From positions 4,073,001 through 4,137,000 of the forward strand of contig NZ_CP100647.1 in NCBI RefSeq assembly GCF_024266585.1: 64,000 nucleotides of DNA, written 5' to 3'. The DNA is from Xanthomonas sacchari (GTDB lineage: Bacteria > Pseudomonadota > Gammaproteobacteria > Xanthomonadales > Xanthomonadaceae). Positions 1 through 64,000 of the stretch are shown piece after piece (the first letter of the stretch is position 1; every line of letters starts with the position of its first letter). The notes under the pieces are model-generated. The model made no database searches and was not told where the DNA came from. It was given only the letters and a program-made list of their open reading frames with translations. The position numbers and the translations under genes were made by a program.

Positions 1-3209
<3,209 letters not shown>

Positions 3210-3336
3210 GAGGTATCACCTTGGCTGATGCGGGCCGCGCGTCCGCGGCCCTGAGTGAACATAAATTGTCAGTTGGAAGTCGCTGGTATTGCCGGCACCA
3301 GCACGCCTTCTCCCGCTACTTCCAACTACCAACTCG

Positions 3337-3428
3337 GGGAATGAGGAATGGGGAATGGAGAAAGGGGAATCGTGGAGCGCACGTGCCGTGGCTGTTCCGA
3401 TTCTCCATTCCCGACTCCCGGTTCCCGC
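3337..3428. repeat. GGGAATGGGGAAT-type intergenic inverted repeat (copy 1)
   Basis: Between rplL and rpoB, a run of GGGAATG/GGGGAAT units (3337-3370) is mirrored by ATTCTCCATTCCCG-type units (3400-3428). The same arrangement recurs at 10371-10443 and 11803-11887 and in variant form at 4503-4587, so this is an intergenic repeat family. The arms could pair in RNA. Apart from this and the hairpin at 3447, I see nothing else in the 3210-3508 gap. Confidence 0.8.
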
Positions 3429-3446
3429 CTGAAACGGCCAAAGGCC

Positions 3447-3462
3447 GGGGGCTTTCGCCCCC
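3447..3462 (-). terminator. Hairpin downstream of rplL (attenuator or partial terminator)
   Basis: On the minus strand GGGGGC-GAAA-GCCCCC forms a perfect 6-bp stem with a GNRA tetraloop, 46 bp after the rplL stop. No good T-run follows (the next bases are GGCCTTTGGCC). It lies where many bacteria attenuate transcription between the ribosomal genes and rpoB. The function is inferred from position. Confidence 0.45.
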
Positions 3463-3508
3463 AGCCTTCAGTGCATCGCCTTGAACGGCTGGCGATGCAA
3501 GGGACTGC

Positions 3509-3877
3509 TTACTTGACTTCGACCTTCGCGCCAGCGGCTTCCAGGTCCTTCTTGAACTTGTCGGCGTCTTCCTTCGACACGGCTTCCTTCAGCACGCCGC
3601 CGGCCTCGGTGAGGTCCTTGGCTTCCTTCAGGCCCAGGCCGGTGATGGCGCGGACAGCCTTGATGACGTCGACCTTCTTGGCGCCGGCGTCGACCAGGAT
3701 GACGTTGAACTCGGTCTGCTCTTCGACCGGCGCGGCGGCCACGGCCGGACCGGCAGCGGCGACCGGGGCGGCGGCGGAGACGCCGAACTTGTCTTCGATG
3801 GCCTTGACCAGCTCCATCACTTCCATGAGGGTCTTTTCGGCGATTGCGTCGACGATCTGCTCGTTAGACAGGGACAT
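3509..3877 (-). CDS. rplL: 50S ribosomal protein L7/L12
   Basis: Acidic stalk protein of the large ribosomal subunit that recruits translational GTPases. The 122-residue product has the expected N-terminal dimerisation helix, an Ala/Val/Pro-rich hinge (about residues 35-52) and a C-terminal domain containing [20 protein letters not shown]. Length matches the family. A ribosome site AAAGGTAA precedes the ATG at 3877. It lies 63 bp downstream of rplJ, as usual for the L10-L12 pair, which are co-regulated by L10 binding to the leader. Confidence 0.99.
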
Positions 3878-3940
3878 TGTGATTACCTTTGGAATTTTTT
3901 CTGGATGAGGTTCTAGTGAACCGTTTCAGGTGTCGCGAAC

Positions 3941-4483
3941 TTAAGCCGTTTCGGCCGGGGCTTCCGCTTCGGCGTCGGCGGGAGCGGCGTCGCCGCCACC
4001 CTGCTTGTCGCCCACGGCCTTGACCGCACGGGCGAACATGCTCGCCGGCTCGGCCAGGACGCGTGCCAGCATGGCCAGCGCCTGCTCGCGGGTCGGCAGC
4101 GACGCCAACACCTCGAGATGAGCGGCCGGATACAGCTGGCCACCCAGCGACACGACCTTGGCCTGCAGCTTGTCGTTACCCTTGGCGAATTCCTTGATCA
4201 GACGACCGGCAGCGCCGGGTTCTTCCGTCGAGAACGCATACAGCAGCGGACCGACCAGCGCGTCCTGGACGCACTCGTATTCGGTACCGGCAACGGCACG
4301 CGCGGCCAGGGTGTTCTTGACAACACGCAAGTACACACCGGTTTCGCGCGCCTTCTTGCGCATCGCGGTCATCTGGGAGACCGTGATGCCGGCGTACTCG
4401 GCAGCAACCAAGGAGTGGGCCTTCGCGGCGACGTCGGCCAGTTCGGCGACGACTTCTTGCTTCTGGGACAGATTGAGAGCCAT
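3941..4483 (-). CDS. rplJ: 50S ribosomal protein L10
   Basis: L10 anchors the L7/L12 stalk dimers to 23S rRNA. The 180-residue product begins [19 protein letters not shown] and carries the [12 protein letters not shown] segment typical of L10. The C-terminal helix that binds L12 ends in an Ala/Glu-rich tail. A very strong ribosome site (GGAGGAG) precedes the ATG at 4483. In other bacteria L10 (with L12) represses its own translation through the upstream leader; the 484-bp gap to rplA offers room for such a leader, but I did not identify the binding fold. Confidence 0.99.
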
Positions 4484-4502
4484 TGCACTCCTCCGTTAAA
4501 GC

Positions 4503-4587
4503 CGGGAGTTGGGATTGGTGATTCGGGATTCGTCAGGAGCCGCAACGCCGCTCTTGCCAATCCCCAATCTCTAATCTCGAATCCCCG
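4503..4587. repeat. Intergenic inverted repeat of GGGATT/AATCCC units (rplJ leader)
   Basis: In the rplA-rplJ gap (4484-4967), GGGATTGG/GATTCGGGATT units (4506-4530) are mirrored by CCAATCCCCAATCT and CGAATCCCC units (4557-4586). This is a variant of the repeat at 3337, 10371 and 11803. Its place in the rplJ leader means it would be transcribed in the ribosomal operon. The rest of the gap (4590-4930) shows no gene that I can support. Confidence 0.7.
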
Positions 4588-4934
4588 CTTCAAACTTACT
4601 CCGCTCGCGGCTCCTGCCGCTTGCGGTCCTGGGCGGCGTCCTTCCTGGATGCCGGGGATGCCGCATGGCATCCCAGTTGGTGGCCGTTCCAGACCTGGAG
4701 TGAGCGCGCCCGGAACACCGGACTGGCCTGCACCAGAAAAACTCCAGAAAGGCGGCACCATCTACGCCGGCGCGTCCCCGAGGGGACTGGATTAAGCGAT
4801 CCCGCTGTACCGACGGCGACTCCTTGCCGTGTCGAGCTTCCGTGCCCGTCGTCGGTGTGCGCAGACCGCGCCTGCGGTCTTTGACGGCTTCGCGCCGGGT
4901 TGCCCCGGGCGACGCCTTCAAAAGGGTGAAACCG

Positions 4935-4959
4935 GCGCCGCACCTGACGGGCGGCGCCG
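4935..4959 (-). terminator. GC-rich hairpin after rplA
   Basis: On the minus strand GGCGCCG and CGGCGCC form a 7-bp stem with an 11-nt loop starting 9 bp past the rplA stop, followed by GGTTTCACCCTTTTG. It may attenuate transcription between rplA and rplJ, or protect the rplKA message end. The T-tract is weak. Confidence 0.4.
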
Positions 4960-4967
4960 TGTTGCGA

Positions 4968-5666
4968 TTACTTCAGGGACAGCGAGGCCTGATCGACGGT
5001 GACGCCCGGACCCATGGTCGAGCTCACCGAGATCTTCTGCAGGTAGGTGCCCTTCGAGGTCGCCGGCTTAGCCTTGACCAGATCCAGCAGCAGCGCCTGC
5101 AGGTTGCTCTTCAGCGCGTCGTCTTCGAAGCTGGCCTTGCCGATGGTGCAGTGGATGATGCCGGCCTTGTCGGTGCGGTAGCGCACCTGACCCGACTTGG
5201 CGTTCTTGACCGCTTCGGCCGGGTTGGCGGACACTGTGCCGACCTTGGGGTTCGGCATCAGGCCGCGCGGGCCCAGCAGGGTGCCCAGCTTGCCGACGAC
5301 GCGCATCGCGTCCGGGGTGGCGATGACCACGTCGTAGTTCAGGTCGCCGCCCTGCATCTTCTCGGCCAGGTCGTCCATGCCGACGGCGTCGGCACCGGCG
5401 GCCAGCGCTTCGTCAGCCTTGGCGCCGGCGGGGGCGAACACGGCCACGCGCACGCTCTTGCCGGTACCGGCCGGCAGCACGGTGGAACCGCGCACCTGCT
5501 GGTCGGACTTCTTGGCGTCCACGCCCAGACGCACGGCCACGTCGACGGCTTCGACGAACTTGGCCTTGCTGGTGGTCTTGACGATCTTCAGCGCTTCGTC
5601 GATCGAATACGCCTTGCCCGGCTGCACGGCAGCACGGATCGCTTTCTGTCGCTTGGTCTGTGCCAT
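4968..5666 (-). CDS. rplA: 50S ribosomal protein L1
   Basis: L1 binds 23S rRNA at the mobile L1 stalk and helps eject deacylated tRNA; in many bacteria it also represses the L11-L1 operon. The 232-residue product starts [11 protein letters not shown] and has the conserved [15 protein letters not shown] segment (about residues 127-141) and [16 protein letters not shown] near the end. A strong site GGAGGG precedes the ATG. Only 3 bp separate it from the rplK stop, so the two are co-translated. Confidence 0.99.
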
Positions 5667-5669
5667 TGC

Positions 5670-6098
5670 TTAACCCTCCACCGTCAGGCCCATGCTGCGG
5701 GCGGAACCCGCAATCGTGCGTACCGCCGCTTCCAGCTCCGCCGCCGTCAGGTCGGCTTCCTTCGCCTTGGCGATCTCTTCGAGCTGCTTGCGGGTCACCT
5801 TGCCCACCTTCTCGGTGTTCGGGCGCTTGGAGCCGGAGCTGACGCCCGCGGCCTTCTTCAGCAGCACGCTGGCCGGGGTGCTCTTGGTGACGAAGGTGAA
5901 GGTACGGTCCGAATAGGCCGTGATGATGACCGGAGTCGGCAGGCCCGGCTCCAGCTTCTGCGTTGCGGCATTGAACGCCTTGCAGAATTCCATGATGTTC
6001 AGACCGCGCTGACCCAGCGCAGGACCGACCGGCGGCGAGGGGTTGGCCTGACCGGCCTTCACCTGCAGCTTGATGTAACCGACGACTTTCTTTGCCAT
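5670..6098 (-). CDS. rplK: 50S ribosomal protein L11
   Basis: L11 forms the GTPase-associated centre with 23S rRNA and is needed for RelA activation in the stringent response. The 142-residue product has the characteristic start [20 protein letters not shown], the [13 protein letters not shown] linker and the C-terminal RNA-binding domain ending [11 protein letters not shown]. The ATG at 6098 is preceded by GGAGACACTAAA. It is the first gene of the rplKAJL-rpoB block, about 200 bp after nusG. Confidence 0.99.
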
Positions 6099-6192
6099 TT
6101 TAGTGTCTCCGGGTGCTAGCGCCTGAACCGCAGGCTCCCCATCGCGACGGGAAAATCACGCGTCCCGCCATCACGTTTTTGAAGTGCGCAGA

Positions 6193-6212
6193 AAGCCGCC
6201 TCGCGGCGGCTT
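6193..6212 (-). terminator. Hairpin between nusG and rplK
   Basis: AAGCCGCC-GCGA-GGCGGCTT on the minus strand is a perfect 8-bp stem with a tetraloop, followed by TTC. It sits downstream of nusG and upstream of rplK. With only a short T-run it may be an attenuator rather than a full terminator. Confidence 0.5.
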
Positions 6213-6251
6213 CCGCTCTGCCCGGCGGCTTGCCTGGACAGGGAGCCGCGC

Positions 6252-6260
6252 AGTATAGCA
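6252..6260 (-). promoter_or_regulatory. Possible extended -10 element in the nusG-rplK gap
   Basis: The minus strand reads TGCTATACT, an extended -10 motif (TGn plus TATACT). No convincing -35 is seen 17 bp upstream. It lies before the 6193 hairpin, so transcripts from it would have to pass that hairpin to reach rplK. It is a weak candidate, given as inference. Confidence 0.35.
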
Positions 6261-6298
6261 GAGATTTTGGCGCCCGGCGCAGCCGCGCCGGGGCGGGC

Positions 6299-6856
6299 TC
6301 AGGCCTTCTCGACCTGGCCGAATTCCAGTTCCACCGGGGTGGAGCGACCGAAGATCAGCACCGCCACGCGCAGGCGGCTCTTCTCGTAGTTGACTTCCTC
6401 GACCACGCCGTTGAAGTCGTTGAATGGGCCGTCGGTGACGCGGACCATCTGGCCCGGCTCGAACAGCACCTTCGGACGCGGCTTTTCCACGCCATCCTGA
6501 ACACGCTGCAGTATCGCATCGGCCTCTTCGTCGCGGATCGGCAGCGGACGGTCGGCGGTGCCGCCGATGAAGCCCATCACCTTCGGCGTTTCCTTGACCA
6601 GGTGCCAGCTTTCGTTGTCGATGCGCGGGATGCCGCCTTCGTCGTGGGTCTCGATCTGCACCAGCACGTAACCCGGGAAGAACTTGCGCTCGGAACGGCG
6701 CTTCTGGCCGGAGCGCATCTCGATCACTTCCTCGGTGGGGACCAGCACGTCGCCGAAGCGCTCCTGCATCTCGTCACGCACAATACGGTCGCGCAGCGCT
6801 TGCGCCACGGACTTCTCGAAGCCTGAATAGGCGTGAACGACATACCAACGCTTCAC
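6299..6856 (-). CDS. nusG: Transcription termination/antitermination factor NusG
   Basis: NusG binds RNA polymerase, suppresses pausing and links it to Rho or to the ribosome. The 185-residue product starts with the NGN domain ([20 protein letters not shown]) and has the FFPGYVLVQ segment; the C-terminal KOW domain begins near [21 protein letters not shown]. The start codon is GTG at 6856, preceded by GAGGAGAG, a good ribosome site. It lies 13 bp after the secE stop, the usual secE-nusG pairing. Confidence 0.98.
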
Positions 6857-6869
6857 TGCTGCACTCTCC

Positions 6870-7283
6870 TCAACGGCTCACGAACCACTGCATCAGCTTC
6901 TGGATCAGGAAATCGAACCCGCCCAGCAGCAGACTCAGAATGATCACCACCACGATCACCACCCAGGTGGTGCGAATGGCTTCCTGACGGGTCGGCCACA
7001 CCACCTTACGCAGTTCGAATCGGGATTCGGACAGGAACTCACGGCCTTCGCGGCCCTTGGCGGTCAGCAGGAACACCGCGGCACCGGCGACCAGGCCGGC
7101 CAACACGGCCAGTCCGCGCAGCGGACCGGACCAGCCTCCCAATTGCGCAGCACGACTCGGCTCGCCGAACCAGAACCAGACAAACAGGCCGGCGACCACC
7201 AGCAGCGCAGCGATGACGTACTTGACGATATCGCCGCCAGAGGATGCGGCGGGGCCTTTGGAATGCTCGATCTTGCTGTTCAT
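6870..7283 (-). CDS. secE: Preprotein translocase subunit SecE
   Basis: SecE clamps the SecY channel in the inner membrane. The 137-residue product has three predicted membrane segments: two near residues 20-36 and 45-65, and the conserved C-terminal one ([20 protein letters not shown]). The [12 protein letters not shown]-type cytosolic helix ([19 protein letters not shown]) precedes the last segment. This is the three-segment form known from Escherichia coli. It is co-transcribed with nusG. Confidence 0.97.
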
Positions 7284-7333
7284 CCGACTCTTGCTGCTAT
7301 GCGACCGAGGTCACTGGATAGGGAGCGGCAGAT

Positions 7334-7409
<76 letters not shown>

Positions 7410-7575
7410 GTAGTAAGAACGACTGCACTTCCCTGAGACGGCGAAGGCGGACCGAAGGTTCCGGCCCGCCCTTCGCTGAACCCGGCGGCCGGAGCCGCCT
7501 TGCACCTCGTCGGATTCCGGCGACCGAGGCCGCCATCCTGCCGTCGAGCCCGGCGGCCACGGCCGCCGGAGGGCA

Positions 7576-8766
7576 TTACTTGATGATCTTGGCCACCACG
7601 CCGGCGCCGACGGTACGGCCGCCTTCGCGGATCGCGAAACGCAGGCCTTCGTCCATCGCCACCGGGTTGATCAGCGTCACCACCATCTTGACGTTGTCGC
7701 CCGGCATCACCATTTCCACGCCTTCCGGCAGCTGCACCGCACCGGTGATGTCGGTGGTGCGGAAGTAGAACTGCGGACGGTAGCCCTTGAAGAACGGGGT
7801 GTGACGGCCGCCCTCGTCCTTCGACAGCACGTACACTTCGGCTTCGAAGTCGGTGTGCGGCTTGATCGAACCCGGCTTGCACAGCACCTGGCCGCGCTCC
7901 ACGTCGTCACGCTTGGTGCCGCGCAGCAGCAGGCCCGCGTTGTCGCCCGCCTGACCCTGGTCCAGCAGCTTGCGGAACATTTCCACGCCGGTCACGGTGG
8001 TCTTCTGCGTCGCACGGATGCCGACGATTTCGATTTCGTCGCCCACCTTGATCACGCCGCGCTCGATACGGCCGGTCACCACGGTGCCGCGGCCCGAGAT
8101 CGAGAACACGTCTTCCACCGGCATCAGGAACGGCTTGTCCACGTCGCGCTGCGGCTCCGGGATGAACGAGTCCAGCGCGTCCACCAGCTTCAGGATCGCC
8201 GGCACGCCGATCTCGCTCTGGTCGCCTTCCAGCGCCAGACGGGCCGAACCGTGGATGATCGGGGTGTCGTCGCCCGGGAAGTCGTACTTGCTCAGCAGCT
8301 CGCGCACTTCCATCTCGACCAGCTCGAGCAGCTCGGCGTCGTCGACCATGTCGGCCTTGTTCAGGAACACCACGATGTGCGGCACGCCGACCTGACGCGA
8401 CAGCAGGATGTGCTCGCGGGTCTGCGGCATCGGGCCGTCGGCGGCCGAGCACACCAGGATCGCGCCGTCCATCTGCGCCGCACCGGTGATCATGTTCTTC
8501 ACGTAGTCCGCGTGACCCGGGCAATCCACGTGCGCGTAGTGGCGCGTCGGGGATTCGTATTCCACGTGGGCGGTCGAGATCGTGATGCCGCGCGCCTTCT
8601 CTTCCGGCGCCGCGTCGATCGCGTCATACGCCTTGAACTCGCCGCCGAAGCGCTCTGCGCCGATCTTGGTCAGCGCCGCGGTCAGCGTGGTCTTGCCGTG
8701 GTCGACGTGACCGATGGTGCCGACGTTGACGTGCGGCTTGGTGCGCTCGAACTTACCCTTGGCCAT
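7576..8766 (-). CDS. tuf: Elongation factor Tu
   Basis: EF-Tu delivers aminoacyl-tRNA to the ribosome as a GTPase. The 396-residue product starts [20 protein letters not shown] and has the G-domain motifs [16 protein letters not shown] and NKADMVD, followed by domains II and III ending [11 protein letters not shown]. Length is normal. It follows tRNA-Tyr, -Gly and -Thr and precedes tRNA-Trp, the classical tufB arrangement, so the promoter before tRNA-Tyr probably drives it. A second tuf copy is common in this family but is not in the window. Confidence 0.99.
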
Positions 8767-8811
8767 GGCTGCTTCTTCTCGATGATCGTAGAAAGATTTG
8801 ACGACTGAATA

Positions 8812-8887
8812 TGGTGCTCACGAAAGGAATCGAACCTTCGACCTCCTCCTTACCAAGGAGGTGCTCTACCGACTGAGCTACGTGAGC
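8812..8887 (-). tRNA. tRNA-Thr (GGT anticodon)
   Basis: A 76-nt cloverleaf on the minus strand with acceptor GCTCACG/CGTGAGC, anticodon stem-loop CTCCT-TGGTAA-GGAG and encoded CCA. It lies 45 bp upstream of the tuf start. Confidence 0.98.
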
Positions 8888-8917
8888 GTTGTTCTATTGT
8901 GACACAAGCGCGTTCAA

Positions 8918-8991
8918 TGGAGCGGGAGACGGGAATCGAACCCGCACCATCAGCTTGGAAGGCTGAGGTTCTACCGTTGAACTACTCCCGC
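8918..8991 (-). tRNA. tRNA-Gly (TCC anticodon)
   Basis: A 74-nt cloverleaf with acceptor GCGGGAG/CTCCCGC, anticodon loop CTTCCAA and encoded CCA. It is the second tRNA of the tufB-type transcript. Confidence 0.98.
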
Positions 8992-9023
8992 TACGGGATG
9001 CCGCATTGCCACAACAAAATAAC

Positions 9024-9109
9024 TGGTGGAGGGAGGTGGATTCGAACCACCGAAGGCGTAAGCCAGCAGATTTACAGTCTGCCCCCGTTGGCCGCTTGGG
9101 TATCCCTCC
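9024..9109 (-). tRNA. tRNA-Tyr (GTA anticodon)
   Basis: An 86-nt tRNA with acceptor GGAGGGA/TCCCTCC, a long variable arm as expected for Tyr, anticodon loop CTGTAAA and encoded CCA. It is the first gene of the tRNA-tuf transcript. Confidence 0.98.
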
Positions 9110-9168
9110 AACTGCCCACTCGGACCCGGCTGCGAGGCCGAAATCAGAGAGGGGTGAAACAGCCCGCT

Positions 9169-9197
9169 ATTCTTCCCTGACATCCCCGTCTTGTCAA
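9169..9197 (-). promoter_or_regulatory. Sigma-70 promoter of the tRNA-Tyr/Gly/Thr-tuf transcript
   Basis: On the minus strand a perfect -35 TTGACA (9197-9192) is followed after 17 bp by AAGAAT (9174-9169) and then a GC-rich discriminator AGCGGGC. A GC-rich discriminator is typical of stable-RNA promoters under stringent control. It lies about 60 bp before tRNA-Tyr. Confidence 0.7.
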
Positions 9198-9267
9198 CAC
9201 TATTTTGACGCGATGTCGCAGGAAATCGTCGCTGTCTGCGTGCACCCGGCCAGGACGCACGCACGCC

Positions 9268-10359
9268 TCAGACGTTGAAGCGGAAATGCAGGATGTCGCC
9301 TTCCTGCACGCGGTATTCCTTGCCCTCCAGGCGCAGACGCCCGGCTTCCTTGGCCCCGGCCTCGCCCTTGTACTTGATGAAGTCGTCGTAGGCGATGGTT
9401 TCGGCGCGAATGAAGCCCTTCTCGAAGTCGGTGTGGATCACCGCCGCGGCCTGCGGCGCGGTCGACCCGGCCTTGACCGTCCAGGCGCGCACTTCCTTCA
9501 CACCCGCGGTGAAGTAGGTCTGCAGCCCCAGCAAGGTGTAGCCGGCGCGGATCACCCGGTTCAGGCCGGGCTCGCTCAGGCCCAGGTCGGCCAGGAACGC
9601 ATCGCGGTCGGCGTCGTCCAACTGCGACAGCTCTTCCTCGATCGCCGCCGACACCGGCACCACCTCGGCGCCCTCGGCGGCGGCATGCGCGCGCACGGCG
9701 TCCAGGTGCGGATTGTTCTCGAACCCGTCTTCCAGCACGTTGGCGATGTACATCACCGGCTTGAGCGTGAGCAGGAACAGGTCGCGCACCAGCGCCTTCT
9801 CCTCCTCGTCCAGGCCCGCATTGCGCCCGGCCTTGCCCTCGGCCAGCGCGGCCTGCAGCTTGGCCAGCACCGGCTTGCGCGCCGCCGCGTCCTTGTCGCC
9901 ACCCTTGGCCGAACGCTCGGCGCGGTTGAGCGCCTTCTCCACGCTGTCCAGGTCGGCCAGGGCCAGCTCGGTGTCGATGGTCTCGATGTCCGAGACCGGG
10001 TCGACCTTGTTGTTCACGTGGATGATGTCGCCATGCTCGAAGCAGCGCACCACGTGGGTGATCGCGTCGACTTCGCGAATGTGCGCCAGAAACTTGTTGC
10101 CCAGGCCTTCACCGCTGGCCGCACCGGCGACCAGGCCGGCGATGTCGACGAACTCGACCGCGGTCGGCACGACCTTCTGCGGATTGATGATCGCCGCCAG
10201 CGCGTTCAGGCGCGGATCCGGCACCGGCACCACGCCCACGTTCGGCTCGATCGTGCAGAACGGAAAGTTGGCCGCGGCGATGCCCGCCTTGGTCAGCGCA
10301 TTGAACAGGGTCGACTTGCCGACGTTGGGCAGGCCGACGATGCCGCATTTGATGCCCAT
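9268..10359 (-). CDS. ychF: Redox-regulated ATPase YchF (Obg-family)
   Basis: YchF/OLA1-type P-loop protein that prefers ATP and associates with ribosomes. The 363-residue product starts [20 protein letters not shown], with the G1 loop at once, [20 protein letters not shown] as G3, and a C-terminal TGS domain ending [12 protein letters not shown] chose the ATG at 10359 because it gives the standard family length and start; an upstream in-frame extension would include only repeat sequence. It follows pth, as in many bacteria. Confidence 0.97.
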
Positions 10360-10370
10360 GTGTGTAATCC

Positions 10371-10443
10371 GGGAATGGAGAATCGGGAATAGGGAATCGG
10401 AAAGCATAGCCGCCTTTCCATTCCCCATTCCCCATTCCCTATT
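10371..10443. repeat. GGGAATGGGGAAT-type intergenic inverted repeat (copy 2)
   Basis: GGGAATGGAGAATCGGGAAT units are mirrored by CCATTCCCCATTCCC units across about 20 bp. It fills nearly the whole pth-ychF gap and just overlaps the pth stop. Same family as 3337 and 11803. Confidence 0.8.
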
Positions 10444-11020
10444 TCCCCTGCGTATGCAACCGCTTCATCGCCTCGTTGAAGTCGCCCTGCACCGCCAGCG
10501 GCAGCACCGCGATGGCGTCGTCGATGGCGCGATCGATGAGGATCTGGTCGTCCTTGCCGGCGCGTCCCAGCACCCAAGGCACCACCTTGTCCTTGTGCCC
10601 GGGATGGCCGATGCCGATGCGCAGGCGGTGGAAGCCGGCATGTCCGAGCAGGCGAATGGTATCGCGCAGTCCGTTCTGGCCGCCGTGGCCGCCGTCGAAC
10701 TTGAGCCGCGCCGTGCCCGGCGCCAGGTCCAGTTCGTCGTGCGCCAGCAGCGCCTGCGCCGGTTCGATCTTCCAGAAGCGCAGCGCGGCGGTCACCGACT
10801 TGCCGCTGAGATTCATGAAGGTGGCCGGCTTCAGCAGCCATACCGCCTGCCCGGCGATCTCGACCTTGGCGGTCTCGCCGAACAGCTTGGCGTCCACGCT
10901 CCAGCGCGCGCCGGCCCGCTCGGCCAACGCGTCGACAAAACGAAACCCGGCGTTGTGCCGGGTGTTCGCGTGTTCGGCACCGGGATTGCCCAGGCCGACG
11001 ATCAGCCGCAGACCAGTCAT
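10439..11020 (-). CDS. pth: Peptidyl-tRNA hydrolase
   Basis: Releases tRNA from peptidyl-tRNA that dropped off the ribosome. The 193-residue product starts [21 protein letters not shown], with the catalytic-His region NTRHNAGFR, the FMNLSG loop and the DELDLAPG segment. I use the ATG at 11020, which gives the normal family length; a TTG six bases upstream is possible but unneeded. It lies between rplY and ychF, a common order. Confidence 0.97.
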
Positions 11021-11074
11021 GCGCAATGCATCGCCGCGACGCCCGGACCGAAGGCCCGGGCGCCGCGCAGGCGA

Positions 11075-11722
11075 TTACTTGGCGTCCTTCTTGGCCGGCT
11101 CGGCGGCGGCCGCCGCGTCGGTGGCTTCCGGCTCTTCCTCGACACGGCCGTGCTTGGCGATGACCACCGCCACGTCGTGCTCCTTGCCCAGCTTCAGTTC
11201 CGGCAGCTCGACGCCGGCCGGCAGCTTCAGGTCGGACAGGTGGATCACGTCGCCGACCGACAGCGCGGACAGGTCGACTTCGACGAACTCCGGCAGGTCC
11301 TTCGGCAGGCACACGACCTGGATTTCGTTCAGCTCGTGGGTGACGACGACTTCAGCCGACTTGCCGGCCGGGGACACGTCCTCGTTGATGAAGTGCAGCG
11401 GCACCGAAGCGTGCAACGCCTCGTTGTCGTTCACGCGCTGGAAGTCGATGTGCATGATCAGCTGCTTGAACGGGTGACGCTGCATATCGCGCAGCAGCAC
11501 CTTCTGCACGTCGCCGTTCAGGCTCAGGCTGAGGATGGACGAATAGAACCAGTCGTTCTGGCTGGCCAGCCAGACTTCGTTGTGGTCGAGCTGGATGTTG
11601 ACCGGCTTCAACTCGCCACCGTAGACGATGGCCGGGATCAGGCCGTCGCGACGGAGGCGGCGGCTCGCACCCTTACCCTCGACCTCGCGGCGCTGAACCT
11701 TGATTTCATGCGTGGTTGCCAT
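11075..11722 (-). CDS. rplY: 50S ribosomal protein L25/general stress protein Ctc
   Basis: Binds 5S rRNA. The 215-residue product is the long Ctc form: an N-terminal L25 domain (MATTHEIKVQRREVEGKGAS, about residues 1-95), then a TL5/Ctc beta domain, and a charged Ala/Lys/Glu tail. Ribosome site AAGGTAG precedes the ATG at 11722. It lies between prs and pth, a standard gammaproteobacterial order. Confidence 0.96.
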   Translation of the reverse strand: MATTHEIKVQRREVEGKGASRRLRRDGLIPAIVYGGELKPVNIQLDHNEVWLASQNDWFYSSILSLSLNGDVQKVLLRDMQRHPFKQLIMHIDFQRVNDNEALHASVPLHFINEDVSPAGKSAEVVVTHELNEIQVVCLPKDLPEFVEVDLSALSVGDVIHLSDLKLPAGVELPELKLGKEHDVAVVIAKHGRVEEEPEATDAAAAAEPAKKDAK

Positions 11723-11802
11723 TTGTGTTTACTACCTTGGTTGAATGAACCGCCTCGCGGCGGTTTGAGGGACTCTTCCGCGACCAGAAGAGTCTGTGAA
11801 GC

Positions 11803-11887
11803 CGGGATTGGGGAATCGGGAATGGGGAATCGCAACAGCGCAATGCCGCGCTAGGCCCATTCCCTATTCCCGATTCCCCATTCCCAG
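11803..11887. repeat. GGGAATGGGGAAT-type intergenic inverted repeat (copy 3)
   Basis: GGGATTGGGGAATCGGGAATGG units are mirrored by CCATTCCCTATTCCCGATTCC units with a 27-bp spacer. It fills most of the prs-rplY gap. Same family as 3337 and 10371. Confidence 0.85.
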
Positions 11888-11889
11888 CC

Positions 11890-12849
11890 TTAATCGACGT
11901 ACAACGAACTCACCGACTCGCCAAAGGCGATGCGGCGGATGGTTTCGGCCAGCAGCTCGGCGACGCTGAGCTGACGGATCTTGCCGCAGGCGCGGGCGGC
12001 CTCCGACAGCGGGATGGTGTCGGTGACCACCAGTTCGTCCAGCTGCGAATTGGTGATGTTGCTCACCGCCGGGCCCGACAGGACCGGGTGCGTGCAGTAC
12101 GCGGCGACCTTCAGCGCGCCGCGCTCCTTCAGCGCGGCCGCGGCGGCGCACAGGGTGCCGGCGGTGTCGACGATATCGTCGACCAGCACGCAGGTCTTGC
12201 CCTCGACGTCGCCGATGATGTTCATCACCGTGGACACGTTGGCGCGCGGGCGGCGCTTGTCGATGATCGCCAGGTCCGCATCGTCCAGGCGCTTGGCCAC
12301 GGCGCGCGCGCGGACCACGCCGCCCACGTCCGGCGACACCACGATCAGGTTGTCGGTGCCGTAGGCGCGCCAGATGTCGGCCAGCAGCAGCGGGGAGGCG
12401 TAGACGTTGTCGACCGGGATGTCGAAGAAGCCCTGGATCTGGTCGGCGTGCAGGTCCACGGTCAGCACGCGGTCGGCATTGACCGCGCTGAACATCTTCG
12501 CCGCGACCTTGGCGGTGATCGGCACGCGCGAGGAGCGCATGCGCCGGTCCTGCCGCGAGTAGCCGAAGTACGGCACCACCGCGGTGACGCTGGCGGCGCT
12601 GGCGCGCTTGAGCGCGTCGATGATCACCAGCAGCTCCATGAGGTTCTCTGCGCTGGGCGCGCAGGTCGGCTGGATCACGAACACTTCCTGCCGGCGCACG
12701 TTCTCCTCGATCTCCACCTGCACTTCGCCGTCGGAGAAGCTGGAGACCATCGCCTTGCCTGGGCGCACGCCCAGCTCGCGGCAGATGCTTTTGGCCAGGG
12801 GCTTGTTGGCGTTGCCGGAGAACACCAGCAGGTTGCGTTGGTCTTGCAT
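11890..12849 (-). CDS. prs: Ribose-phosphate pyrophosphokinase
   Basis: Makes PRPP from ribose 5-phosphate and ATP for nucleotide, histidine and tryptophan synthesis. The 319-residue product starts [21 protein letters not shown] and contains the PRPP-binding loop [12 protein letters not shown], the ATP-site segment YSRQDRR and the end SLYVD. I chose the ATG at 12849, which gives the normal length; the frame stays open upstream through tRNA-Gln but that is not coding. It lies 134 bp after tRNA-Gln. Confidence 0.97.
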
Positions 12850-12982
12850 GAGGGTCTCTCGGGTGGCTGCAAAGAGCGTGTAGCGACGAAACGACGTGGA
12901 ACCGGCGGCGGTCAGGCGGGGCGGCGCCGCGCCTGTCGGATCCGGCCGCGCATGCGCATGCAGGCGGATCCGCGTGGAACAA

Positions 12983-13059
12983 TGGCAGGGGCGGTAGGAT
13001 TCGAACCTACGAATGCCAGGATCAAAACCTGGTGCCTTGGGCCTCTTGGCGACGCCCCT
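12983..13059 (-). tRNA. tRNA-Gln (TTG anticodon), overlapping the 3' end of ispE
   Basis: A 77-nt cloverleaf on the minus strand: acceptor AGGGGCG/CGCCCCT, anticodon stem CCAGG/CCTGG with loop TTTTGAT, T-loop TTCGAAT and encoded CCA. Its 5' half (13059-13022) is also the last 38 bases of the ispE reading frame on the same strand. Confidence 0.97.
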
Positions 13060-13936
13060 GCGTAAACCTGTGCCAAGCCTCCAGCGCGTCGAGCAGCGGC
13101 GAACGCGGGACGCCACCTGCCACCCAGGCGCGCATCCCATCCGGCAAGTCCGCCAGCGCGCGCACGGCGGCAGCGCGATCGGCGAACTCGACGAAACAAC
13201 CGCTTCCCGATCCGGTCAAGCGTGGCGTGCCGATCCGCGCGAGCGCCTGGAACGTGGCCTGGACGGCCGGTTCGCGGCGAAGCAGGACCGGCTCGAACGC
13301 GTTGCCGAGCAGGAGACCTGAAACGAAGTCCGCTATTTTCGCGGGCGCAGCATCCCGCGTCAAATCGGGGGACTGGAACAGTGCCGCGGTGGGCACGTGC
13401 ACCCCCGGATCGGCGAGCACATACCAGGCCGGCGGCAGCGCGAGCGGGGTCAACCGCTCCCCCACCCCCTCGGCCCAGGCGTCGCGCCCGCGCACGAACA
13501 CCGGCACGTCCGCCCCCAGCGACAGGCCGAGCGCGGCCAGGGCGTCCTCGTCCAGCCCGGCGCCCCACAGCGCGTTCAGCGCCACCAGTGCGGTCGCCGC
13601 ATCGGACGAGCCGCCCCCGAAGCCACCACCGGCCGGGATGCACTTTTCGACGCGGATCTCCACCCCTTGCGCGACATTCGCCGCTTTTTGCAGCAGCCGC
13701 GCAGCCCGCACCAGCAGGTCGTCGGCCTCGGCGACGCCGGCCACAGAGGGGCCGATCCGCGCCACCACCCCGTCGGGACGCAACCGCAGGTGCACCGTAT
13801 CGCCCCAGTCCAGCAGCCGGAACACGGTCTGCAGCTGGTGGTAGCCATCGGCGCGGCGGCCGGTGATCTGCAGGAACAGGTTCAGCTTCGCCGGGGCCGG
13901 CCAGCTCGACCAGCCCCCGTCGATGGTCCCGCTCAT
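13022..13936 (-). CDS. ispE: 4-(cytidine 5'-diphospho)-2-C-methyl-D-erythritol kinase
   Basis: GHMP kinase of the MEP isoprenoid pathway, phosphorylating CDP-methylerythritol. The 304-residue product has the N-terminal [19 protein letters not shown] segment, the GHMP ATP loop [15 protein letters not shown] (about residues 93-107) and a C-terminal [10 protein letters not shown] motif. The ATG overlaps the lolB TGA by the 4-base ATGA. The last 12 codons and the stop come from tRNA-Gln sequence: the TGA lies in the anticodon loop, so the tail (from about QGRRQEAQ) is not a conserved part of the enzyme. Confidence 0.97.
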
Positions 13937-14586
13937 GGCGCGGGCACGGTCCAGGCGTCGACCAGCAGGCGCACCTTGGCGTCGCCGTTGCGCGCCTCGA
14001 TGCGCCGCGGCAGTGCCGGACGGCCGTCGCTGGGCGGGTACCAGTCCTGGAATTCGATCTCCCAGCCCATCTGCCGCAGCGTGTGCGGCCGCCCCTGCGC
14101 GTCGTAGTCGACCCGCTCCGGCGCCTGCGCGTCGGTCGCCACCAGCCCGCGCACCCAGTCCGGCAGCAGGTTGACCGGGATTTCCCAGCCGGTCGCCTCC
14201 AGCAGCAGTTGCTCGGCGTTCTCGCCCTCGCGCGGGCCGCCCTCCAACCCTTCCAGGCGCCCGGCCTCGGAGTGGCTGTCGCCGATCAGGCGCCAGCTCT
14301 GCCGGGTCACCGGCGCACTGAGCTGCACTTCGTACTGCCGCTGCCGCTGCGTCCAGTCGATGCGGCCGCTGCCGCCGTTGCGGCCCTTGGTGATCGCCAC
14401 CCGCCCCTGGAACGCCCAGTCCGGATGCGCCTGCAGCCACTGCGCGCGTGCCGCCTCGGCCTGCTGCGCGGCGGCATCGGGCGCGGCGACGGCAACCGGC
14501 GCCGGGGCGCGCGTCGGCAGCGCACTGCAACCGGCCAGCAACAGCCCGGCGGCCAGCGCCCAGGCGGCGCGCAGACCGGAACTCAC
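13933..14586 (-). CDS. lolB: Outer-membrane lipoprotein LolB
   Basis: Receives lipoproteins from LolA and inserts them into the outer membrane. The 217-residue product has a signal peptide with lipobox LLLAGC (Cys20), then a LolB beta-barrel fold with [12 protein letters not shown] and [16 protein letters not shown]. The start is GTG at 14586, which overlaps the TGA of the upstream TPR gene (GTGA), so translation is coupled. Order TPR-lolB-ispE is typical of this family. The end overlaps ispE by ATGA. Confidence 0.93.
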
Positions 14587-16253
14587 GACGCCACCTGTTC
14601 CAGCGCGCGGCGCAGCGCGCGATTGTCCGGATCGAGCTTGCGCGCCTCCTCGAAGTACTTGTTGGCTTCCTCGCGCTTGCCCTGCTCCCACAGCACCTGG
14701 CCGATGTGCGCGGCGATTTCCGGATCCTTGACCAGGCTCCAGGCGCGGCGCAGTTGCACCAGCGCTTCCTGGGTCTTGCCGAGCCGATACAGCACCCAGC
14801 CGTAGCTGTCGATGATCGCGGCATTGTCGGGGTCGGCGGTGCGTGCGCGGTCGATCAGTTGCAGCGCCTCGCGGTAGCGCTTGGTACGGTCGGCCAGGGT
14901 GTAGCCGAGCGCATTCAGCGCCGCCACGTTCTCCGGCTCGGTGACCAGGATCTTGCGCAGGTCGGCTTCGGCGCGGTCGATGCGGTCGCGGCGCTCCCAG
15001 GCCAACCCGCGTGCGTACAGCAGCGCGTTGTCGTCCGGGTACGCGGCCAGGCCGCGCTCGAACACCTGCAGCTCGCCGGCGTCGTCGCCGCTGCGCTGGC
15101 GCAGTTCCGCCTCCAGCACGTAGGCGTCGCGGCGCGCGGCATCGTCGGCCTCGGCATCGTCCTGCAGCGCGCGCGCCTCGGCGAAGGCGGCGTCCTTCTG
15201 GCCAAGCGCGTACAGCGCGCCGGCAGCGCGCAGCCGCGCCTCGCTGCGCAGCGGACCGCCCGGCACGCCGCGGTACCAGTCCACCGCTTCCTGGTTGCGC
15301 TTGAGGAACTCGGCGATCTTGCCGAGCAACAGGCGCCGCTCCGGATCGGGCCGGTCGGCGCCCTTGCGCAGCTCGTCGTACAGCGCGGTCAGGGCGGCGT
15401 TGTCCTGCAGCTTGGCCAGCATCGAGGCGCGCAGGCCGTAGTTCTGGGTGGTCTGCGGCCCCAGCGCCAGCACCCGCGCCGCGGCAGCGGTGTCGCCGAT
15501 CGCGTCGTAGGCGTAGGCCAGCGCGGTGCGCAGGTCCGGGTCGCCCGCCACCTCGGGCTCGACGCCCTGCAGCAGCGCCCGCGCCTGTTCGGTCTTGCCC
15601 GCCTGCTGCAACTGCGTGGCATGCAGCAGCGCGACCCGCGGCTCCTGCGGGAAGCGCTTGACCAGTTGGTCGACGATGCGTTCGGCCAGCTTGGGCTGAT
15701 CCAGGCGCAGCGCCAGGCGCCCGAACTCCTGCCAGGCCTCGAGCTGGTCGGGGATGGCGTTGGCGTCGAGCAACTGGTCCAGGGCCTTGGCCGCGACCTC
15801 CGGATCGCGGTTGCCGCTGACCAGGGCGATCAGCGCGAAGCGCCAGCCGCGCGGGTCCTTGTCGCGCAGCAGGGCCACCAGCAGGCTGCGCGCCTGGCGC
15901 AGGTTGCCGTTGCGCAGGGCCAGCGCGGCCTCGGCGCTGCGCATGGCCAGCGACTCGGGCGCACGCTGCCGCCACAGCGCCAGGGCCTGGGCGGCGGCGG
16001 TGCTGTCGTTGGCCAGCATCGCGATGCGGGTGGCGCGTTCGGCCAGGCCGGCATCGCCCGGGCTGGCGTTGGCCGCCTGCAGGTACCAGCGCGAGGCGTC
16101 GGCCAATTGCCCGGCCTGCAGCGCGAACTCACCGGCCAGCACCGGCGTCATCACATCCTGGGCGGGGCTCGGCGCCTTGGCGGCGGCCGGTGCGGCCACG
16201 GCGGCGATTGCGGACAGCAACAGAAAGGTACGGATGCGAATCAGTGCGGGCAT
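14583..16253 (-). CDS. Exported TPR-repeat protein
   Basis: A 556-residue protein with an N-terminal signal peptide ([20 protein letters not shown], then APAAA) followed by tetratricopeptide-type helical repeats along nearly its whole length; the clearest are near the C terminus ([20 protein letters not shown], then [20 protein letters not shown]). I chose the ATG at 16253 because the signal peptide starts there. It is divergent from hemA, 67 bp away, and coupled to lolB. The position upstream of lolB-ispE fits a cell-envelope role, but no specific function is visible. Confidence 0.85.
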
Positions 16254-16320
16254 CGGAAGCGGCCGGGCCGTAAAATGGGGCCCTTGAATGGCCAGCAGCT
16301 TATCGCAAGCAACTGAACAG

Positions 16321-17604
16321 ATGACGTTGTGGGTGCTCGGATTGAACCACCAGACCGCGCCGGTCGACCTGCGCGAACGGGTGGCATTCGCCGGCGATGC
16401 GTTGCCGCGCGCGCTGCAATCGCTGCGCGCGCTGCCCGACGTCGCCGAGGCGGCGCTGCTGTCCACCTGCAACCGCACCGAGCTGTACGCCATCGCCAGC
16501 GATGCGCAGCACCTGGCCGACTGGCTGGACTCGCACGCCGCCGGCCTGCACGGCTACCTGTACCAGCACCAGGACGCGGACGCGGTGCGGCACCTGTTCC
16601 GGGTCGCCACCGGGCTGGACTCGATGGTGCTGGGCGAGCCGCAGATCCTCGGCCAGGTGAAGGACGCCTGGTCGCTGGCGCGCGAGCACGGGGCGATGGG
16701 CGGCCGCCTGGACCGGCTGTTCCAGCAGACCTTCTCGGTGGCCAAGCGCGCGCGCACCGACACCCGGGTCGGCGCCAATCCGGTGTCGGTCGCCTCCACC
16801 GCGGTGCGCCTGGCGCAGAACTCCTTCGCCCGGCTCAGCGAATCCACCGTGCTGCTGGTCGGCGCCGGCGAGACCATCGAGCTGGCCGCCAAGCATCTCA
16901 GCGAGGGCCGCGTGCGGCGCCTGCTGATCGCCAACCGCACCCTCGCCCACGCGCAGGAACTGGCCAGCCGCCACGGCGGCGTGGCGCTGCCGCTGAGCGA
17001 GCTGGAGCGCCACCTGCACGAGGCCGACGTGGTGTTCTCGGCCACCGCCGCGCGCGAGCCGGTAGTGACCCGGGCGCAGGTCGAGCAGGCGCTGCGCGCG
17101 CGCAAGCACAAGCCGATGCTGCTGTTCGACCTGGCGGTGCCGCGCGATATCGAGGCCGGCGTGGCCGACCTGGCCGACGCCTACCTGTACACCGTCGACG
17201 ACCTGGAGCGCGCGGTCGAGGACAACCGCCGCGGCCGCCGCGAAGCCGCCGAGGCGGCCGAGGCGATCATCGACCTGCAGGTGGTGCGCTACATGGAGGC
17301 GCTGCAGGCCAGCACCCGGCAGGCGCCGCTCAAGCGCCTGCGCGCGCACGGCGACAACACCCGCGACGACGTGCTGGCCAAGGCGCGGCAACAACTGGCG
17401 CACGGCAAGCCCGCCGAGGAGGTGCTGGAGTTCCTCGCCAACACCCTGACCAACCGCCTGCTGCACCCGCCCACCGCGGCGCTGCGCGAGGCGGCGCTGC
17501 GCGGCGACGCCGACCTGGCCCGCGCCGCCGAGCGCCTGTTCCCGGAAAAGCCGGGCTATTTCCACCCGATCCTGAAGACCGATGACACCGACCCTGCGCC
17601 GTAA
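16321..17604 (+). CDS. hemA: Glutamyl-tRNA reductase
   Basis: First committed enzyme of C5 haem biosynthesis, reducing glutamyl-tRNA to glutamate-1-semialdehyde with NADPH. The 427-residue product has the start [20 protein letters not shown], catalytic Cys50 in LLSTCNRTE, the [10 protein letters not shown] motif and the NADPH-binding [13 protein letters not shown]; a C-terminal dimerisation region follows. I chose the ATG at 16321 by family start; an ATG at 16288 in frame would add 11 residues. It overlaps prfA by 23 bp, the usual hemA-prfA pairing. Confidence 0.96.
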
Positions 17605-18667
17605 GCTGGAGGCGCTGGCCGAGCGTCGCGAAGAACTCGAACGCCTGCTGTCCGATCCCGAGGTGGTGAGCGACAACGCGCGTTTCCGCGACTACTCGCG
17701 CGAGTTCGCGCAACTGGAGCCGGTCGCCGCCGCGCTGGCCGCCGAGGCCGCGGCCAAGGCCGACCTGGCCTCGGCCGAGGCGATGCGCGCCGATCCGGAG
17801 CTGCGCGAGCTGGCCGAGGAGGAAATCGCCGCCGCGCAGGCGCGCCTGGCCGAGCTGGACGCGGAACTGGCGCTGCTGCTGGTACCGCGCGATCCGCGCG
17901 ACGACGGCAACCTGTTCCTGGAAGTGCGCGCCGGTACCGGCGGCGACGAGGCGGCGATCTTCGCCGGCGACCTGTTCCGCATGTATGCCCGCTACGCCGA
18001 ACGCCAGGGCTGGAAGGTCGAGGTGGAATCGGACAGCCCCGGCGAACACGGCGGCTACAAGGAGATCGTGGCACGCATCGTCGGCCGCGGCGCCTACTCC
18101 AGGCTGAAGTTCGAATCCGGCACGCATCGCGTGCAGCGCGTGCCGGCCACCGAGTCGCAGGGCCGCATCCACACCTCCGCGGCGACGGTGGCGATCATCC
18201 CCGAGGCCGACGACGTGGAGGAGATCGCGATCAACCCGGCCGACCTGAAGATCGACACCTTCCGCTCCTCCGGCGCCGGCGGCCAGCACGTCAACAAGAC
18301 CGAGTCGGCGATCCGCATCACCCACGTGCCGAGCGGCGTGGTGGTGGAGTGCCAGACCGAGCGCAGCCAGCACGCCAACCGCGACAAGGCGCTGAAGCGG
18401 CTCAAGGCGCAGCTGCTGGAGGCCGAACGCAGCAAGCAGGCCGCGGCCGAGGCGCAGGACCGCAAGCTGCAGGTCGGCAGCGGCGACCGCAGCCAGCGCA
18501 TCCGCACCTACAACTTCCCGCAGGGCCGCATCACCGACCACCGTGTCGAGGGGCTGACCCTGTACGATCTGCCGAACGTGATCGAGGGCGACCTCGACGC
18601 GCTGATCGGGCGCCTGAGCCACGAGCATCAGGTCGACGAGCTGGCGCGGCTGAGCGACAGCCCATGA
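17582..18667 (+). CDS. prfA: Peptide chain release factor 1
   Basis: Terminates translation at UAA and UAG. The 361-residue product has the PXT-type codon-recognition motif (PAT, residues 188-190) and the GGQ peptide-release motif at residues 233-235, whose Gln is normally methylated by PrmC, encoded at 55580-56413 in this window. The start lies inside the end of hemA, so translation is coupled; the stop overlaps the next gene by ATGA. Confidence 0.98.
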
Positions 18668-19116
18668 ACCTGCGCGTGCGCCAGGCCGATGCGCACGACC
18701 TGCCGGCGCTGGCAGCGCTGTTCGACGCCTACCGCCAGTTCTACGGGCAGGCGCCGGATGCGGCGACCGCGCACGCCTTCCTGGCCGCGCGCCTGGCGCG
18801 CGCCGAGTCGGTCGTGCTGCTGGCCGAGCGCGCGGCGCAGGCCGCCGGCTTCGTGCAGCTGTACCCGTCCTTCTCCTCGGTGCGGGCGGCGCGGCTGTGG
18901 ATCCTCAACGATCTGTACGTGGCGCCCGCCCATCGCCGCCACGGCGTGGCGCAGGCACTGCTGCACGCGGCCGAACGCCACGCCGCGGACGACGGCGCAG
19001 TGCGCATCGTGCTGGAAACGGCGCAGGACAATCTCAGCGCGCAGGCGCTGTACCGCGCCTGCGGCTGGCAGCAGGACCTGAGCGCACAGCACTACGCCAA
19101 GGCGCTGGTGCCATGA
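18664..19116 (+). CDS. GNAT-family N-acetyltransferase
   Basis: A 150-residue GCN5-related acyltransferase; the substrate cannot be read from sequence. Seen: an N-terminal [20 protein letters not shown], the beta4 strand [23 protein letters not shown] with the acetyl-CoA pyrophosphate loop (R/Q-x-x-G/A-type: HRRHGVAQ), and a C-terminal ALYRACGWQ. The ATG overlaps the prfA TGA (ATGA), so it is part of the hemA-prfA operon. Confidence 0.9.
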
Positions 19117-19156
19117 GCGTGCGCCGCCCGCGACCGGTCGCGGCCATCGCGGCCGC

Positions 19157-20872
19157 ATGAACGGCGGCGGCGCAGACGAACGCCTGCAGCTGCACGCCGC
19201 GGTGCGGCGCGATCCGCAGGATTTCCTGGCCTGGGTGATGCTCGCCGACGCCGAACTCGGTGCCGGCGCGGTGGCCGCCGGCGAACAGGCCGCAGTGCGC
19301 GCGCTGCAGTTGCGCCCGGGCCATCCGGAAGCGCTGGCGCGGCTTGGCCGGGTGCGCTGGACCCAGGGCCGCCATGCCGAGGCCGTGCAGGCGCTGCGCG
19401 AGGCGCTGCGGCAGGCGCCGCAGCACCCGGGCATCGCGGTCTGGCTGGGCCATGCCCTGGAAGACAATGGCGAGGCGGAAGCCGCGGCGCAGGCCTATGC
19501 GCACGCGCACGGCTTGCTGCCGCAGGAACCGTCGATCGCCGCCTACCTGCTGAACTGGCGGCGCAAGCTGTGCGATTGGCGCGGACTGGACGCGCTGTCG
19601 CAGCAGGTGCGCAGCGCCGTGCGGCAGGGGCATCCGGCGATCGAACCGTTCGCCTTCCTCAACGAGGACGCGGGCGCGGACGAACAGCTGCGCTGCGCAC
19701 GCAACCGTGCCCAGGCGCTGGCGCGCACCCTGGCGCCACTGCCCGCTGCGCGGGTGCGCGGCGACGGCGCGCTGCGCATCGGCTTTCTGTCCAACGGGTT
19801 CGGCGCGTACCCCACCGGCCTGCTGACCGTCGCCCTGTTCGAGCATTTGCGCGCGCATGCCGACCTGCAGGTGCACCTGTTCGCGCTCAACCACGACGAC
19901 CGCAGCGTGCTGCGCGCGCGCCTGCAGGCCGCTGCGCACACCTGGCACACCGTGGCCGGGCAGCCGCATCGGCAGACCGCGCGGCAGATCCGCGACGCCG
20001 GCATCGACCTGCTGTTCGACCTGCGCGGCTGGGGCGGCGGCGGCGCGCCGGAAGTGCTCGCCCTGCGTCCGGCGCCGCTGCAGTTGAACTGGCTGGCCTA
20101 CCCCGGTACCTCCGGCGCGCCCTGGATCGACTACGTCGTCGGCGACGCCTACGCGTTGCCGCCGGCGCTGGCCGCGCACTACAGCGAGAAGGTGCTGCGG
20201 CTGCCGCGCGCGTTCCAGCCTTCCGACGACACCCGCCACATCGGCACCCCACCCGCACGCGGCGATTGCGGCCTGCCCGAGCGCGGCACCGTGTTCTGCT
20301 GTTTCAACAACAGCTACAAGCTCGGTCCGCACAGCGTGGCGCGGATGCTGGAGGTCCTGCGGCAGGTGCCGGACAGCGTGCTGTGGCTGTTGTCCGGCCC
20401 GGGCCAGGCCGACGACCGGCTGCGTGCGGCGGTAGCGGCGGCCGGCGTGGCGCCGACGCGCCTGTGCTTCATGCCCAAGCTGGCGCATCCGGACTACCTG
20501 GCGCGCTACCGGCACGCCGATCTGTTCCTGGACACGCATCCCTACAACGCGCACACCACCGCCTCCGACGCCCTGTGGGCCGGCTGCCCGGTGCTGACCT
20601 GCCCCGGCAGCACCTTCGCCGCCCGCGTGGCCGGCAGCCTCAACCATCATCTGGGCCTGGACGAGATGAACGCCGCCGACGATGCGGCATTCATCGCCAC
20701 CGCGGTCCGCCTGGGTCGCGATCCCGCGGCGCTGCAAGCGCTGCGCGCACGGCTGCAGGCGCGACGCGCGGACAGCGGCCTGTTCGATATGCAAGGCTTC
20801 GCCGACGACTTCGCCACGTTGCTACGCGACACCGCGGCCCGCCACGGTTGGCAAGGCGCCGCGCCGACCTGA
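19157..20872 (+). CDS. GT41-family (SPINDLY/O-GlcNAc-transferase-like) glycosyltransferase with TPR domain
   Basis: Homologue of the X. campestris OGT-like protein whose structure is known and which was used as a model of human O-GlcNAc transferase. The 571-residue protein has about 150 residues of TPR repeats (QALREALRQAPQHPGIAVWL), then the two Rossmann-like halves of GT41: LRIGFLSNGFGAYPTG, LNWLAYPGTSGAPWIDYVVG, VFCCFNNSYKLGPHSVARML and the UDP-binding DLFLDTHPYNAHTTASDALW. Cytosolic by absence of a signal. The bacterial acceptor and donor are not known to me. It starts 40 bp after the GNAT gene, so may belong to the same operon. Confidence 0.9.
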   Translation: MNGGGADERLQLHAAVRRDPQDFLAWVMLADAELGAGAVAAGEQAAVRALQLRPGHPEALARLGRVRWTQGRHAEAVQALREALRQAPQHPGIAVWLGHALEDNGEAEAAAQAYAHAHGLLPQEPSIAAYLLNWRRKLCDWRGLDALSQQVRSAVRQGHPAIEPFAFLNEDAGADEQLRCARNRAQALARTLAPLPAARVRGDGALRIGFLSNGFGAYPTGLLTVALFEHLRAHADLQVHLFALNHDDRSVLRARLQAAAHTWHTVAGQPHRQTARQIRDAGIDLLFDLRGWGGGGAPEVLALRPAPLQLNWLAYPGTSGAPWIDYVVGDAYALPPALAAHYSEKVLRLPRAFQPSDDTRHIGTPPARGDCGLPERGTVFCCFNNSYKLGPHSVARMLEVLRQVPDSVLWLLSGPGQADDRLRAAVAAAGVAPTRLCFMPKLAHPDYLARYRHADLFLDTHPYNAHTTASDALWAGCPVLTCPGSTFAARVAGSLNHHLGLDEMNAADDAAFIATAVRLGRDPAALQALRARLQARRADSGLFDMQGFADDFATLLRDTAARHGWQGAAPT

Positions 20873-21117
20873 CCGTGCTCGGCGGCGCCGCACGCGACGG
20901 CGGCGCATCACGCGGCGCGAAGGACGGCGACTTCGTCATCGGCATCGCCGCTACCGCCTGCGTACCGCCTCGTTGGATCGCGCCGCACGCGGCATCGCAA
21001 GGCCCCACCTGATGCAGACACGCCATCGCGACAGATCGCAGCGACGCGACTCACCGTAACCAGCGCGGAGCGCATCGCGCTCATGCCCAGCCCCGGCAGG
21101 CGGACCCGTCACAGCAC
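20873..21117. other. Intergenic spacer without recognised gene
   Basis: Between the GT41 gene and the SoxR-type promoter I see no supported gene, repeat or RNA. Open frames here on both strands have no ribosome site or recognisable product. Confidence 0.6.
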
Positions 21118-21148
21118 TTGACCTAAAGTCGACTTGAGGTTTGATACT
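21118..21148 (+). promoter_or_regulatory. SoxR-box promoter (19-bp spacer)
   Basis: TTGACC (-35, 21118-21123) and GATACT (-10, 21143-21148) are separated by exactly 19 bp, the over-long spacing typical of MerR/SoxR-activated promoters. Between them lies the near-perfect 20-bp palindrome ACCTAAAGTC/GACTTGAGGT (21121-21140), one mismatched pair, closely resembling the SoxR operator core (CTCAAG...CTTGAG). The next start codon is 30 bp downstream of the -10. SoxR binding is inferred. Confidence 0.8.
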
Positions 21149-21177
21149 GCGCGCACGCTCCCTGTGCAGACCTCGCG

Positions 21178-21810
21178 ATGTCGCCATCGTTTTCCTCGCC
21201 CACGTCCCCTCCCCCGATCCCCACGCGCAGCGTGCTGCTCGCCGAGGCGCCCATCCCCGACCGGACCGCGCTGCTCGAATGCGTGCGCGGCCTGTGCGAC
21301 CACCGCCTGCACGCCCTGACCTGGATGGAATCCCTGGGCGACACCCCCGACCTGCTGTACGCGCGCTGCAGCTGCGACGCGGCACCCGCATTGCACGGGC
21401 TGCTGCACGCACGCCTGCCGGCGCTGCGGCGGACGCTGCGCCGCTACCGGCGCATCCGCAGTGGCGTGTCCGCTCCGCATCGTGAGGCATCCTGCGTGGT
21501 GGTGACACGTGTCCGGACCCGCGATGCGGCGCAGGCGCAGGGGCGCGCCGATGCCGCCTTCGCCGCACTACAGAACGGCGCGCATGCGCTGCGCGGGTTG
21601 CTCGCCGCGCACCTGTACCTGTCCGACGATGGCCGCATCCTGCTCGAATGCACCGCGTGGCACAGCGCCGACGCGCAGCGACGCGCACTGCAGCGCGCGC
21701 CCGAGCGCCTGCCGCTGGCCGCCGATCCGACTGCCAGCGTCCGCCGCTTCCGGCCACGTGCCCTGGCCCTGCCATGCGACGGAGCCCCGCCGGTCCATCT
21801 CCACGCCTGA
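21178..21810 (+). CDS. ABM-like (antibiotic biosynthesis monooxygenase-type) protein, probable SoxR target
   Basis: A 210-residue protein of unknown function, with no signal peptide. The second half (about residues 105-175) reads like an ABM-fold domain: a beta strand VVVTRVRTR, helix AAFAALQNG, then LRGLLAAHLYLSDDGRILLECTAW. The first half (RSVLLAEAPIPDRTALLECV) may be a second, diverged copy. No good Shine-Dalgarno precedes the ATG, but the start sits about 23 nt after the expected transcription start of a SoxR-type promoter. Families of this fold are recurrent in SoxR regulons, which supports the call. I have no proof of enzymatic activity. Confidence 0.7.
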   Translation: MSPSFSSPTSPPPIPTRSVLLAEAPIPDRTALLECVRGLCDHRLHALTWMESLGDTPDLLYARCSCDAAPALHGLLHARLPALRRTLRRYRRIRSGVSAPHREASCVVVTRVRTRDAAQAQGRADAAFAALQNGAHALRGLLAAHLYLSDDGRILLECTAWHSADAQRRALQRAPERLPLAADPTASVRRFRPRALALPCDGAPPVHLHA

Positions 21811-22031
21811 ATCGGCGAGTGCGTGTGCCCGCTGTCTACACGAGCACCGCCGCCTGCCCGGGACGACGTCCCGGTGCGCCACGCTACCGTGCCCGGGCGC
21901 TTGCGCCCGACGCTCCGCTCCATGCAATGCCGCCCCGGCCCGCGACGAGGCGCATTGCCCAGTGCAGCCGTTGCTGAAGCGCCTGCGCGCGCAGGCTGTA
22001 CGCCGGCCGGGCGAGCCGCTAGGCTGCCGGC

Positions 22032-22550
22032 ATGAGCGCCAACGCCGACTTCATCGCCTTGAACCTGTGCGTGCTGACCGTCTCGGACACGCGCACCCTC
22101 GACCAGGACAGCTCCGGCGACTACCTGGTCGCCGCCCTCGGTGGCGCCGGCCATCGCCTGCATGCGCGGGAACTGCTGCCGGACGATCGCTATCGGATGC
22201 GCGCCACGGTCTCGGCCTGGATCGCCGACCCGCAGGTGGACGGCATCCTGGTCACCGGCGGCACCGGCTTCACCGGCCGCGATTCCACGCCCGAGGCGCT
22301 GCTGCCGCTGCTGGACAAGGAAATGCCGGGGTTCGGCGAGCTGTTCCGCGCGATCAGCGTCGAGGAGATCGGCACCTCCTCGCTGCAGTCGCGCGCCTTC
22401 GCCGGCCTGGCCAACGCCACCTTCCTGTTCTGCCTGCCCGGCTCCACCTCGGCTTGCCGTACCGCCTGGGAGCGGATCATCGCCGCGCAGCTGGATGCCC
22501 GCACCCGTCCTTGCAATCTGGCCACGCTGCGCCCGCGGCTGAAGGAATGA
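22032..22550 (+). CDS. moaB: Molybdenum cofactor biosynthesis protein MoaB (molybdopterin adenylyltransferase family)
   Basis: MoaB/MogA-fold protein of molybdenum cofactor synthesis, thought to adenylate molybdopterin. The 172-residue product contains [20 protein letters not shown], the motif [17 protein letters not shown] (about residues 74-90) and [14 protein letters not shown] near the C terminus, all diagnostic. The ATG at 22032 has no strong ribosome site. It starts a small plus-strand group with the XRE and ppk2 genes. The 221 bp before it hold nothing I recognise. Confidence 0.94.
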
Positions 22551-22563
22551 CCTGGACTCCCGC

Positions 22564-22908
22564 ATGACCCTGGACACCACGTTGCGACTGCTGGCCAAGG
22601 CCAGCGGCATGAGCGCCGCCGACATCGCCGCGGCCATCCCGCGCGCTGGCGCGGCCACGGTCAAGGCCTGGATGGCGGGCGAGAAACTGCCCGGCCGCGC
22701 CCAGCTCACCGCGCTGGCGCGCACCTTCGGCGTCCCCGCCGGCGCGCTGCTCGGCGAACTGGCCAGCCAGCTGGACCCGGCGCGCACCCGCGGCGAACAC
22801 GACCTGCTGCAGGCCTACCGCGCCCTCGACACCCGCCAGCAGGGCGCGCTGCTCGAAGTGGCGCGCAGCATGGCCGGCACCGCCCCCCGCAAGCGGAGCA
22901 ACAAATGA
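22564..22908 (+). CDS. XRE-type helix-turn-helix protein
   Basis: A 114-residue protein. Residues about 5-62 form a lambda-repressor-like DNA-binding domain ([20 protein letters not shown], then [20 protein letters not shown], then [13 protein letters not shown]). The remaining C-terminal part is helical and ends in a basic tail (PRKRSNK). It starts 13 bp after moaB and overlaps ppk2 by ATGA, so it is likely co-expressed with the polyphosphate kinase; it may regulate it, but this is inference. Confidence 0.85.
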
Positions 22909-23693
22909 GCCATCTGAAGCGCAAGCAGTACAAGGCCCTGATGCAACCGCTGCAGCTGGAACTGACGGCGATGGCGCAGGCGGTGCAGCACAGCGGCGAG
23001 CGCGTGCTGGTGCTGTTCGAAGGCCGCGACACCGCCGGCAAGGGCGGCGCGATCCAGGCCATCGCCGAACACCTCAACCCGCGCCAGTGCCGGGTGGTGG
23101 CGCTGCCCAAGCCGACCGACCGCGAAGCCACGCAATGGTATTTCCAGCGCCACATCGCGCACCTGCCGGCGGCGGGCGAGATCGTGCTGATGGACCGCAG
23201 CTGGTACAACCGCGCCGGCGTGGAGCGGGTCATGGGCTACTGCAGCGATGCCGAGTACCACGCCTTCCTGCGCCAGACCCCGCTGTTCGAACGGCTGCTG
23301 GTGGACGACGGCATCCGCCTGTTCAAGTACTGGCTGTGCGTGGACCAGGCGCAGCAGGAAAAGCGCTTCGCCGAACGCCTGCACGACCCGTTGAAGGGCT
23401 GGAAGCTGTCGCCGGTGGACCTGAAGTCGCGCAGCCAGTACGCCGACTACACCCGCGCCCGCGAAGCGATGCTGGAAGCGACCCACCGCGACTACGCGCC
23501 ATGGACCCTGGTGGACTTCAACGACCAGAAGCGCGGCCGCCTGACGCTGATCCGACACCTGCTCGACCAGCTGCCGGAAACCCGCCTGCACGAACCGGAC
23601 CTGGACCTGCCGCCGCTGAAGCAAAAGCTGCACAAGGAAAAGTTCGGGCTGCTGCAGCCGATCCCGTCGTATGAGGTCGGGAGCGGGGATTAG
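22905..23693 (+). CDS. ppk2: Polyphosphate kinase 2
   Basis: PPK2 enzymes transfer phosphate between polyphosphate and nucleotides. The 262-residue single-domain product has the Walker A loop FEGRDTAGKGGAIQ (residues 38-51), the Walker B/lid segment MDRSWYNRAGVERVMGYC, and the KFWLSI-like KYWLCVDQAQQEKRF. Length is that of single-domain PPK2. Which nucleotide it prefers cannot be told. Its start is coupled to the XRE gene (ATGA). Confidence 0.95.
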   Translation: MSHLKRKQYKALMQPLQLELTAMAQAVQHSGERVLVLFEGRDTAGKGGAIQAIAEHLNPRQCRVVALPKPTDREATQWYFQRHIAHLPAAGEIVLMDRSWYNRAGVERVMGYCSDAEYHAFLRQTPLFERLLVDDGIRLFKYWLCVDQAQQEKRFAERLHDPLKGWKLSPVDLKSRSQYADYTRAREAMLEATHRDYAPWTLVDFNDQKRGRLTLIRHLLDQLPETRLHEPDLDLPPLKQKLHKEKFGLLQPIPSYEVGSGD

Positions 23694-23768
23694 GGGATCG
23701 GGATTGACATGTAGTCGTCCGACAGCAGGCTGCAGGGCACGTGCGGTCAGCTGCTTCGGAGATAACGG

Positions 23769-23859
23769 GTCGCGGCTGAAGCCGCTCCTACGATGGATCT
23801 CGGCCACGGAGTGCAACGCAGGCGCCTGCCTCGTGCAGGAGCGGCTTCAGCCGCGACGA
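23769..23859. repeat. REP pair in inverted orientation
   Basis: Two copies of the palindrome GTCGCGGCTGAAGCCGCTCC/TAC, one at 23769-23791 and its inverse (GCAGGAGCGGCTTCAGCCGC) at 23835-23859, about 43 bp apart. This is the GTAG-type REP of Xanthomonadaceae, also found here at 23994, 34923, 38691/39848 and 41376. Confidence 0.9.
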
Positions 23860-23993
23860 GCGAAACCATCCACTCCTCTCGTCGCGCAAGCCGTCGGGAC
23901 TGCAGGCCCTCCCACAAGGACTGCGCTTGATTCCGGACGACTCGGATGGAGGCGCGGGTTCACTCGCGGCACCACCACAGGTCAGCGTTCCGG

Positions 23994-24016
23994 GTCGCGG
24001 CTGAAGCCGCTCCTAC
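23994..24016. repeat. Single REP palindrome
   Basis: One copy of the GTCGCGGCTGAAGCCGCTCC-TAC palindrome, same orientation as the 23769 copy. Confidence 0.85.
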
Positions 24017-24124
24017 CGCGGCCCGGCAGCGAAAGCGCGCGCACGCGGCGGCGCGCCCTGCAACTCCCCAATCCCGAATCCCCACTCCCGGGCGGCGGCC
24101 ACGCCTCCCGGGCAACCACCGCTC

Positions 24125-24753
24125 TCACCCCGCCGCCGTCCCCTTGCCCTGGCCGGGCGCAGGACCACCCGCGGCGGCGATCGCGGCTTCGATGTCGCGG
24201 GCGGTGACCGGCCCTAGGAACTGCTTGGCGAGCTTGCCGTCGGGCGCGATCAGATAGGTCATCGGCAGGCCCCGCGGGGTGGCGAAGTCGGCCGGCGGCG
24301 CATAGGTGTCGACGATGACGATCGGATAGGCGACCGGATGCTGCTTCAGGAACGCCTGCATCTCCGCCGGCTCGATGTCCTCGTAGGCCAGGCCCACCAC
24401 CTCGATGTTGTCGCGCATCACGTGCAAGGCCGACAGCTCCGGCATCTCCTTCAGGCACGGCGCGCACCAGGTCGCCCAGAAATTCACCACCACCCACTGC
24501 CCGCGGTGCGCGGCCAGGTCGTACTCGCGCCCGTCCACCGCCTTCATCTTCAGGGTCGGCTCGGGTCGGGTCTCCTGCACCACCGCCGGGCCGGCCGCCG
24601 GGGCGGCGGGCGCCTCCGGGGCGGGCGGGGTCTTGGGCGCGGAGGGCGGTGCGGCGGTCGCGGCGCCGTCGCCCGGCTTGGGCGTGGGCTGGCGGTCGCA
24701 CCCGGCCAGCAGCGCGGCGGCGGCGAACAGCGGGAACAGCAGGCGCATGGCGG

Positions 24754-24757
<4 letters not shown>
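24125..24757 (-). CDS. TlpA-like thiol:disulfide reductase lipoprotein
   Basis: A 210-residue thioredoxin-fold protein, membrane anchored. It has a lipobox LLAGC (Cys20), a Pro/Ala-rich linker (about residues 22-65), and a redoxin domain with active site FWATWCAPCLKEMPEL (CAPC) and the cis-Pro region GLPMTYLIAPDG. This fits the TlpA/ResA group that reduces periplasmic disulfides; the target is unknown. The start MTAMRLLF overlaps the YihY stop (ATGA), so the pair is co-translated; a second Met lies three codons on. Confidence 0.92.
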
Positions 24758-27054
<2,297 letters not shown>

Positions 27055-27133
27055 GCGGACGCCCCGCCGCGCCCGGTATCATGGACGGCCTGCACGGCCA
27101 CGGCCGCGCCCCGACATGCTTCTAGGAACGGCA

Positions 27134-27619
27134 ATGGAAGAACTCCTGATCGTCACCACCGGCGGCACGATCGACAAGATCTACTTCGACGACAAGTCCG
27201 ACTACCAGATCGGCGACCCGCAGATCGGCCAGATCCTCAAGGAACTGGGCGTGACCTTCCGCTTCACCGTGATCCCGATCATCCGCAAGGATTCGCTGCA
27301 CATCACCGACGAAGACCGCGAACTGATCCGCGCCACCATCGCCGCGCAATCCGCGCGCCATGTGCTGATCACCCACGGCACCGACTCGATGGTGCAGACC
27401 GGCAAGGTGCTGCAGGCGATCGAGGGCAAGACCATCGTGATGACCGGCGCGCTGAACCCGGCGCGCTTCCGCGGCTCCGACGCCGAGTTCAACATCGGCT
27501 GCGCGGTAGGCGCGGTGCAGTCGCTGCCGGCGGGCGTCTACATCGCCATGAACGGGCGGATCTGGGACCCGCAGCAGGTGCGCAAGAACGTGGCGGCGAA
27601 CCGCTTCGAAGCAGTCTGA
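27134..27619 (+). CDS. Single-domain asparaginase-like protein
   Basis: A 161-residue protein corresponding to the N-terminal half only of a type I/II L-asparaginase (normally about 330 residues). Seen: the nucleophile-Thr motif VTTGGTIDKIYFD (residues 7-19) and the second motif LITHGTDSMVQTGKVL (Thr-Asp) typical of the active site, then MTGALNPARFRGSDAEFNI. The frame ends with a clean TGA and no C-terminal domain follows, so it looks like a stable short family rather than a truncation. Ribosome site AGGAACGG. Substrate unknown. Confidence 0.85.
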   Translation: MEELLIVTTGGTIDKIYFDDKSDYQIGDPQIGQILKELGVTFRFTVIPIIRKDSLHITDEDRELIRATIAAQSARHVLITHGTDSMVQTGKVLQAIEGKTIVMTGALNPARFRGSDAEFNIGCAVGAVQSLPAGVYIAMNGRIWDPQQVRKNVAANRFEAV

Positions 27620-27628
27620 GCGACGACG

Positions 27629-28102
27629 ATGTCCAAGGCCACACGCGCAACCAAGGCGTTGGACGCGGCCGGCATCGCCTATCGGCTGCATCCCTACGAC
27701 TACGCGGCAGAGGCCGCCGCCAAGGGCCTGCAGGCCGCGCAGGCGCTGGGCCTGCCGCCGGAGCGGGTGCTGAAGAGCCTGATGGCCTGGGTCGACACCC
27801 GCGCGGTCTGCGTGGTGGTCCCGTCCGACCGCCGCGTGCAGTTGAAGAAGCTGGCCGCCGCCGCGGGCGGCAAGGCGGCGCGGATGATGGAGGCCGCCGA
27901 GGCCGAGCGCCGCACCGGCTACAAGGTCGGCGGCATCAGTCCGCTGGGCCAGCAGCGGCCGGCGCCGGTGCTGATCGAGCAATCGGCGCTGGGCGCGGGG
28001 AGCGTGTGGTTCAACGCCGGGCAACGCGGCCTGCTGCTGGAGATGGAGGCCGCGCAGGTGCTCGACGCGCTGCAGGCGCGCGCCTGCGATCTGTGCGAGT
28101 GA
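27629..28102 (+). CDS. ybaK: Cys-tRNA(Pro)/Cys-tRNA(Cys) deacylase YbaK
   Basis: Editing protein that hydrolyses Cys mischarged on tRNA-Pro. The 157-residue product has the YbaK fold with RVLKSLMAWVDTRAVCVVVP, KLAAAAGGKAARMMEAAEAE and GYKVGGISPLGQ, where Lys and Gly-Gly-x-Ser/Pro belong to the family signature. It begins 9 bp after the asparaginase-like gene, so they are probably one transcript. The stop is 6 bp from that of the convergent protease. Confidence 0.92.
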   Translation: MSKATRATKALDAAGIAYRLHPYDYAAEAAAKGLQAAQALGLPPERVLKSLMAWVDTRAVCVVVPSDRRVQLKKLAAAAGGKAARMMEAAEAERRTGYKVGGISPLGQQRPAPVLIEQSALGAGSVWFNAGQRGLLLEMEAAQVLDALQARACDLCE

Positions 28103-28108
28103 GCCGCG

Positions 28109-29800
28109 TCAGTACGTGGCGGTCGCACTCAGGCCGGCCACGGCGGTGATCGCCTTGATGCGCACGTAGTAGAGCCCGGCCGGCAGTTTCAGCGTGCACC
28201 GCTCGGCGGTGCCGGTGGCGACCGAGCGGCACCCGTAGGCGCCATCGGTCGGCAAGGCGCCTGCGCGCAGATACAGATCGGCGTTGCCGCTGCCGCCGGA
28301 CAGGGCCAACGTCAACGATGGCGTGCCGGCCGGCACGCTGATCTGGTAGTACAGCGACGTTCCGGCCTTGAGCGAGAGATTCCCCAGCGGCACGCCGCGG
28401 ACCAGCGTCTGCGCCTTCAACGTCGCCGCCACCGCCGCCCCGGCATTCACCAGGCCAGCGCCGCAACCGCCCGTGCACGGCACCGGCAGCGCGCTGGCGG
28501 TGGCCTTCAACCGCGCCTCGAGTTCGGCCGGCGCGAGCGGATTCAACGATGCCGACAGCACCAGCGCGGCCACGCCGGCCACGTGCGGCGCGGCCATCGA
28601 GGTGCCGCTGTAGGACGCATAGCCGGGCGCCGCGGGGGCCAGCGTGCCGGCATTGAGCGTGGACAGGATGCCCTGCCCGGGCGCGGCGATGTCGACGCCC
28701 GCGCCATAGTTGGAAAAACTGGCCCGGGCGCCGGCCGCGGTCGTCGCCGCCACCGCGATCACGTTCGGACAGTTGGCGGGCACGCTGCCGGCGACATCGC
28801 TATTGCTGTTGCCGGCGGCGACGACGACGCTGCTGCCGCGCGCGACGGCGGCCGCGATCGCGCCGGCCATCGTCGACGAGCAACTCCCGGCGGCACCCAG
28901 CGACAGATTGATCACCTGGGCCGGCGTGGGGTTGGCGGGAACGCCCGCCACGCTGCCGCCCGCGGCCCAGACGATGGCATCGGCGACATCGGAGAGATAG
29001 CCACCGCATTTGCCCAGCACGCGCACCGGCAGCAGCCTCGCATTGAAGGCCACACCGGCGACGCCGGCGCCGTTGTTGGTGACGGCGGCGATGGTGCCGG
29101 CGACATGGGTGCCGTGCCAGGTCGAACTTGCCCCCGACGTTCCGGTGCCGCAGGTGTTGGCCGGATAGCCATCGCCAGGATCGGCCGCGTCGCCGTCGCG
29201 GCCACCGCCATCGCCGGCGATCGCCGGGGCGCTGATGAAGTCGTAGCCGGGCAACACGTTCGCGGCCAGATCCGGGTGCGCGGTGATGCCGGTGTCGAGC
29301 ACCGCCACCACGACGCCCTTGCCGGTCGCCACGTCCCAGGCCGGGCGGACATTGATCGCCGCCGCGCTCGTGCCCAACGCCCATTGTTGCGGCAAACCAG
29401 GATCGTTCGGGACCAGCGTGGGCCGCAACAGCACATCGACTTCCACGCGGGCGACCGCCGGATCGGCGGCGAGGCGGCGCATCAGCGTTTCCGCCTCGAC
29501 GCGATCCAGGCTGCGGTCAGCGGCAATGACGTCGGCGCCGGTCGCCAAACGCCGCAACGACGCCAGCCAGAGGGCACGGCCGCGGCGGGCGGGCAGCATC
29601 TGCGCCGCCTCTGCCAGCGGAGCGGCGCGAGAGGCCAGCGCAGGACGCATGCCGTCGCGATAGGTCACGATGAAGCGCTGCGGATTCGGCGTCGTCGCCA
29701 GTGCCTGCACTCCGATTTCGCCGGCAGTGGCGGTGCCTGCCGCCGTCAGCAGCAACAGGATCGCTGCGCTGCGGCGACGGGACACGATGTACTTGAACAT
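28109..29800 (-). CDS. Secreted subtilisin-like (S8) serine protease with PPC domain
   Basis: A 563-residue preproprotein: signal peptide (residues 1-26), an inhibitory propeptide (about 38-125), and an S8 catalytic domain with triad Asp169 (AVLDTGI), His229 (HGTHVAG) and Ser401 (SGTSMAAPHVAG), plus the oxyanion Asn in VVVAAGNS. The last 100 residues are a PPC (bacterial pre-peptidase C-terminal) domain, as in extracellular proteases of Xanthomonas. The ATG at 29800 has the site GGGGAAAG. It lies downstream of a second protease with the same architecture, in tandem. Confidence 0.95.
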   Translation of the reverse strand: MFKYIVSRRRSAAILLLLTAAGTATAGEIGVQALATTPNPQRFIVTYRDGMRPALASRAAPLAEAAQMLPARRGRALWLASLRRLATGADVIAADRSLDRVEAETLMRRLAADPAVARVEVDVLLRPTLVPNDPGLPQQWALGTSAAAINVRPAWDVATGKGVVVAVLDTGITAHPDLAANVLPGYDFISAPAIAGDGGGRDGDAADPGDGYPANTCGTGTSGASSTWHGTHVAGTIAAVTNNGAGVAGVAFNARLLPVRVLGKCGGYLSDVADAIVWAAGGSVAGVPANPTPAQVINLSLGAAGSCSSTMAGAIAAAVARGSSVVVAAGNSNSDVAGSVPANCPNVIAVAATTAAGARASFSNYGAGVDIAAPGQGILSTLNAGTLAPAAPGYASYSGTSMAAPHVAGVAALVLSASLNPLAPAELEARLKATASALPVPCTGGCGAGLVNAGAAVAATLKAQTLVRGVPLGNLSLKAGTSLYYQISVPAGTPSLTLALSGGSGNADLYLRAGALPTDGAYGCRSVATGTAERCTLKLPAGLYYVRIKAITAVAGLSATATY

Positions 29801-30055
29801 GAAACTTTCCCCTGGTTGTCCACATGGCGCAGTCGGCCGGCCGCTGCGCCAGCCGGACGTGGCGGCGCATGCGCTGGCTGCCGCGGTACTGCGACGGCCG
29901 TAGGACGGTTCCTGCAGTGCGAGTAGCGGCACGGCGCCGCTCCGGTGGAGGACGTCGTGGCGGCAGCATGCGGATCTGTGATGCGCGACCTTTGACGACG
30001 GAATGCCTATCCAGAGGCAGGCGCGACACCGGGAAAGCGGTCGCAACGCGCAAAC

Positions 30056-30083
30056 AAAAAAGCCCCGCGCCGAAGCGCGGGGC
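30056..30083 (-). terminator. Rho-independent terminator of the 30178-31959 protease gene
   Basis: On the minus strand GCCCCGCGC-TTCG-GCGCGGGGC gives a perfect 9-bp stem with UUCG loop, followed by TTTTTTG. A second GC-rich hairpin (30144-30166) precedes it. Together they fill part of the 377-bp gap 29801-30177; the rest of the gap, upstream of the second protease, shows no gene. Confidence 0.92.
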
Positions 30084-30177
30084 GACCGAGGGTGACAGCG
30101 GCGGCCTCCTGGCCGACCGCTGCGTTCCGGCACCGGGAGGTGCGCGGCGGCCCGCAAGGCCGCCGCGACGGAGTGCC

Positions 30178-31959
30178 TCAGTAGTCGGCCTTCAGGCTGA
30201 CCCCGGAGAACGTGCTGTACGCCTTCACCCGCACGTAGTAGGTGCCGGCCTGCGGCGAGTTGAAGGTGCAGGTCTCGTTGTTGCCATTCCGGTACGGACG
30301 GCAGTCGTAGGCCGAGTCGGTCGGCGCGCTGCCGAAGCGCACGTACAGGTCGGCATCGCCGCTGCCGCCGGAGATGGTGACCACCAGGCTGCTGGAGCCG
30401 GACGGCACCTTGACCGTGTAGTTCAGCGAGGAGCCGGTGTTGGCACTGAGGCCGGTGACCGCCACGCCATCCTGCAGCTCGTTGCTGCTGCCGCCACCAC
30501 CGCCACCGCCGCTGCTGCCGCCGTTCTTCGCCGCGGTGACCGCTGCGTTGGCGTCGAGCAGGCCGGCGCCGCAGCCCTGCGAGCAGGAGAAGCTGGCCGC
30601 GGTGTTCTTGATGGTGCTTTCCACCTGCGCGGGGGTCAGCGCGCTCGGCGCCACCGACTGCATCAGCGCGACTACGCCGGCCACATGCGGCGTCGCCATC
30701 GAGGTGCCGCTGTAGGAGGCATAGCTGGCGTTGCCCGGGGTGGTGGTGCCGTCGTTGAGGGTCGACAGGATGCTCGAGCCCGGCGCGGAGATGTCGATGC
30801 CCGAGCCGTAGTTCGAGTAGCTGGCCTTGGCCCGCGACGACGTGGTGGCCGCCACCGCGATCACGTTGTTGCAGTTGGCCGGCACCGCGTTGGACACGTT
30901 GGTCGAGCTGTTGCCCGCCGCCACCACCACGGTGGTGCCGCGGTTGACCGCGCCGTTGATGGCGTTCTGGTAGGTGTTCGAGCAGGTGCCGCTGCCGCCC
31001 AGCGACATGTTGATCACTTCGGCCGGGTTCTGGTTGGCCGGCACGCCGCTGACGGTGCCGCCGGAGGCCCAGGTGATCGCATCGGCGATGTCGGAGGTGT
31101 AGCCGCCGCACTTGCCGAGCACGCGCACCGGCACGATCTTGGCGTTGAACGCGGTGCCGGCCACGCCGGTGCTGTTGTTGGTGACGGCGGCGATGGTGCC
31201 GGCCACGTGGGTGCCGTGCCAGCTCGAGTTCGACGCGGACGAGCCGGAGTAGCACTCGCCGGCGGCGGCCCAGTCGCCTTCGTCGGCCGGGTTGCTGTCG
31301 CGGCCGTCGCCGTCGCGCGCGCCGTCGGCGTCGCTGATGAAGTCGTAGCCGGGCAGGATGTTGGCGTTGAGATCCGGGTGGTTGGTGATGCCGGTGTCGA
31401 TCACCGCCACGACCACGCCGTTGCCGGTGGCCTTGTCCCAGGCCGGACGCACGTTGATGCCGGCGTCGCTGGTGCCGAAGGCCCACTGGTCGGACAGGCG
31501 CGGATCGTTCGGGGTCAGCGCGATGGTCATGCGCTGGTCGACCTCGACGTACTCGACGTTCGGGTCGGCGGCGATCTGCCGCATCAGCGTCTCGGCCTCG
31601 GCGCGGTCCAGCGGGCGGCTGGCCTTGACCACTTCCGGCCCGACCGCCAGGCGGCGCAGGGGGGTCAGGCCCAGCGCACGGCCGTTCTTGGCCGGCAGCG
31701 CGGCGGCGGCCGATTGCAGCGTCGCGCGCAGCGCCGCCGAGGGCGCCGCCGCGGCGGTGGAGGCGCTGGAGATGCTGACCGGCGCGGCGTCGCGGGTCTT
31801 GACGATGAAGCGCTGCACGGTCGGCTCGGAAGACAGGCCGGAGAGGTTCACGTCACCGGCGAACGCTGGGGTGGCCAGCAGCAACGAGGTGAGAGCGGAG
31901 GCGCCCAGCACGACCAGCCAAGGACGCTGACGCGACCCACGATGCGACATTTCGGACAT
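30178..31959 (-). CDS. Secreted subtilisin-like (S8) serine protease with PPC domain (paralogue)
   Basis: A 593-residue preproprotein with the same layout as its neighbour: signal peptide ending about residue 35 (LLLATPAFAGD), propeptide, and catalytic residues Asp188 (AVIDTGI), His248 (HGTHVAG) and Ser420 (SGTSMATPHVAG), then a Gly/Ser-rich linker (SSGGGGGGSS) and a PPC domain. The ATG at 31959 has the site AAAGGAAG; the frame stays open upstream but I see no reason to extend it. It resembles the major extracellular subtilases of X. campestris, which are virulence-associated. A strong terminator follows. Confidence 0.95.
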   Translation of the reverse strand: MSEMSHRGSRQRPWLVVLGASALTSLLLATPAFAGDVNLSGLSSEPTVQRFIVKTRDAAPVSISSASTAAAAPSAALRATLQSAAAALPAKNGRALGLTPLRRLAVGPEVVKASRPLDRAEAETLMRQIAADPNVEYVEVDQRMTIALTPNDPRLSDQWAFGTSDAGINVRPAWDKATGNGVVVAVIDTGITNHPDLNANILPGYDFISDADGARDGDGRDSNPADEGDWAAAGECYSGSSASNSSWHGTHVAGTIAAVTNNSTGVAGTAFNAKIVPVRVLGKCGGYTSDIADAITWASGGTVSGVPANQNPAEVINMSLGGSGTCSNTYQNAINGAVNRGTTVVVAAGNSSTNVSNAVPANCNNVIAVAATTSSRAKASYSNYGSGIDISAPGSSILSTLNDGTTTPGNASYASYSGTSMATPHVAGVVALMQSVAPSALTPAQVESTIKNTAASFSCSQGCGAGLLDANAAVTAAKNGGSSGGGGGGGSSNELQDGVAVTGLSANTGSSLNYTVKVPSGSSSLVVTISGGSGDADLYVRFGSAPTDSAYDCRPYRNGNNETCTFNSPQAGTYYVRVKAYSTFSGVSLKADY

Positions 31960-32544
31960 TCGGACTTCCTTTCGGTTGAGTAGCCGCCTGCTGGCGGGTG
32001 TTCCGCGCCGCACCGGTCCGGCCCTAACCTGAACCTGGCGTGCATTGCGAGCCCGGCCGACCCACGTGTTGTCGACCATTCATCGACGCTAGCTCAGTAC
32101 AAGCGCGTATGGAGCAGGGTGTGACGGAAATCCGTTGTACAAAATGGCGAAGTGCAATCGAGTTCGATGTAATAAAGAGAACTACGCCTCGTTTTTGCTG
32201 CAGCGCAACATGGCAAGACGCCAAACTTGGCAAATCCGGAGCAATTTTTTGGCTCTCGCGCGACACATCGGCAAGAAAAAGAGACAGCGGATACAGACAT
32301 CCGGAGCCGTCTGCAGGACACCCGCCGGATCGGGATGCACACGGAACGTCCAGGGAGCGGACAGTCCCGGAAAGGTCAGCAGGAGCCATCGCGGAGACTG
32401 TGCACCGACGCAGCAGACGCCACGGCGCACCAGCGCGGATGCCGCCCGCGATGGCCGAGCACAACCTCGGACCCGCGCCACAATGGCATCAGGCCCGTCC
32501 GCCAGGACGGCCGGCGGCCGCCCTGGCGCGGGACACGCGCAGGC
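31960..32544. other. Protease promoter region with an AT-rich island
   Basis: A 585-bp gap between the ilvE stop and the protease start. Bases about 32090-32300 are clearly more AT-rich than the surroundings (runs such as AATTTTTTGG, TTTTTGC and AATAAAG), as is common for regulatory regions. I could not place a convincing -35/-10 pair. Short open frames here are not supported. Confidence 0.6.
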
Positions 32545-33645
32545 TCAGCCCATCTGCACCAGCCAGCCGTGGCGGTCGGCCACGCGGCCGTACTGGATGT
32601 CGGTCAGCTCCTGGCGCAGCGACAGCGTCACCGGGCCGGCCGGGGCGGTCAGGTCGCCCACCGCGAAGTCCTTGCCCTTGAGCTGCCCGATCGGGGTCAC
32701 CACCGCGGCGGTCCCGCAGGCGAACACCTCGGCGATCTCGCCCGAGGCCACGCCGTCGCGCCATTCGTCGATGCTCACCTGGCGCTCCACCACCTGCATG
32801 CCGCGGTCGCGGGCCAGTTGCAGGATGCTGTCGCGGGTGATGCCTTCCAGGATGCTGCCCGACAGCGCCGGGGTGACCAGGCTGCCGTCGCGCATCACCA
32901 GGAACACGTTCATGCCGCCCAGCTCCTCGATGTACTTGCCTTCGACCGGGTCGAGGAACAGCACCTGCGAGCAGCCCTGCGCCTGCGCCTGCTGCTGCGG
33001 CAGCAGCGAGGCGGCGTAGTTGCCGCCGCACTTGGCCGCGCCGGTGCCGCCCTTGGCGGCGCGCGCGTAGTCGGTGGACAGCCAGATCGCCACCGGCGCC
33101 ACGCCCTTGGCGAAATAGGCGCCGGCCGGGCTGGCGATGACGTAGTAGCCGGCCTTCTGCGCGGCGCGCACGCCCAGGAAGGCCTCGTTGGCGATCATGA
33201 ACGGACGGAAATACAGGCTGGTCTCCGGCGCCGACGGCACCCATGCCGCGTCGACCGCGATCAGCTGCCGCAGCGATTCCACGAACAGCTCCACCGGCAG
33301 TTCCGGCAGCGCCAGGCGCTGCGCCGAGCGCTGCAGGCGCTTGCCGTTGGCCTCCGGGCGGAAGGTCCAGATCGAACCGTCGGCGTGGCGATAGGCCTTG
33401 ATGCCTTCGAAGATCTCCTGCCCGTAGTGCAGCACCGAGGCCGCCGGGTCCAGCGCCAGCGGGCCGTAGGCGCGCACTTCGGCGTCGTGCCAGCCCTGCT
33501 CGCGGCTCCATTCGATGGCGACCATGTGGTCGGTGAAATAGTTGCCGAAGCCCGGCGCGGCGAGGATCTGCGCGCGCGCCTCGGCGCTGCGCGCGGCGGT
33601 GGACGGGATCAGGCGGAACTGCGTGGACGGCTCGGTAGCGGACAC
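32545..33645 (-). CDS. ilvE: Branched-chain amino acid aminotransferase
   Basis: PLP-dependent transaminase for Ile, Leu and Val. The 366-residue product has the type II BCAT signature: FGNYFTDHMVAIEW, the segment VLHYGQEIFEGIKAYR, and KCGGNYAASLLPQQQA with the PLP-binding lysine region (VEGKYIEELGGMNVF), then the G-I/V-T-R-D motif EGITRDSIL. The start is GTG at 33645, preceded by AGGAAT; the frame is open further upstream but without a site. Confidence 0.95.
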   Translation of the reverse strand: MSATEPSTQFRLIPSTAARSAEARAQILAAPGFGNYFTDHMVAIEWSREQGWHDAEVRAYGPLALDPAASVLHYGQEIFEGIKAYRHADGSIWTFRPEANGKRLQRSAQRLALPELPVELFVESLRQLIAVDAAWVPSAPETSLYFRPFMIANEAFLGVRAAQKAGYYVIASPAGAYFAKGVAPVAIWLSTDYARAAKGGTGAAKCGGNYAASLLPQQQAQAQGCSQVLFLDPVEGKYIEELGGMNVFLVMRDGSLVTPALSGSILEGITRDSILQLARDRGMQVVERQVSIDEWRDGVASGEIAEVFACGTAAVVTPIGQLKGKDFAVGDLTAPAGPVTLSLRQELTDIQYGRVADRHGWLVQMG

Positions 33646-33747
33646 CGGGGATTCCTGTGGTAGTCGAGGGATGGCCAGGGCCGCCGGGTGCGGCGACCGC
33701 AGCGGCGGCGCCTGCTGCAGGCTCCGGCGCGACGCGTCGCGCACAGC

Positions 33748-34299
33748 TCAGAGCATGCCGGTTTCCAGGCGCGCGGCCTCAGACATCATATGCCGGCCCC
33801 ACGGCGGATCGAACACCAGCTCGACGTCGGCCTCGGCCACCGTCGGGATCATTTCCAGCTTGCTGCGCACGTCGTCGACCAGTATCTCGCCCATGCCGCA
33901 GCCGGGCGCGGTCAGGGTCATCTTGACCTCGACGGTGCGCTGGCCATCCTCGCGCGCGTGCATCGCCACGTCGTAGATCAGCCCCAGATCGACGATGTTG
34001 AACGGAATCTCCGGATCGAAGCAGGTGCGCAACTGCTGCCAGATCAGGGCTTCGACCTGCTCGTCGCCGGCGTCCTCGGACAATTCCAGCCCCGGCGGCG
34101 GCTCCTTGCCGATGGCATCGCCATCCTTGCCGGCGATGCGGAACAGATTGCCCTCCACGAACACCGTGTAGCTGCCGCCCAGGGCCTGGGTGATGTAGCC
34201 ATAGCTGCCGGCCGGCAGGGTCACCGCGTCGCCCTGCGGCACCATCACCGCGGCGCAATCGCGTTCGAATTGGACAGGTTCGCTGCTGCGTGAGTACAT
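33748..34299 (-). CDS. sufT: Fe-S cluster assembly protein SufT (DUF59/MIP18 family)
   Basis: SufT-type protein involved in maturation of Fe-S proteins. The 183-residue product has an N-terminal extension (about residues 1-75) and a C-terminal MIP18/DUF59 domain with the motif FDPEIPFNIVDLGLIYDV and MTLTAPGCGMGEILVDDV, which contains the conserved Cys. Start chosen at ATG 34299; an upstream extension would have no family support. The ilvE gene starts 103 bp downstream. Confidence 0.88.
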   Translation of the reverse strand: MYSRSSEPVQFERDCAAVMVPQGDAVTLPAGSYGYITQALGGSYTVFVEGNLFRIAGKDGDAIGKEPPPGLELSEDAGDEQVEALIWQQLRTCFDPEIPFNIVDLGLIYDVAMHAREDGQRTVEVKMTLTAPGCGMGEILVDDVRSKLEMIPTVAEADVELVFDPPWGRHMMSEAARLETGML

Positions 34300-34404
34300 G
34301 GGGGCGATATGGGGACGGGCCCCGCCGGTGCAAGTCGTGCAGTTTATCCGAGTGCGCGGCGCGCGCGCCGCAAGTATCCTGTACACCTTCTCCGGGAACA
34401 TCGA

Positions 34405-34824
34405 ATGCCGCCTTCCTCCACGCCGGCCAGGCCCTCGCACTGGCTGTGGCCCCTGCTGCTCGCCATGGGCTGTTTCACTGCGCTGATCGCCTGGTTGCTG
34501 GTGGCGCTGTCGCTGGGTCGCCAGGTCGGCTGGATGGCCGTGGTGGTGGCGTTGGAGATCGCCTGGATGCTGCGCCTGGGCAACCTGCCGCGCGGCCGGC
34601 TGCGCATCGCGGTGGCGATGATCGCCACGGTGCTGGTGATCGTGGCCGCCAACTGGGGCATCGCCGCCGCGCAGATCGGCGCAGGGCTGGGCCTGAACGT
34701 GTGGGACTCGTCGCTGAAGATGGGCGCCTACTACGCCTGGACCCTGACCGTGCTGGCCAACAGCCCCGGCGATCTGCTGTGGCTGGGCATCGGCGTGGCG
34801 ACGGCGTATTTCAGCGCGCGCTGA
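34405..34824 (+). CDS. Small inner-membrane protein, unknown function
   Basis: A 139-residue protein with about four hydrophobic helices (WLWPLLLAMGCFTALIAWLL, VGWMAVVVALEIAWML, RIAVAMIATVLVIVAANWGI, LLWLGIGVATAYFSA). I recognise no domain. It is divergent from sufT, 105 bp apart. Confidence 0.7.
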   Translation: MPPSSTPARPSHWLWPLLLAMGCFTALIAWLLVALSLGRQVGWMAVVVALEIAWMLRLGNLPRGRLRIAVAMIATVLVIVAANWGIAAAQIGAGLGLNVWDSSLKMGAYYAWTLTVLANSPGDLLWLGIGVATAYFSAR

Positions 34825-34922
34825 GCGCGGCCTGGGGTGCTACTGACGCTGCTGACGTGGCGATGACGGCCGCGCTTCGCGCCTCTCGTCATCCGCTTTC
34901 CCCATCAAGCACATCGTGGTTT

Positions 34923-34992
34923 CTGTAGGAGCGGCTTCAGCCGCGACGGGCGTTACCGGTGACGCCCGTCGCGGCTGAAACCGCACCTACAG
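34923..34992. repeat. Inverted REP pair
   Basis: CTGTAGGAGCGGCTTCAGCC...GGCTGAAACCGCACCTACAG: two REP units head to head, so the 70-bp unit forms one long imperfect hairpin, followed by TTTTTG. It lies between the membrane protein and pntB genes and could act as a terminator. Otherwise the 34825-35071 gap holds no gene. Confidence 0.9.
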
Positions 34993-35071
34993 TTTTTGCG
35001 GATGCGCCGGCCGTCGCGCCTTCGGACGCGACCGTTGCCCCTTCCCCCGCCATTCCCGCGCCTGCGACGGC

Positions 35072-36514
35072 TCAGTGCCCGCCGCCGTCCAGCGCCTTCA
35101 ACTCGCTGACCAGGGCGCTGGCGGCCTCGGCGCCGTCGCCATAGAGCATGCGGGTGTTGTCGGCGTAGAACAGCGCGTTCTCGATGCCGGCGAAGCCGGT
35201 GCCCTTGCCGCGCTTGATGACGATGACGTTCCGGGAATTGACCACGTCCAGGATCGGCATGCCGTAGATCGGGCTGGCCGGGTCGGTCTTGGCGACCGGG
35301 TTGACCACGTCGTTGGCGCCGATCACCAGCGACACGTCGGTGCTGGCGAACTCGGGATTGATGTCGTCCATGTCGGCGATCAGGTCGTAGGGCACGCCGG
35401 CCTCGGCCAGCAGCACGTTCATGTGCCCGGGCATGCGTCCGGCCACCGGATGGATCGCGAACTTGACCTTGACCCCGCGTTCGATCAGCCGCTGCGCCAG
35501 CTCCCAGATCTTGTGCTGGGCCTGCGCCACCGCCATGCCGTAACCCGGCACGATCACCACGCGCTCGGCGTAGGCCATCATCGCCGCCACGTCGCCGGCC
35601 TCGATCGGCTTCTGGCTGCCGGCGATCGCCTGCGCCTGGCCGCCGCCGCCGAAGTTGGAGAACAGCACGCCGCGGATCGGCCGGTTCATCGCCTTGGCCA
35701 TCAGCCGGGTCAGCAGGATGCCGGCCGCGCCGACCATCATGCCGGCGATGATCAGCGCCTCGTTGCCGAGCACATAACCTTCGAACGCCACCGCCAGGCC
35801 GGTGAAGGCGTTGTACAGCGAGATCACCACCGGCATGTCGGCGCCACCGATCGGCAGCGTCATCAGCACGCCCAGGGCCAGCGCGAGCACGAAGAACAGC
35901 ACGATCGCCAGCAGACTCAGGCTGATCGCGGCCCAGGCGCCCACGCCCAGCATCGCCACGCACACCAGCAGGTTGAACGCCTGCTGCGAGGGGAAGGTGA
36001 CGCGCTTGTCCAGGCACCCGTCGAGCTTGGCCCAGGCGATGATCGAGCCGGACAGCGACACCGCGCCGATCGCCGAGCCGATCACCGCCAACGCGAGTGT
36101 CGTCGCATCGGGCTGGCGCGCGGCCAGCGCGGCGATCGCGGCCTCGCTCCAATGGGTGGTGTCGCGGCGCATCAGGAACGAGAAGCGCAGCAGCTCCACC
36201 GCGCCGATCGCCGCCGCCGAGCCGCCGCCCATGCCGTTGTACAGCGCGACCATCTGCGGCATGTCGGTGATCGCCACCTTCTTGGCCGAGATCCACGCCG
36301 CGGCGGTGCCAAGCACGATCGCCAGCACGATCAGCGGCAGGTTGTGCAGGCCCGGCAGCAGGAAGGTGGCGGCGGTCGCCAGCAGCATGCCGACACCGGC
36401 CCAGCGGATGCCGCTGCGCGCGGTCCTGGGCGAGGCCATGCGCTGCAGGCCGAGCAGGAACAGGGTGGCGGCGACCAGGTAGCTGCTCTTGATCAGGATC
36501 GGCAACAGTTCCAT
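35072..36514 (-). CDS. pntB: NAD(P) transhydrogenase subunit beta
   Basis: Proton-translocating transhydrogenase beta subunit: membrane domain plus NADP-binding domain III. The 480-residue product has about nine membrane helices in the first 270 residues and ends in domain III, with the sequence VPGYGMAVAQAQHKIWELAQ and PVAGRMPGHMNVLLAEAGVPYD, as well as MDDINPEFASTDV, which bind NADP(H). The start MELLPILIKSSYLVAATLFL is inferred by family; longer in-frame starts at 36541 and a TTG at 36559 exist. It follows pntAb. Confidence 0.95.
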   Translation of the reverse strand: MELLPILIKSSYLVAATLFLLGLQRMASPRTARSGIRWAGVGMLLATAATFLLPGLHNLPLIVLAIVLGTAAAWISAKKVAITDMPQMVALYNGMGGGSAAAIGAVELLRFSFLMRRDTTHWSEAAIAALAARQPDATTLALAVIGSAIGAVSLSGSIIAWAKLDGCLDKRVTFPSQQAFNLLVCVAMLGVGAWAAISLSLLAIVLFFVLALALGVLMTLPIGGADMPVVISLYNAFTGLAVAFEGYVLGNEALIIAGMMVGAAGILLTRLMAKAMNRPIRGVLFSNFGGGGQAQAIAGSQKPIEAGDVAAMMAYAERVVIVPGYGMAVAQAQHKIWELAQRLIERGVKVKFAIHPVAGRMPGHMNVLLAEAGVPYDLIADMDDINPEFASTDVSLVIGANDVVNPVAKTDPASPIYGMPILDVVNSRNVIVIKRGKGTGFAGIENALFYADNTRMLYGDGAEAASALVSELKALDGGGH

Positions 36515-36648
36515 CAGCAGGCGTGCTCCGAAAAAGGACATCTGCCCGAGCGGCAGCAAGTGGGAGAGACCACCCGGCGCGCTGCCGAGCGGCAGCGCGA
36601 GCAGGACGACGACGACGAGCGCCGCGACGCTGCGCGGGTGGCGCGCAT

Positions 36649-36960
36649 TCAGTCCTTCGCCTTGGTCTTGGAAGCGTCCGGCTTGCTGGACTTGAACATG
36701 TCCAGCATGCGCTCGGTCACCACGTAGCCGCCGGCGGCGTTGCCGGCACCAAGCAGCACCGCGACGAAGCCGATGGCCTTTTCCAGTGGGGTGTCGGCAT
36801 GGCCAAGCACCACCATCGCGCCGATCAGGACGATGCCGTGGATGAAGTTGGAACCGGACATCAGCGGGGTATGCAGGATCACCGGCACCCGCGAGATGAT
36901 CACGTGCCCGGCGATGGCCGCCAGCATGAAGATGTACAAGGCCACGAACCCGTCGCTCAT
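36649..36960 (-). CDS. pntAb: NAD(P) transhydrogenase subunit alpha, membrane part
   Basis: 103-residue membrane segment of the alpha subunit in the three-gene form of transhydrogenase. It has three helices, including FVALYIFMLAAIAGHVIISRV and HTPLMSGSNFIHGIVLIGAMV, typical of the C-terminal domain of PntA, and a charged tail. The ATG at 36960 is preceded by GGGAGAA. The matching NAD-binding part (pntAa) is 3 kb away at 40044-41123 on the same strand; see findings. Confidence 0.93.
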   Translation of the reverse strand: MSDGFVALYIFMLAAIAGHVIISRVPVILHTPLMSGSNFIHGIVLIGAMVVLGHADTPLEKAIGFVAVLLGAGNAAGGYVVTERMLDMFKSSKPDASKTKAKD

Positions 36961-37116
36961 CGCACTGTTCTCCCGGGCGCCGCGCCCGTCCGCCGCATCA
37001 TAACCGCCTGCTGAACTACTGTGCGCTGCCGCCGCGCCGGCGCGCGTGCCGCGGCCGGTCAACCGCGACCGCTACGGCGCGTTTACCACGGCATCCCCCC
37101 GCCAGGAAGCTAAGCT

Positions 37117-37692
37117 GTGCTGGTGAGCACGCCCGCCCTCGCACCGCCGTCGACCGATGCCGACACCGAACAGCGCCCGCTGCCGGCGTCGCTGGATGCG
37201 TTCCTGGCCGAGATCGGGCCGCGCGCGTTCCGCTTCGCCGAAGCCGGCCTGCGCCAGCGCGAGGACGCGCTGGATGCGGTACAGGACGCGATGATCAAGC
37301 TGCTGGCCTACCGCGAGCGCCCGGCGCAGGAATGGACGCCGCTGTTCTGGAGCATCCTGCGCCGGCGCATCATCGACCTGCAGCGCCGCCGCAACTTCCG
37401 CCTGCGCTTCTGGGCGCCGACCAGCGAGCGCGAGGCGGACAGCCCGCCGGACTGGGCCGACGACGGCCCCAATCCGTCCGAGCAGCACGAGCGCCGGCAG
37501 ACTCATGCGCGACTGGTGACGGCGCTGCGCGCGCTGCCGGCCCGGCAGCGCGAGGCATTCACCCTGCGCGTGCTGGAAGAGCTGGACGTGGCCACCACCG
37601 CCCGCGCGATGGGCTGTTCGGAAGGCTCGGTGAAAACCCACCTGTCACGCGCCCGCGAGGCGCTGCAGAAACATCTGGAGGACGTCCGATGA
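37117..37692 (+). CDS. RNA polymerase sigma factor, ECF type
   Basis: A 191-residue extracytoplasmic-function sigma factor. Region 2 is about residues 35-95 (EDALDAVQDAMIKLLAYRER, then SILRRRIIDLQRRR) and region 4 is about 130-185 (ALRALPARQREAFTLRVLEE, ARAMGCSEGSVKTHLSRARE). The start is GTG at 37117, with AGGAAG 7 nt upstream. The start is divergent from pntAb, 156 bp away. It overlaps the next gene by ATGA, which suggests an anti-sigma or partner. Confidence 0.93.
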   Translation: MLVSTPALAPPSTDADTEQRPLPASLDAFLAEIGPRAFRFAEAGLRQREDALDAVQDAMIKLLAYRERPAQEWTPLFWSILRRRIIDLQRRRNFRLRFWAPTSEREADSPPDWADDGPNPSEQHERRQTHARLVTALRALPARQREAFTLRVLEELDVATTARAMGCSEGSVKTHLSRAREALQKHLEDVR

Positions 37693-38087
37693 CATCCGAT
37701 CGCATCCGCTCGGCGGACTTCGACGCGCGCCTGCGCGCCGTCCACCAGGCCGGCTTGCGGGCCCTGCCCGCGCCGACCCTGGCGCGGCTGCGCACCGCGC
37801 GCCAGCAGGCCAGCCAGACGCACGTGGCACCGGGCCGCCGCTGGGGCTGGCTGCTGGCGGCAGTGCCGGCGCTGCTCGGTGCGGCGCTGGGCGTGCACCT
37901 GCTGCTGCGCCCGGCCGCGTCGGTGCCGCCCACCACCACCGCCAGCGTCGCCGCCGGCACCAGCGCGGTCGCGACCACGCCGGCGGGCGCGGCCGCCGAC
38001 ACCGACCAGGCCGCGACCGCGATGCTGGACGAAAATCCCGACCTGTACCTGTGGCTGGGCTCCGATACCTCGCTGGCAATGGAATGA
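37689..38087 (+). CDS. Membrane protein next to the sigma gene (DUF3619-like, possible anti-sigma partner)
   Basis: A 132-residue protein: an N-terminal cytosolic part (MTSDRIRSADFDARLRAVHQ), one membrane helix (about residues 53-74: WGWLLAAVPALLGAALGVHL), and an Ala/Thr-rich periplasmic part ending DENPDLYLWLGSDTSLAME. The design (short cytosolic domain, single helix) fits an anti-sigma factor or a DUF3619-type protein. Its coupling to the sigma gene (ATGA) and the following gene (ATGA) supports a joint function. Function is inferred. Confidence 0.7.
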   Translation: MTSDRIRSADFDARLRAVHQAGLRALPAPTLARLRTARQQASQTHVAPGRRWGWLLAAVPALLGAALGVHLLLRPAASVPPTTTASVAAGTSAVATTPAGAAADTDQAATAMLDENPDLYLWLGSDTSLAME

Positions 38088-38587
38088 ACCCGATGACTCA
38101 CCTGATCTCTCTTTCCCTGGCGCTGGCGCTGCTAGCCGGCAGCGCCGTCCCGGCGGCCTTCGCCGCCCCGCCCCCGCCCGGGCCGCCGCCGCCGAGCGCG
38201 GCCGACCGCGACGACGATAGCGGCCCGCCGCTGCCCGACTGGGAACACCTGAGTCCGCAGCAGCGCGACCTGCTGATCGCGCCCCTGCGCCAGCGCTGGA
38301 ACGACGTCCCGCAGCAACGCCGACGCATGTTCGAGCACGCGCAGCGCTGGCAGGCGATGACCCCCGAGCAGCGCGACCGCGCGCGCAAGGGCGCGCGCCG
38401 CTACGAGGACATGACCCCGCAGCAGCGCGAGGAGGCGCGGGTGCTGTTCGACCGCATGCGCGCGCTGCCGCCGGACCAGCGCAAGGCGCTGCGCGACCGC
38501 TGGGAAGCGATGACGCCGGCGCAACGCGCCGCCTGGATCCGCGCCAATGCCGGCCCGGACGAGCTGCCGCCTCCGCCGCCGAAGTAA
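38084..38587 (+). CDS. Exported DUF3106 protein
   Basis: A 167-residue exported protein. Signal peptide (MNPMTHLISLSLALALLAGSA, then VPAAFAA), then a Pro-rich stretch and DUF3106-like repeats of the type MTPEQRDRARKGARRYEDMT, each about 20 residues, ending PPPPPK. It overlaps the anti-sigma-like gene by ATGA. This sigma-DUF3619-DUF3106 operon is seen in related bacteria; the repeats are reminiscent of a metal- or envelope-stress sensor, but that is a guess. Confidence 0.8.
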   Translation: MNPMTHLISLSLALALLAGSAVPAAFAAPPPPGPPPPSAADRDDDSGPPLPDWEHLSPQQRDLLIAPLRQRWNDVPQQRRRMFEHAQRWQAMTPEQRDRARKGARRYEDMTPQQREEARVLFDRMRALPPDQRKALRDRWEAMTPAQRAAWIRANAGPDELPPPPPK

Positions 38588-38706
38588 GCGGGCGGCGCAT
38601 TGCGCAGGCGTCGCTCGAGGCTTGATGGGCATGCCGCGCGGCGCCTCGCCACCGCGCCGCGCGATGACGTCCAACGGCCGCGGAAATAACCTGTAGGAGT
38701 CAACTG

Positions 38707-39630
38707 TCATGCCCCAGCGATAACCGGAGGAGCGTACGGTGCCTGATCGCGCGCGATGGCATTGAGCCAGCGCAGGAACTTGTGCATGCAGGCGACGATG
38801 GCGACCTTGGCCGGCTTGCCGGCCGCGCGCAAGCGCGCGTAGGTGTTGGCCAAGGGGGATTTGGCGCGGATGCTGGCCCAGGTGGCCATGTACAGCACGC
38901 CTCGCACGTCGGCACGGCCGCCTTTGATGCGACGTTGGCCTTTCCAGCAGCCGCTGTCGTGATTGAACGGGGCCAGCCCGACCAGGGCGGCGAGCTTGCG
39001 TGGCGGCAGCGTGCCCAGCTCTGGCAACCGCGCGGCCAGGACCGCGCGCAGGATCGTGCCGAGCCCAGGTACCTTGGGCAAGCTCGAGCAGGTCTTGCCC
39101 TGCTGCTCGATCTCCTGCGTCAATGTCTGGATATGCTGGTTCAGCAGGGCGATCACCTCTCGGCAGCGGTGTTGCACCTTGGCGCTGGTGATGTGTTCCA
39201 GGCGCCGCCGATGGGCATCGCGCTGGCCCACCAGGGTGGCACGCAGGTCCAACAGTTCGCGAAGAGACTGCTGGTGCTCGGGCACCACGGTCGTGGGCGT
39301 GGTCGGGATGTGCTGGGCGGCGATGGCCAGCAGGCGCGCGTCCAGGGCGTCGGTCTTGGCCTGCAGGCCCAAGGCTTGGGCTAGCTTGCGCGGACGATCG
39401 GCGGCCATCCGCACTGCAGGCAGGGCCGCCTCTCGGAGCACCCGCAGCACGGCATGTTCGTAGCCGCCACTGGCTTCCAGCACGATCCGCTCGCAGCCCA
39501 GCTCCACCAGGCGTTGGGCCAGCACACGCTGCCCCTGTGGCGTATTGGGTTGGGTCCAGGCCTGCTCGTCCGGCAGGACATGAATGACCAGTTCGGCCTT
39601 GGATACATCGATCCCGACATAGCGCCGCAT
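38707..39630 (-). CDS. IS110-family transposase (bridge-RNA-guided recombinase type)
   Basis: A 307-residue recombinase. The N-terminal RuvC-like DEDD domain has Asp8 (GIDVSK), Glu52 (VLEASGGYE) and Asp94/Asp97 (KTDALDARLLA). The C-terminal Tnp domain begins near LPKVPGLGTILRAVL and has the catalytic Ser candidate Ser226 in APFNHDSGCWKG, followed by RIKGGRADVRGVLYMAT. These residues match the known D, E, D, D plus Ser pattern of IS621, spaced alike, so the protein looks intact and active. Ribosome site GGAGAA precedes the ATG. Confidence 0.95.
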   Translation of the reverse strand: MRRYVGIDVSKAELVIHVLPDEQAWTQPNTPQGQRVLAQRLVELGCERIVLEASGGYEHAVLRVLREAALPAVRMAADRPRKLAQALGLQAKTDALDARLLAIAAQHIPTTPTTVVPEHQQSLRELLDLRATLVGQRDAHRRRLEHITSAKVQHRCREVIALLNQHIQTLTQEIEQQGKTCSSLPKVPGLGTILRAVLAARLPELGTLPPRKLAALVGLAPFNHDSGCWKGQRRIKGGRADVRGVLYMATWASIRAKSPLANTYARLRAAGKPAKVAIVACMHKFLRWLNAIARDQAPYAPPVIAGA

Positions 39631-39659
39631 AGACGTTCTCCGCAGTAGACTCAGGAACG

Positions 39660-39840
39660 AGAGCACTCCTGCCGATGCCCATGCTTGTGGAGTTCGAGCT
39701 CGCGACTCGGGCAACTGTTCGGGCTGATGAGGCAGGAGATACGGGGTGCGGCGGCGCTGACTCCTACTCGTGCTTGCTGGCACTGCGGCTAAACGGCCTG
39801 CCGCACTCCGCTCTCACCTACAACGATAGACCCTCATTTG
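39660..39840 (-). ncRNA. Candidate bridge RNA of the IS110 element
   Basis: The transposase leader can fold into two large stem-loops. Target-type loop: stem GTGCGGC (39806-39800)/GCCGCAC (39752-39746), with loop segments AGCCGC (39790-39785) matching the left target and GTAGGAG (39767-39761) complementary to the right target CTCCTAC. Donor-type loop: stem CTCCTGCC (39738-39731)/GGCAGGAG (39673-39666), with inner segments ACAGTTG (39718-39712) equal to the element end before the core, and CACAAG (39689-39684) complementary to core+element start CTTGTG. This is the loop order and chemistry known for IS621. Exact ends are not determined. Confidence 0.75.
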
Positions 39841-39847
39841 ACACAAG

Positions 39848-39905
39848 CGGCTTCAGCCACGACGGGCTCTCCCGGGAACGCCGATCGCGACTGATGGCCG
39901 AAGAC
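39848..39905. repeat. Right half of the REP split by the IS110 element
   Basis: CGGCTTCAGCCACGACGGG (39848-39866) continues a REP whose left end TGTAGGAG lies at 38692-38699. A second degenerate unit (CGATCGCGACTGATGGCCG) follows around 39882-39900, so the target was an inverted REP pair that has partly decayed. The rest of the gap up to 40043 shows no gene. Confidence 0.8.
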
Positions 39906-40043
39906 CACGTCGCGCCGCTTATGTAGGGCACACGCCGATGGGCAAGTCGACCGCGCTCCCTACAGCGGACTTACCGGCGACAGCAGGCGTCAGCGTCGCA
40001 GCCAGCCCTCGCTCTCACAAGGTCCGCGACGCGCAACGCCCAT

Positions 40044-41123
40044 TCACGCCGTCCAGCGCGTCTTGGCCAGCAGTTCGTCGTTCCAGTCGTAGGCGATCGC
40101 GCCGTCCTTCAGGAACAGCGCGACGAAGTTGTAGACGTTGCGCGCGTACATTTCGCTGGCATGCACCGCGCCCATGCTGGCCAGGTCCAGCGGCCCGGCG
40201 ACGGTCACGCCGGCATGCTCGATGGTCTCGCCCGGCCGGGTCAGCTCGCAGTTGCCGCCGGTCTCGGCGGCCAGGTCCACCACCACGCTGCCCGGTTTCA
40301 TGCCCTCGACCATCGCCGCGCTGAGGATCTTCGGCGCCGGCCGCCCCGGCACCGCGGCGGTGCACACCACCACGTCGACGCCCTTCAGGTGCTCGGCCAG
40401 CCGGCGCTGCTGCTCTGCGCGTTCCTCATCGGTCAGCTGCCGCGCATAGCCGCCCTCGCCGGCGGCGCTGACCCCGAGGTCGAGGAACTTGCCGCCCAGC
40501 GATTCGATCTGCTCGCGGGTTTCCGGGCGCACGTCGAAGCCCTCCACCTGCGCGCCCAGGCGCTTGGCGGTGGCGACGGCCTGCAACCCGGCCACGCCGG
40601 CGCCGACGATCAGCACCTTGGAGGGGCGGATGGTGCCGGCCGCGGTCGTCAGCATCGGAAAGAAGCGCGGCGCCAGTTGCGCGGCGATCAGGGTCGCCTT
40701 GTAGCCGGCCATGCCGGCCTGCGAACTGAGCACGTCCATCGCCTGCGCACGGGTGGTGCGCGGTAGCCGTTCCAGCGGGAAGGCGACCAGCTGCCGCGCC
40801 TGCAGCGCCGCCGCGCGCGCCGGATCGGCCTGCGGCTGCAGGATGCCGACCACGCCGGTGCCCTCCTTGAGCTGTTCCAGCGCCACCGCCGGCAGCGGCT
40901 GCACGCACAGCACCAGATCCGCCTGCGCCGGGCTGTCGGCATCGGCCAGACGGGCACCAGCGGCCACATAGGCCGCATCGACGAAGCCGGCCGACACCCC
41001 GGCCTGCGGCTCGACCCGCACCTGCGCGCCCAGCGCGACCAGTTTCTTGACCGTCTCCGGCGTGGCCGCCACACGGCGTTCGCCCTGCGCCGACTCCTTC
41101 ACCACCAGCACCTGCACTGCCAT
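40044..41123 (-). CDS. pntAa: NAD(P) transhydrogenase subunit alpha, NAD-binding part
   Basis: The soluble NAD(H)-binding domain I of transhydrogenase. The 359-residue product shows the alanine dehydrogenase/PNT fold: KESAQGERRVAATPETVKKL, the Rossmann segment VLIVGAGVAGLQAVATAKRL, and FDVRPETREQIESLGGKFL, with VVVDLAAETGGNCELTRPGE. Length and start at ATG 41123 match the split form. It is separated from pntAb and pntB by about 3 kb; see findings. Confidence 0.95.
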   Translation of the reverse strand: MAVQVLVVKESAQGERRVAATPETVKKLVALGAQVRVEPQAGVSAGFVDAAYVAAGARLADADSPAQADLVLCVQPLPAVALEQLKEGTGVVGILQPQADPARAAALQARQLVAFPLERLPRTTRAQAMDVLSSQAGMAGYKATLIAAQLAPRFFPMLTTAAGTIRPSKVLIVGAGVAGLQAVATAKRLGAQVEGFDVRPETREQIESLGGKFLDLGVSAAGEGGYARQLTDEERAEQQRRLAEHLKGVDVVVCTAAVPGRPAPKILSAAMVEGMKPGSVVVDLAAETGGNCELTRPGETIEHAGVTVAGPLDLASMGAVHASEMYARNVYNFVALFLKDGAIAYDWNDELLAKTRWTA

Positions 41124-41501
41124 GCGATTCCCCGTGCCTTGCCCGTCGTCCGCGCCGATCCTACAGCGTCCGCACGCCAGGTGGAGGCTGGACGCCCGCC
41201 AGGCGGGCGTCGGCGACCGGGCGTGCCGGGGATGCGAACGCGATCGCGCCCGCCGCGCTCCATGTCGTCGGTGCGGGCACGGTTCTCCCGACCCAGACGC
41301 TCGGCCGAGCCGGGAAGGCCGTGGCGTGCCAGGAAACGCCCAACGCCGAAATGCGACTCCCAACGCGGCATCACGGTAGGAGCGGCTTCAGCCGCGACCG
41401 GTTTTTACCGGTAACGCCTCGTCGCGGCTGAAGCCGCTGCGGGCAGCGCTCCGTCACGTAAGAGGTGGCGGCAGCGATCGTCCGCACCGCCACAGCAGAC
41501 C
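41124..41501. other. Gene-free spacer upstream of pntAa
   Basis: Between pntAa start (41123) and the DUF1631 stop (41502) I see only the REP pair at 41376-41441 and no gene. Confidence 0.6.
41376..41441. repeat. Inverted REP pair
   Basis: GTAGGAGCGGCTTCAGCC...GTCGCGGCTGAAGCCGCTGC: two head-to-head REP units separated by about 20 bp with a pyrimidine-rich loop (GGTTTTTACC). Same type as 34923-34992. Confidence 0.9.
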
Positions 41502-43808
41502 TCAGTGCAGAGTCGCGCTGTGCGGATCCAGGCGGTCGATGACGCCCTGCATGGCGCTGTCGAAGGCGCCGTCATCGACGTGCGCGCGCAGCCGGCCCAG
41601 CCGCACCATCACCGCCAGTTCTTCCGGCGAGGCCACGCAGAAGCGCGCGCCGCGCCGGTTGACGAACAGCAGCCGCGACGAGATCGGGCTCACCCACGAC
41701 AGCTTGCCGGCCTGCACCTTGCCGTCGCGGTCGACGAAGTCCAGCCAGGTGCCGATGGTCATCGCGCGGAAGCGGTCGGCATCGGCGTTGTCGAAATCGT
41801 CCATGGTCTGCGGCGGCGCCACCTCCACCGGCTGCGCCTCCTGCACCGGCGGCTGCGGCAGCGCCACCTGCGGCAGTTCCGGCAGCGGCCGCTCCAGTTC
41901 CGGGCGCAGTTCGGCCACCGCCTGCAGCGTGTCGTGCAGCGCATCGATCGCCGCCGCGGCCGCCTCGGCATGCAGGCCGACGCTGGCGAAGACCCGCTGC
42001 AGCGCCCCCTGCCAGGCCTGCAGCCAGGGCTTGCCGACGATATGCCGCTGCGCCTCGGCGGCTTCCTCGAGCAGGCCGTCGGCCAGCGCCAGCGCATCGC
42101 GCACGCCGGGGCCGCCCTCGCCTTCGCGCAGCATCGCCATGGTCAGGTGGTGCTGCCACGGCTGGCGCAGGAAATCCTGCAGCGCCTGCGGCAATTGCCG
42201 GCCCTGCAGGCGCACCTGCAGTTCGGCCTCGGCACGCTGCCGCGCCAGTTCCAGCTTCTCCTGGCCGCGCTGGGTCTCGGCGGCGCGGCGCTCGGCGATC
42301 TCGATGCGACGGCGGTGCTGCATCAGGAAATCGCGGAATTCCTCTTCCAGGGTCAGGAAGATCGCCAGGTTCTCGTTGAACTCGGCCACCAGCCGGTCGA
42401 TGACTTCCTCGACCTTGCCCATCAGCACGCGCTCGGCCTGGCTCTCGCCGGTGTTGCCCTCGCAGGCCTCGGACAGGGAGTTGAGCAGGCGCCGCGCCGG
42501 ATGGGTCTTCTGCACGAACATGCGCCGGTCCAGCAGCGCGACCTTGACGAACGGCACCACCAGCCGGCCGATCAGTTCGCGCGAGCGGCCTTCCAGGTCG
42601 CGCTCGTCGAGCATCACGTCGAACAGCATGCCGACCAGGTCGATCGCGTCCTCGTCGACCGGGTCCAGCCGCGCGTGCGCCGGGTCCACGCCGAACTGGG
42701 TGGCGTTGGACAACACCTCGCTCTTGAGCCGCTGCGCCAGCGACTCGCTGTCGTCGCCGATCGCCGCGCGCAGCGTGGCGCTGGGCGTGGCCTGCAGCAG
42801 CGACAGCACCGACATCATCTCGCGCTGGCTCAGCGGCCGTTGCTGGCCGACGGCCGTGGTCGCCGCGGACGTCGCGCTCTCGCGCGCGTTGCGGGTCTGC
42901 TGCAGCAGTTCGTGCAGGGCCTCCAGCAACACGCCCTGGCTGCCGCCGGGCAGGTGCGCCTCGTCGCCGTCGTAGCGCTCGCCGGCCTGCAGGCTGCCGC
43001 GGCGCTCGGCCCAGCGGTTGACGAAGCGGTTGGCCCAGGCCGGCGCATAGTGTTCCTCGTCCTCGCCCAGCTCGGCGCCGAGGCCGGCCTCGGCGGCCTC
43101 GCGTGGCGGCCGCTCCGGCGCCGGCGCGCGCCGTGGCGGCGGCGGTGGCCGCGGGCGCGAGATCTCGGGCATCACCCCGGCCCGGGCCAGGCTGTCGTCC
43201 AGGTCCTGATAGAGCTTGCCGACCCCGGCGGTGAAGTCGCGCTCGCACAGCTTGATCAGCACCAGCCGCACTTCCGGGGCCAGGTCGCTGGTGGAGAACG
43301 CCGCATGCACGGCCACGCCGATGTGTTCGGGGCCGATCGGATTTGTGTCGGCATCCAGCTCCAGGCCGCCGGCGATCCAGCCCAGGCGTCGGTCGATGCG
43401 GGTCAGCACCGGCTTCCATTCGCGCAGCAGCACGCTGGCCAGGTTGCGCACCGCCAGCCGCGATTCCAGTTCGTGTTCGGAGATCAGGCTCAGGCCCTGC
43501 CCATAGCCGGCCAGGGCGACTTCGGCCGACAGCGGCGCGCCGGCCTCCAGCGCCTCCCAGGCGGTGTGCAGCTGTGCGCGGAAGCGCGCGGCGATCTCGT
43601 CGCGGCGGCGCCGCAGTTCGCGCATGCCGTCCAGGAACAGCAGTTGCGACGCGCCGGCGCTCTCGGCGCGGTCGAACAGCACGTCGTCGAAGTGCGCCAG
43701 CGCCGAGGCGAAGGCGTGGCCCAGCACCGGCAGCATGCCCTCGCGCGCCTGCGTCAACAGGCGCGGGTCACGCGCCGGGTGTGCATGCGGGCTGGGGCTG
43801 AAACTCAT
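41502..43808 (-). CDS. DUF1631 protein (long), copy A
   Basis: A 768-residue protein of unknown function. It has long alpha-helical regions (residues 30-190 and 315-600), a Pro/Arg-rich linker (RPRPPPPPRRAPAPER), and a C-terminal domain (about 680-760) with TWLDFVDRDGKVQAGKLSWV and SRLLFVNRRGARFCVASPEE, which looks like a small beta barrel of the type fused to DUF1631. No signal or membrane segments are seen. It is 58% or so alike by eye in key segments to its neighbour, but no figure was computed. Confidence 0.85.
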   Translation of the reverse strand: MSFSPSPHAHPARDPRLLTQAREGMLPVLGHAFASALAHFDDVLFDRAESAGASQLLFLDGMRELRRRRDEIAARFRAQLHTAWEALEAGAPLSAEVALAGYGQGLSLISEHELESRLAVRNLASVLLREWKPVLTRIDRRLGWIAGGLELDADTNPIGPEHIGVAVHAAFSTSDLAPEVRLVLIKLCERDFTAGVGKLYQDLDDSLARAGVMPEISRPRPPPPPRRAPAPERPPREAAEAGLGAELGEDEEHYAPAWANRFVNRWAERRGSLQAGERYDGDEAHLPGGSQGVLLEALHELLQQTRNARESATSAATTAVGQQRPLSQREMMSVLSLLQATPSATLRAAIGDDSESLAQRLKSEVLSNATQFGVDPAHARLDPVDEDAIDLVGMLFDVMLDERDLEGRSRELIGRLVVPFVKVALLDRRMFVQKTHPARRLLNSLSEACEGNTGESQAERVLMGKVEEVIDRLVAEFNENLAIFLTLEEEFRDFLMQHRRRIEIAERRAAETQRGQEKLELARQRAEAELQVRLQGRQLPQALQDFLRQPWQHHLTMAMLREGEGGPGVRDALALADGLLEEAAEAQRHIVGKPWLQAWQGALQRVFASVGLHAEAAAAAIDALHDTLQAVAELRPELERPLPELPQVALPQPPVQEAQPVEVAPPQTMDDFDNADADRFRAMTIGTWLDFVDRDGKVQAGKLSWVSPISSRLLFVNRRGARFCVASPEELAVMVRLGRLRAHVDDGAFDSAMQGVIDRLDPHSATLH

Positions 43809-44031
43809 GCGCGATGGCTCCGCGCCACGGACGGCGCCAGATAGGAGGAAGGTGGAAGACGATCGGACGCGGCCCCTGTTTCCGCTCCTGCATGGTAGGC
43901 AAGGTGTCTGAACACCGACCGTGATGGGCTACGCATTTCTCTCTCCGGAACGTGACCTCGTGCGGGATCGTAAGCTTGGACGGCGCTGCTGCGGCGGCCT
44001 GCGTCATGAAGACGCGCCCACCGGTTCAGGC

Positions 44032-46263
44032 TCAGGCCGCCGCCGCCACCCGTTCCAGGCGATCGACGGCGCCCTGCATGGCGCTGTAGAAGGCATCGTC
44101 GTCGCGATGCAGGCGCAACCGGTCCAGCCGCACCATCACCGCCAGCGCCTCGGCCGAGGCGACGCACAAGCGCCCGCCGCGGCGGCTGACGAACAACAGG
44201 CGCGCCGAGATCGGGCTCACCCAGGTCAGCTTGCCGGGCTGCACGCGGCCTTCGCGATCGACGAAATCCAACCAGGTCCCCAACGGCAGGGTGCGGAAGT
44301 AATCGGCGGTGATGTGGTCGAAATCGGTGGCCTGGGCCGGCTCCGGCAGCGCCGGCACGGTCTCGGCGGCGGGCGGCTCGGGCAGCTCCACGCTGGCCAC
44401 GGGCAGCGCGGCCTGCGACGGCCGCGCGTGCGCCAGGTCGTCCAGCGCCGTGTGCAGGGAGTGCCAGGCGGCCTCGGCCGCCGCCGCGTCCAGGCCGACG
44501 CTGGTCCACAGCCGGGTCAGCTCGGCGCGCTGCGGCTGCAGCCAGCCCTCCAGCGGCGCCGCGCCGGACTGCGCCTGGCGGCATTGCGCCAGCACCGCCT
44601 CGCCCAGGGCCAGCGCCGCGGCGAGCGCATTGCCCTGGCCGTCGTCGCGCAGGGCCGACTGCTGCACGTACTGGCACCAGGACTGGCGCAGGAAGGCCTC
44701 GATCGGCGGCGGCAGGGTGAGGTCGTCGCCGGCCCGCTGCAGCAGGTCGTGCACGGCCTGCGCGGCGCGTTGCCGGGCGACCGTGCGGCGCTCCTCGGCG
44801 CGCTGCAGTTCGGCCGCGCGGCGCTCGGCGATCTCCACCCGGCGCCGGTACTGCTCGTAGGCGCTGCCGAACTCGGCCTCCAGTGCCAGGAACACCGCCA
44901 GGTGCTCGTCGAAATCGCGTACCACCCGTTCCACCGCCGCCTGCGCCTGCGCCAGCAGCGCCTGCTCCGGGCCGGTGCCGCCGGTATTGCCGTCACAGGC
45001 GTCGGCCAGCAGGTTGAGCAGGCGCCGCGCCGGATGCCCGTCGCGCACGAACAGGCGACCGTCGATCAAGGCCACCTTGGCCATCGGTACCAGCATCTGG
45101 CCCAGCAGGTCGCGCTGCGCCGGCTGCAGCACGCATTCCTCGAGCATCACGTCGAACAGCAGCCCGACCAGATCCAGCGTGTCCGCATCGGCCGGGTCCA
45201 GGCAGGTGCCCGCCGGATCCAGGCCGAGCGAGGCGCCGACGCTGGCGACCTGGCGGCGCAAGCCCTGCGCCAGCGGGGCGCCGTGCTCGCAAACGGCGGC
45301 GAATCCGGCCAGCGGCATGGTCTGCAGCAGCGACAGCACCGACAGCACTTCGCGTGGCGACAGGCAGCGTCGGCCGTCGCCCGGACCCATGGCCGGCTGT
45401 GCCTCGTGCAGCAGCGCGCGCAGCGCCGGCGGCAGCACCTCCTGCTCGTTGCGCGCGTGCGCGTCGAGCACGCGCGCCGCGCGGCGCTGCGCCGCCGACA
45501 GCGGCGCGGCGGTTTCCCAATGTTCGAAGAAACGGCTGATCCAGTCCGGCGCCACTTCGTCGTCGCCAGCGCCCAGGCGCGGGATGGCCCGGCGGCGTGG
45601 ACGCCCGCTCGGCAGCGCACGGGCGCGCGCCACCTCGTCCAGGCGCTGCTCCAGTTGCGCGTACAGCTCGCCGACCCGCTCCTGCAGCTCCTGCTCGCAG
45701 ATCTTGACGATCGCCAGTTGCACCTGCGGCGCCAGCACCAACCCGTACAGCGCCGCGTACACCGCCGCCCCCACATGCTCGGGGCCGAACGGATTGTTGT
45801 CGGCATCGATGCGCTGGCCGCCGGCGATGAAGCCGAGGTAACGATTCAGCCGCATCAGCTCCGGCCGCCAGCGGTGCTGGATCGCCCCCGCCAGGTTGCG
45901 CACCGCCAGGCGCACGTCCAGTTCCTGCTCCGAGACCAGGCTGAGGTCGCCGCGCTCGCGCGCCAGACTGCGCTCCACCGACAGCGGGCGGCCAGCCTCC
46001 AGCGCCTGCCAGGCCTGGGCCAGGTGCGCGCGGAAGCGTGCGGCGATCGGCTCGCGCTGCTGGCGCAGCAATTGGATCGCCTCGAAATAGTCGTTCTGGG
46101 TCGGCCCGGCACGCTCGGCCATGCGGAACAGCGCCTCGGCGAGCACGTCCAGCACCTCGCCGAACGCGCCGGCGAGCGGAACCGACACCACATCCCGGAC
46201 CTGCTCGAGCAGATCCGCGTTGCGGCTGGGCGACAACTCTTCAGCGTATTCAGCAAGGGTCAT
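44032..46263 (-). CDS. DUF1631 protein (long), copy B
   Basis: A 743-residue paralogue of the gene at 41502-43808, with the same layout: MTLAEYAEELSPSRNADLLE, a helical middle (LSPREVLSVLSLLQTM; AVFLALEAEFGSAYEQYRRR) and the C-terminal domain GTWLDFVDREGRVQPGKLTWV plus SARLLFVSRRGGRLCVASAE. I chose the ATG at 46263; a TTG upstream at 46302 would add 13 residues. Both copies lie in the same direction, separated by 223 bp with no recognised gene. They may be co-transcribed. Confidence 0.85.
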   Translation of the reverse strand: MTLAEYAEELSPSRNADLLEQVRDVVSVPLAGAFGEVLDVLAEALFRMAERAGPTQNDYFEAIQLLRQQREPIAARFRAHLAQAWQALEAGRPLSVERSLARERGDLSLVSEQELDVRLAVRNLAGAIQHRWRPELMRLNRYLGFIAGGQRIDADNNPFGPEHVGAAVYAALYGLVLAPQVQLAIVKICEQELQERVGELYAQLEQRLDEVARARALPSGRPRRRAIPRLGAGDDEVAPDWISRFFEHWETAAPLSAAQRRAARVLDAHARNEQEVLPPALRALLHEAQPAMGPGDGRRCLSPREVLSVLSLLQTMPLAGFAAVCEHGAPLAQGLRRQVASVGASLGLDPAGTCLDPADADTLDLVGLLFDVMLEECVLQPAQRDLLGQMLVPMAKVALIDGRLFVRDGHPARRLLNLLADACDGNTGGTGPEQALLAQAQAAVERVVRDFDEHLAVFLALEAEFGSAYEQYRRRVEIAERRAAELQRAEERRTVARQRAAQAVHDLLQRAGDDLTLPPPIEAFLRQSWCQYVQQSALRDDGQGNALAAALALGEAVLAQCRQAQSGAAPLEGWLQPQRAELTRLWTSVGLDAAAAEAAWHSLHTALDDLAHARPSQAALPVASVELPEPPAAETVPALPEPAQATDFDHITADYFRTLPLGTWLDFVDREGRVQPGKLTWVSPISARLLFVSRRGGRLCVASAEALAVMVRLDRLRLHRDDDAFYSAMQGAVDRLERVAAAA

Positions 46264-46384
46264 GGCGATGTGATACGCAGTGAACAGTGAGACCGATGTC
46301 AATTCGGAAGCTAGCGGCAGATCAACAACACAACGTGATTGTCCGTGTCACCGCGGCATCCCCTGCCGCCTGCGAGTGCCCGAC

Positions 46385-46390
46385 TATAAT
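46385..46390 (+). promoter_or_regulatory. Consensus TATAAT (-10) before the nitroreductase gene
   Basis: A perfect TATAAT lies 29 bp before the ATG at 46419. No good -35 is found at 16-18 bp. The position and sequence are promoter-like, but this is weak evidence. Confidence 0.4.
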
Positions 46391-46418
46391 TCCGCGCCCG
46401 CCCCACGGAATCGAGACT

Positions 46419-46994
46419 ATGCGCACAATTCATTCGCTGCAAGCGCTGGATGCGCGCCGTTCGGTGCCCTCCAAGCAACTCGGCGAGCCAGGACCGGACA
46501 CGGACACGCTGCTGGCCATGTTGCAGGCGGCGGTTCGTGTTCCCGATCACGGAAAGCTGGTGCCGTTCCGCTTCCTGCGCATCGCCGGTCCGGCGCGCCT
46601 GGCACTGGGCGACATCCTCGCCGCGCGCACCTTGCAGCGCGATCCGGGCGCGGCGCCGGCGGCGGTGGAAAAGGACCGCGAACGCTTCGCCCATGCGCCG
46701 GTGGTGATCGCGGTGATCGCCTGCCTGCAGCGTGAGCACAAGGTGCCGGAAATCGAACAGTGGCTGACCGCCGGTTCGGTGTGCTTCGCACTGCTGCAGG
46801 CGGCGCAGGCCTACGGCTTCGGCGCGCAATGGCTGACCGGCTGGATGGCGTACGACGAAACCGTAACCGCGCGGCTGGGCCTGGCCGAGCACGAGCACGT
46901 CGCCGGCTTCATCCACATCGGCACCGCCCGCATCGACGCCCCGGAACGCGAGCGCCCGGATCCGCGCGCGCTGCTCAGCGACTGGACGCCGTGA
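46419..46994 (+). CDS. Nitroreductase-family FMN protein
   Basis: A 191-residue member of the nitroreductase/RutE group. Seen: ARRSVPSKQLGEPGPD (FMN-phosphate Arg-Arg-Ser), AAVRVPDHGKLVPFRFLRI and the C-terminal GFGAQWLTGWMAYDETV and HIGTARIDAPERERPD. Start chosen at ATG 46419; a longer in-frame start at 46287 lacks support. The stop overlaps the exonuclease start (GTGA), so both are translated together. Confidence 0.9.
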   Translation: MRTIHSLQALDARRSVPSKQLGEPGPDTDTLLAMLQAAVRVPDHGKLVPFRFLRIAGPARLALGDILAARTLQRDPGAAPAAVEKDRERFAHAPVVIAVIACLQREHKVPEIEQWLTAGSVCFALLQAAQAYGFGAQWLTGWMAYDETVTARLGLAEHEHVAGFIHIGTARIDAPERERPDPRALLSDWTP

Positions 46995-47914
46995 ACGCAG
47001 CGCTGCCCGTGTCGCGGCCGCTGTACCTGGTCGACGCCAGCCTGTACGTGTTCCGCGCCTGGCATTCGATTCCCGACGAGTTCCAGGACGCGCAGGGCTG
47101 GCCGACCAACGCGGTGCACGGCTTCGCCCGCTTCCTGCTCGACCTGCTCGAGCGCGAACGCCCGCAGCACATCGTGATCGCCTTCGACGAAGCGCTGGAC
47201 AGCTGCTTCCGGCATCGCCTGTACGCCGCCTACAAGGCCAACCGCGCGCCGGCGCCGGACGCGCTGCGCCGCCAGTTCGCGCACTGCAAGGCGCTGTGCG
47301 CGGCCTTGGGCCTGGGCGTGCTGGCGCACCACGACTACGAGGCCGACGACCTGATCGGCAGCGCCCTGCACCGCGCCCGCGGCAATGGCTTCCACGGCGT
47401 GATCGTCTCCGCCGACAAGGACCTGTCGCAATTGCTGCTGGAGTTCGACGAACAGTGGGACTACGGCCGCGGCCAGCGCTGGGGCGCGGCCGGGGTCAAG
47501 GCGCGGCACGGCGTGCACGCGCACCAGATCGCCGACTACCTGGCGCTGACCGGCGATGCGATCGACAACATTCCCGGCGTCACCGGCATCGGCGCCAAGT
47601 CGGCGGCGATCCTGCTGGCGCATTTCGGCGACCTGGACACGCTGCTGGCGCGGGTCGACGAAGTGGCGTTCCTGCGCCTGCGCGGCGCCGCGCAGATGGC
47701 CGTGCGCCTGCGCGAGCAGCGCGAGCACGCGCTGCTGTGGCGGCAACTGACCACCATCGCCCTGGACGCGCCGCTGCACGCCGCCAGCGCGGATTTCGCC
47801 CGCGGCGCGGCCGACGCCGGCATGCTGCAGGGCCTGTGCGAGGCGCTGCGCTTCGGGCCGCTGACCCGGCGCCGGCTGCTGCAGGCGGCCGGCCTGGAAG
47901 TGGCGGCCGGCTGA
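46991..47914 (+). CDS. 5'-3' exonuclease (PolA N-terminal-like / Xni type)
   Basis: A 307-residue flap endonuclease/5'-nuclease. Seen: LYLVDASLYVFRAW (metal Asp), VIAFDEALDSCFRHRLYAAYKANR, ADDLIGSALHRARG, IVSADKDLSQLL and the helix-hairpin-helix DNIPGVTGIGAKSAAILLA. The start is GTG at 46991 overlapping the previous stop. Being a stand-alone nuclease, it probably supports DNA repair or Okazaki-fragment processing. The exact family (Xni/ExoIX) is not determined. Confidence 0.9.
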   Translation: MNAALPVSRPLYLVDASLYVFRAWHSIPDEFQDAQGWPTNAVHGFARFLLDLLERERPQHIVIAFDEALDSCFRHRLYAAYKANRAPAPDALRRQFAHCKALCAALGLGVLAHHDYEADDLIGSALHRARGNGFHGVIVSADKDLSQLLLEFDEQWDYGRGQRWGAAGVKARHGVHAHQIADYLALTGDAIDNIPGVTGIGAKSAAILLAHFGDLDTLLARVDEVAFLRLRGAAQMAVRLREQREHALLWRQLTTIALDAPLHAASADFARGAADAGMLQGLCEALRFGPLTRRRLLQAAGLEVAAG

Positions 47915-48155
47915 GGGCCGCCTCGCCGCACGCCGGCGAGGCCGTCGGCCCGGAGCGGGCGTGCCTGGCAAGCGGAGAGGCGGCGACCGTGCCCGGCGCC
48001 GTCCTGGCCGGCGCCAAGCGAACCGCGCGGCGCCAGCCAACCCACAGGCCGCTTGGCGCACATCAAATCGCCATCGCACGTTCTACACTGCACCGCATCG
48101 CCGGACCGCGCCGCGCGCGACCGCGCCTTCTTCCTCCGCCATCTGCGAGCCGCCC

Positions 48156-48707
48156 ATGTCCCGCCACGATTCACCGCCCCGCATCGTCTACGAAGGCAAG
48201 TACCAGCGCATGGTCGTGCGCGGCACCTGGGAGTATTCCGAACGCGTGCATGCCGGTGGCCTGGCCGCGATCATCGTGGCGGTCACGCCGGACGACGAGG
48301 TGCTGTTCGTCGAACAGTTCCGCGTGCCGCTGCAGGCGCGCACCATCGAGATGCCGGCCGGGCTGGTCGGCGACATCGATGCCGGCGAGTCGATCGAGGC
48401 GTCGGCGGTGCGCGAACTGGAAGAGGAAACGGGCTGGACCGCCAACCACGCCGAGGTGCTGCTGATCGGCCCGACCTCGGCCGGCGCCAGCAACGAGCAG
48501 ATCGCCTTCGTGCGCGCCAGCGGCCTGCGCAAGGTCGGCAACGGCGGCGGCGACGCCAGCGAGGACATCACCGTGCATTCGGTGCCGCGCACGCGCGCCG
48601 CCGCGTGGCTGGTGCAGAAGATGGGCGAAGGCTACGCGCTGGACGCCAAGCTGTGGGCCGGGCTGTGGATGATCGAACACCAGCTCGACGGCACCCCGCG
48701 TGGCTGA
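48156..48707 (+). CDS. NUDIX hydrolase (ADP-ribose pyrophosphatase-like)
   Basis: A 183-residue protein with a complete Nudix box (GDIDAGE, then RELEEETGW; about residues 74-96) preceded by RTIEMPAGLVGDIDAG. The N-terminal YEGKYQRMVVRGTWEYSER fits ADP-ribose pyrophosphatases. Substrate is not proven. Its 3' end overlaps the next gene's GTG start by 8 bp. The 240-bp gap upstream (47915-48155) holds no gene. Confidence 0.9.
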   Translation: MSRHDSPPRIVYEGKYQRMVVRGTWEYSERVHAGGLAAIIVAVTPDDEVLFVEQFRVPLQARTIEMPAGLVGDIDAGESIEASAVRELEEETGWTANHAEVLLIGPTSAGASNEQIAFVRASGLRKVGNGGGDASEDITVHSVPRTRAAAWLVQKMGEGYALDAKLWAGLWMIEHQLDGTPRG

Positions 48708-49497
48708 GGCGCCCCTTTCCGATTTGCCGCCGCTGCTGGGCGCGGACGACCCGGCGGTGTTCGGCATCCACCGCGCGCACGGCACCTCGCCGTTCGTGTT
48801 GCTGGCCGACCACGCCGGGCAGGCGGTGCCGCGCGCGCTGCACGGCCTCGGGCTGGCGCAGGCGGAACTGGATCGGCACATCGGCTGGGACATCGGCATC
48901 GCCGGCACCACCCGCGCGCTGTCCGCGCTGCTCGACGCCTGGGCGATCGAGCAGACCTATTCGCGGCTGCTGATCGACTGCAACCGCCCGCTGGCCTCGC
49001 CGACGCTGATTCCCGAGGTCAGCGACCGCACCGTGGTGCCGGGCAACGCCGGGCTGACGGCGGCGCAGCGGCAGCAGCGCATCGACGCCGTGCATGCGCC
49101 CTACCACGCGCGCATCGCCGCCGAACTGGACGCGCGCCGCGCCGCCGCGCGGCCTACCGTGCTGGTGATGATGCACAGCTTCACCCCGGCGCTGGACGGC
49201 GTGCCGCGGCCCTGGCATGCCGGCGTGCTGTATCACCGCGACACCCGCTTCGCCCACGCGCTGCTGCAGGCGCTGCGCGAGGAAGACGACCTGCTGGTCG
49301 GCGACAACGCGCCGTACGCGGTCAGCGACAGCAGCGACTACGCGGTGCCCGTGCACGGCGAAGGCCGCGGCCTGCCGCACGTGGAACTGGAGATCCGCCA
49401 GGACCTGATCGCCGACCCCGCCGGCCAGCAGGCCTGGGCGCAGCGCCTGGCGCGCATCTTCACCGCCCTGCAGCCGCAGTTGCTGGCGCTGGGGTGA
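48700..49497 (+). CDS. N-formylglutamate amidohydrolase (HutG-like family)
   Basis: A 265-residue protein that would hydrolyse N-formylglutamate at the end of one histidine-degradation route. Seen: FVLLADHAGQAVPRALHGLG, DRHIGWDIGIAG, and the metal-binding MMHSFTPALDG and HVELEIRQDLI, characteristic of PF05013-type proteins. The start is GTG at 48700 inside the Nudix gene. No other hut genes lie in the window, so another substrate is possible. Confidence 0.88.
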   Translation: MAEAPLSDLPPLLGADDPAVFGIHRAHGTSPFVLLADHAGQAVPRALHGLGLAQAELDRHIGWDIGIAGTTRALSALLDAWAIEQTYSRLLIDCNRPLASPTLIPEVSDRTVVPGNAGLTAAQRQQRIDAVHAPYHARIAAELDARRAAARPTVLVMMHSFTPALDGVPRPWHAGVLYHRDTRFAHALLQALREEDDLLVGDNAPYAVSDSSDYAVPVHGEGRGLPHVELEIRQDLIADPAGQQAWAQRLARIFTALQPQLLALG

Positions 49498-49744
49498 GGA
49501 CGGCACGCCGGCTCGGGCCGGCGTCGGCAGCGGCATCCACGCAACCGACGTGGGCGCGTGCGCCTGTTGCAGACGCAGACCCGAGCGCCGCGCTGGCCGC
49601 GCAGCAGGCCTGGCCCCACACCGCTCAGCATGCGCTGCTGAAGCGAAGGCGGGGCGTCTTCACGCCAAGCTGAGTGCGGACTGCGCACCCTCGGGGCTGG
49701 ACCGGTCCGCGCCGGACGCCCCTGCCCCCCGCATCGGACCCCTC

Positions 49745-50623
49745 ATGCTCATCCGCCTCGGTTACGAGATCCGCTACCGTTTCGCGCATCCCACGCCGAT
49801 GCTGGCGATGCTCGACCTTCACGACAGCCGCCACGACGACATCGTCGTTGCCACCGACTTGCACAGCGAGCCGGCGGTGCCGTTGCGCACCTATCGCGAC
49901 GGCTTCGGCAACCGCTGCACGCGCCTGCAAGCGCCGGCCGGCACGCTGACCCTGCGTGCCGATGCGGTGGTGCGCGACAGCGGACTGCCGGACCAGTACC
50001 GCTACGACGCGGTGCAGACGCCGGTGGAGCAGTTGCCCGACGACACCCTGGTGTACCTGCTCGGCAGCCGCTACTGCGAGACCGACCTGCTCAGCGGCAT
50101 GGCCTGGGAACTGTTCGGCGGCACACCGACCGGCTGGGCGCGGGTACAGGCGATCTGCGACTACGTGCATACCCGGATCACCTTCGGCTACGCCCACGCC
50201 CGCGCGACCAAGAGCGCGGCGCAGGCGCTGCAGGAAGGGCGCGGGGTGTGCCGCGACTTCGCGCATGCGGCCATCGCATTGTGCCGCTGCATGAACATCC
50301 CGGCGCGCTACTGCACCGGCTACCTCGGCGACATCGGCGTGCCCGCCTCGCCCGCACCGATGGATTTTTCCGGCTGGTTCGAGGCCTTCCTCGACGGGCG
50401 CTGGTATACCTTCGATGCGCGCCACAACCTGCCGCGTATCGGCCGGGTGCTGATCGCGCGTGGCCGCGACGCCGCCGACGTGGCGATCAGCACCACCTTC
50501 GGCGACAACGTCCTGGAATCGTTCGTGGTGTGGACCGAGGAGACCACGCAGGCGCAGCTCGACGCGCGACCCGCATCGCCAGCGGCGGCCGGATGCGAGC
50601 CCGGCAACGCGCTGGCCTGCTGA
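49745..50623 (+). CDS. Transglutaminase-like protein
   Basis: A 292-residue protein with an N-terminal beta domain (LIRLGYEIRYRFAHPTPML) and a C-terminal transglutaminase core: the Cys motif GRGVCRDFAHAAIALCRC (Cys about 174), RYCTGYLGDIG, and the WFEAFLDGRWYTFDARHN segment with the Asp. The His that normally precedes AW in the second motif reads SGW here (DFSGWFEAF), so the catalytic His is unclear. The 247-bp gap upstream has nothing recognisable. Confidence 0.85.
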   Translation: MLIRLGYEIRYRFAHPTPMLAMLDLHDSRHDDIVVATDLHSEPAVPLRTYRDGFGNRCTRLQAPAGTLTLRADAVVRDSGLPDQYRYDAVQTPVEQLPDDTLVYLLGSRYCETDLLSGMAWELFGGTPTGWARVQAICDYVHTRITFGYAHARATKSAAQALQEGRGVCRDFAHAAIALCRCMNIPARYCTGYLGDIGVPASPAPMDFSGWFEAFLDGRWYTFDARHNLPRIGRVLIARGRDAADVAISTTFGDNVLESFVVWTEETTQAQLDARPASPAAAGCEPGNALAC

Positions 50624-50686
50624 GCCGGAGGCCGGACGCGCCGCGCGCCGCCGCTCGATGAACGTGCGGCGCAGACGCGCGCGGAC

Positions 50687-51628
50687 TCAGGCGAAGGCGT
50701 CGGTGGCGCGCACCAGCGCGTCGACGTTCTCGGCCTCGAACGCGGAATGGCCCGACGCCGGCGTGATCTGCAGCGTCGCCTTCGGCCAGGCCTTGGCCAG
50801 GTCCCAGGCATTGGCCAGCGGGCAGACCACGTCGTAGCGGCCGTGCACGATCACCCCGGGGATGTCGGCGATGCGGTGCGCGTCGCGCAGCAACTGGTCC
50901 TCGACCTCGAAGAAGCCGCCGTTGACGAAGTAGTGGTTCTCGATGCGGGCGAAGGCCAGCGCGAAGTGCGGATCCTCGTGGCTGTCGACGAAATCGGTGT
51001 CCACGTGCAGGAAGCTGGTCGCGCCTTCCCACACGCTCCAGGCCTTGGCCGCGGCCAGGCGGGTGGCCTCGTCGTCGCTGGTCAGGCGCCGGTGGAACGC
51101 GGAGATCAGGTCGGCGCGCTCCACCGGCGGGATCGCCGCGATGTAGTGTTCCCATGCATCCGGGAACAGGCGGCTGGCACCTTCCTGGTAAAACCACTCC
51201 AGTTCCCAGCGGCGCAGCATGAAGATGCCGCGCAGCACCAGTTCGGTGACGCGCTCCGGGTGCGTCTGCGCGTAGGCCAGCGCCAGGGTCGAGCCCCAAC
51301 TGCCGCCGAACACCTGCCAGCGCTCGATGCCCAGGTGCGTGCGCAGCCGCTCGATGTCGGCGACCAGGTCCCAGGTGGTGTTGTCGACCAGGTCGGCATG
51401 CGGCGTGGAGCGGCCGGAACCGCGCTGATCGAACAGCACGATGCGGTACTTGGCCGGGTCGTGGAAGCGGCGCATCTTCGCGTTGCAGCCGCCGCCCGGG
51501 CCGCCATGCAGCAGCACCACCGGCTTGCCGTGCGGGTTGCCGCACTGTTCGTAGGACAGGGTATGCCGTGCGTCCACCGGCAACATGCCGCTGTCGAAGG
51601 GCTCGATCTCGGGATACAGCGTGCGCAT
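50687..51628 (-). CDS. pip: Proline iminopeptidase
   Basis: Alpha/beta hydrolase that removes N-terminal proline from peptides. The 313-residue product has VVLLHGGPGGGCNAKMRRFH, the nucleophile elbow GGSWGS (Ser110), and the C-terminal HGRYDVVCP (Asp) and ASGHSAFE (His). The numbering agrees with the crystallised X. citri/campestris enzyme. Ribosome site GGAGG precedes the ATG at 51628. The frame is open further upstream but this start is best. Confidence 0.96.
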   Translation of the reverse strand: MRTLYPEIEPFDSGMLPVDARHTLSYEQCGNPHGKPVVLLHGGPGGGCNAKMRRFHDPAKYRIVLFDQRGSGRSTPHADLVDNTTWDLVADIERLRTHLGIERWQVFGGSWGSTLALAYAQTHPERVTELVLRGIFMLRRWELEWFYQEGASRLFPDAWEHYIAAIPPVERADLISAFHRRLTSDDEATRLAAAKAWSVWEGATSFLHVDTDFVDSHEDPHFALAFARIENHYFVNGGFFEVEDQLLRDAHRIADIPGVIVHGRYDVVCPLANAWDLAKAWPKATLQITPASGHSAFEAENVDALVRATDAFA

Positions 51629-51749
51629 GGCGCCTCCTGCGGGGGAAACCGCGATTCTACCCATGCGCGCCACAACAGAGCGGCGCCGGCCAGCAACGCC
51701 GACCGCGAACGGACCGGGCACCACGCCGATCGGCCCAACGGAGTCGGGA

Positions 51750-54128
51750 TCAACCGAGGACCGGCGCGCCTCTGCCGCCAGGGGCTTCTTGCGACCGCTG
51801 CTGCGCCTCCATGGCCAAGTGCCGCTCGCGCTGCTGGTTGAACGCCTGCGTCTGCTGCACCGTCTCGTGCATCGGTGCGGCCGCCTGCGCCACGTCCGTG
51901 GCGGCGCGGAACCCCGGCGTGGTACCGGACACCCACAGCGTGTTGCCGGCCATCTGCACCCGGTCGATCTTGTCCGCGCCGGCGATGCCGGCCTGCTTGG
52001 CGCCGAGCATCGCCTGCGCGACGTGCGCATCGTCGATACGCGCAGGCACGTCCTTGCGGATGCGCGCGAACATGGCCTGATCCGACGCAGGCAGCGCACC
52101 CAGGTTCTGCATGCGCTCGGCGGCGTGTCCGGCCGATGGTGACGAATGGGCTCCGGAAGCAGGCGTCGTCGCCGCGCCATGCGGATGCGTCGCGGCAGGC
52201 GCCTGGGGGTGCGGCTGCGCGGGCGCAGGGGCCGGCGCGCTGCGCTGGAACCACTGCCCAGGATGGGTCAGCGTGTCGTAGGCCTGGCCCGCCGCGTGCT
52301 TGGCCGCATCGATCCCCTGCGCGGCGGTCTGTCTTGCGGTTTCGTACGCCTGCGTGCCGACCCGCGCGGCGCTGTCGGCTGCCTGCGAGACTGCTTGCCT
52401 GGACGCGTCGTAGGCCTGGCTGGCGGCATGTTCGGCCCGCCCCACGCCGTCGGCGACCGCGTGCTTCGCCGCGTCGTAGGTCCTGGTGGCCGCGCGCCCA
52501 GCTTGCTCCATGCCTTCGGTCACCGCGTGCCTGGTCGCGTTGTAGGTTTGCGTGGCGGCGCGCTCAACGTGCTCCGCGCCCTCGGTCACCGTGTGCTTCG
52601 CCGCGGCGTAGGTCTGGGCGGCGGCGTGCCCCACCTGCTCCGCGCCTTCCGTCACCACGTGCTTGGTCGCGGCGTAGGTTTGCGTCACCGCACGTTCGGC
52701 CCGATCGACCCCATCGGAAACCGCCTGCTTGCCGAGCTGATATGTCTGCGTGGCGGTTTGCGCCGCGACCCGCGCACCGTCGTAGGCATCGACGATGTGA
52801 TTGGCGACGTTGGCCACGCGCGCGTGCAAGCGAGGATCATGGATCCGCTGCACCACCGCTTCGGCCGCCGCGTGCGCGCCTCGCTCCACCGCGCCTTTGG
52901 CCGATTCCAGCCCGCCACCCAGCAAACGCGCCGCCGCGTCCGTGCCCTGGCCGTGCAGACGGGCGGCTTCGCCCACCACATGCCCGGCCAGCGGCCCGAC
53001 CGGGATGAAGGGTGCGGTAAAGCGTCCCCCCTCCCGCGCCACTAGTGCGATGCGCTCGTCCAGCGCCTGCACGTAGCGACCGCCGGCGCGCACGGCATCG
53101 GCGCCGTACTGCAAGCCGTCCGCGACCCCACGCACGGGCGCGCCACGCGCGATGTTGTCGCGAATGGTGGGATCGGCATTGAGAACGAGGTATTCGTCGA
53201 GTTGCCGTTGCAGATTCGGCGACAGCTGGCCCTGCCCATCGTTCCCGCGCATCTGCCGCAGCGACTCGGACAGTTCGGCGCGTGCGAGGTACACGTCGCG
53301 ACCGAATCGGTCGATGGCGTCCTTGTTCGCTGCGTAGCGTTGTGTAGCTTCCTGGAAGCGTTGGGGTTGCAGGATGTTGTCCGGACTGTCGCTGCTGAAG
53401 TGCTGCTGGCCGCCATGGTCGCTCAGCCGCATCGCGATCAGCGCGTTGGGCGGCGCCGACCCAGGCGGCGCATCCAGATAGCGGCCGGCCCGCAGGCTCT
53501 GGATGTCCTCTTCGCTGGCCAGCGACACCACCTGGCCGACATGCGGACTGGCCGCGCTCACCACGTCGCCCGCCATGCGGTAGTTGGTGAGCTGGAAACC
53601 GGACTGCGGCGGGCCATCGATCATGTCCGCCGCGCCGAAACCGTTGTAGGTGGCGCCGCGCAGGCCATATTTGGCGGCCTCGAGTTGCGCCAATGCACCA
53701 CCTAGGGAATGGCCGGCAGCGAATACCTGCGTCTTCGGGATACCCTGCGCAGCCGCTTTGGCGATCATCTGCGCGGTGAATGCATCGGCCGCGGACTTTT
53801 GCGCGTTGACGGTGTCTCGCACCATCTTTGCATCGACGGCGATGTCTTGCAGCGTGGTCAGCGCGTGGTCTGCTTTTTCTGCACCGTTTTTACCGGAAAA
53901 CAAACCAGGATCGGTACCGCGATACGCGACAATGACGTTATGAGGCGACGCAACGCTTTGATACGCAGTTGCGTGAAAGCCGGTAGCCGGATCGGCGGCA
54001 TAGCCAAAGATCTTGTAATCCTGGCCATTTAGAGAAACATACTTGTTACTGTCGCTCACATCACGTTGCGACCGATTGGCATACGAGTCATTACTCGCAT
54101 CAGCCAGCGCCTGATCAATGGCCTTCAT
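51750..54128 (-). CDS. Lipase-type effector with XVIPCD-like tail (X-T4SS effector candidate)
   Basis: A 792-residue protein. N-terminal Lipase_3-like domain (residues 1-250) with nucleophile motif GHSLGG (Ser141) and NVIVAYRGTD. A middle section has eight 22-residue repeats (52262-52767). The last about 120 residues read GALPASDQAMFARIRKDVPA...IAGADKIDRVQMAGNTLWVSG and end in a Gln-rich tail, which is how XVIPCD-type signals for the Xanthomonadales type IV secretion system look. No signal peptide. The start overlaps the upstream immunity-like gene (ATGA). Predicted antibacterial phospholipase; not tested. Confidence 0.88.
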   Translation of the reverse strand: MKAIDQALADASNDSYANRSQRDVSDSNKYVSLNGQDYKIFGYAADPATGFHATAYQSVASPHNVIVAYRGTDPGLFSGKNGAEKADHALTTLQDIAVDAKMVRDTVNAQKSAADAFTAQMIAKAAAQGIPKTQVFAAGHSLGGALAQLEAAKYGLRGATYNGFGAADMIDGPPQSGFQLTNYRMAGDVVSAASPHVGQVVSLASEEDIQSLRAGRYLDAPPGSAPPNALIAMRLSDHGGQQHFSSDSPDNILQPQRFQEATQRYAANKDAIDRFGRDVYLARAELSESLRQMRGNDGQGQLSPNLQRQLDEYLVLNADPTIRDNIARGAPVRGVADGLQYGADAVRAGGRYVQALDERIALVAREGGRFTAPFIPVGPLAGHVVGEAARLHGQGTDAAARLLGGGLESAKGAVERGAHAAAEAVVQRIHDPRLHARVANVANHIVDAYDGARVAAQTATQTYQLGKQAVSDGVDRAERAVTQTYAATKHVVTEGAEQVGHAAAQTYAAAKHTVTEGAEHVERAATQTYNATRHAVTEGMEQAGRAATRTYDAAKHAVADGVGRAEHAASQAYDASRQAVSQAADSAARVGTQAYETARQTAAQGIDAAKHAAGQAYDTLTHPGQWFQRSAPAPAPAQPHPQAPAATHPHGAATTPASGAHSSPSAGHAAERMQNLGALPASDQAMFARIRKDVPARIDDAHVAQAMLGAKQAGIAGADKIDRVQMAGNTLWVSGTTPGFRAATDVAQAAAPMHETVQQTQAFNQQRERHLAMEAQQRSQEAPGGRGAPVLG
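52262..52767 (-). repeat. Eight 66-bp tandem repeats in the effector gene
   Basis: The codons for TYxAxK/R...(22 residues) repeat with an exact 66-bp period: the TAC/TAT codon of each unit sits near 52276, 52342, 52408, 52474, 52540, 52606, 52672 and 52738. The peptide units (e.g. TYAATKHVVTEGAEQ) are amphipathic, LEA/apolipoprotein-like. Confidence 0.9.
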
Positions 54129-54982
54129 GACTTGACTTCCTTAACAGTGATCGTCACTGGGAAATAAGCATCAGGATCTTGAAGAACTTCGGGATCATCA
54201 GCATGGAACTCTAGCGCGCCATAGGGAACCAACGCAGGATCTCCGTAAGAGCTCTTTTTGAAGTAGCTTTTCCCGCCACCCTCGCGCAAGATTTTCTCCA
54301 ACAACCCTCCCCAACCGAACTTCACTCCCTTACCAATCGCGCTAACGCCCACGCTCGTCACGTCCCAGTGGCAAACCCCGAGATTGAAATAATCCTCATC
54401 CAGCAAGGCGTCGCGATAAAAATAGCCCTTCCATGTGTGGTCATCCACCTGCACCATGGGAATATCAAGTCCAGTGTTGGGCACGTGCTGCTCGCCAATA
54501 ACCGGAATCATCGGCACACACTTCTTATTGATGACGTCATACCCGATGTAAGCGCCCTTGAACGAATCCCAGAGTCCCGGCGCATGGGACGTCGCGATGA
54601 TCTCGTAGCGCTTGACCGGATGCGGATTCAGATGCCCGGCCGCACCATCGTTGCCGATATCGATGTCGTTCGAACAACCGGCGGCGGTCGCGGCTAGAGG
54701 CATGATGGCGGCAGCGGCCAGGTGGTGCAGTTTCATCGAATCGTCCTCAGGGGGATAGGCCGCGGATACCGCGGCGGTGGGGGCTGGTGGCAATGGCAAT
54801 ATCGGCTTGCGCCAGGGTTCTATCGGCAATCCGCCACGCGGCAGCGCGCCGAGTCTGGCGTAGACCGCCGCATTGATGCTGCCCAGGTCGCGCAGGAGTT
54901 GCGCATCGTGAAGCGGGTCGCGCGTCGCGCGCGCGCGTGGACGATAGGGATTGTCGCTGTACCTATCCTTTTCATCGCTCAT
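54125..54982 (-). CDS. Lipoprotein immunity-protein candidate (X-Tfi) for the lipase effector
   Basis: The frame from ATG 54982 encodes 285 residues; a second good start, ATG 54736 (203 residues), begins a classical lipoprotein signal with lipobox ATAAGC (MKLHHLAAAAIMPLAATAAG, then C). Both starts have Shine-Dalgarno sites (AAGGAGAGG and GAGGA). The mature part has KKCVPMIPVIGEQHVPNTGL and WKGYFYRDALLDEDYF. As a periplasm-facing lipoprotein coupled to the effector it is a likely immunity protein. The N-terminal 82 residues (MSDEKDRYSDNPYRPR...) lack a recognised domain, and whether they are translated in frame is open. Confidence 0.8.
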   Translation of the reverse strand: MSDEKDRYSDNPYRPRARATRDPLHDAQLLRDLGSINAAVYARLGALPRGGLPIEPWRKPILPLPPAPTAAVSAAYPPEDDSMKLHHLAAAAIMPLAATAAGCSNDIDIGNDGAAGHLNPHPVKRYEIIATSHAPGLWDSFKGAYIGYDVINKKCVPMIPVIGEQHVPNTGLDIPMVQVDDHTWKGYFYRDALLDEDYFNLGVCHWDVTSVGVSAIGKGVKFGWGGLLEKILREGGGKSYFKKSSYGDPALVPYGALEFHADDPEVLQDPDAYFPVTITVKEVKS

Positions 54983-55579
54983 CGCGCCACCTCTCCTTTT
55001 GTCAAGACTCCACGTATCGCTTGCGATATTACTCTCCGGAAACCATGCCGCCATTGTTCATCGCGCAAGCAGTGCCGGCGAGATCGCGACCGACGGCTGC
55101 GACCTGGTTTCTCCAGATGAATCGCAGGCAGCGCCTGATGGCGCCATAGTGGATTGGCACCGCGCATCGTCCCTGAATAATTGGCGTACAAGCCGCCGGC
55201 AAAGGCATCGCGATAGAAATGCCCATTCCAGGCGTGGTTCTCCACGCGAACCATCGGAACTTCAAGCCCGGCATTAGGCACATTCTGTTCGCCAATGAAC
55301 GGGATCATGGGCGCGCATTTCCTACCAGGCCTTTGCGGCACCCTGTGCCGGCCGCGACGGCGGCGGCAGCGAGAGAGCACAGGATCTTGGCACTGGATCT
55401 GCGCCGAGGTGTTGCGGCGGCGGCGCCCCATGAACCCTGCGGAGCCCCTCCATGCGTCTGCGGCACGGCAGGAGCGGGGAACACGCCAGGCGCATTCGAA
55501 CGGCGACTGAGGGTGAACAGTGCGGGTCATCCATGTCCGGCATCGTTTACCCGCCGACTATACGCCAGGCGCCGGCGGG
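54983..55579. other. Spacer between the immunity gene and prmC
   Basis: This 597-bp interval contains the decayed immunity-gene paralogue (separate entry) and no other supported gene. Confidence 0.6.
55140..55335 (-). pseudogene. Decayed paralogue of the immunity lipoprotein gene
   Basis: On the minus strand, reading GRKCAPMIPFIGEQNVPNAG then LEVPMVRVENHAWNGHFYRD parallels KKCVPMIPVIGEQHVPNTGL, DIPMVQVDDHTWKGYFYRD of the intact neighbour. There is no signal peptide, no lipobox, and no continuation of the homology after FYRDAF (about 55200); the frame then drifts. It looks like a broken duplicate. Confidence 0.7.
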
Positions 55580-56413
55580 TCAGTCCAGCGGCTGACGCCC
55601 CAGCGTGACCCGATCCCGCGCTTCCAGATCCTGGTGGGTCGCCACCTCCAGGAAGCCGCTCGCCTCCAGCAGCGCGCGCACCGCCGGGCCCTGGTCCCAG
55701 CCGTGTTCCAGCAGCAGCCAGCCACCGGGCAGCAGATGCGCCGGCGCATCGGCGGCGATCCGGCGCAGATCGTCCAGGCCATCGGGGCCGGACGCCAGCG
55801 CGCTGGCCGGTTCGTAGCACAGGTCGCCCTGCTGCAGGTGTGGGTCGCCATCGGCGATGTACGGCGGGTTGCTGGCGATCAGGTCGAAGCGCTGTCCGGC
55901 CAGCGGCAGCAGCCAGGTCCCCTGGACGAAAGCGACGTTGCGAAGGCCGTGCGCCTGCGCGTTGGCCTCGGCCACCGCCAGCGCCGCCGCACTGAGGTCG
56001 GTGGCCAGCACCTGCGCCTGCGGGCGCTCGCCGGCCAGGGCCAGGGCGATGGCGCCGCTGCCGGTACCGAGGTCGGCGACGCGCCGGCCCGGCGCCCCAT
56101 CCAGCCGCTCCAGCGCCAGTTCCACCAGCCGCTCGGTGTCCGCGCGCGGGATCAGCGTGGCCGGCCCGACCGCCAGATCCAGGGTCCAGAAGCCACGCCG
56201 GCCGGTCAGGTAGGCCACCGGCTCGCCCTGTGCACGCCGCGCCAGCAGCGCCTGGAACCCGCCCACTACGTCGTCGGGCAGCGACTCGCGGGCGTGCGCG
56301 AACAGCCAGGCGCGATCGCGTTGCAGGGCGTGCAGCAGCAGGGCCTCGGCATCGCCGCGCTCGACCTGGGTGCAGGCGGCGCGCAGCAGGGACTCGGGAG
56401 TGGGCGCATTCAT
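55580..56413 (-). CDS. prmC: Peptide chain release factor N5-glutamine methyltransferase
   Basis: Methylates the Gln of the GGQ motif of release factors, including RF1 encoded at 17582. The 277-residue product has an N-terminal helical domain, the SAM motif [16 protein letters not shown] and the NPPY motif ([17 protein letters not shown]). I chose the ATG at 56413; a GTG three codons upstream is also possible. It is divergent from ahpC. Confidence 0.96.
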
Positions 56414-56537
56414 CGCTGTCACGATGACGCAGCGAGCGCGGAAAAGCCAACGTGGTAGAAGGGACCGACGCCCACGCGCCCGTGGGCGGCCGCCGCCATC
56501 GCGCGGCAGTGCAGCAAAGAGCCAGGCTTGGGAAGTG

Positions 56538-56603
56538 ATAGATGAAACCTATCTATTCAATTCCATCAATCGATTTGAGGCATCTATTGGCACCCCCTAT
56601 CAT
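56538..56603 (+). promoter_or_regulatory. OxyR-type operator and sigma-70 promoter of ahpC
   Basis: ATAG-N7-CTAT-N7-ATTC-N7-CGAT (56538-56574) fits the OxyR pattern of four tetranucleotides at 11-bp steps; the first two are perfect, the others diverge. Directly after it is TTGAGG (-35, 56575-56580), 17 bp, then TATCAT (-10, 56598-56603). This places OxyR upstream of and touching the -35, as for class I activation. ahpC is a classical OxyR target in Xanthomonas. Confidence 0.8.
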
Positions 56604-56651
56604 GAGCCTCGTTCCATCCCCCGCCCCCTATTGCAACCACGAGGAAACTCC

Positions 56652-57218
56652 ATGTCGTCTTTGATCAACACCCAGGTTCAGCCGTTCAAGGCCAATGCCT
56701 ACCGCAACGGCGAATTCATCGAAGTCACCGACGCGGACCTGAAGGGCAAGTGGTCGGTGCTGATCTTCATGCCGGCCGCCTTCACCTTCAACTGCCCCAC
56801 CGAAGTGGAAGACGCCGCCGAGCACTACGCCGAGTTCCAGAAGATCGGCGCCGAGGTCTACATCGTCACCACCGACACCCATTTCTCGCACAAGGTGTGG
56901 CACGAGACCTCGCCGGCGGTGGGCAAGGCCCAGTTCCCGCTGGTCGGCGACCCGACCCACCAGCTGACCCGCGCCTTCGGCGTGCACATCGAGGAAGAAG
57001 GGCTGGCCCTGCGCGGCACCTTCGTGATCAACCCGGAAGGCGTGATCAAGACCCTCGAGATCCACGACAACGCCATCGCCCGCGACGTCACCGAGACCCT
57101 GCGCAAGCTCAAGGCCGCGCAGTTCGTCGCCTCGCATCCGGGCGAGGTGTGCCCGGCCAAGTGGAAGGAGGGCGAGAAGACCCTGAAGCCGTCGCTGGAC
57201 CTGGTCGGCAAGATCTAA
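56652..57218 (+). CDS. ahpC: Alkyl hydroperoxide reductase subunit C (peroxiredoxin)
   Basis: Two-Cys peroxiredoxin that reduces organic peroxides and hydrogen peroxide, recycled by AhpF. The 188-residue product begins MSSLINTQVQPFKANAYRNG and has the peroxidatic Cys48 in FTFNCPTE, WHETSPAVGKAQFPLVGDPT, and the resolving Cys in HPGEVCPAKW. Ribosome site GAGGAAAC. The order ahpC-ahpF-oxyR is the known Xanthomonas arrangement. Confidence 0.98.
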   Translation: MSSLINTQVQPFKANAYRNGEFIEVTDADLKGKWSVLIFMPAAFTFNCPTEVEDAAEHYAEFQKIGAEVYIVTTDTHFSHKVWHETSPAVGKAQFPLVGDPTHQLTRAFGVHIEEEGLALRGTFVINPEGVIKTLEIHDNAIARDVTETLRKLKAAQFVASHPGEVCPAKWKEGEKTLKPSLDLVGKI

Positions 57219-57261
57219 GCCGCGCCTCGCTCCCATCTCCGCCTTGCGGCGGGGGTGGGGG

Positions 57262-57304
57262 TGAACCGCAGCCGGCATCGCGCGCCGGCGCCGGCTGCGG
57301 TTCA
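57262..57304. repeat. 15-bp inverted repeat between ahpC and ahpF
   Basis: TGAACCGCAGCCGGC (57262-57276) and its exact complement GCCGGCTGCGGTTCA (57290-57304), with a 13-nt loop. In RNA it makes a very stable hairpin 43 bp after the ahpC stop. No T-run follows, so it may act as a processing or attenuation point that gives more AhpC than AhpF; this is inference. Confidence 0.8.
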
Positions 57305-57381
57305 TCCCTCCTCCCTTGTTCGCGGCGCACTGCCCTGGCAGTTCGCCTCCCCCTCGCTTTGCCCAACGTCAGGAGTCCGCC

Positions 57382-58974
57382 ATGTTGGATGCCGATCTGA
57401 AAACCCAGTTGAAGGCCTACCTGGAGCGGGTCGTCCGGCCCATCCACATCACCGCGTCGGTGGACGATGGCGCCAAGTCGCGCGAGATGCTCGACCTGCT
57501 CGAGGACCTGGTGCTGCTGTCGGACCAGATCACCCTGGACGTGCACCGCGACAGCGGCGAGCGCGCGCCCTCGTTCGCGCTGAACAGCCCCGGCCACGAC
57601 ATCCACCTGCGCTTCGCCGGCCTGCCGATGGGCCACGAGTTCACCTCGCTGGTGCTGGCGCTGCTGCAGGTCGGCGGGCACCCGTCCAAGGCCACCGCCG
57701 AGCTGATCGAGCAGGTGCGCAACCTGCCGGGCGAGTACCGTTTCGAAACCTATTTCTCGCTGTCCTGCCAGAACTGCCCGGACGTGGTGCAGGCGCTGAA
57801 CCTGGCCGCGGTGCTGAACCCGAACATCCAGCACGTGGCGATCGACGGCGCGCTGTTCCCGGACGAGGTCGAGGCGCGGCAGATCATGTCGGTGCCCACC
57901 GTCTACCTCAACGGCGAGGTGTTCGATCAGGGCCGCATGACCCTGGAGCAGATCGTGGCCAAGCTCGACACCGGCGCGGCCAAGCGCGACGCGGCGGCGA
58001 TCGCGGCCAAGGCGCCGTTCGACGTGCTGGTGGTCGGCGGCGGCCCGGCCGGCGCGGCGGCGGCGATCTACGCCGCGCGCAAGGGCATCCGCACCGGCGT
58101 GGCGGCCGAGCGCTTCGGCGGCCAGGTGCTGGACACCATGGCGATCGAGAACTTCATCTCCGTGCAGGAAACCGAAGGCCCGAAGATGGCCGCGGCGCTG
58201 GAGCAGCACGTGCGCCAGTACGACGTGGACATCATGAACCTGCAGCGCGCCGAACAGCTGCTGCCGGCCGGGGCCGACGGGCTGGTCGAGGTCAGGCTGG
58301 CCAACGGCGCCTCGCTGAAGAGCCGGACCGTGATCCTGTCCACCGGCGCGCGCTGGCGGCAGATGAACGTGCCCGGCGAGGAGCAGTACCGCAACAAGGG
58401 CGTGGCCTACTGCCCGCACTGCGACGGCCCGCTGTTCAAGGGCAAGCGCGTGGCGGTGATCGGCGGCGGCAACTCCGGCGTGGAAGCGGCGATCGACCTG
58501 GCCGGCATCGTCAGCCACGTCACCCTGGTCGAGTTCGACAGCAAGCTGCGCGCCGACGACGTGCTGCAGCGCAAGCTGCGCAGCCTGCGCAACGTCGACA
58601 TCCTGGTCAATGCGCAGAGCACCGAGGTGCTGGGCGACGGCCAGAAGGTCACCGGCCTGGTGTACAAGGACCGGGTCGGCGGCGACGTGCATCGCCTGAG
58701 CCTGGAAGGCATCTTCGTGCAGATCGGGCTGCTGCCGAACACCGAGTGGCTGCAGGGCGCGGTGGCGCTGTCGCCGCGCGGCGAGATCGTGGTCGACGAC
58801 CGCGGCCAGACCTCGCTGCCGGGCGTGTTCGCCGCCGGCGACGCGACCACGGTGCCGTACAAGCAGATCATCATCGCCATGGGCGAAGGCTCCAAGGCGG
58901 CGCTGAGCGCGTTCGACCACCTGATCCGCCACAGCGCGCCGGTCGCCAGCGGCAGCGTCGCCGAAGCGGCCTGA
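57382..58974 (+). CDS. ahpF: Alkyl hydroperoxide reductase subunit F
   Basis: NADH-dependent flavoprotein that reduces AhpC. The 530-residue product has the N-terminal tandem thioredoxin-like domain with CxxC at Cys129/132 (SCQNCPD), the FAD loop [19 protein letters not shown], the second CxxC ([13 protein letters not shown]), the NAD loop [18 protein letters not shown], and the end [18 protein letters not shown]. Ribosome site AGGAG. It lies 163 bp after ahpC. Confidence 0.98.
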
Positions 58975-59128
58975 CCCGCGCCGCGTCCGGCGTGGCGACG
59001 CCGGCGCGGGACCAGGGCGTGCGGCCTCCACCGCGCACGCCCCATCTGTCTCGCCGCCACCTGCGTCACACGCTCTATGCTGTGACCCTGCGTCCCCTCT
59101 CCGCCGCTGCGTCCCGAGGAACCCGCCG

Positions 59129-60082
59129 ATGAACCTGCGTGATCTGAAATATCTGGTGGCGCTGGCCGATCACAAGCATTTCGGGCGCGCCGCCGCGGCG
59201 TGCTTCGTCAGCCAGCCGACGCTGTCCACGCAGATCAAGAAGCTCGAGGACGAACTGGGCGTGCCGCTGGTCGAACGTGCCCCGCGCAAGGTCATGCTGA
59301 CCCCGGCCGGGCGCGAGGCGGCCAGCCGCGCGCGCGGCATCGTCGCCGAGATCGAACAGATGAAGGAGGCGGCGCGGCGCAGCCAGGACCCGGAAGCCGG
59401 CACCGTGCGCCTGGGCATCTTCCCCACGCTCGGCCCGTATCTGCTGCCGCACGTGATCCCGCGCATCCGCGAGCGCTTCCCACAGCTGGAACTGCTGCTG
59501 ATCGAAGAGAAGAGCGACGTGCTGCTGACCCGCCTGCGCGAGGGCCGGCTGGACGCGGCGCTGCTGGCGCTGCCGCTGCACGACGAGCAGTTGCACGCCG
59601 AATTCCTGTTCGAGGAACCGTTCGTGCTGGCGGTGCCCGAACAGCATCCGCTGGCGCGGCGGCCGACCCCGCTGACCATGGCGGAACTGCACGCGCAACG
59701 CCTGCTGCTGCTCGAGGACGGGCACTGCCTGCGCGACCAGGCGCTGGACGTGTGCCATCTGTCCGGCGCGCTGGAGAAGGCCGAGTTCCAGGCCACCAGC
59801 CTGGAGACGCTGCGGCAGATGGTCGCCGCCAACGTCGGCGTGACCCTGCTGCCGCTGCTGGCGGTGCAGCCGCCGGTGGCCAATCCGCCGAACCTGCGGC
59901 TGCTGCCGTTCGCGCCCGACGGCGGCCCGAGCCGGCGCATCGCCATGCTGTGGCGGCGCAGCTCGGCGATGGGCGCGTTCCTGCAGCAACTGGCGCACCT
60001 GTTCGGCGCGCTGCCCGAAGACCTGTTCACGCTGCCGGCGCAGGCACCGCTGCCGAGCCCGGCACCGCGCCAGGTGGCCTGA
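59129..60082 (+). CDS. oxyR: Hydrogen peroxide-sensing LysR-type regulator OxyR
   Basis: LysR-type activator of peroxide defence genes. The 317-residue product has the N-terminal winged helix (LKYLVALADHKHFGRAAAAC, SQPTLSTQIKKLEDELG) and the redox cysteines Cys200 and Cys209 (EDGHCLRDQALDVCH), which correspond to the disulfide pair of the Escherichia coli protein. Ribosome site GAGGAA. It lies 154 bp after ahpF; the gap has no gene. Confidence 0.98.
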   Translation: MNLRDLKYLVALADHKHFGRAAAACFVSQPTLSTQIKKLEDELGVPLVERAPRKVMLTPAGREAASRARGIVAEIEQMKEAARRSQDPEAGTVRLGIFPTLGPYLLPHVIPRIRERFPQLELLLIEEKSDVLLTRLREGRLDAALLALPLHDEQLHAEFLFEEPFVLAVPEQHPLARRPTPLTMAELHAQRLLLLEDGHCLRDQALDVCHLSGALEKAEFQATSLETLRQMVAANVGVTLLPLLAVQPPVANPPNLRLLPFAPDGGPSRRIAMLWRRSSAMGAFLQQLAHLFGALPEDLFTLPAQAPLPSPAPRQVA

Positions 60083-60195
60083 ACGGGACCGCTGCGGCCG
60101 CGGCGTCGCATCGGCGCCGGCTTGCTTGCACAATGGCGACAGGGGGCGGCACGGTGCCGCCCCCGTTCGTTGTGTCATCCCACCGGAGCCTGTCC

Positions 60196-60627
60196 ATGAC
60201 CTCGCAACACCGCAGCGGCCTGCCGCCCTCGTTGATTGTCTCCAGCCGCGACCTGGCGCGCCTGGAAGCCCTGCTCGACACCCCTGCCTTGCACCAGCAC
60301 CCGGCCGCGCTCGCGCTGGGCGCAGAACTCGACCGCGCCACCGTGATGGCGCCCGACCAGATTCCTCCCGGCATCGTCACCATGCACGCCCGCGTGGAGT
60401 GCGAAGACGAACTGCACGGCGAACGCCACCAGCTGACCCTGGTCTACCCGCACGAAGCCGATGCCGCGCATGCGCGCATCTCGGTGCTGGCCCCGGTCGG
60501 CAGCGCCCTGCTCGGCCTGGCCGTGGGCCAGTCCATCGACTGGCAGGCGCCCGGCGGACGCCCGCTGCGCCTGCGCGTGACCGCGGTGCAGCGCGCCGAC
60601 GACGACAACGCGCGCGCAGCGCGTTAA
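60196..60627 (+). CDS. Rnk-like GreA/GreB C-terminal domain protein
   Basis: A 143-residue protein resembling Rnk, the regulator of nucleoside diphosphate kinase, a relative of GreA/B lacking the coiled coil. Seen: [16 protein letters not shown], and the domain end [20 protein letters not shown] and [21 protein letters not shown], the typical GreA-like FKBP fold. Start at ATG 60196. Confidence 0.88.
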
Positions 60628-60673
60628 CGTGCGCGGCCCTATCCTTGTTTCCACTCGTTCCCGAGAGATACCG

Positions 60674-61642
60674 ATGACCTCTTCCGCCCCCTCCAAGCTC
60701 GCCCAGTTGCGCGAGTTGTCCGTGGTCGTGGCCGATACCGGCGATTACGACGCGATCAAGCGGCTCAAGCCGGTGGACTGCACCACCAATCCGACCCTGG
60801 TGAAGAAGGCGCTGGACCTGCCGGTCTACGCCGACCTGATCGACGAGGCGCTGGCCTGGGCGCGCGGCCAGGACGGCGACCACGCCGCCCTGGTCGACGA
60901 GATCGCCGACCGCCTGACCATCGGCGTCGGCGCCAAGCTCAGCGCGCTGGTGCCCGGCCGCGTGTCCACCGAAGTGGACGCCGACCTGGCCCACGACACC
61001 GCCGCGACCATCGCCAAGGCGCACAAGTTCATCGCCATGTACGCCGAGCACGGCATCGCCAAGGACCGCATCCTGATCAAGGTCGCCGCGACCTGGGAAG
61101 GCATCGAGGCCGCGCGGCAGCTGCAGCAGGACGGCATCGACTGCAACCTGACCCTGATCTTCAACCGCACCCAGGCGCTGGCCTGCGCCGAGGCCGGGGT
61201 GTTCCTGATCTCGCCGTTCGTCGGCCGCATCCTCGACTGGTACGTGGCCCATGGCCAGACCCCGGCGAGCATCGACGAGGACCCGGGCGTGCAGTTCGTG
61301 CGCGGCGTCTACGACGAGTTCAAGCGTCGCGGTTCGCCGACCGTGGTGATGGGCGCCTCGTTCCGTTCCACCGCGCAGATCGAGGCGCTGGCCGGCTGCG
61401 ACCGCCTGACCATCTCGCCGGACCTGCTGGAGAAGCTCGACGCCGACCATGGCCCGCTGCCGCGCAAGCTCTCGCCCGGCCAGGCCGACGGCGCCAAGGT
61501 GGAGCCGATCGACGCCAAGCGCTTCGCCGCCGACCTGGCGGCCGATCCGATGGCCACCGAGAAGCTGGCCGGCGGCATCGACACCTTCGCCAAGGACCTG
61601 CAGACGCTGCGCGACACGATCCGGCACAAGCTGATCGGCTGA
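60674..61642 (+). CDS. tal: Transaldolase
   Basis: Pentose-phosphate enzyme exchanging a three-carbon unit between sedoheptulose 7-phosphate and glyceraldehyde 3-phosphate. The 322-residue product has [12 protein letters not shown], the Schiff-base Lys136 in [15 protein letters not shown], and [20 protein letters not shown]. Ribosome-site region CCGAGAGATACCG. A strong terminator follows. Confidence 0.98.
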
Positions 61643-61668
61643 GCGGCGCACGCCTTGCGGCACCCGGA

Positions 61669-61695
61669 GAGCGGCGGCGACGCCGCTCTTTTTTT
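61669..61695 (+). terminator. Rho-independent terminator of tal
   Basis: GAGCGGCG-GCGA-CGCCGCTC, an 8-bp perfect stem with a tetraloop, followed by seven Ts (61689-61695), 26 bp after the tal stop. Downstream, GGGGAATCGGGAATCGGGATGGGG (61699-61722) is a half copy of the GGGAAT repeat family. Confidence 0.95.
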
Positions 61696-61932
61696 GTGCG
61701 GGGAATCGGGAATCGGGATGGGGCGGGTGTCCGCCGCGCGGCCTGTTCGTCGCTCGGTCCGCTGGTGTCGATGCATGCCGCTGCGCGGCGCGACGTCGCG
61801 TCGCCAACGACACGGAACACTGCAAACAGGCGCAGGCGCAACGCACATCCTCCACGGCGCATTCAACACCGCCTTGGCGCGGCCGCAACTTTCGCCGGGC
61901 TATGCTGCGCACCCGAGTGCAGAGGCAAGGCA

Positions 61933-62502
61933 ATGGCGACAATCGCAGTGGTGATGGTGGACGGCGTGGCGGACTGGGAAATCGGCACCATCCTGCCGGC
62001 GGCACGGGCCTGGTTCGGCGACACGCTGCAGATCGCCAGCATCGACGGCAAGCCGGTCACCTCGATCGGCGGACTGGACCTGCACCCCACCTATGCCCTG
62101 TCGGACCTGGCGCCGCTGGACGCCGACCTGTGGCTGCTGCCCGGCAGCGACCGTTGGCAGGCCGGCGAGATTCCCGGGCTGAGCGCGTTGCTGCAGCAGC
62201 GCCTGGACGCCGGCCGTGGCGTGGCGGCGATCTGCGGCGCGACCCTGGCGCTGGCCTACGCCGGCCTGCTCGATACCCGCGCGCACACCAGCAATTCCGA
62301 AGCCTTCCTGCGCGAGCATGCCAGCGTCTATGCCGGCAGCGCGCACTACCAGGAGCGCCGCGTGGTCAGCGCCGGCGGCCTGATCACCGCCCCCGGCACC
62401 AGCCCGGTCAGCTTCGCCGAGGAATGCCTGCGCCTGCTGCATCCCGAACGCGAGGAGCAGATCGCGCAGATGCGGCAGATGTTCGCGGCCGAGTTCGTGT
62501 AA
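61933..62502 (+). CDS. DJ-1/PfpI-superfamily protein
   Basis: A 189-residue class I glutamine amidotransferase-like protein: IAVVMVDGVADWEIGTIL at the start, and the nucleophile elbow VAAICGATLALA (Cys about 101). Length and fold match the DJ-1/PfpI superfamily; activity (deglycase, protease or chaperone) is not predictable. Ribosome site GGCAAGG. The gap before it (61696-61932) has no other gene. Confidence 0.9.
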   Translation: MATIAVVMVDGVADWEIGTILPAARAWFGDTLQIASIDGKPVTSIGGLDLHPTYALSDLAPLDADLWLLPGSDRWQAGEIPGLSALLQQRLDAGRGVAAICGATLALAYAGLLDTRAHTSNSEAFLREHASVYAGSAHYQERRVVSAGGLITAPGTSPVSFAEECLRLLHPEREEQIAQMRQMFAAEFV

Positions 62503-62714
62503 CGCGACCAGTGCCACCTGTCATGCAGACAGCGGCGACGCTGCCTGACTACAGTTGTCGCCACACCCTGCGACACGCCGGCCGCACCCTGCGGTCCGCC
62601 ATCGGCGGCTGAGCGCGGCGCCACGGCCGATCCGTGGCGCGCTCGACGCAGCGGCGGGCACGCACCCAGGTGCGGCGGGTGGGTGTTTCCGACGACTTCG
62701 ACAGGAGAGGGTGC

Positions 62715-63941
62715 ATGCGCGGATGGATGGCGCGTTGTCTGTTTTCGCTGGCGCTTGCCGGCACCAGTGCCGCCGGCGTGGCGGCCGCGCCGACACCGAC
62801 CCGGGTCGCGATCCTGGGCGTGGAGCACGCCGCACAGCTGGTCTCCGAGCGCGACCAGCCGGGCGTGCTCGCCGCGTTCCTGGAGCAACTCGCACCGGAC
62901 GCGGTGTGTATCGAGCGCCCGCCCGAGCAGGCGGCGCGAGGCGACTATTACGAATACACCTACGAGGTCCAGGGGGTGATCCTGCCGTACGCCGCGGCGC
63001 ATCCAGTCGCCCTCTGTCCGATCGACTGGATGCCGCCGGTGGAGGACGCCAAGCTCGGCTTCGGCGTTGATCTGGACACCCCGCTGGAACTGCGCCGCGA
63101 GCAGGGTTTCCAGGGCTTCCTGTCGTTCCCCGACAAGGCCGCCCTGCAACGCGACATCTTCGCCGCGGATGCGGCCGAGAACGTGGCCGCGGTGCAGAAG
63201 TGGGCGCAGACGCCGGCACCGCGCGCCGACCTGGACCTGCCTCGGCGCCTGTACCTGTACCGCACCTTCCTGCAGGCCCAGCGCATCCGCGCCGCGGCGT
63301 TGGCGCATCCGGGCAAGACCGTGCTGGTGGTGGTCGGCTATTTCCACAAGCCGGACCTGGAAGCGATCCTCGCGCACGATCCGGCGATTGCGCTGGTCCA
63401 GCCGTCGACGCTGGGGCACCCGGCGGCGGACGCGGTCGAGCGCGCCACCACCGCGACGCAGCGCGCGGCGATCCTCGCCTTCAACCTGCTCGGCACGCAG
63501 GCCGACACCGGCAACGTCGACTGGGCATGGATAAGCCGCGTCCTGGATGCGTACGCGGCCGGCGCGTCGGCCGCCGAAACGGCGCTGTTGCGGACCCGCC
63601 TGGCGCTGCTGAGCGGCCATCTCGCACCGGCCGAGGCGCGGCGGCGCTACGCGCAGCTCGCCACGGAGACGCCGGCCGAACTCGGGTTCGGCTGGACCGG
63701 CGTGCAGGACCACGCGCGCGTGGATTCCTTCTTCGACCCCTTCGGCAACCTGACGGTCCGCCAGCGCGCGACGCTGGAACTGGCGCGGACCTGCTACGCC
63801 CTCGGCCAGAACCGCGACGGCGACGCGGCGATCGAACGACTCAAGGCCGACCTGTCGCCGCGCAAGGCGCTGCAGCTTTCCGGCTATGCGGCATGGCTGC
63901 GGCCCGCCGCCGGCAAGGGCAGCACGGGCATCGCCAAGTAA
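62715..63941 (+). CDS. Exported protein of unknown function
   Basis: A 408-residue protein with a clear signal peptide (MRGWMARCLFSLALAGTSAA, cleaved near GVAAA) and a soluble body. The first half contains ILGVEHAAQLVSERDQPGVL, IERPPEQAARGDYYEYTYEV and VLVVVGYFHKPDLEAIL, faintly like TraB/GumN- or DUF5694-type proteins; the second half is helical with TPR-like character. Ribosome site AGGAGAGG. I cannot assign a function. Confidence 0.85.
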   Translation: MRGWMARCLFSLALAGTSAAGVAAAPTPTRVAILGVEHAAQLVSERDQPGVLAAFLEQLAPDAVCIERPPEQAARGDYYEYTYEVQGVILPYAAAHPVALCPIDWMPPVEDAKLGFGVDLDTPLELRREQGFQGFLSFPDKAALQRDIFAADAAENVAAVQKWAQTPAPRADLDLPRRLYLYRTFLQAQRIRAAALAHPGKTVLVVVGYFHKPDLEAILAHDPAIALVQPSTLGHPAADAVERATTATQRAAILAFNLLGTQADTGNVDWAWISRVLDAYAAGASAAETALLRTRLALLSGHLAPAEARRRYAQLATETPAELGFGWTGVQDHARVDSFFDPFGNLTVRQRATLELARTCYALGQNRDGDAAIERLKADLSPRKALQLSGYAAWLRPAAGKGSTGIAK

Positions 63942-64000
63942 GCGGAGGGCGGCGGCCGGACGCACGCGGTCGCCGCGCCCATCGGGATTCGGTCTCGCGC

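Follow-up and report, generated by a model that had tools for sequence, protein, structure and literature searches.

The IS110-group element IS621 of Escherichia coli encodes a DEDD/Ser recombinase, has a CT core, inserts in REPs and carries a two-loop RNA in its left end. A promoter is formed across its circle junction, and an rG:dT pair is tolerated in the target guide (PMC11208160). ISPpu9 of Pseudomonas putida, likewise of the IS110 family, resides in REPs, shows an AG repeat and has a long 5'-UTR that is covered by an antisense sRNA (PMC8450116); the word "antisense" does not occur in the main text of PMC11208160. A guide RNA, the seekRNA, also selects attC sites for ISKpn4 and ISPst6 and REP sites for ISPa11; these are IS1111-type elements with the RNA downstream of the transposase gene (PMC11187229).

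The element considered here lies in a window of 64,000 nucleotides of the Xanthomonas sacchari genome. As a relative of IS621 it is clean and unexceptional, of a kind already known. It is 1150 bp long when the CT/AG core is counted at both ends (38698..39847, minus strand). Like IS621, it combines a DEDD/Ser recombinase, a CT core and a REP target with a left-end RNA for which two loops are predicted; unlike in IS621, the REP has a different sequence, and the two transposases are only distantly similar. Insertion in a REP, an AG repeat and a long 5'-UTR are common to it and ISPpu9, and the predicted antisense RNA described below would be a further parallel. We regard it as very probable that this is a recently active insertion sequence of the IS110 group whose leader is a bridge RNA steering it into the REP.

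The transposase/recombinase gene (tnp; 38707..39630, minus strand; 307 aa) has the domain composition of the IS110 family, with an N-terminal DEDD domain (PF01548) and a C-terminal PF02371 domain with the conserved Ser, and it matches the NCBIfam IS110 equivalog NF033542. Sequence matches to PDB chains include ISCro4 (1.1e-18) and IS621 (5.6e-16), and residues D8, E52, D94, D97 and S226 fall within motifs aligned with ISCro4. The ends are laid out as in the IS110 group: a 217-nt leader (39631-39847, minus strand) stands upstream of tnp, while only 9 nt, core included, separate the stop codon from the element end. The RNA is thus encoded upstream of the gene, in contrast to the IS1111-type elements. 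The core (AG, or CT in the tnp sense) is found at both ends, at 38698-38699 and 39846-39847. The preliminary description had given the gene, its leader and the two core copies correctly to the base. Its placement of the element within a REP also holds, as the window flanks, once joined, read GTAGGAGCGGCTTCAGCCACGAC, which is a REP. The first part of this REP, GTAGGAG, occupies 38693..38699 and the remainder, AGCGGCTTCAGCCACGAC, occupies 39846..39863 (both on the plus strand, core included). The insertion point is located between the 3' ends of the convergent ORFs 38051-38587 (plus) and 40044-41363 (minus).

Eleven full copies of the element, plus one distant relative, are present in the X. sacchari genome (G000; a single contig of 4,889,028 bases). 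All eleven are 1150 bp long and differ from the window copy by 0 to 23 bases; two of them (L001 and L002) are identical, L002 having the sequence of the window copy. The leader is common to the eleven apart from position 27, which is located before the guides. The distant relative is a single IS110-family gene at G000:C1:4604243-4605019 (L012; 26%). Distant IS110-family relatives also occur, several to many each, in G008, G009, G010, G017 and G018, and a scan of the contigs of the named genomes gave four distant loci.

Every one of the eleven copies is inserted in the same site, AGCCG-CT-CCTAC in the tnp sense, with identical ends and the CT core on both sides, in agreement with the earlier expectation that other copies should be found at CT-core REP sites. 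Read on the other strand, this target is GTAGGAGCGGCT, the head of the REP. The 14-mer GTAGGAGCGGCTTC occurs at 214 places in the genome, and its reversed pattern at one. When the joined window flanks were searched against 20 genomes of the genus, the own genome included, an uninterrupted REP at the window locus was recovered, in the same neighbourhood, in five of the 19 other genomes (G006, G007, G010, G011 and G013). The sequence across the uninterrupted joint is GTAGGAG in four of them and GCAGGAG in G011. In most of the remaining genomes, among the matches listed, the alignment covers only the reading-frame side or falls in stray REPs. An apparent ordering of REP strands along the chromosome, drawn from the REP places listed for G000, was dropped as an artefact of the listing; for one genome only forward places were listed. 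The genome has a single Y1/RAYT-like match, at G000:C1:268970-269296 (L115). This gene is not claimed as the maker of the window-type REPs, since GTAGGAG is absent from the 3.3 kb around it.

The leader contains the four guide segments at the positions assigned to them in the preliminary description, all on the minus strand and with left and right guides in the IS621 order. In the target loop, the left target guide AGCCGC lies at 39785..39790 and the right target guide GTAGGAG at 39761..39767. In the donor loop, the left donor guide ACAGTTG (39712..39718) has the letters of the right element end (38701-38707), and the right donor guide CACAAG (39684..39689) is the complement of the left end, CTTGTG. 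Two internal loops with left and right target and donor guides in this order are the arrangement of IS621. When the leader was shuffled 200,000 times with its dinucleotides preserved, the target-loop pair was encountered 210 times, the donor-loop pair 13 times and both together in no case. In sequence, the window leader resembles an IS621-type bridge RNA.

The predicted bridge RNA (39656..39820, minus strand) is given the extent of an Rfam match on the opposite strand. An alignment of 15 sequences yields a consensus of two arms with internal loops: a predicted target-binding stem-loop at 39742..39810 and a predicted donor-binding stem-loop at 39666..39738 with the outer stem CTCCTGCC/GGCAGGAG (both minus strand). 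Changes on both sides of a pair occur in five of the 15 pairs of the target-loop outer helix among 15 relatives, and in 7 of 40 helix pairs overall (shuffled mean 2.8; as many in 0 of 500 shuffles). Four of five covariation measures exceeded all shuffles, and for the fifth, pair types, 39 of 500 shuffles did at least as well; the scoring was made on the alignment from which the structure itself was derived. With the pairing partners slid, at most 52% of the cells remained paired, against 98% in register. These values, with structure and test taken from one alignment, point to a conserved paired structure of the IS621 type. The signal came only from the alignment, as the window leader folded alone was no better than its shuffles (z -0.56). 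The consensus is closed by a predicted GAGAG/CTCTC stem, which has no co-variation support because it is invariant; this stem takes the place of the 5' stem-loop that precedes the two loops in IS621 and that the consensus fold does not show as a separate element. Clear but different donor stems are seen in G132 (CTCCCATC/GATGGGAG), in G154 (CCTCGTCGC/GCGACGAGG) and in the attC type described below (TCGCGCCC/GGGCGCGA). For G005, G018 and G161 the script gave no clear counterpart, the best stems being offset or short (6-8 pairs). An arm-swap control of the donor stem discriminates weakly (own mean 8.4, swapped 7.2), because near relatives have arms in common.

A comparison of 67 full copies, the own 11 included, allows the guides to be confronted with their targets. 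Their tnp identity is 41-100%. They come from searches of 20 genomes of the genus, of which 14 gave a match, and of 198 genomes drawn from the family, of which 23 gave one at 1e-40 (partly the same genomes as in the genus set), and from one Xanthomonas sacchari plasmid (95.4%). Distant matches and fragmentary tnp matches (e.g., G019, G004, G009, two G018 places and G151) were left out. Five left and five right pairs were scored per copy. The left target guide pairs fully, by Watson-Crick or wobble pairs, with its own flank in 64 of the 67 copies. Among the 43 copies with the guide AGCCG, the left side is all Watson-Crick in 41 and includes one rG.dT in two. The 13 copies with the guide AGTCG are inserted in AGTCG sites (six) or, through rU.dG, in AGCCG sites (seven), and one of the 13 has a right-side mismatch. 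All four copies with TGTCG occupy CGTCG (rU.dG), and all four with GGCCG occupy AGCCG (rG.dT). Two true left-guide mismatches out of five were found in each of three copies, one from G154 and two from G161. The right end is readable in 65 copies, with the flank CCTAC in 64 and CCCAC in one; the right target matches in full in 64 of these 65, the single right-side mismatch being that of L077. The targets of all 67 copies are related to REPs. IS621 is known to accept an rG:dT pair in its target guide (PMC11208160), and this tolerance is common to both; the relatives of the window element additionally show rU.dG.

At position -3 of the guide, none of the 43 copies with C lies in a T-site, compared with 6 of the 13 copies with U (Fisher 5e-5, kinship ignored). 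AGTCG sites are rare, with 8 intact against 244 AGCCG sites in G003 and 21 against 359 in G017. In G003, four of the five scorable copies are in T-sites, which make up 12 of 257 sites (P 1.4e-5); L077 was omitted here, its right flank being outside the 12-letter pattern. The corresponding values are one of five copies in G017 (P 0.26) and none of one each in G014 and G015, so that the pooled result for the four U-type genomes (5 of 12 copies, P 1.1e-4) rests almost wholly on G003. For the C-type, 0 of 41 scorable copies are in T-sites (L071, with its left flank outside the 12-letter pattern, was omitted from the G008 test); as only 0.53 such copies were expected, this half of the site-preference test is uninformative. 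Five of the six AGTCG insertions are within REP variants changed in both arms (GCGACTGAAGTCGC), and the AGTCG base therefore predates the insertion. These sequence comparisons support the conclusion that REPs with the matching base are also targets of the U-guide relatives, and in one genome their preferred ones.

It is conceivable that the REP is recognised through protein-DNA contact or as a palindrome, and that the leader match arose as a historical side effect. Five IS families include members that target REPs (PMC1525189), which would agree with such recognition, as would the constancy of the right target guide, which does not vary in the REP clade and so gives no co-variation. The left guide and the left flank, however, change together among the relatives, as the preliminary description had anticipated for the target loop; each loop has its left and right guide on opposite sides, ordered as in IS621, and the guides of a sister clade match attC. 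Recognition without the RNA is accordingly given a very low probability. The preferred reading, already put forward in the preliminary description, is that the leader is the bridge RNA programming the element for the REP, and it is supported by the sharing of one site and by the co-variation of guide and flank.

The sister clade is separate from the REP clade (support 100/99; tnp identity 35-39%) and is inserted at (C)TAAC[GA]C-CT-GA[AG]TTAAGCCG...GTTAG..., a sequence that resembles an integron attC site. Fourteen candidates were examined; both ends were found in 11 (L086-L091, L099 and L101-L104), the right end only in L095 and neither in L096 and L114. In the 11 copies the guides pair with five bases on each side when inspected by eye, seven fully by Watson-Crick pairs and four with one wobble. 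Guide and target have changed together in the right guide of L088 and in the left guide of three G148 copies. An integron integrase above the curated cut-off is present in all seven attC-clade genomes checked and is less than 5 kb from an attC-clade copy in four of them (G071, G104, G148 and G205). An IS110-type element targeting attC is mentioned neither in the passages of PMC11187229 nor in the titles and abstract beginnings of 30 of the 32 papers matched by a literature search. Another IS110 clade, with CTTGTATG ends (L092-L094 and L105-L111), has short targets around CT-CAG that are not repeat-like.

By analogy with IS621, the element would leave as a circle, and its joined ends would form a promoter from which the leader is transcribed. 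The first RNA loop would then pair with the REP site on both of its strands and the second with the joined element ends, and the DEDD/Ser recombinase would swap strands at CT. The parts of the predicted promoter are a -35-like TTGACT in the right end (38698..38703, minus strand), which would belong to a promoter only in the circle, and a -10-like TATCGT in the left end (39823..39828, minus strand), 17 nt away across the junction. According to the sequence scan, the joined ends would read TTGACT-17-TATCGT, or 9 of 12 letters, and a promoter across the right end, core and left end is a feature of IS621. The scan found no promoter of this kind in the integrated form in the window. Among the 11 source groups whose ends carry TTGACT, 10 have 9 of 12 letters with the 17-nt spacer and G015 has 8; these figures are letter counts made without a shuffle control. 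The right ends of L031, L081 and L082 read TTG-CT and that of L002 reads TTGA-CT, with an extra A before the core. The extra A improves the -35-like box that the lineage of the window element has at the circle junction, and the scan detected no junction promoter in G018, G154 and G161, the ends of which are without it.

The opposite strand of the leader matches Rfam RF02234, sX15, over the full length of the model (1-159) at 39656..39820 (plus strand). The score, 30.5 bits, is below the curated gathering threshold of 55, with E values of 0.0076 and 0.0018 when the search space was small. In X. campestris pv. vesicatoria, 24 sRNAs were reported from dRNA-seq (PMC3771888). RF02234 is described in Rfam as "Xanthomonadaceae sRNA sX15". 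Presumably, sX15 is one of these 24. Among 31 loci scanned (E up to 0.1), sX15 was reported in 22, always opposite to the tnp strand. The scores are highest in Xanthomonas sp. Leaf131 (L050; 152.3 bits) and X. arboricola (L048; 149.6), with the Rfam match at 1308-1466 on the minus strand in both, and amount to 100.1-122 in six attC-type loci, 58.1-61 in G005/G018/G154/G161, 41.8-47.1 in L023, L025-L028, L062, L080 and L084, 36.8 in L024 and 35.0 in L056. The gathering score is reached or exceeded in 12 of the 31 other loci (L030, L031, L048, L050, L081, L082 and L086-L091). No sX15 was reported at E up to 0.1 in L002, L012, L021, L033, L049, L085, L093, L094 and L110; for L002, which has the window sequence, this fits the larger search space of the 31-locus scan.

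A putative antisense RNA would start near 39656, behind the -10-like TAGACT (39646..39651, plus strand), which is kept in most relatives. TANNNT, a loose motif counted without a chance control, precedes GAGAG by 6-10 nt at the expected start in 23 of 27 leaders; L050 carries TAGGCT, missed through an N, and three leaders of the CTTGTATG clade lack TANNNT. No clear -35 was apparent in the scanned leaders (2-5 of 6 letters). Less probable still than recognition by protein is that the leader mainly serves as an antisense RNA of the sX15/Asr9 type tuning transposase translation, its guide role being secondary or lost in the window copy: the strand of sX15 in the 22 loci and the window, the -10-like motif and the ISPpu9 sRNA Asr9, which lies over the tnp 5'-UTR and reportedly raises translation (PMC8450116), would suit it, but the guide must have been functional until recently to account for its co-variation with the target and for the 11 copies in one site, and the two roles are compatible with each other. 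With the leader read as a bridge RNA, the strand of sX15 and the antisense sRNA of ISPpu9 make an antisense RNA of the sX15 type plausible as its partner.

More tentatively, and with doubt prevailing, two overlapping complementary RNAs may be envisaged: the bridge RNA, transcribed from the circle-junction promoter, and the sX15 antisense RNA, from a promoter at the bridge RNA 3' end that is active also in integrated copies. The "anti-bridge" RNA of the integrated copies would neutralise the guide and limit further jumps.

The element family represents a natural experiment in which guides differ by single letters and insertion sites differ to match, wobble included, and the sister clade extends it to guides for integron attC sites. 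By its position, Rfam sX15 is linked to the antisense strand of IS110 bridge-RNA loci, and antisense control of bridge RNAs thereby becomes directly testable. If such control is real, the anti-bridge RNA would let an RNA-guided recombinase keep its own copy number in check.
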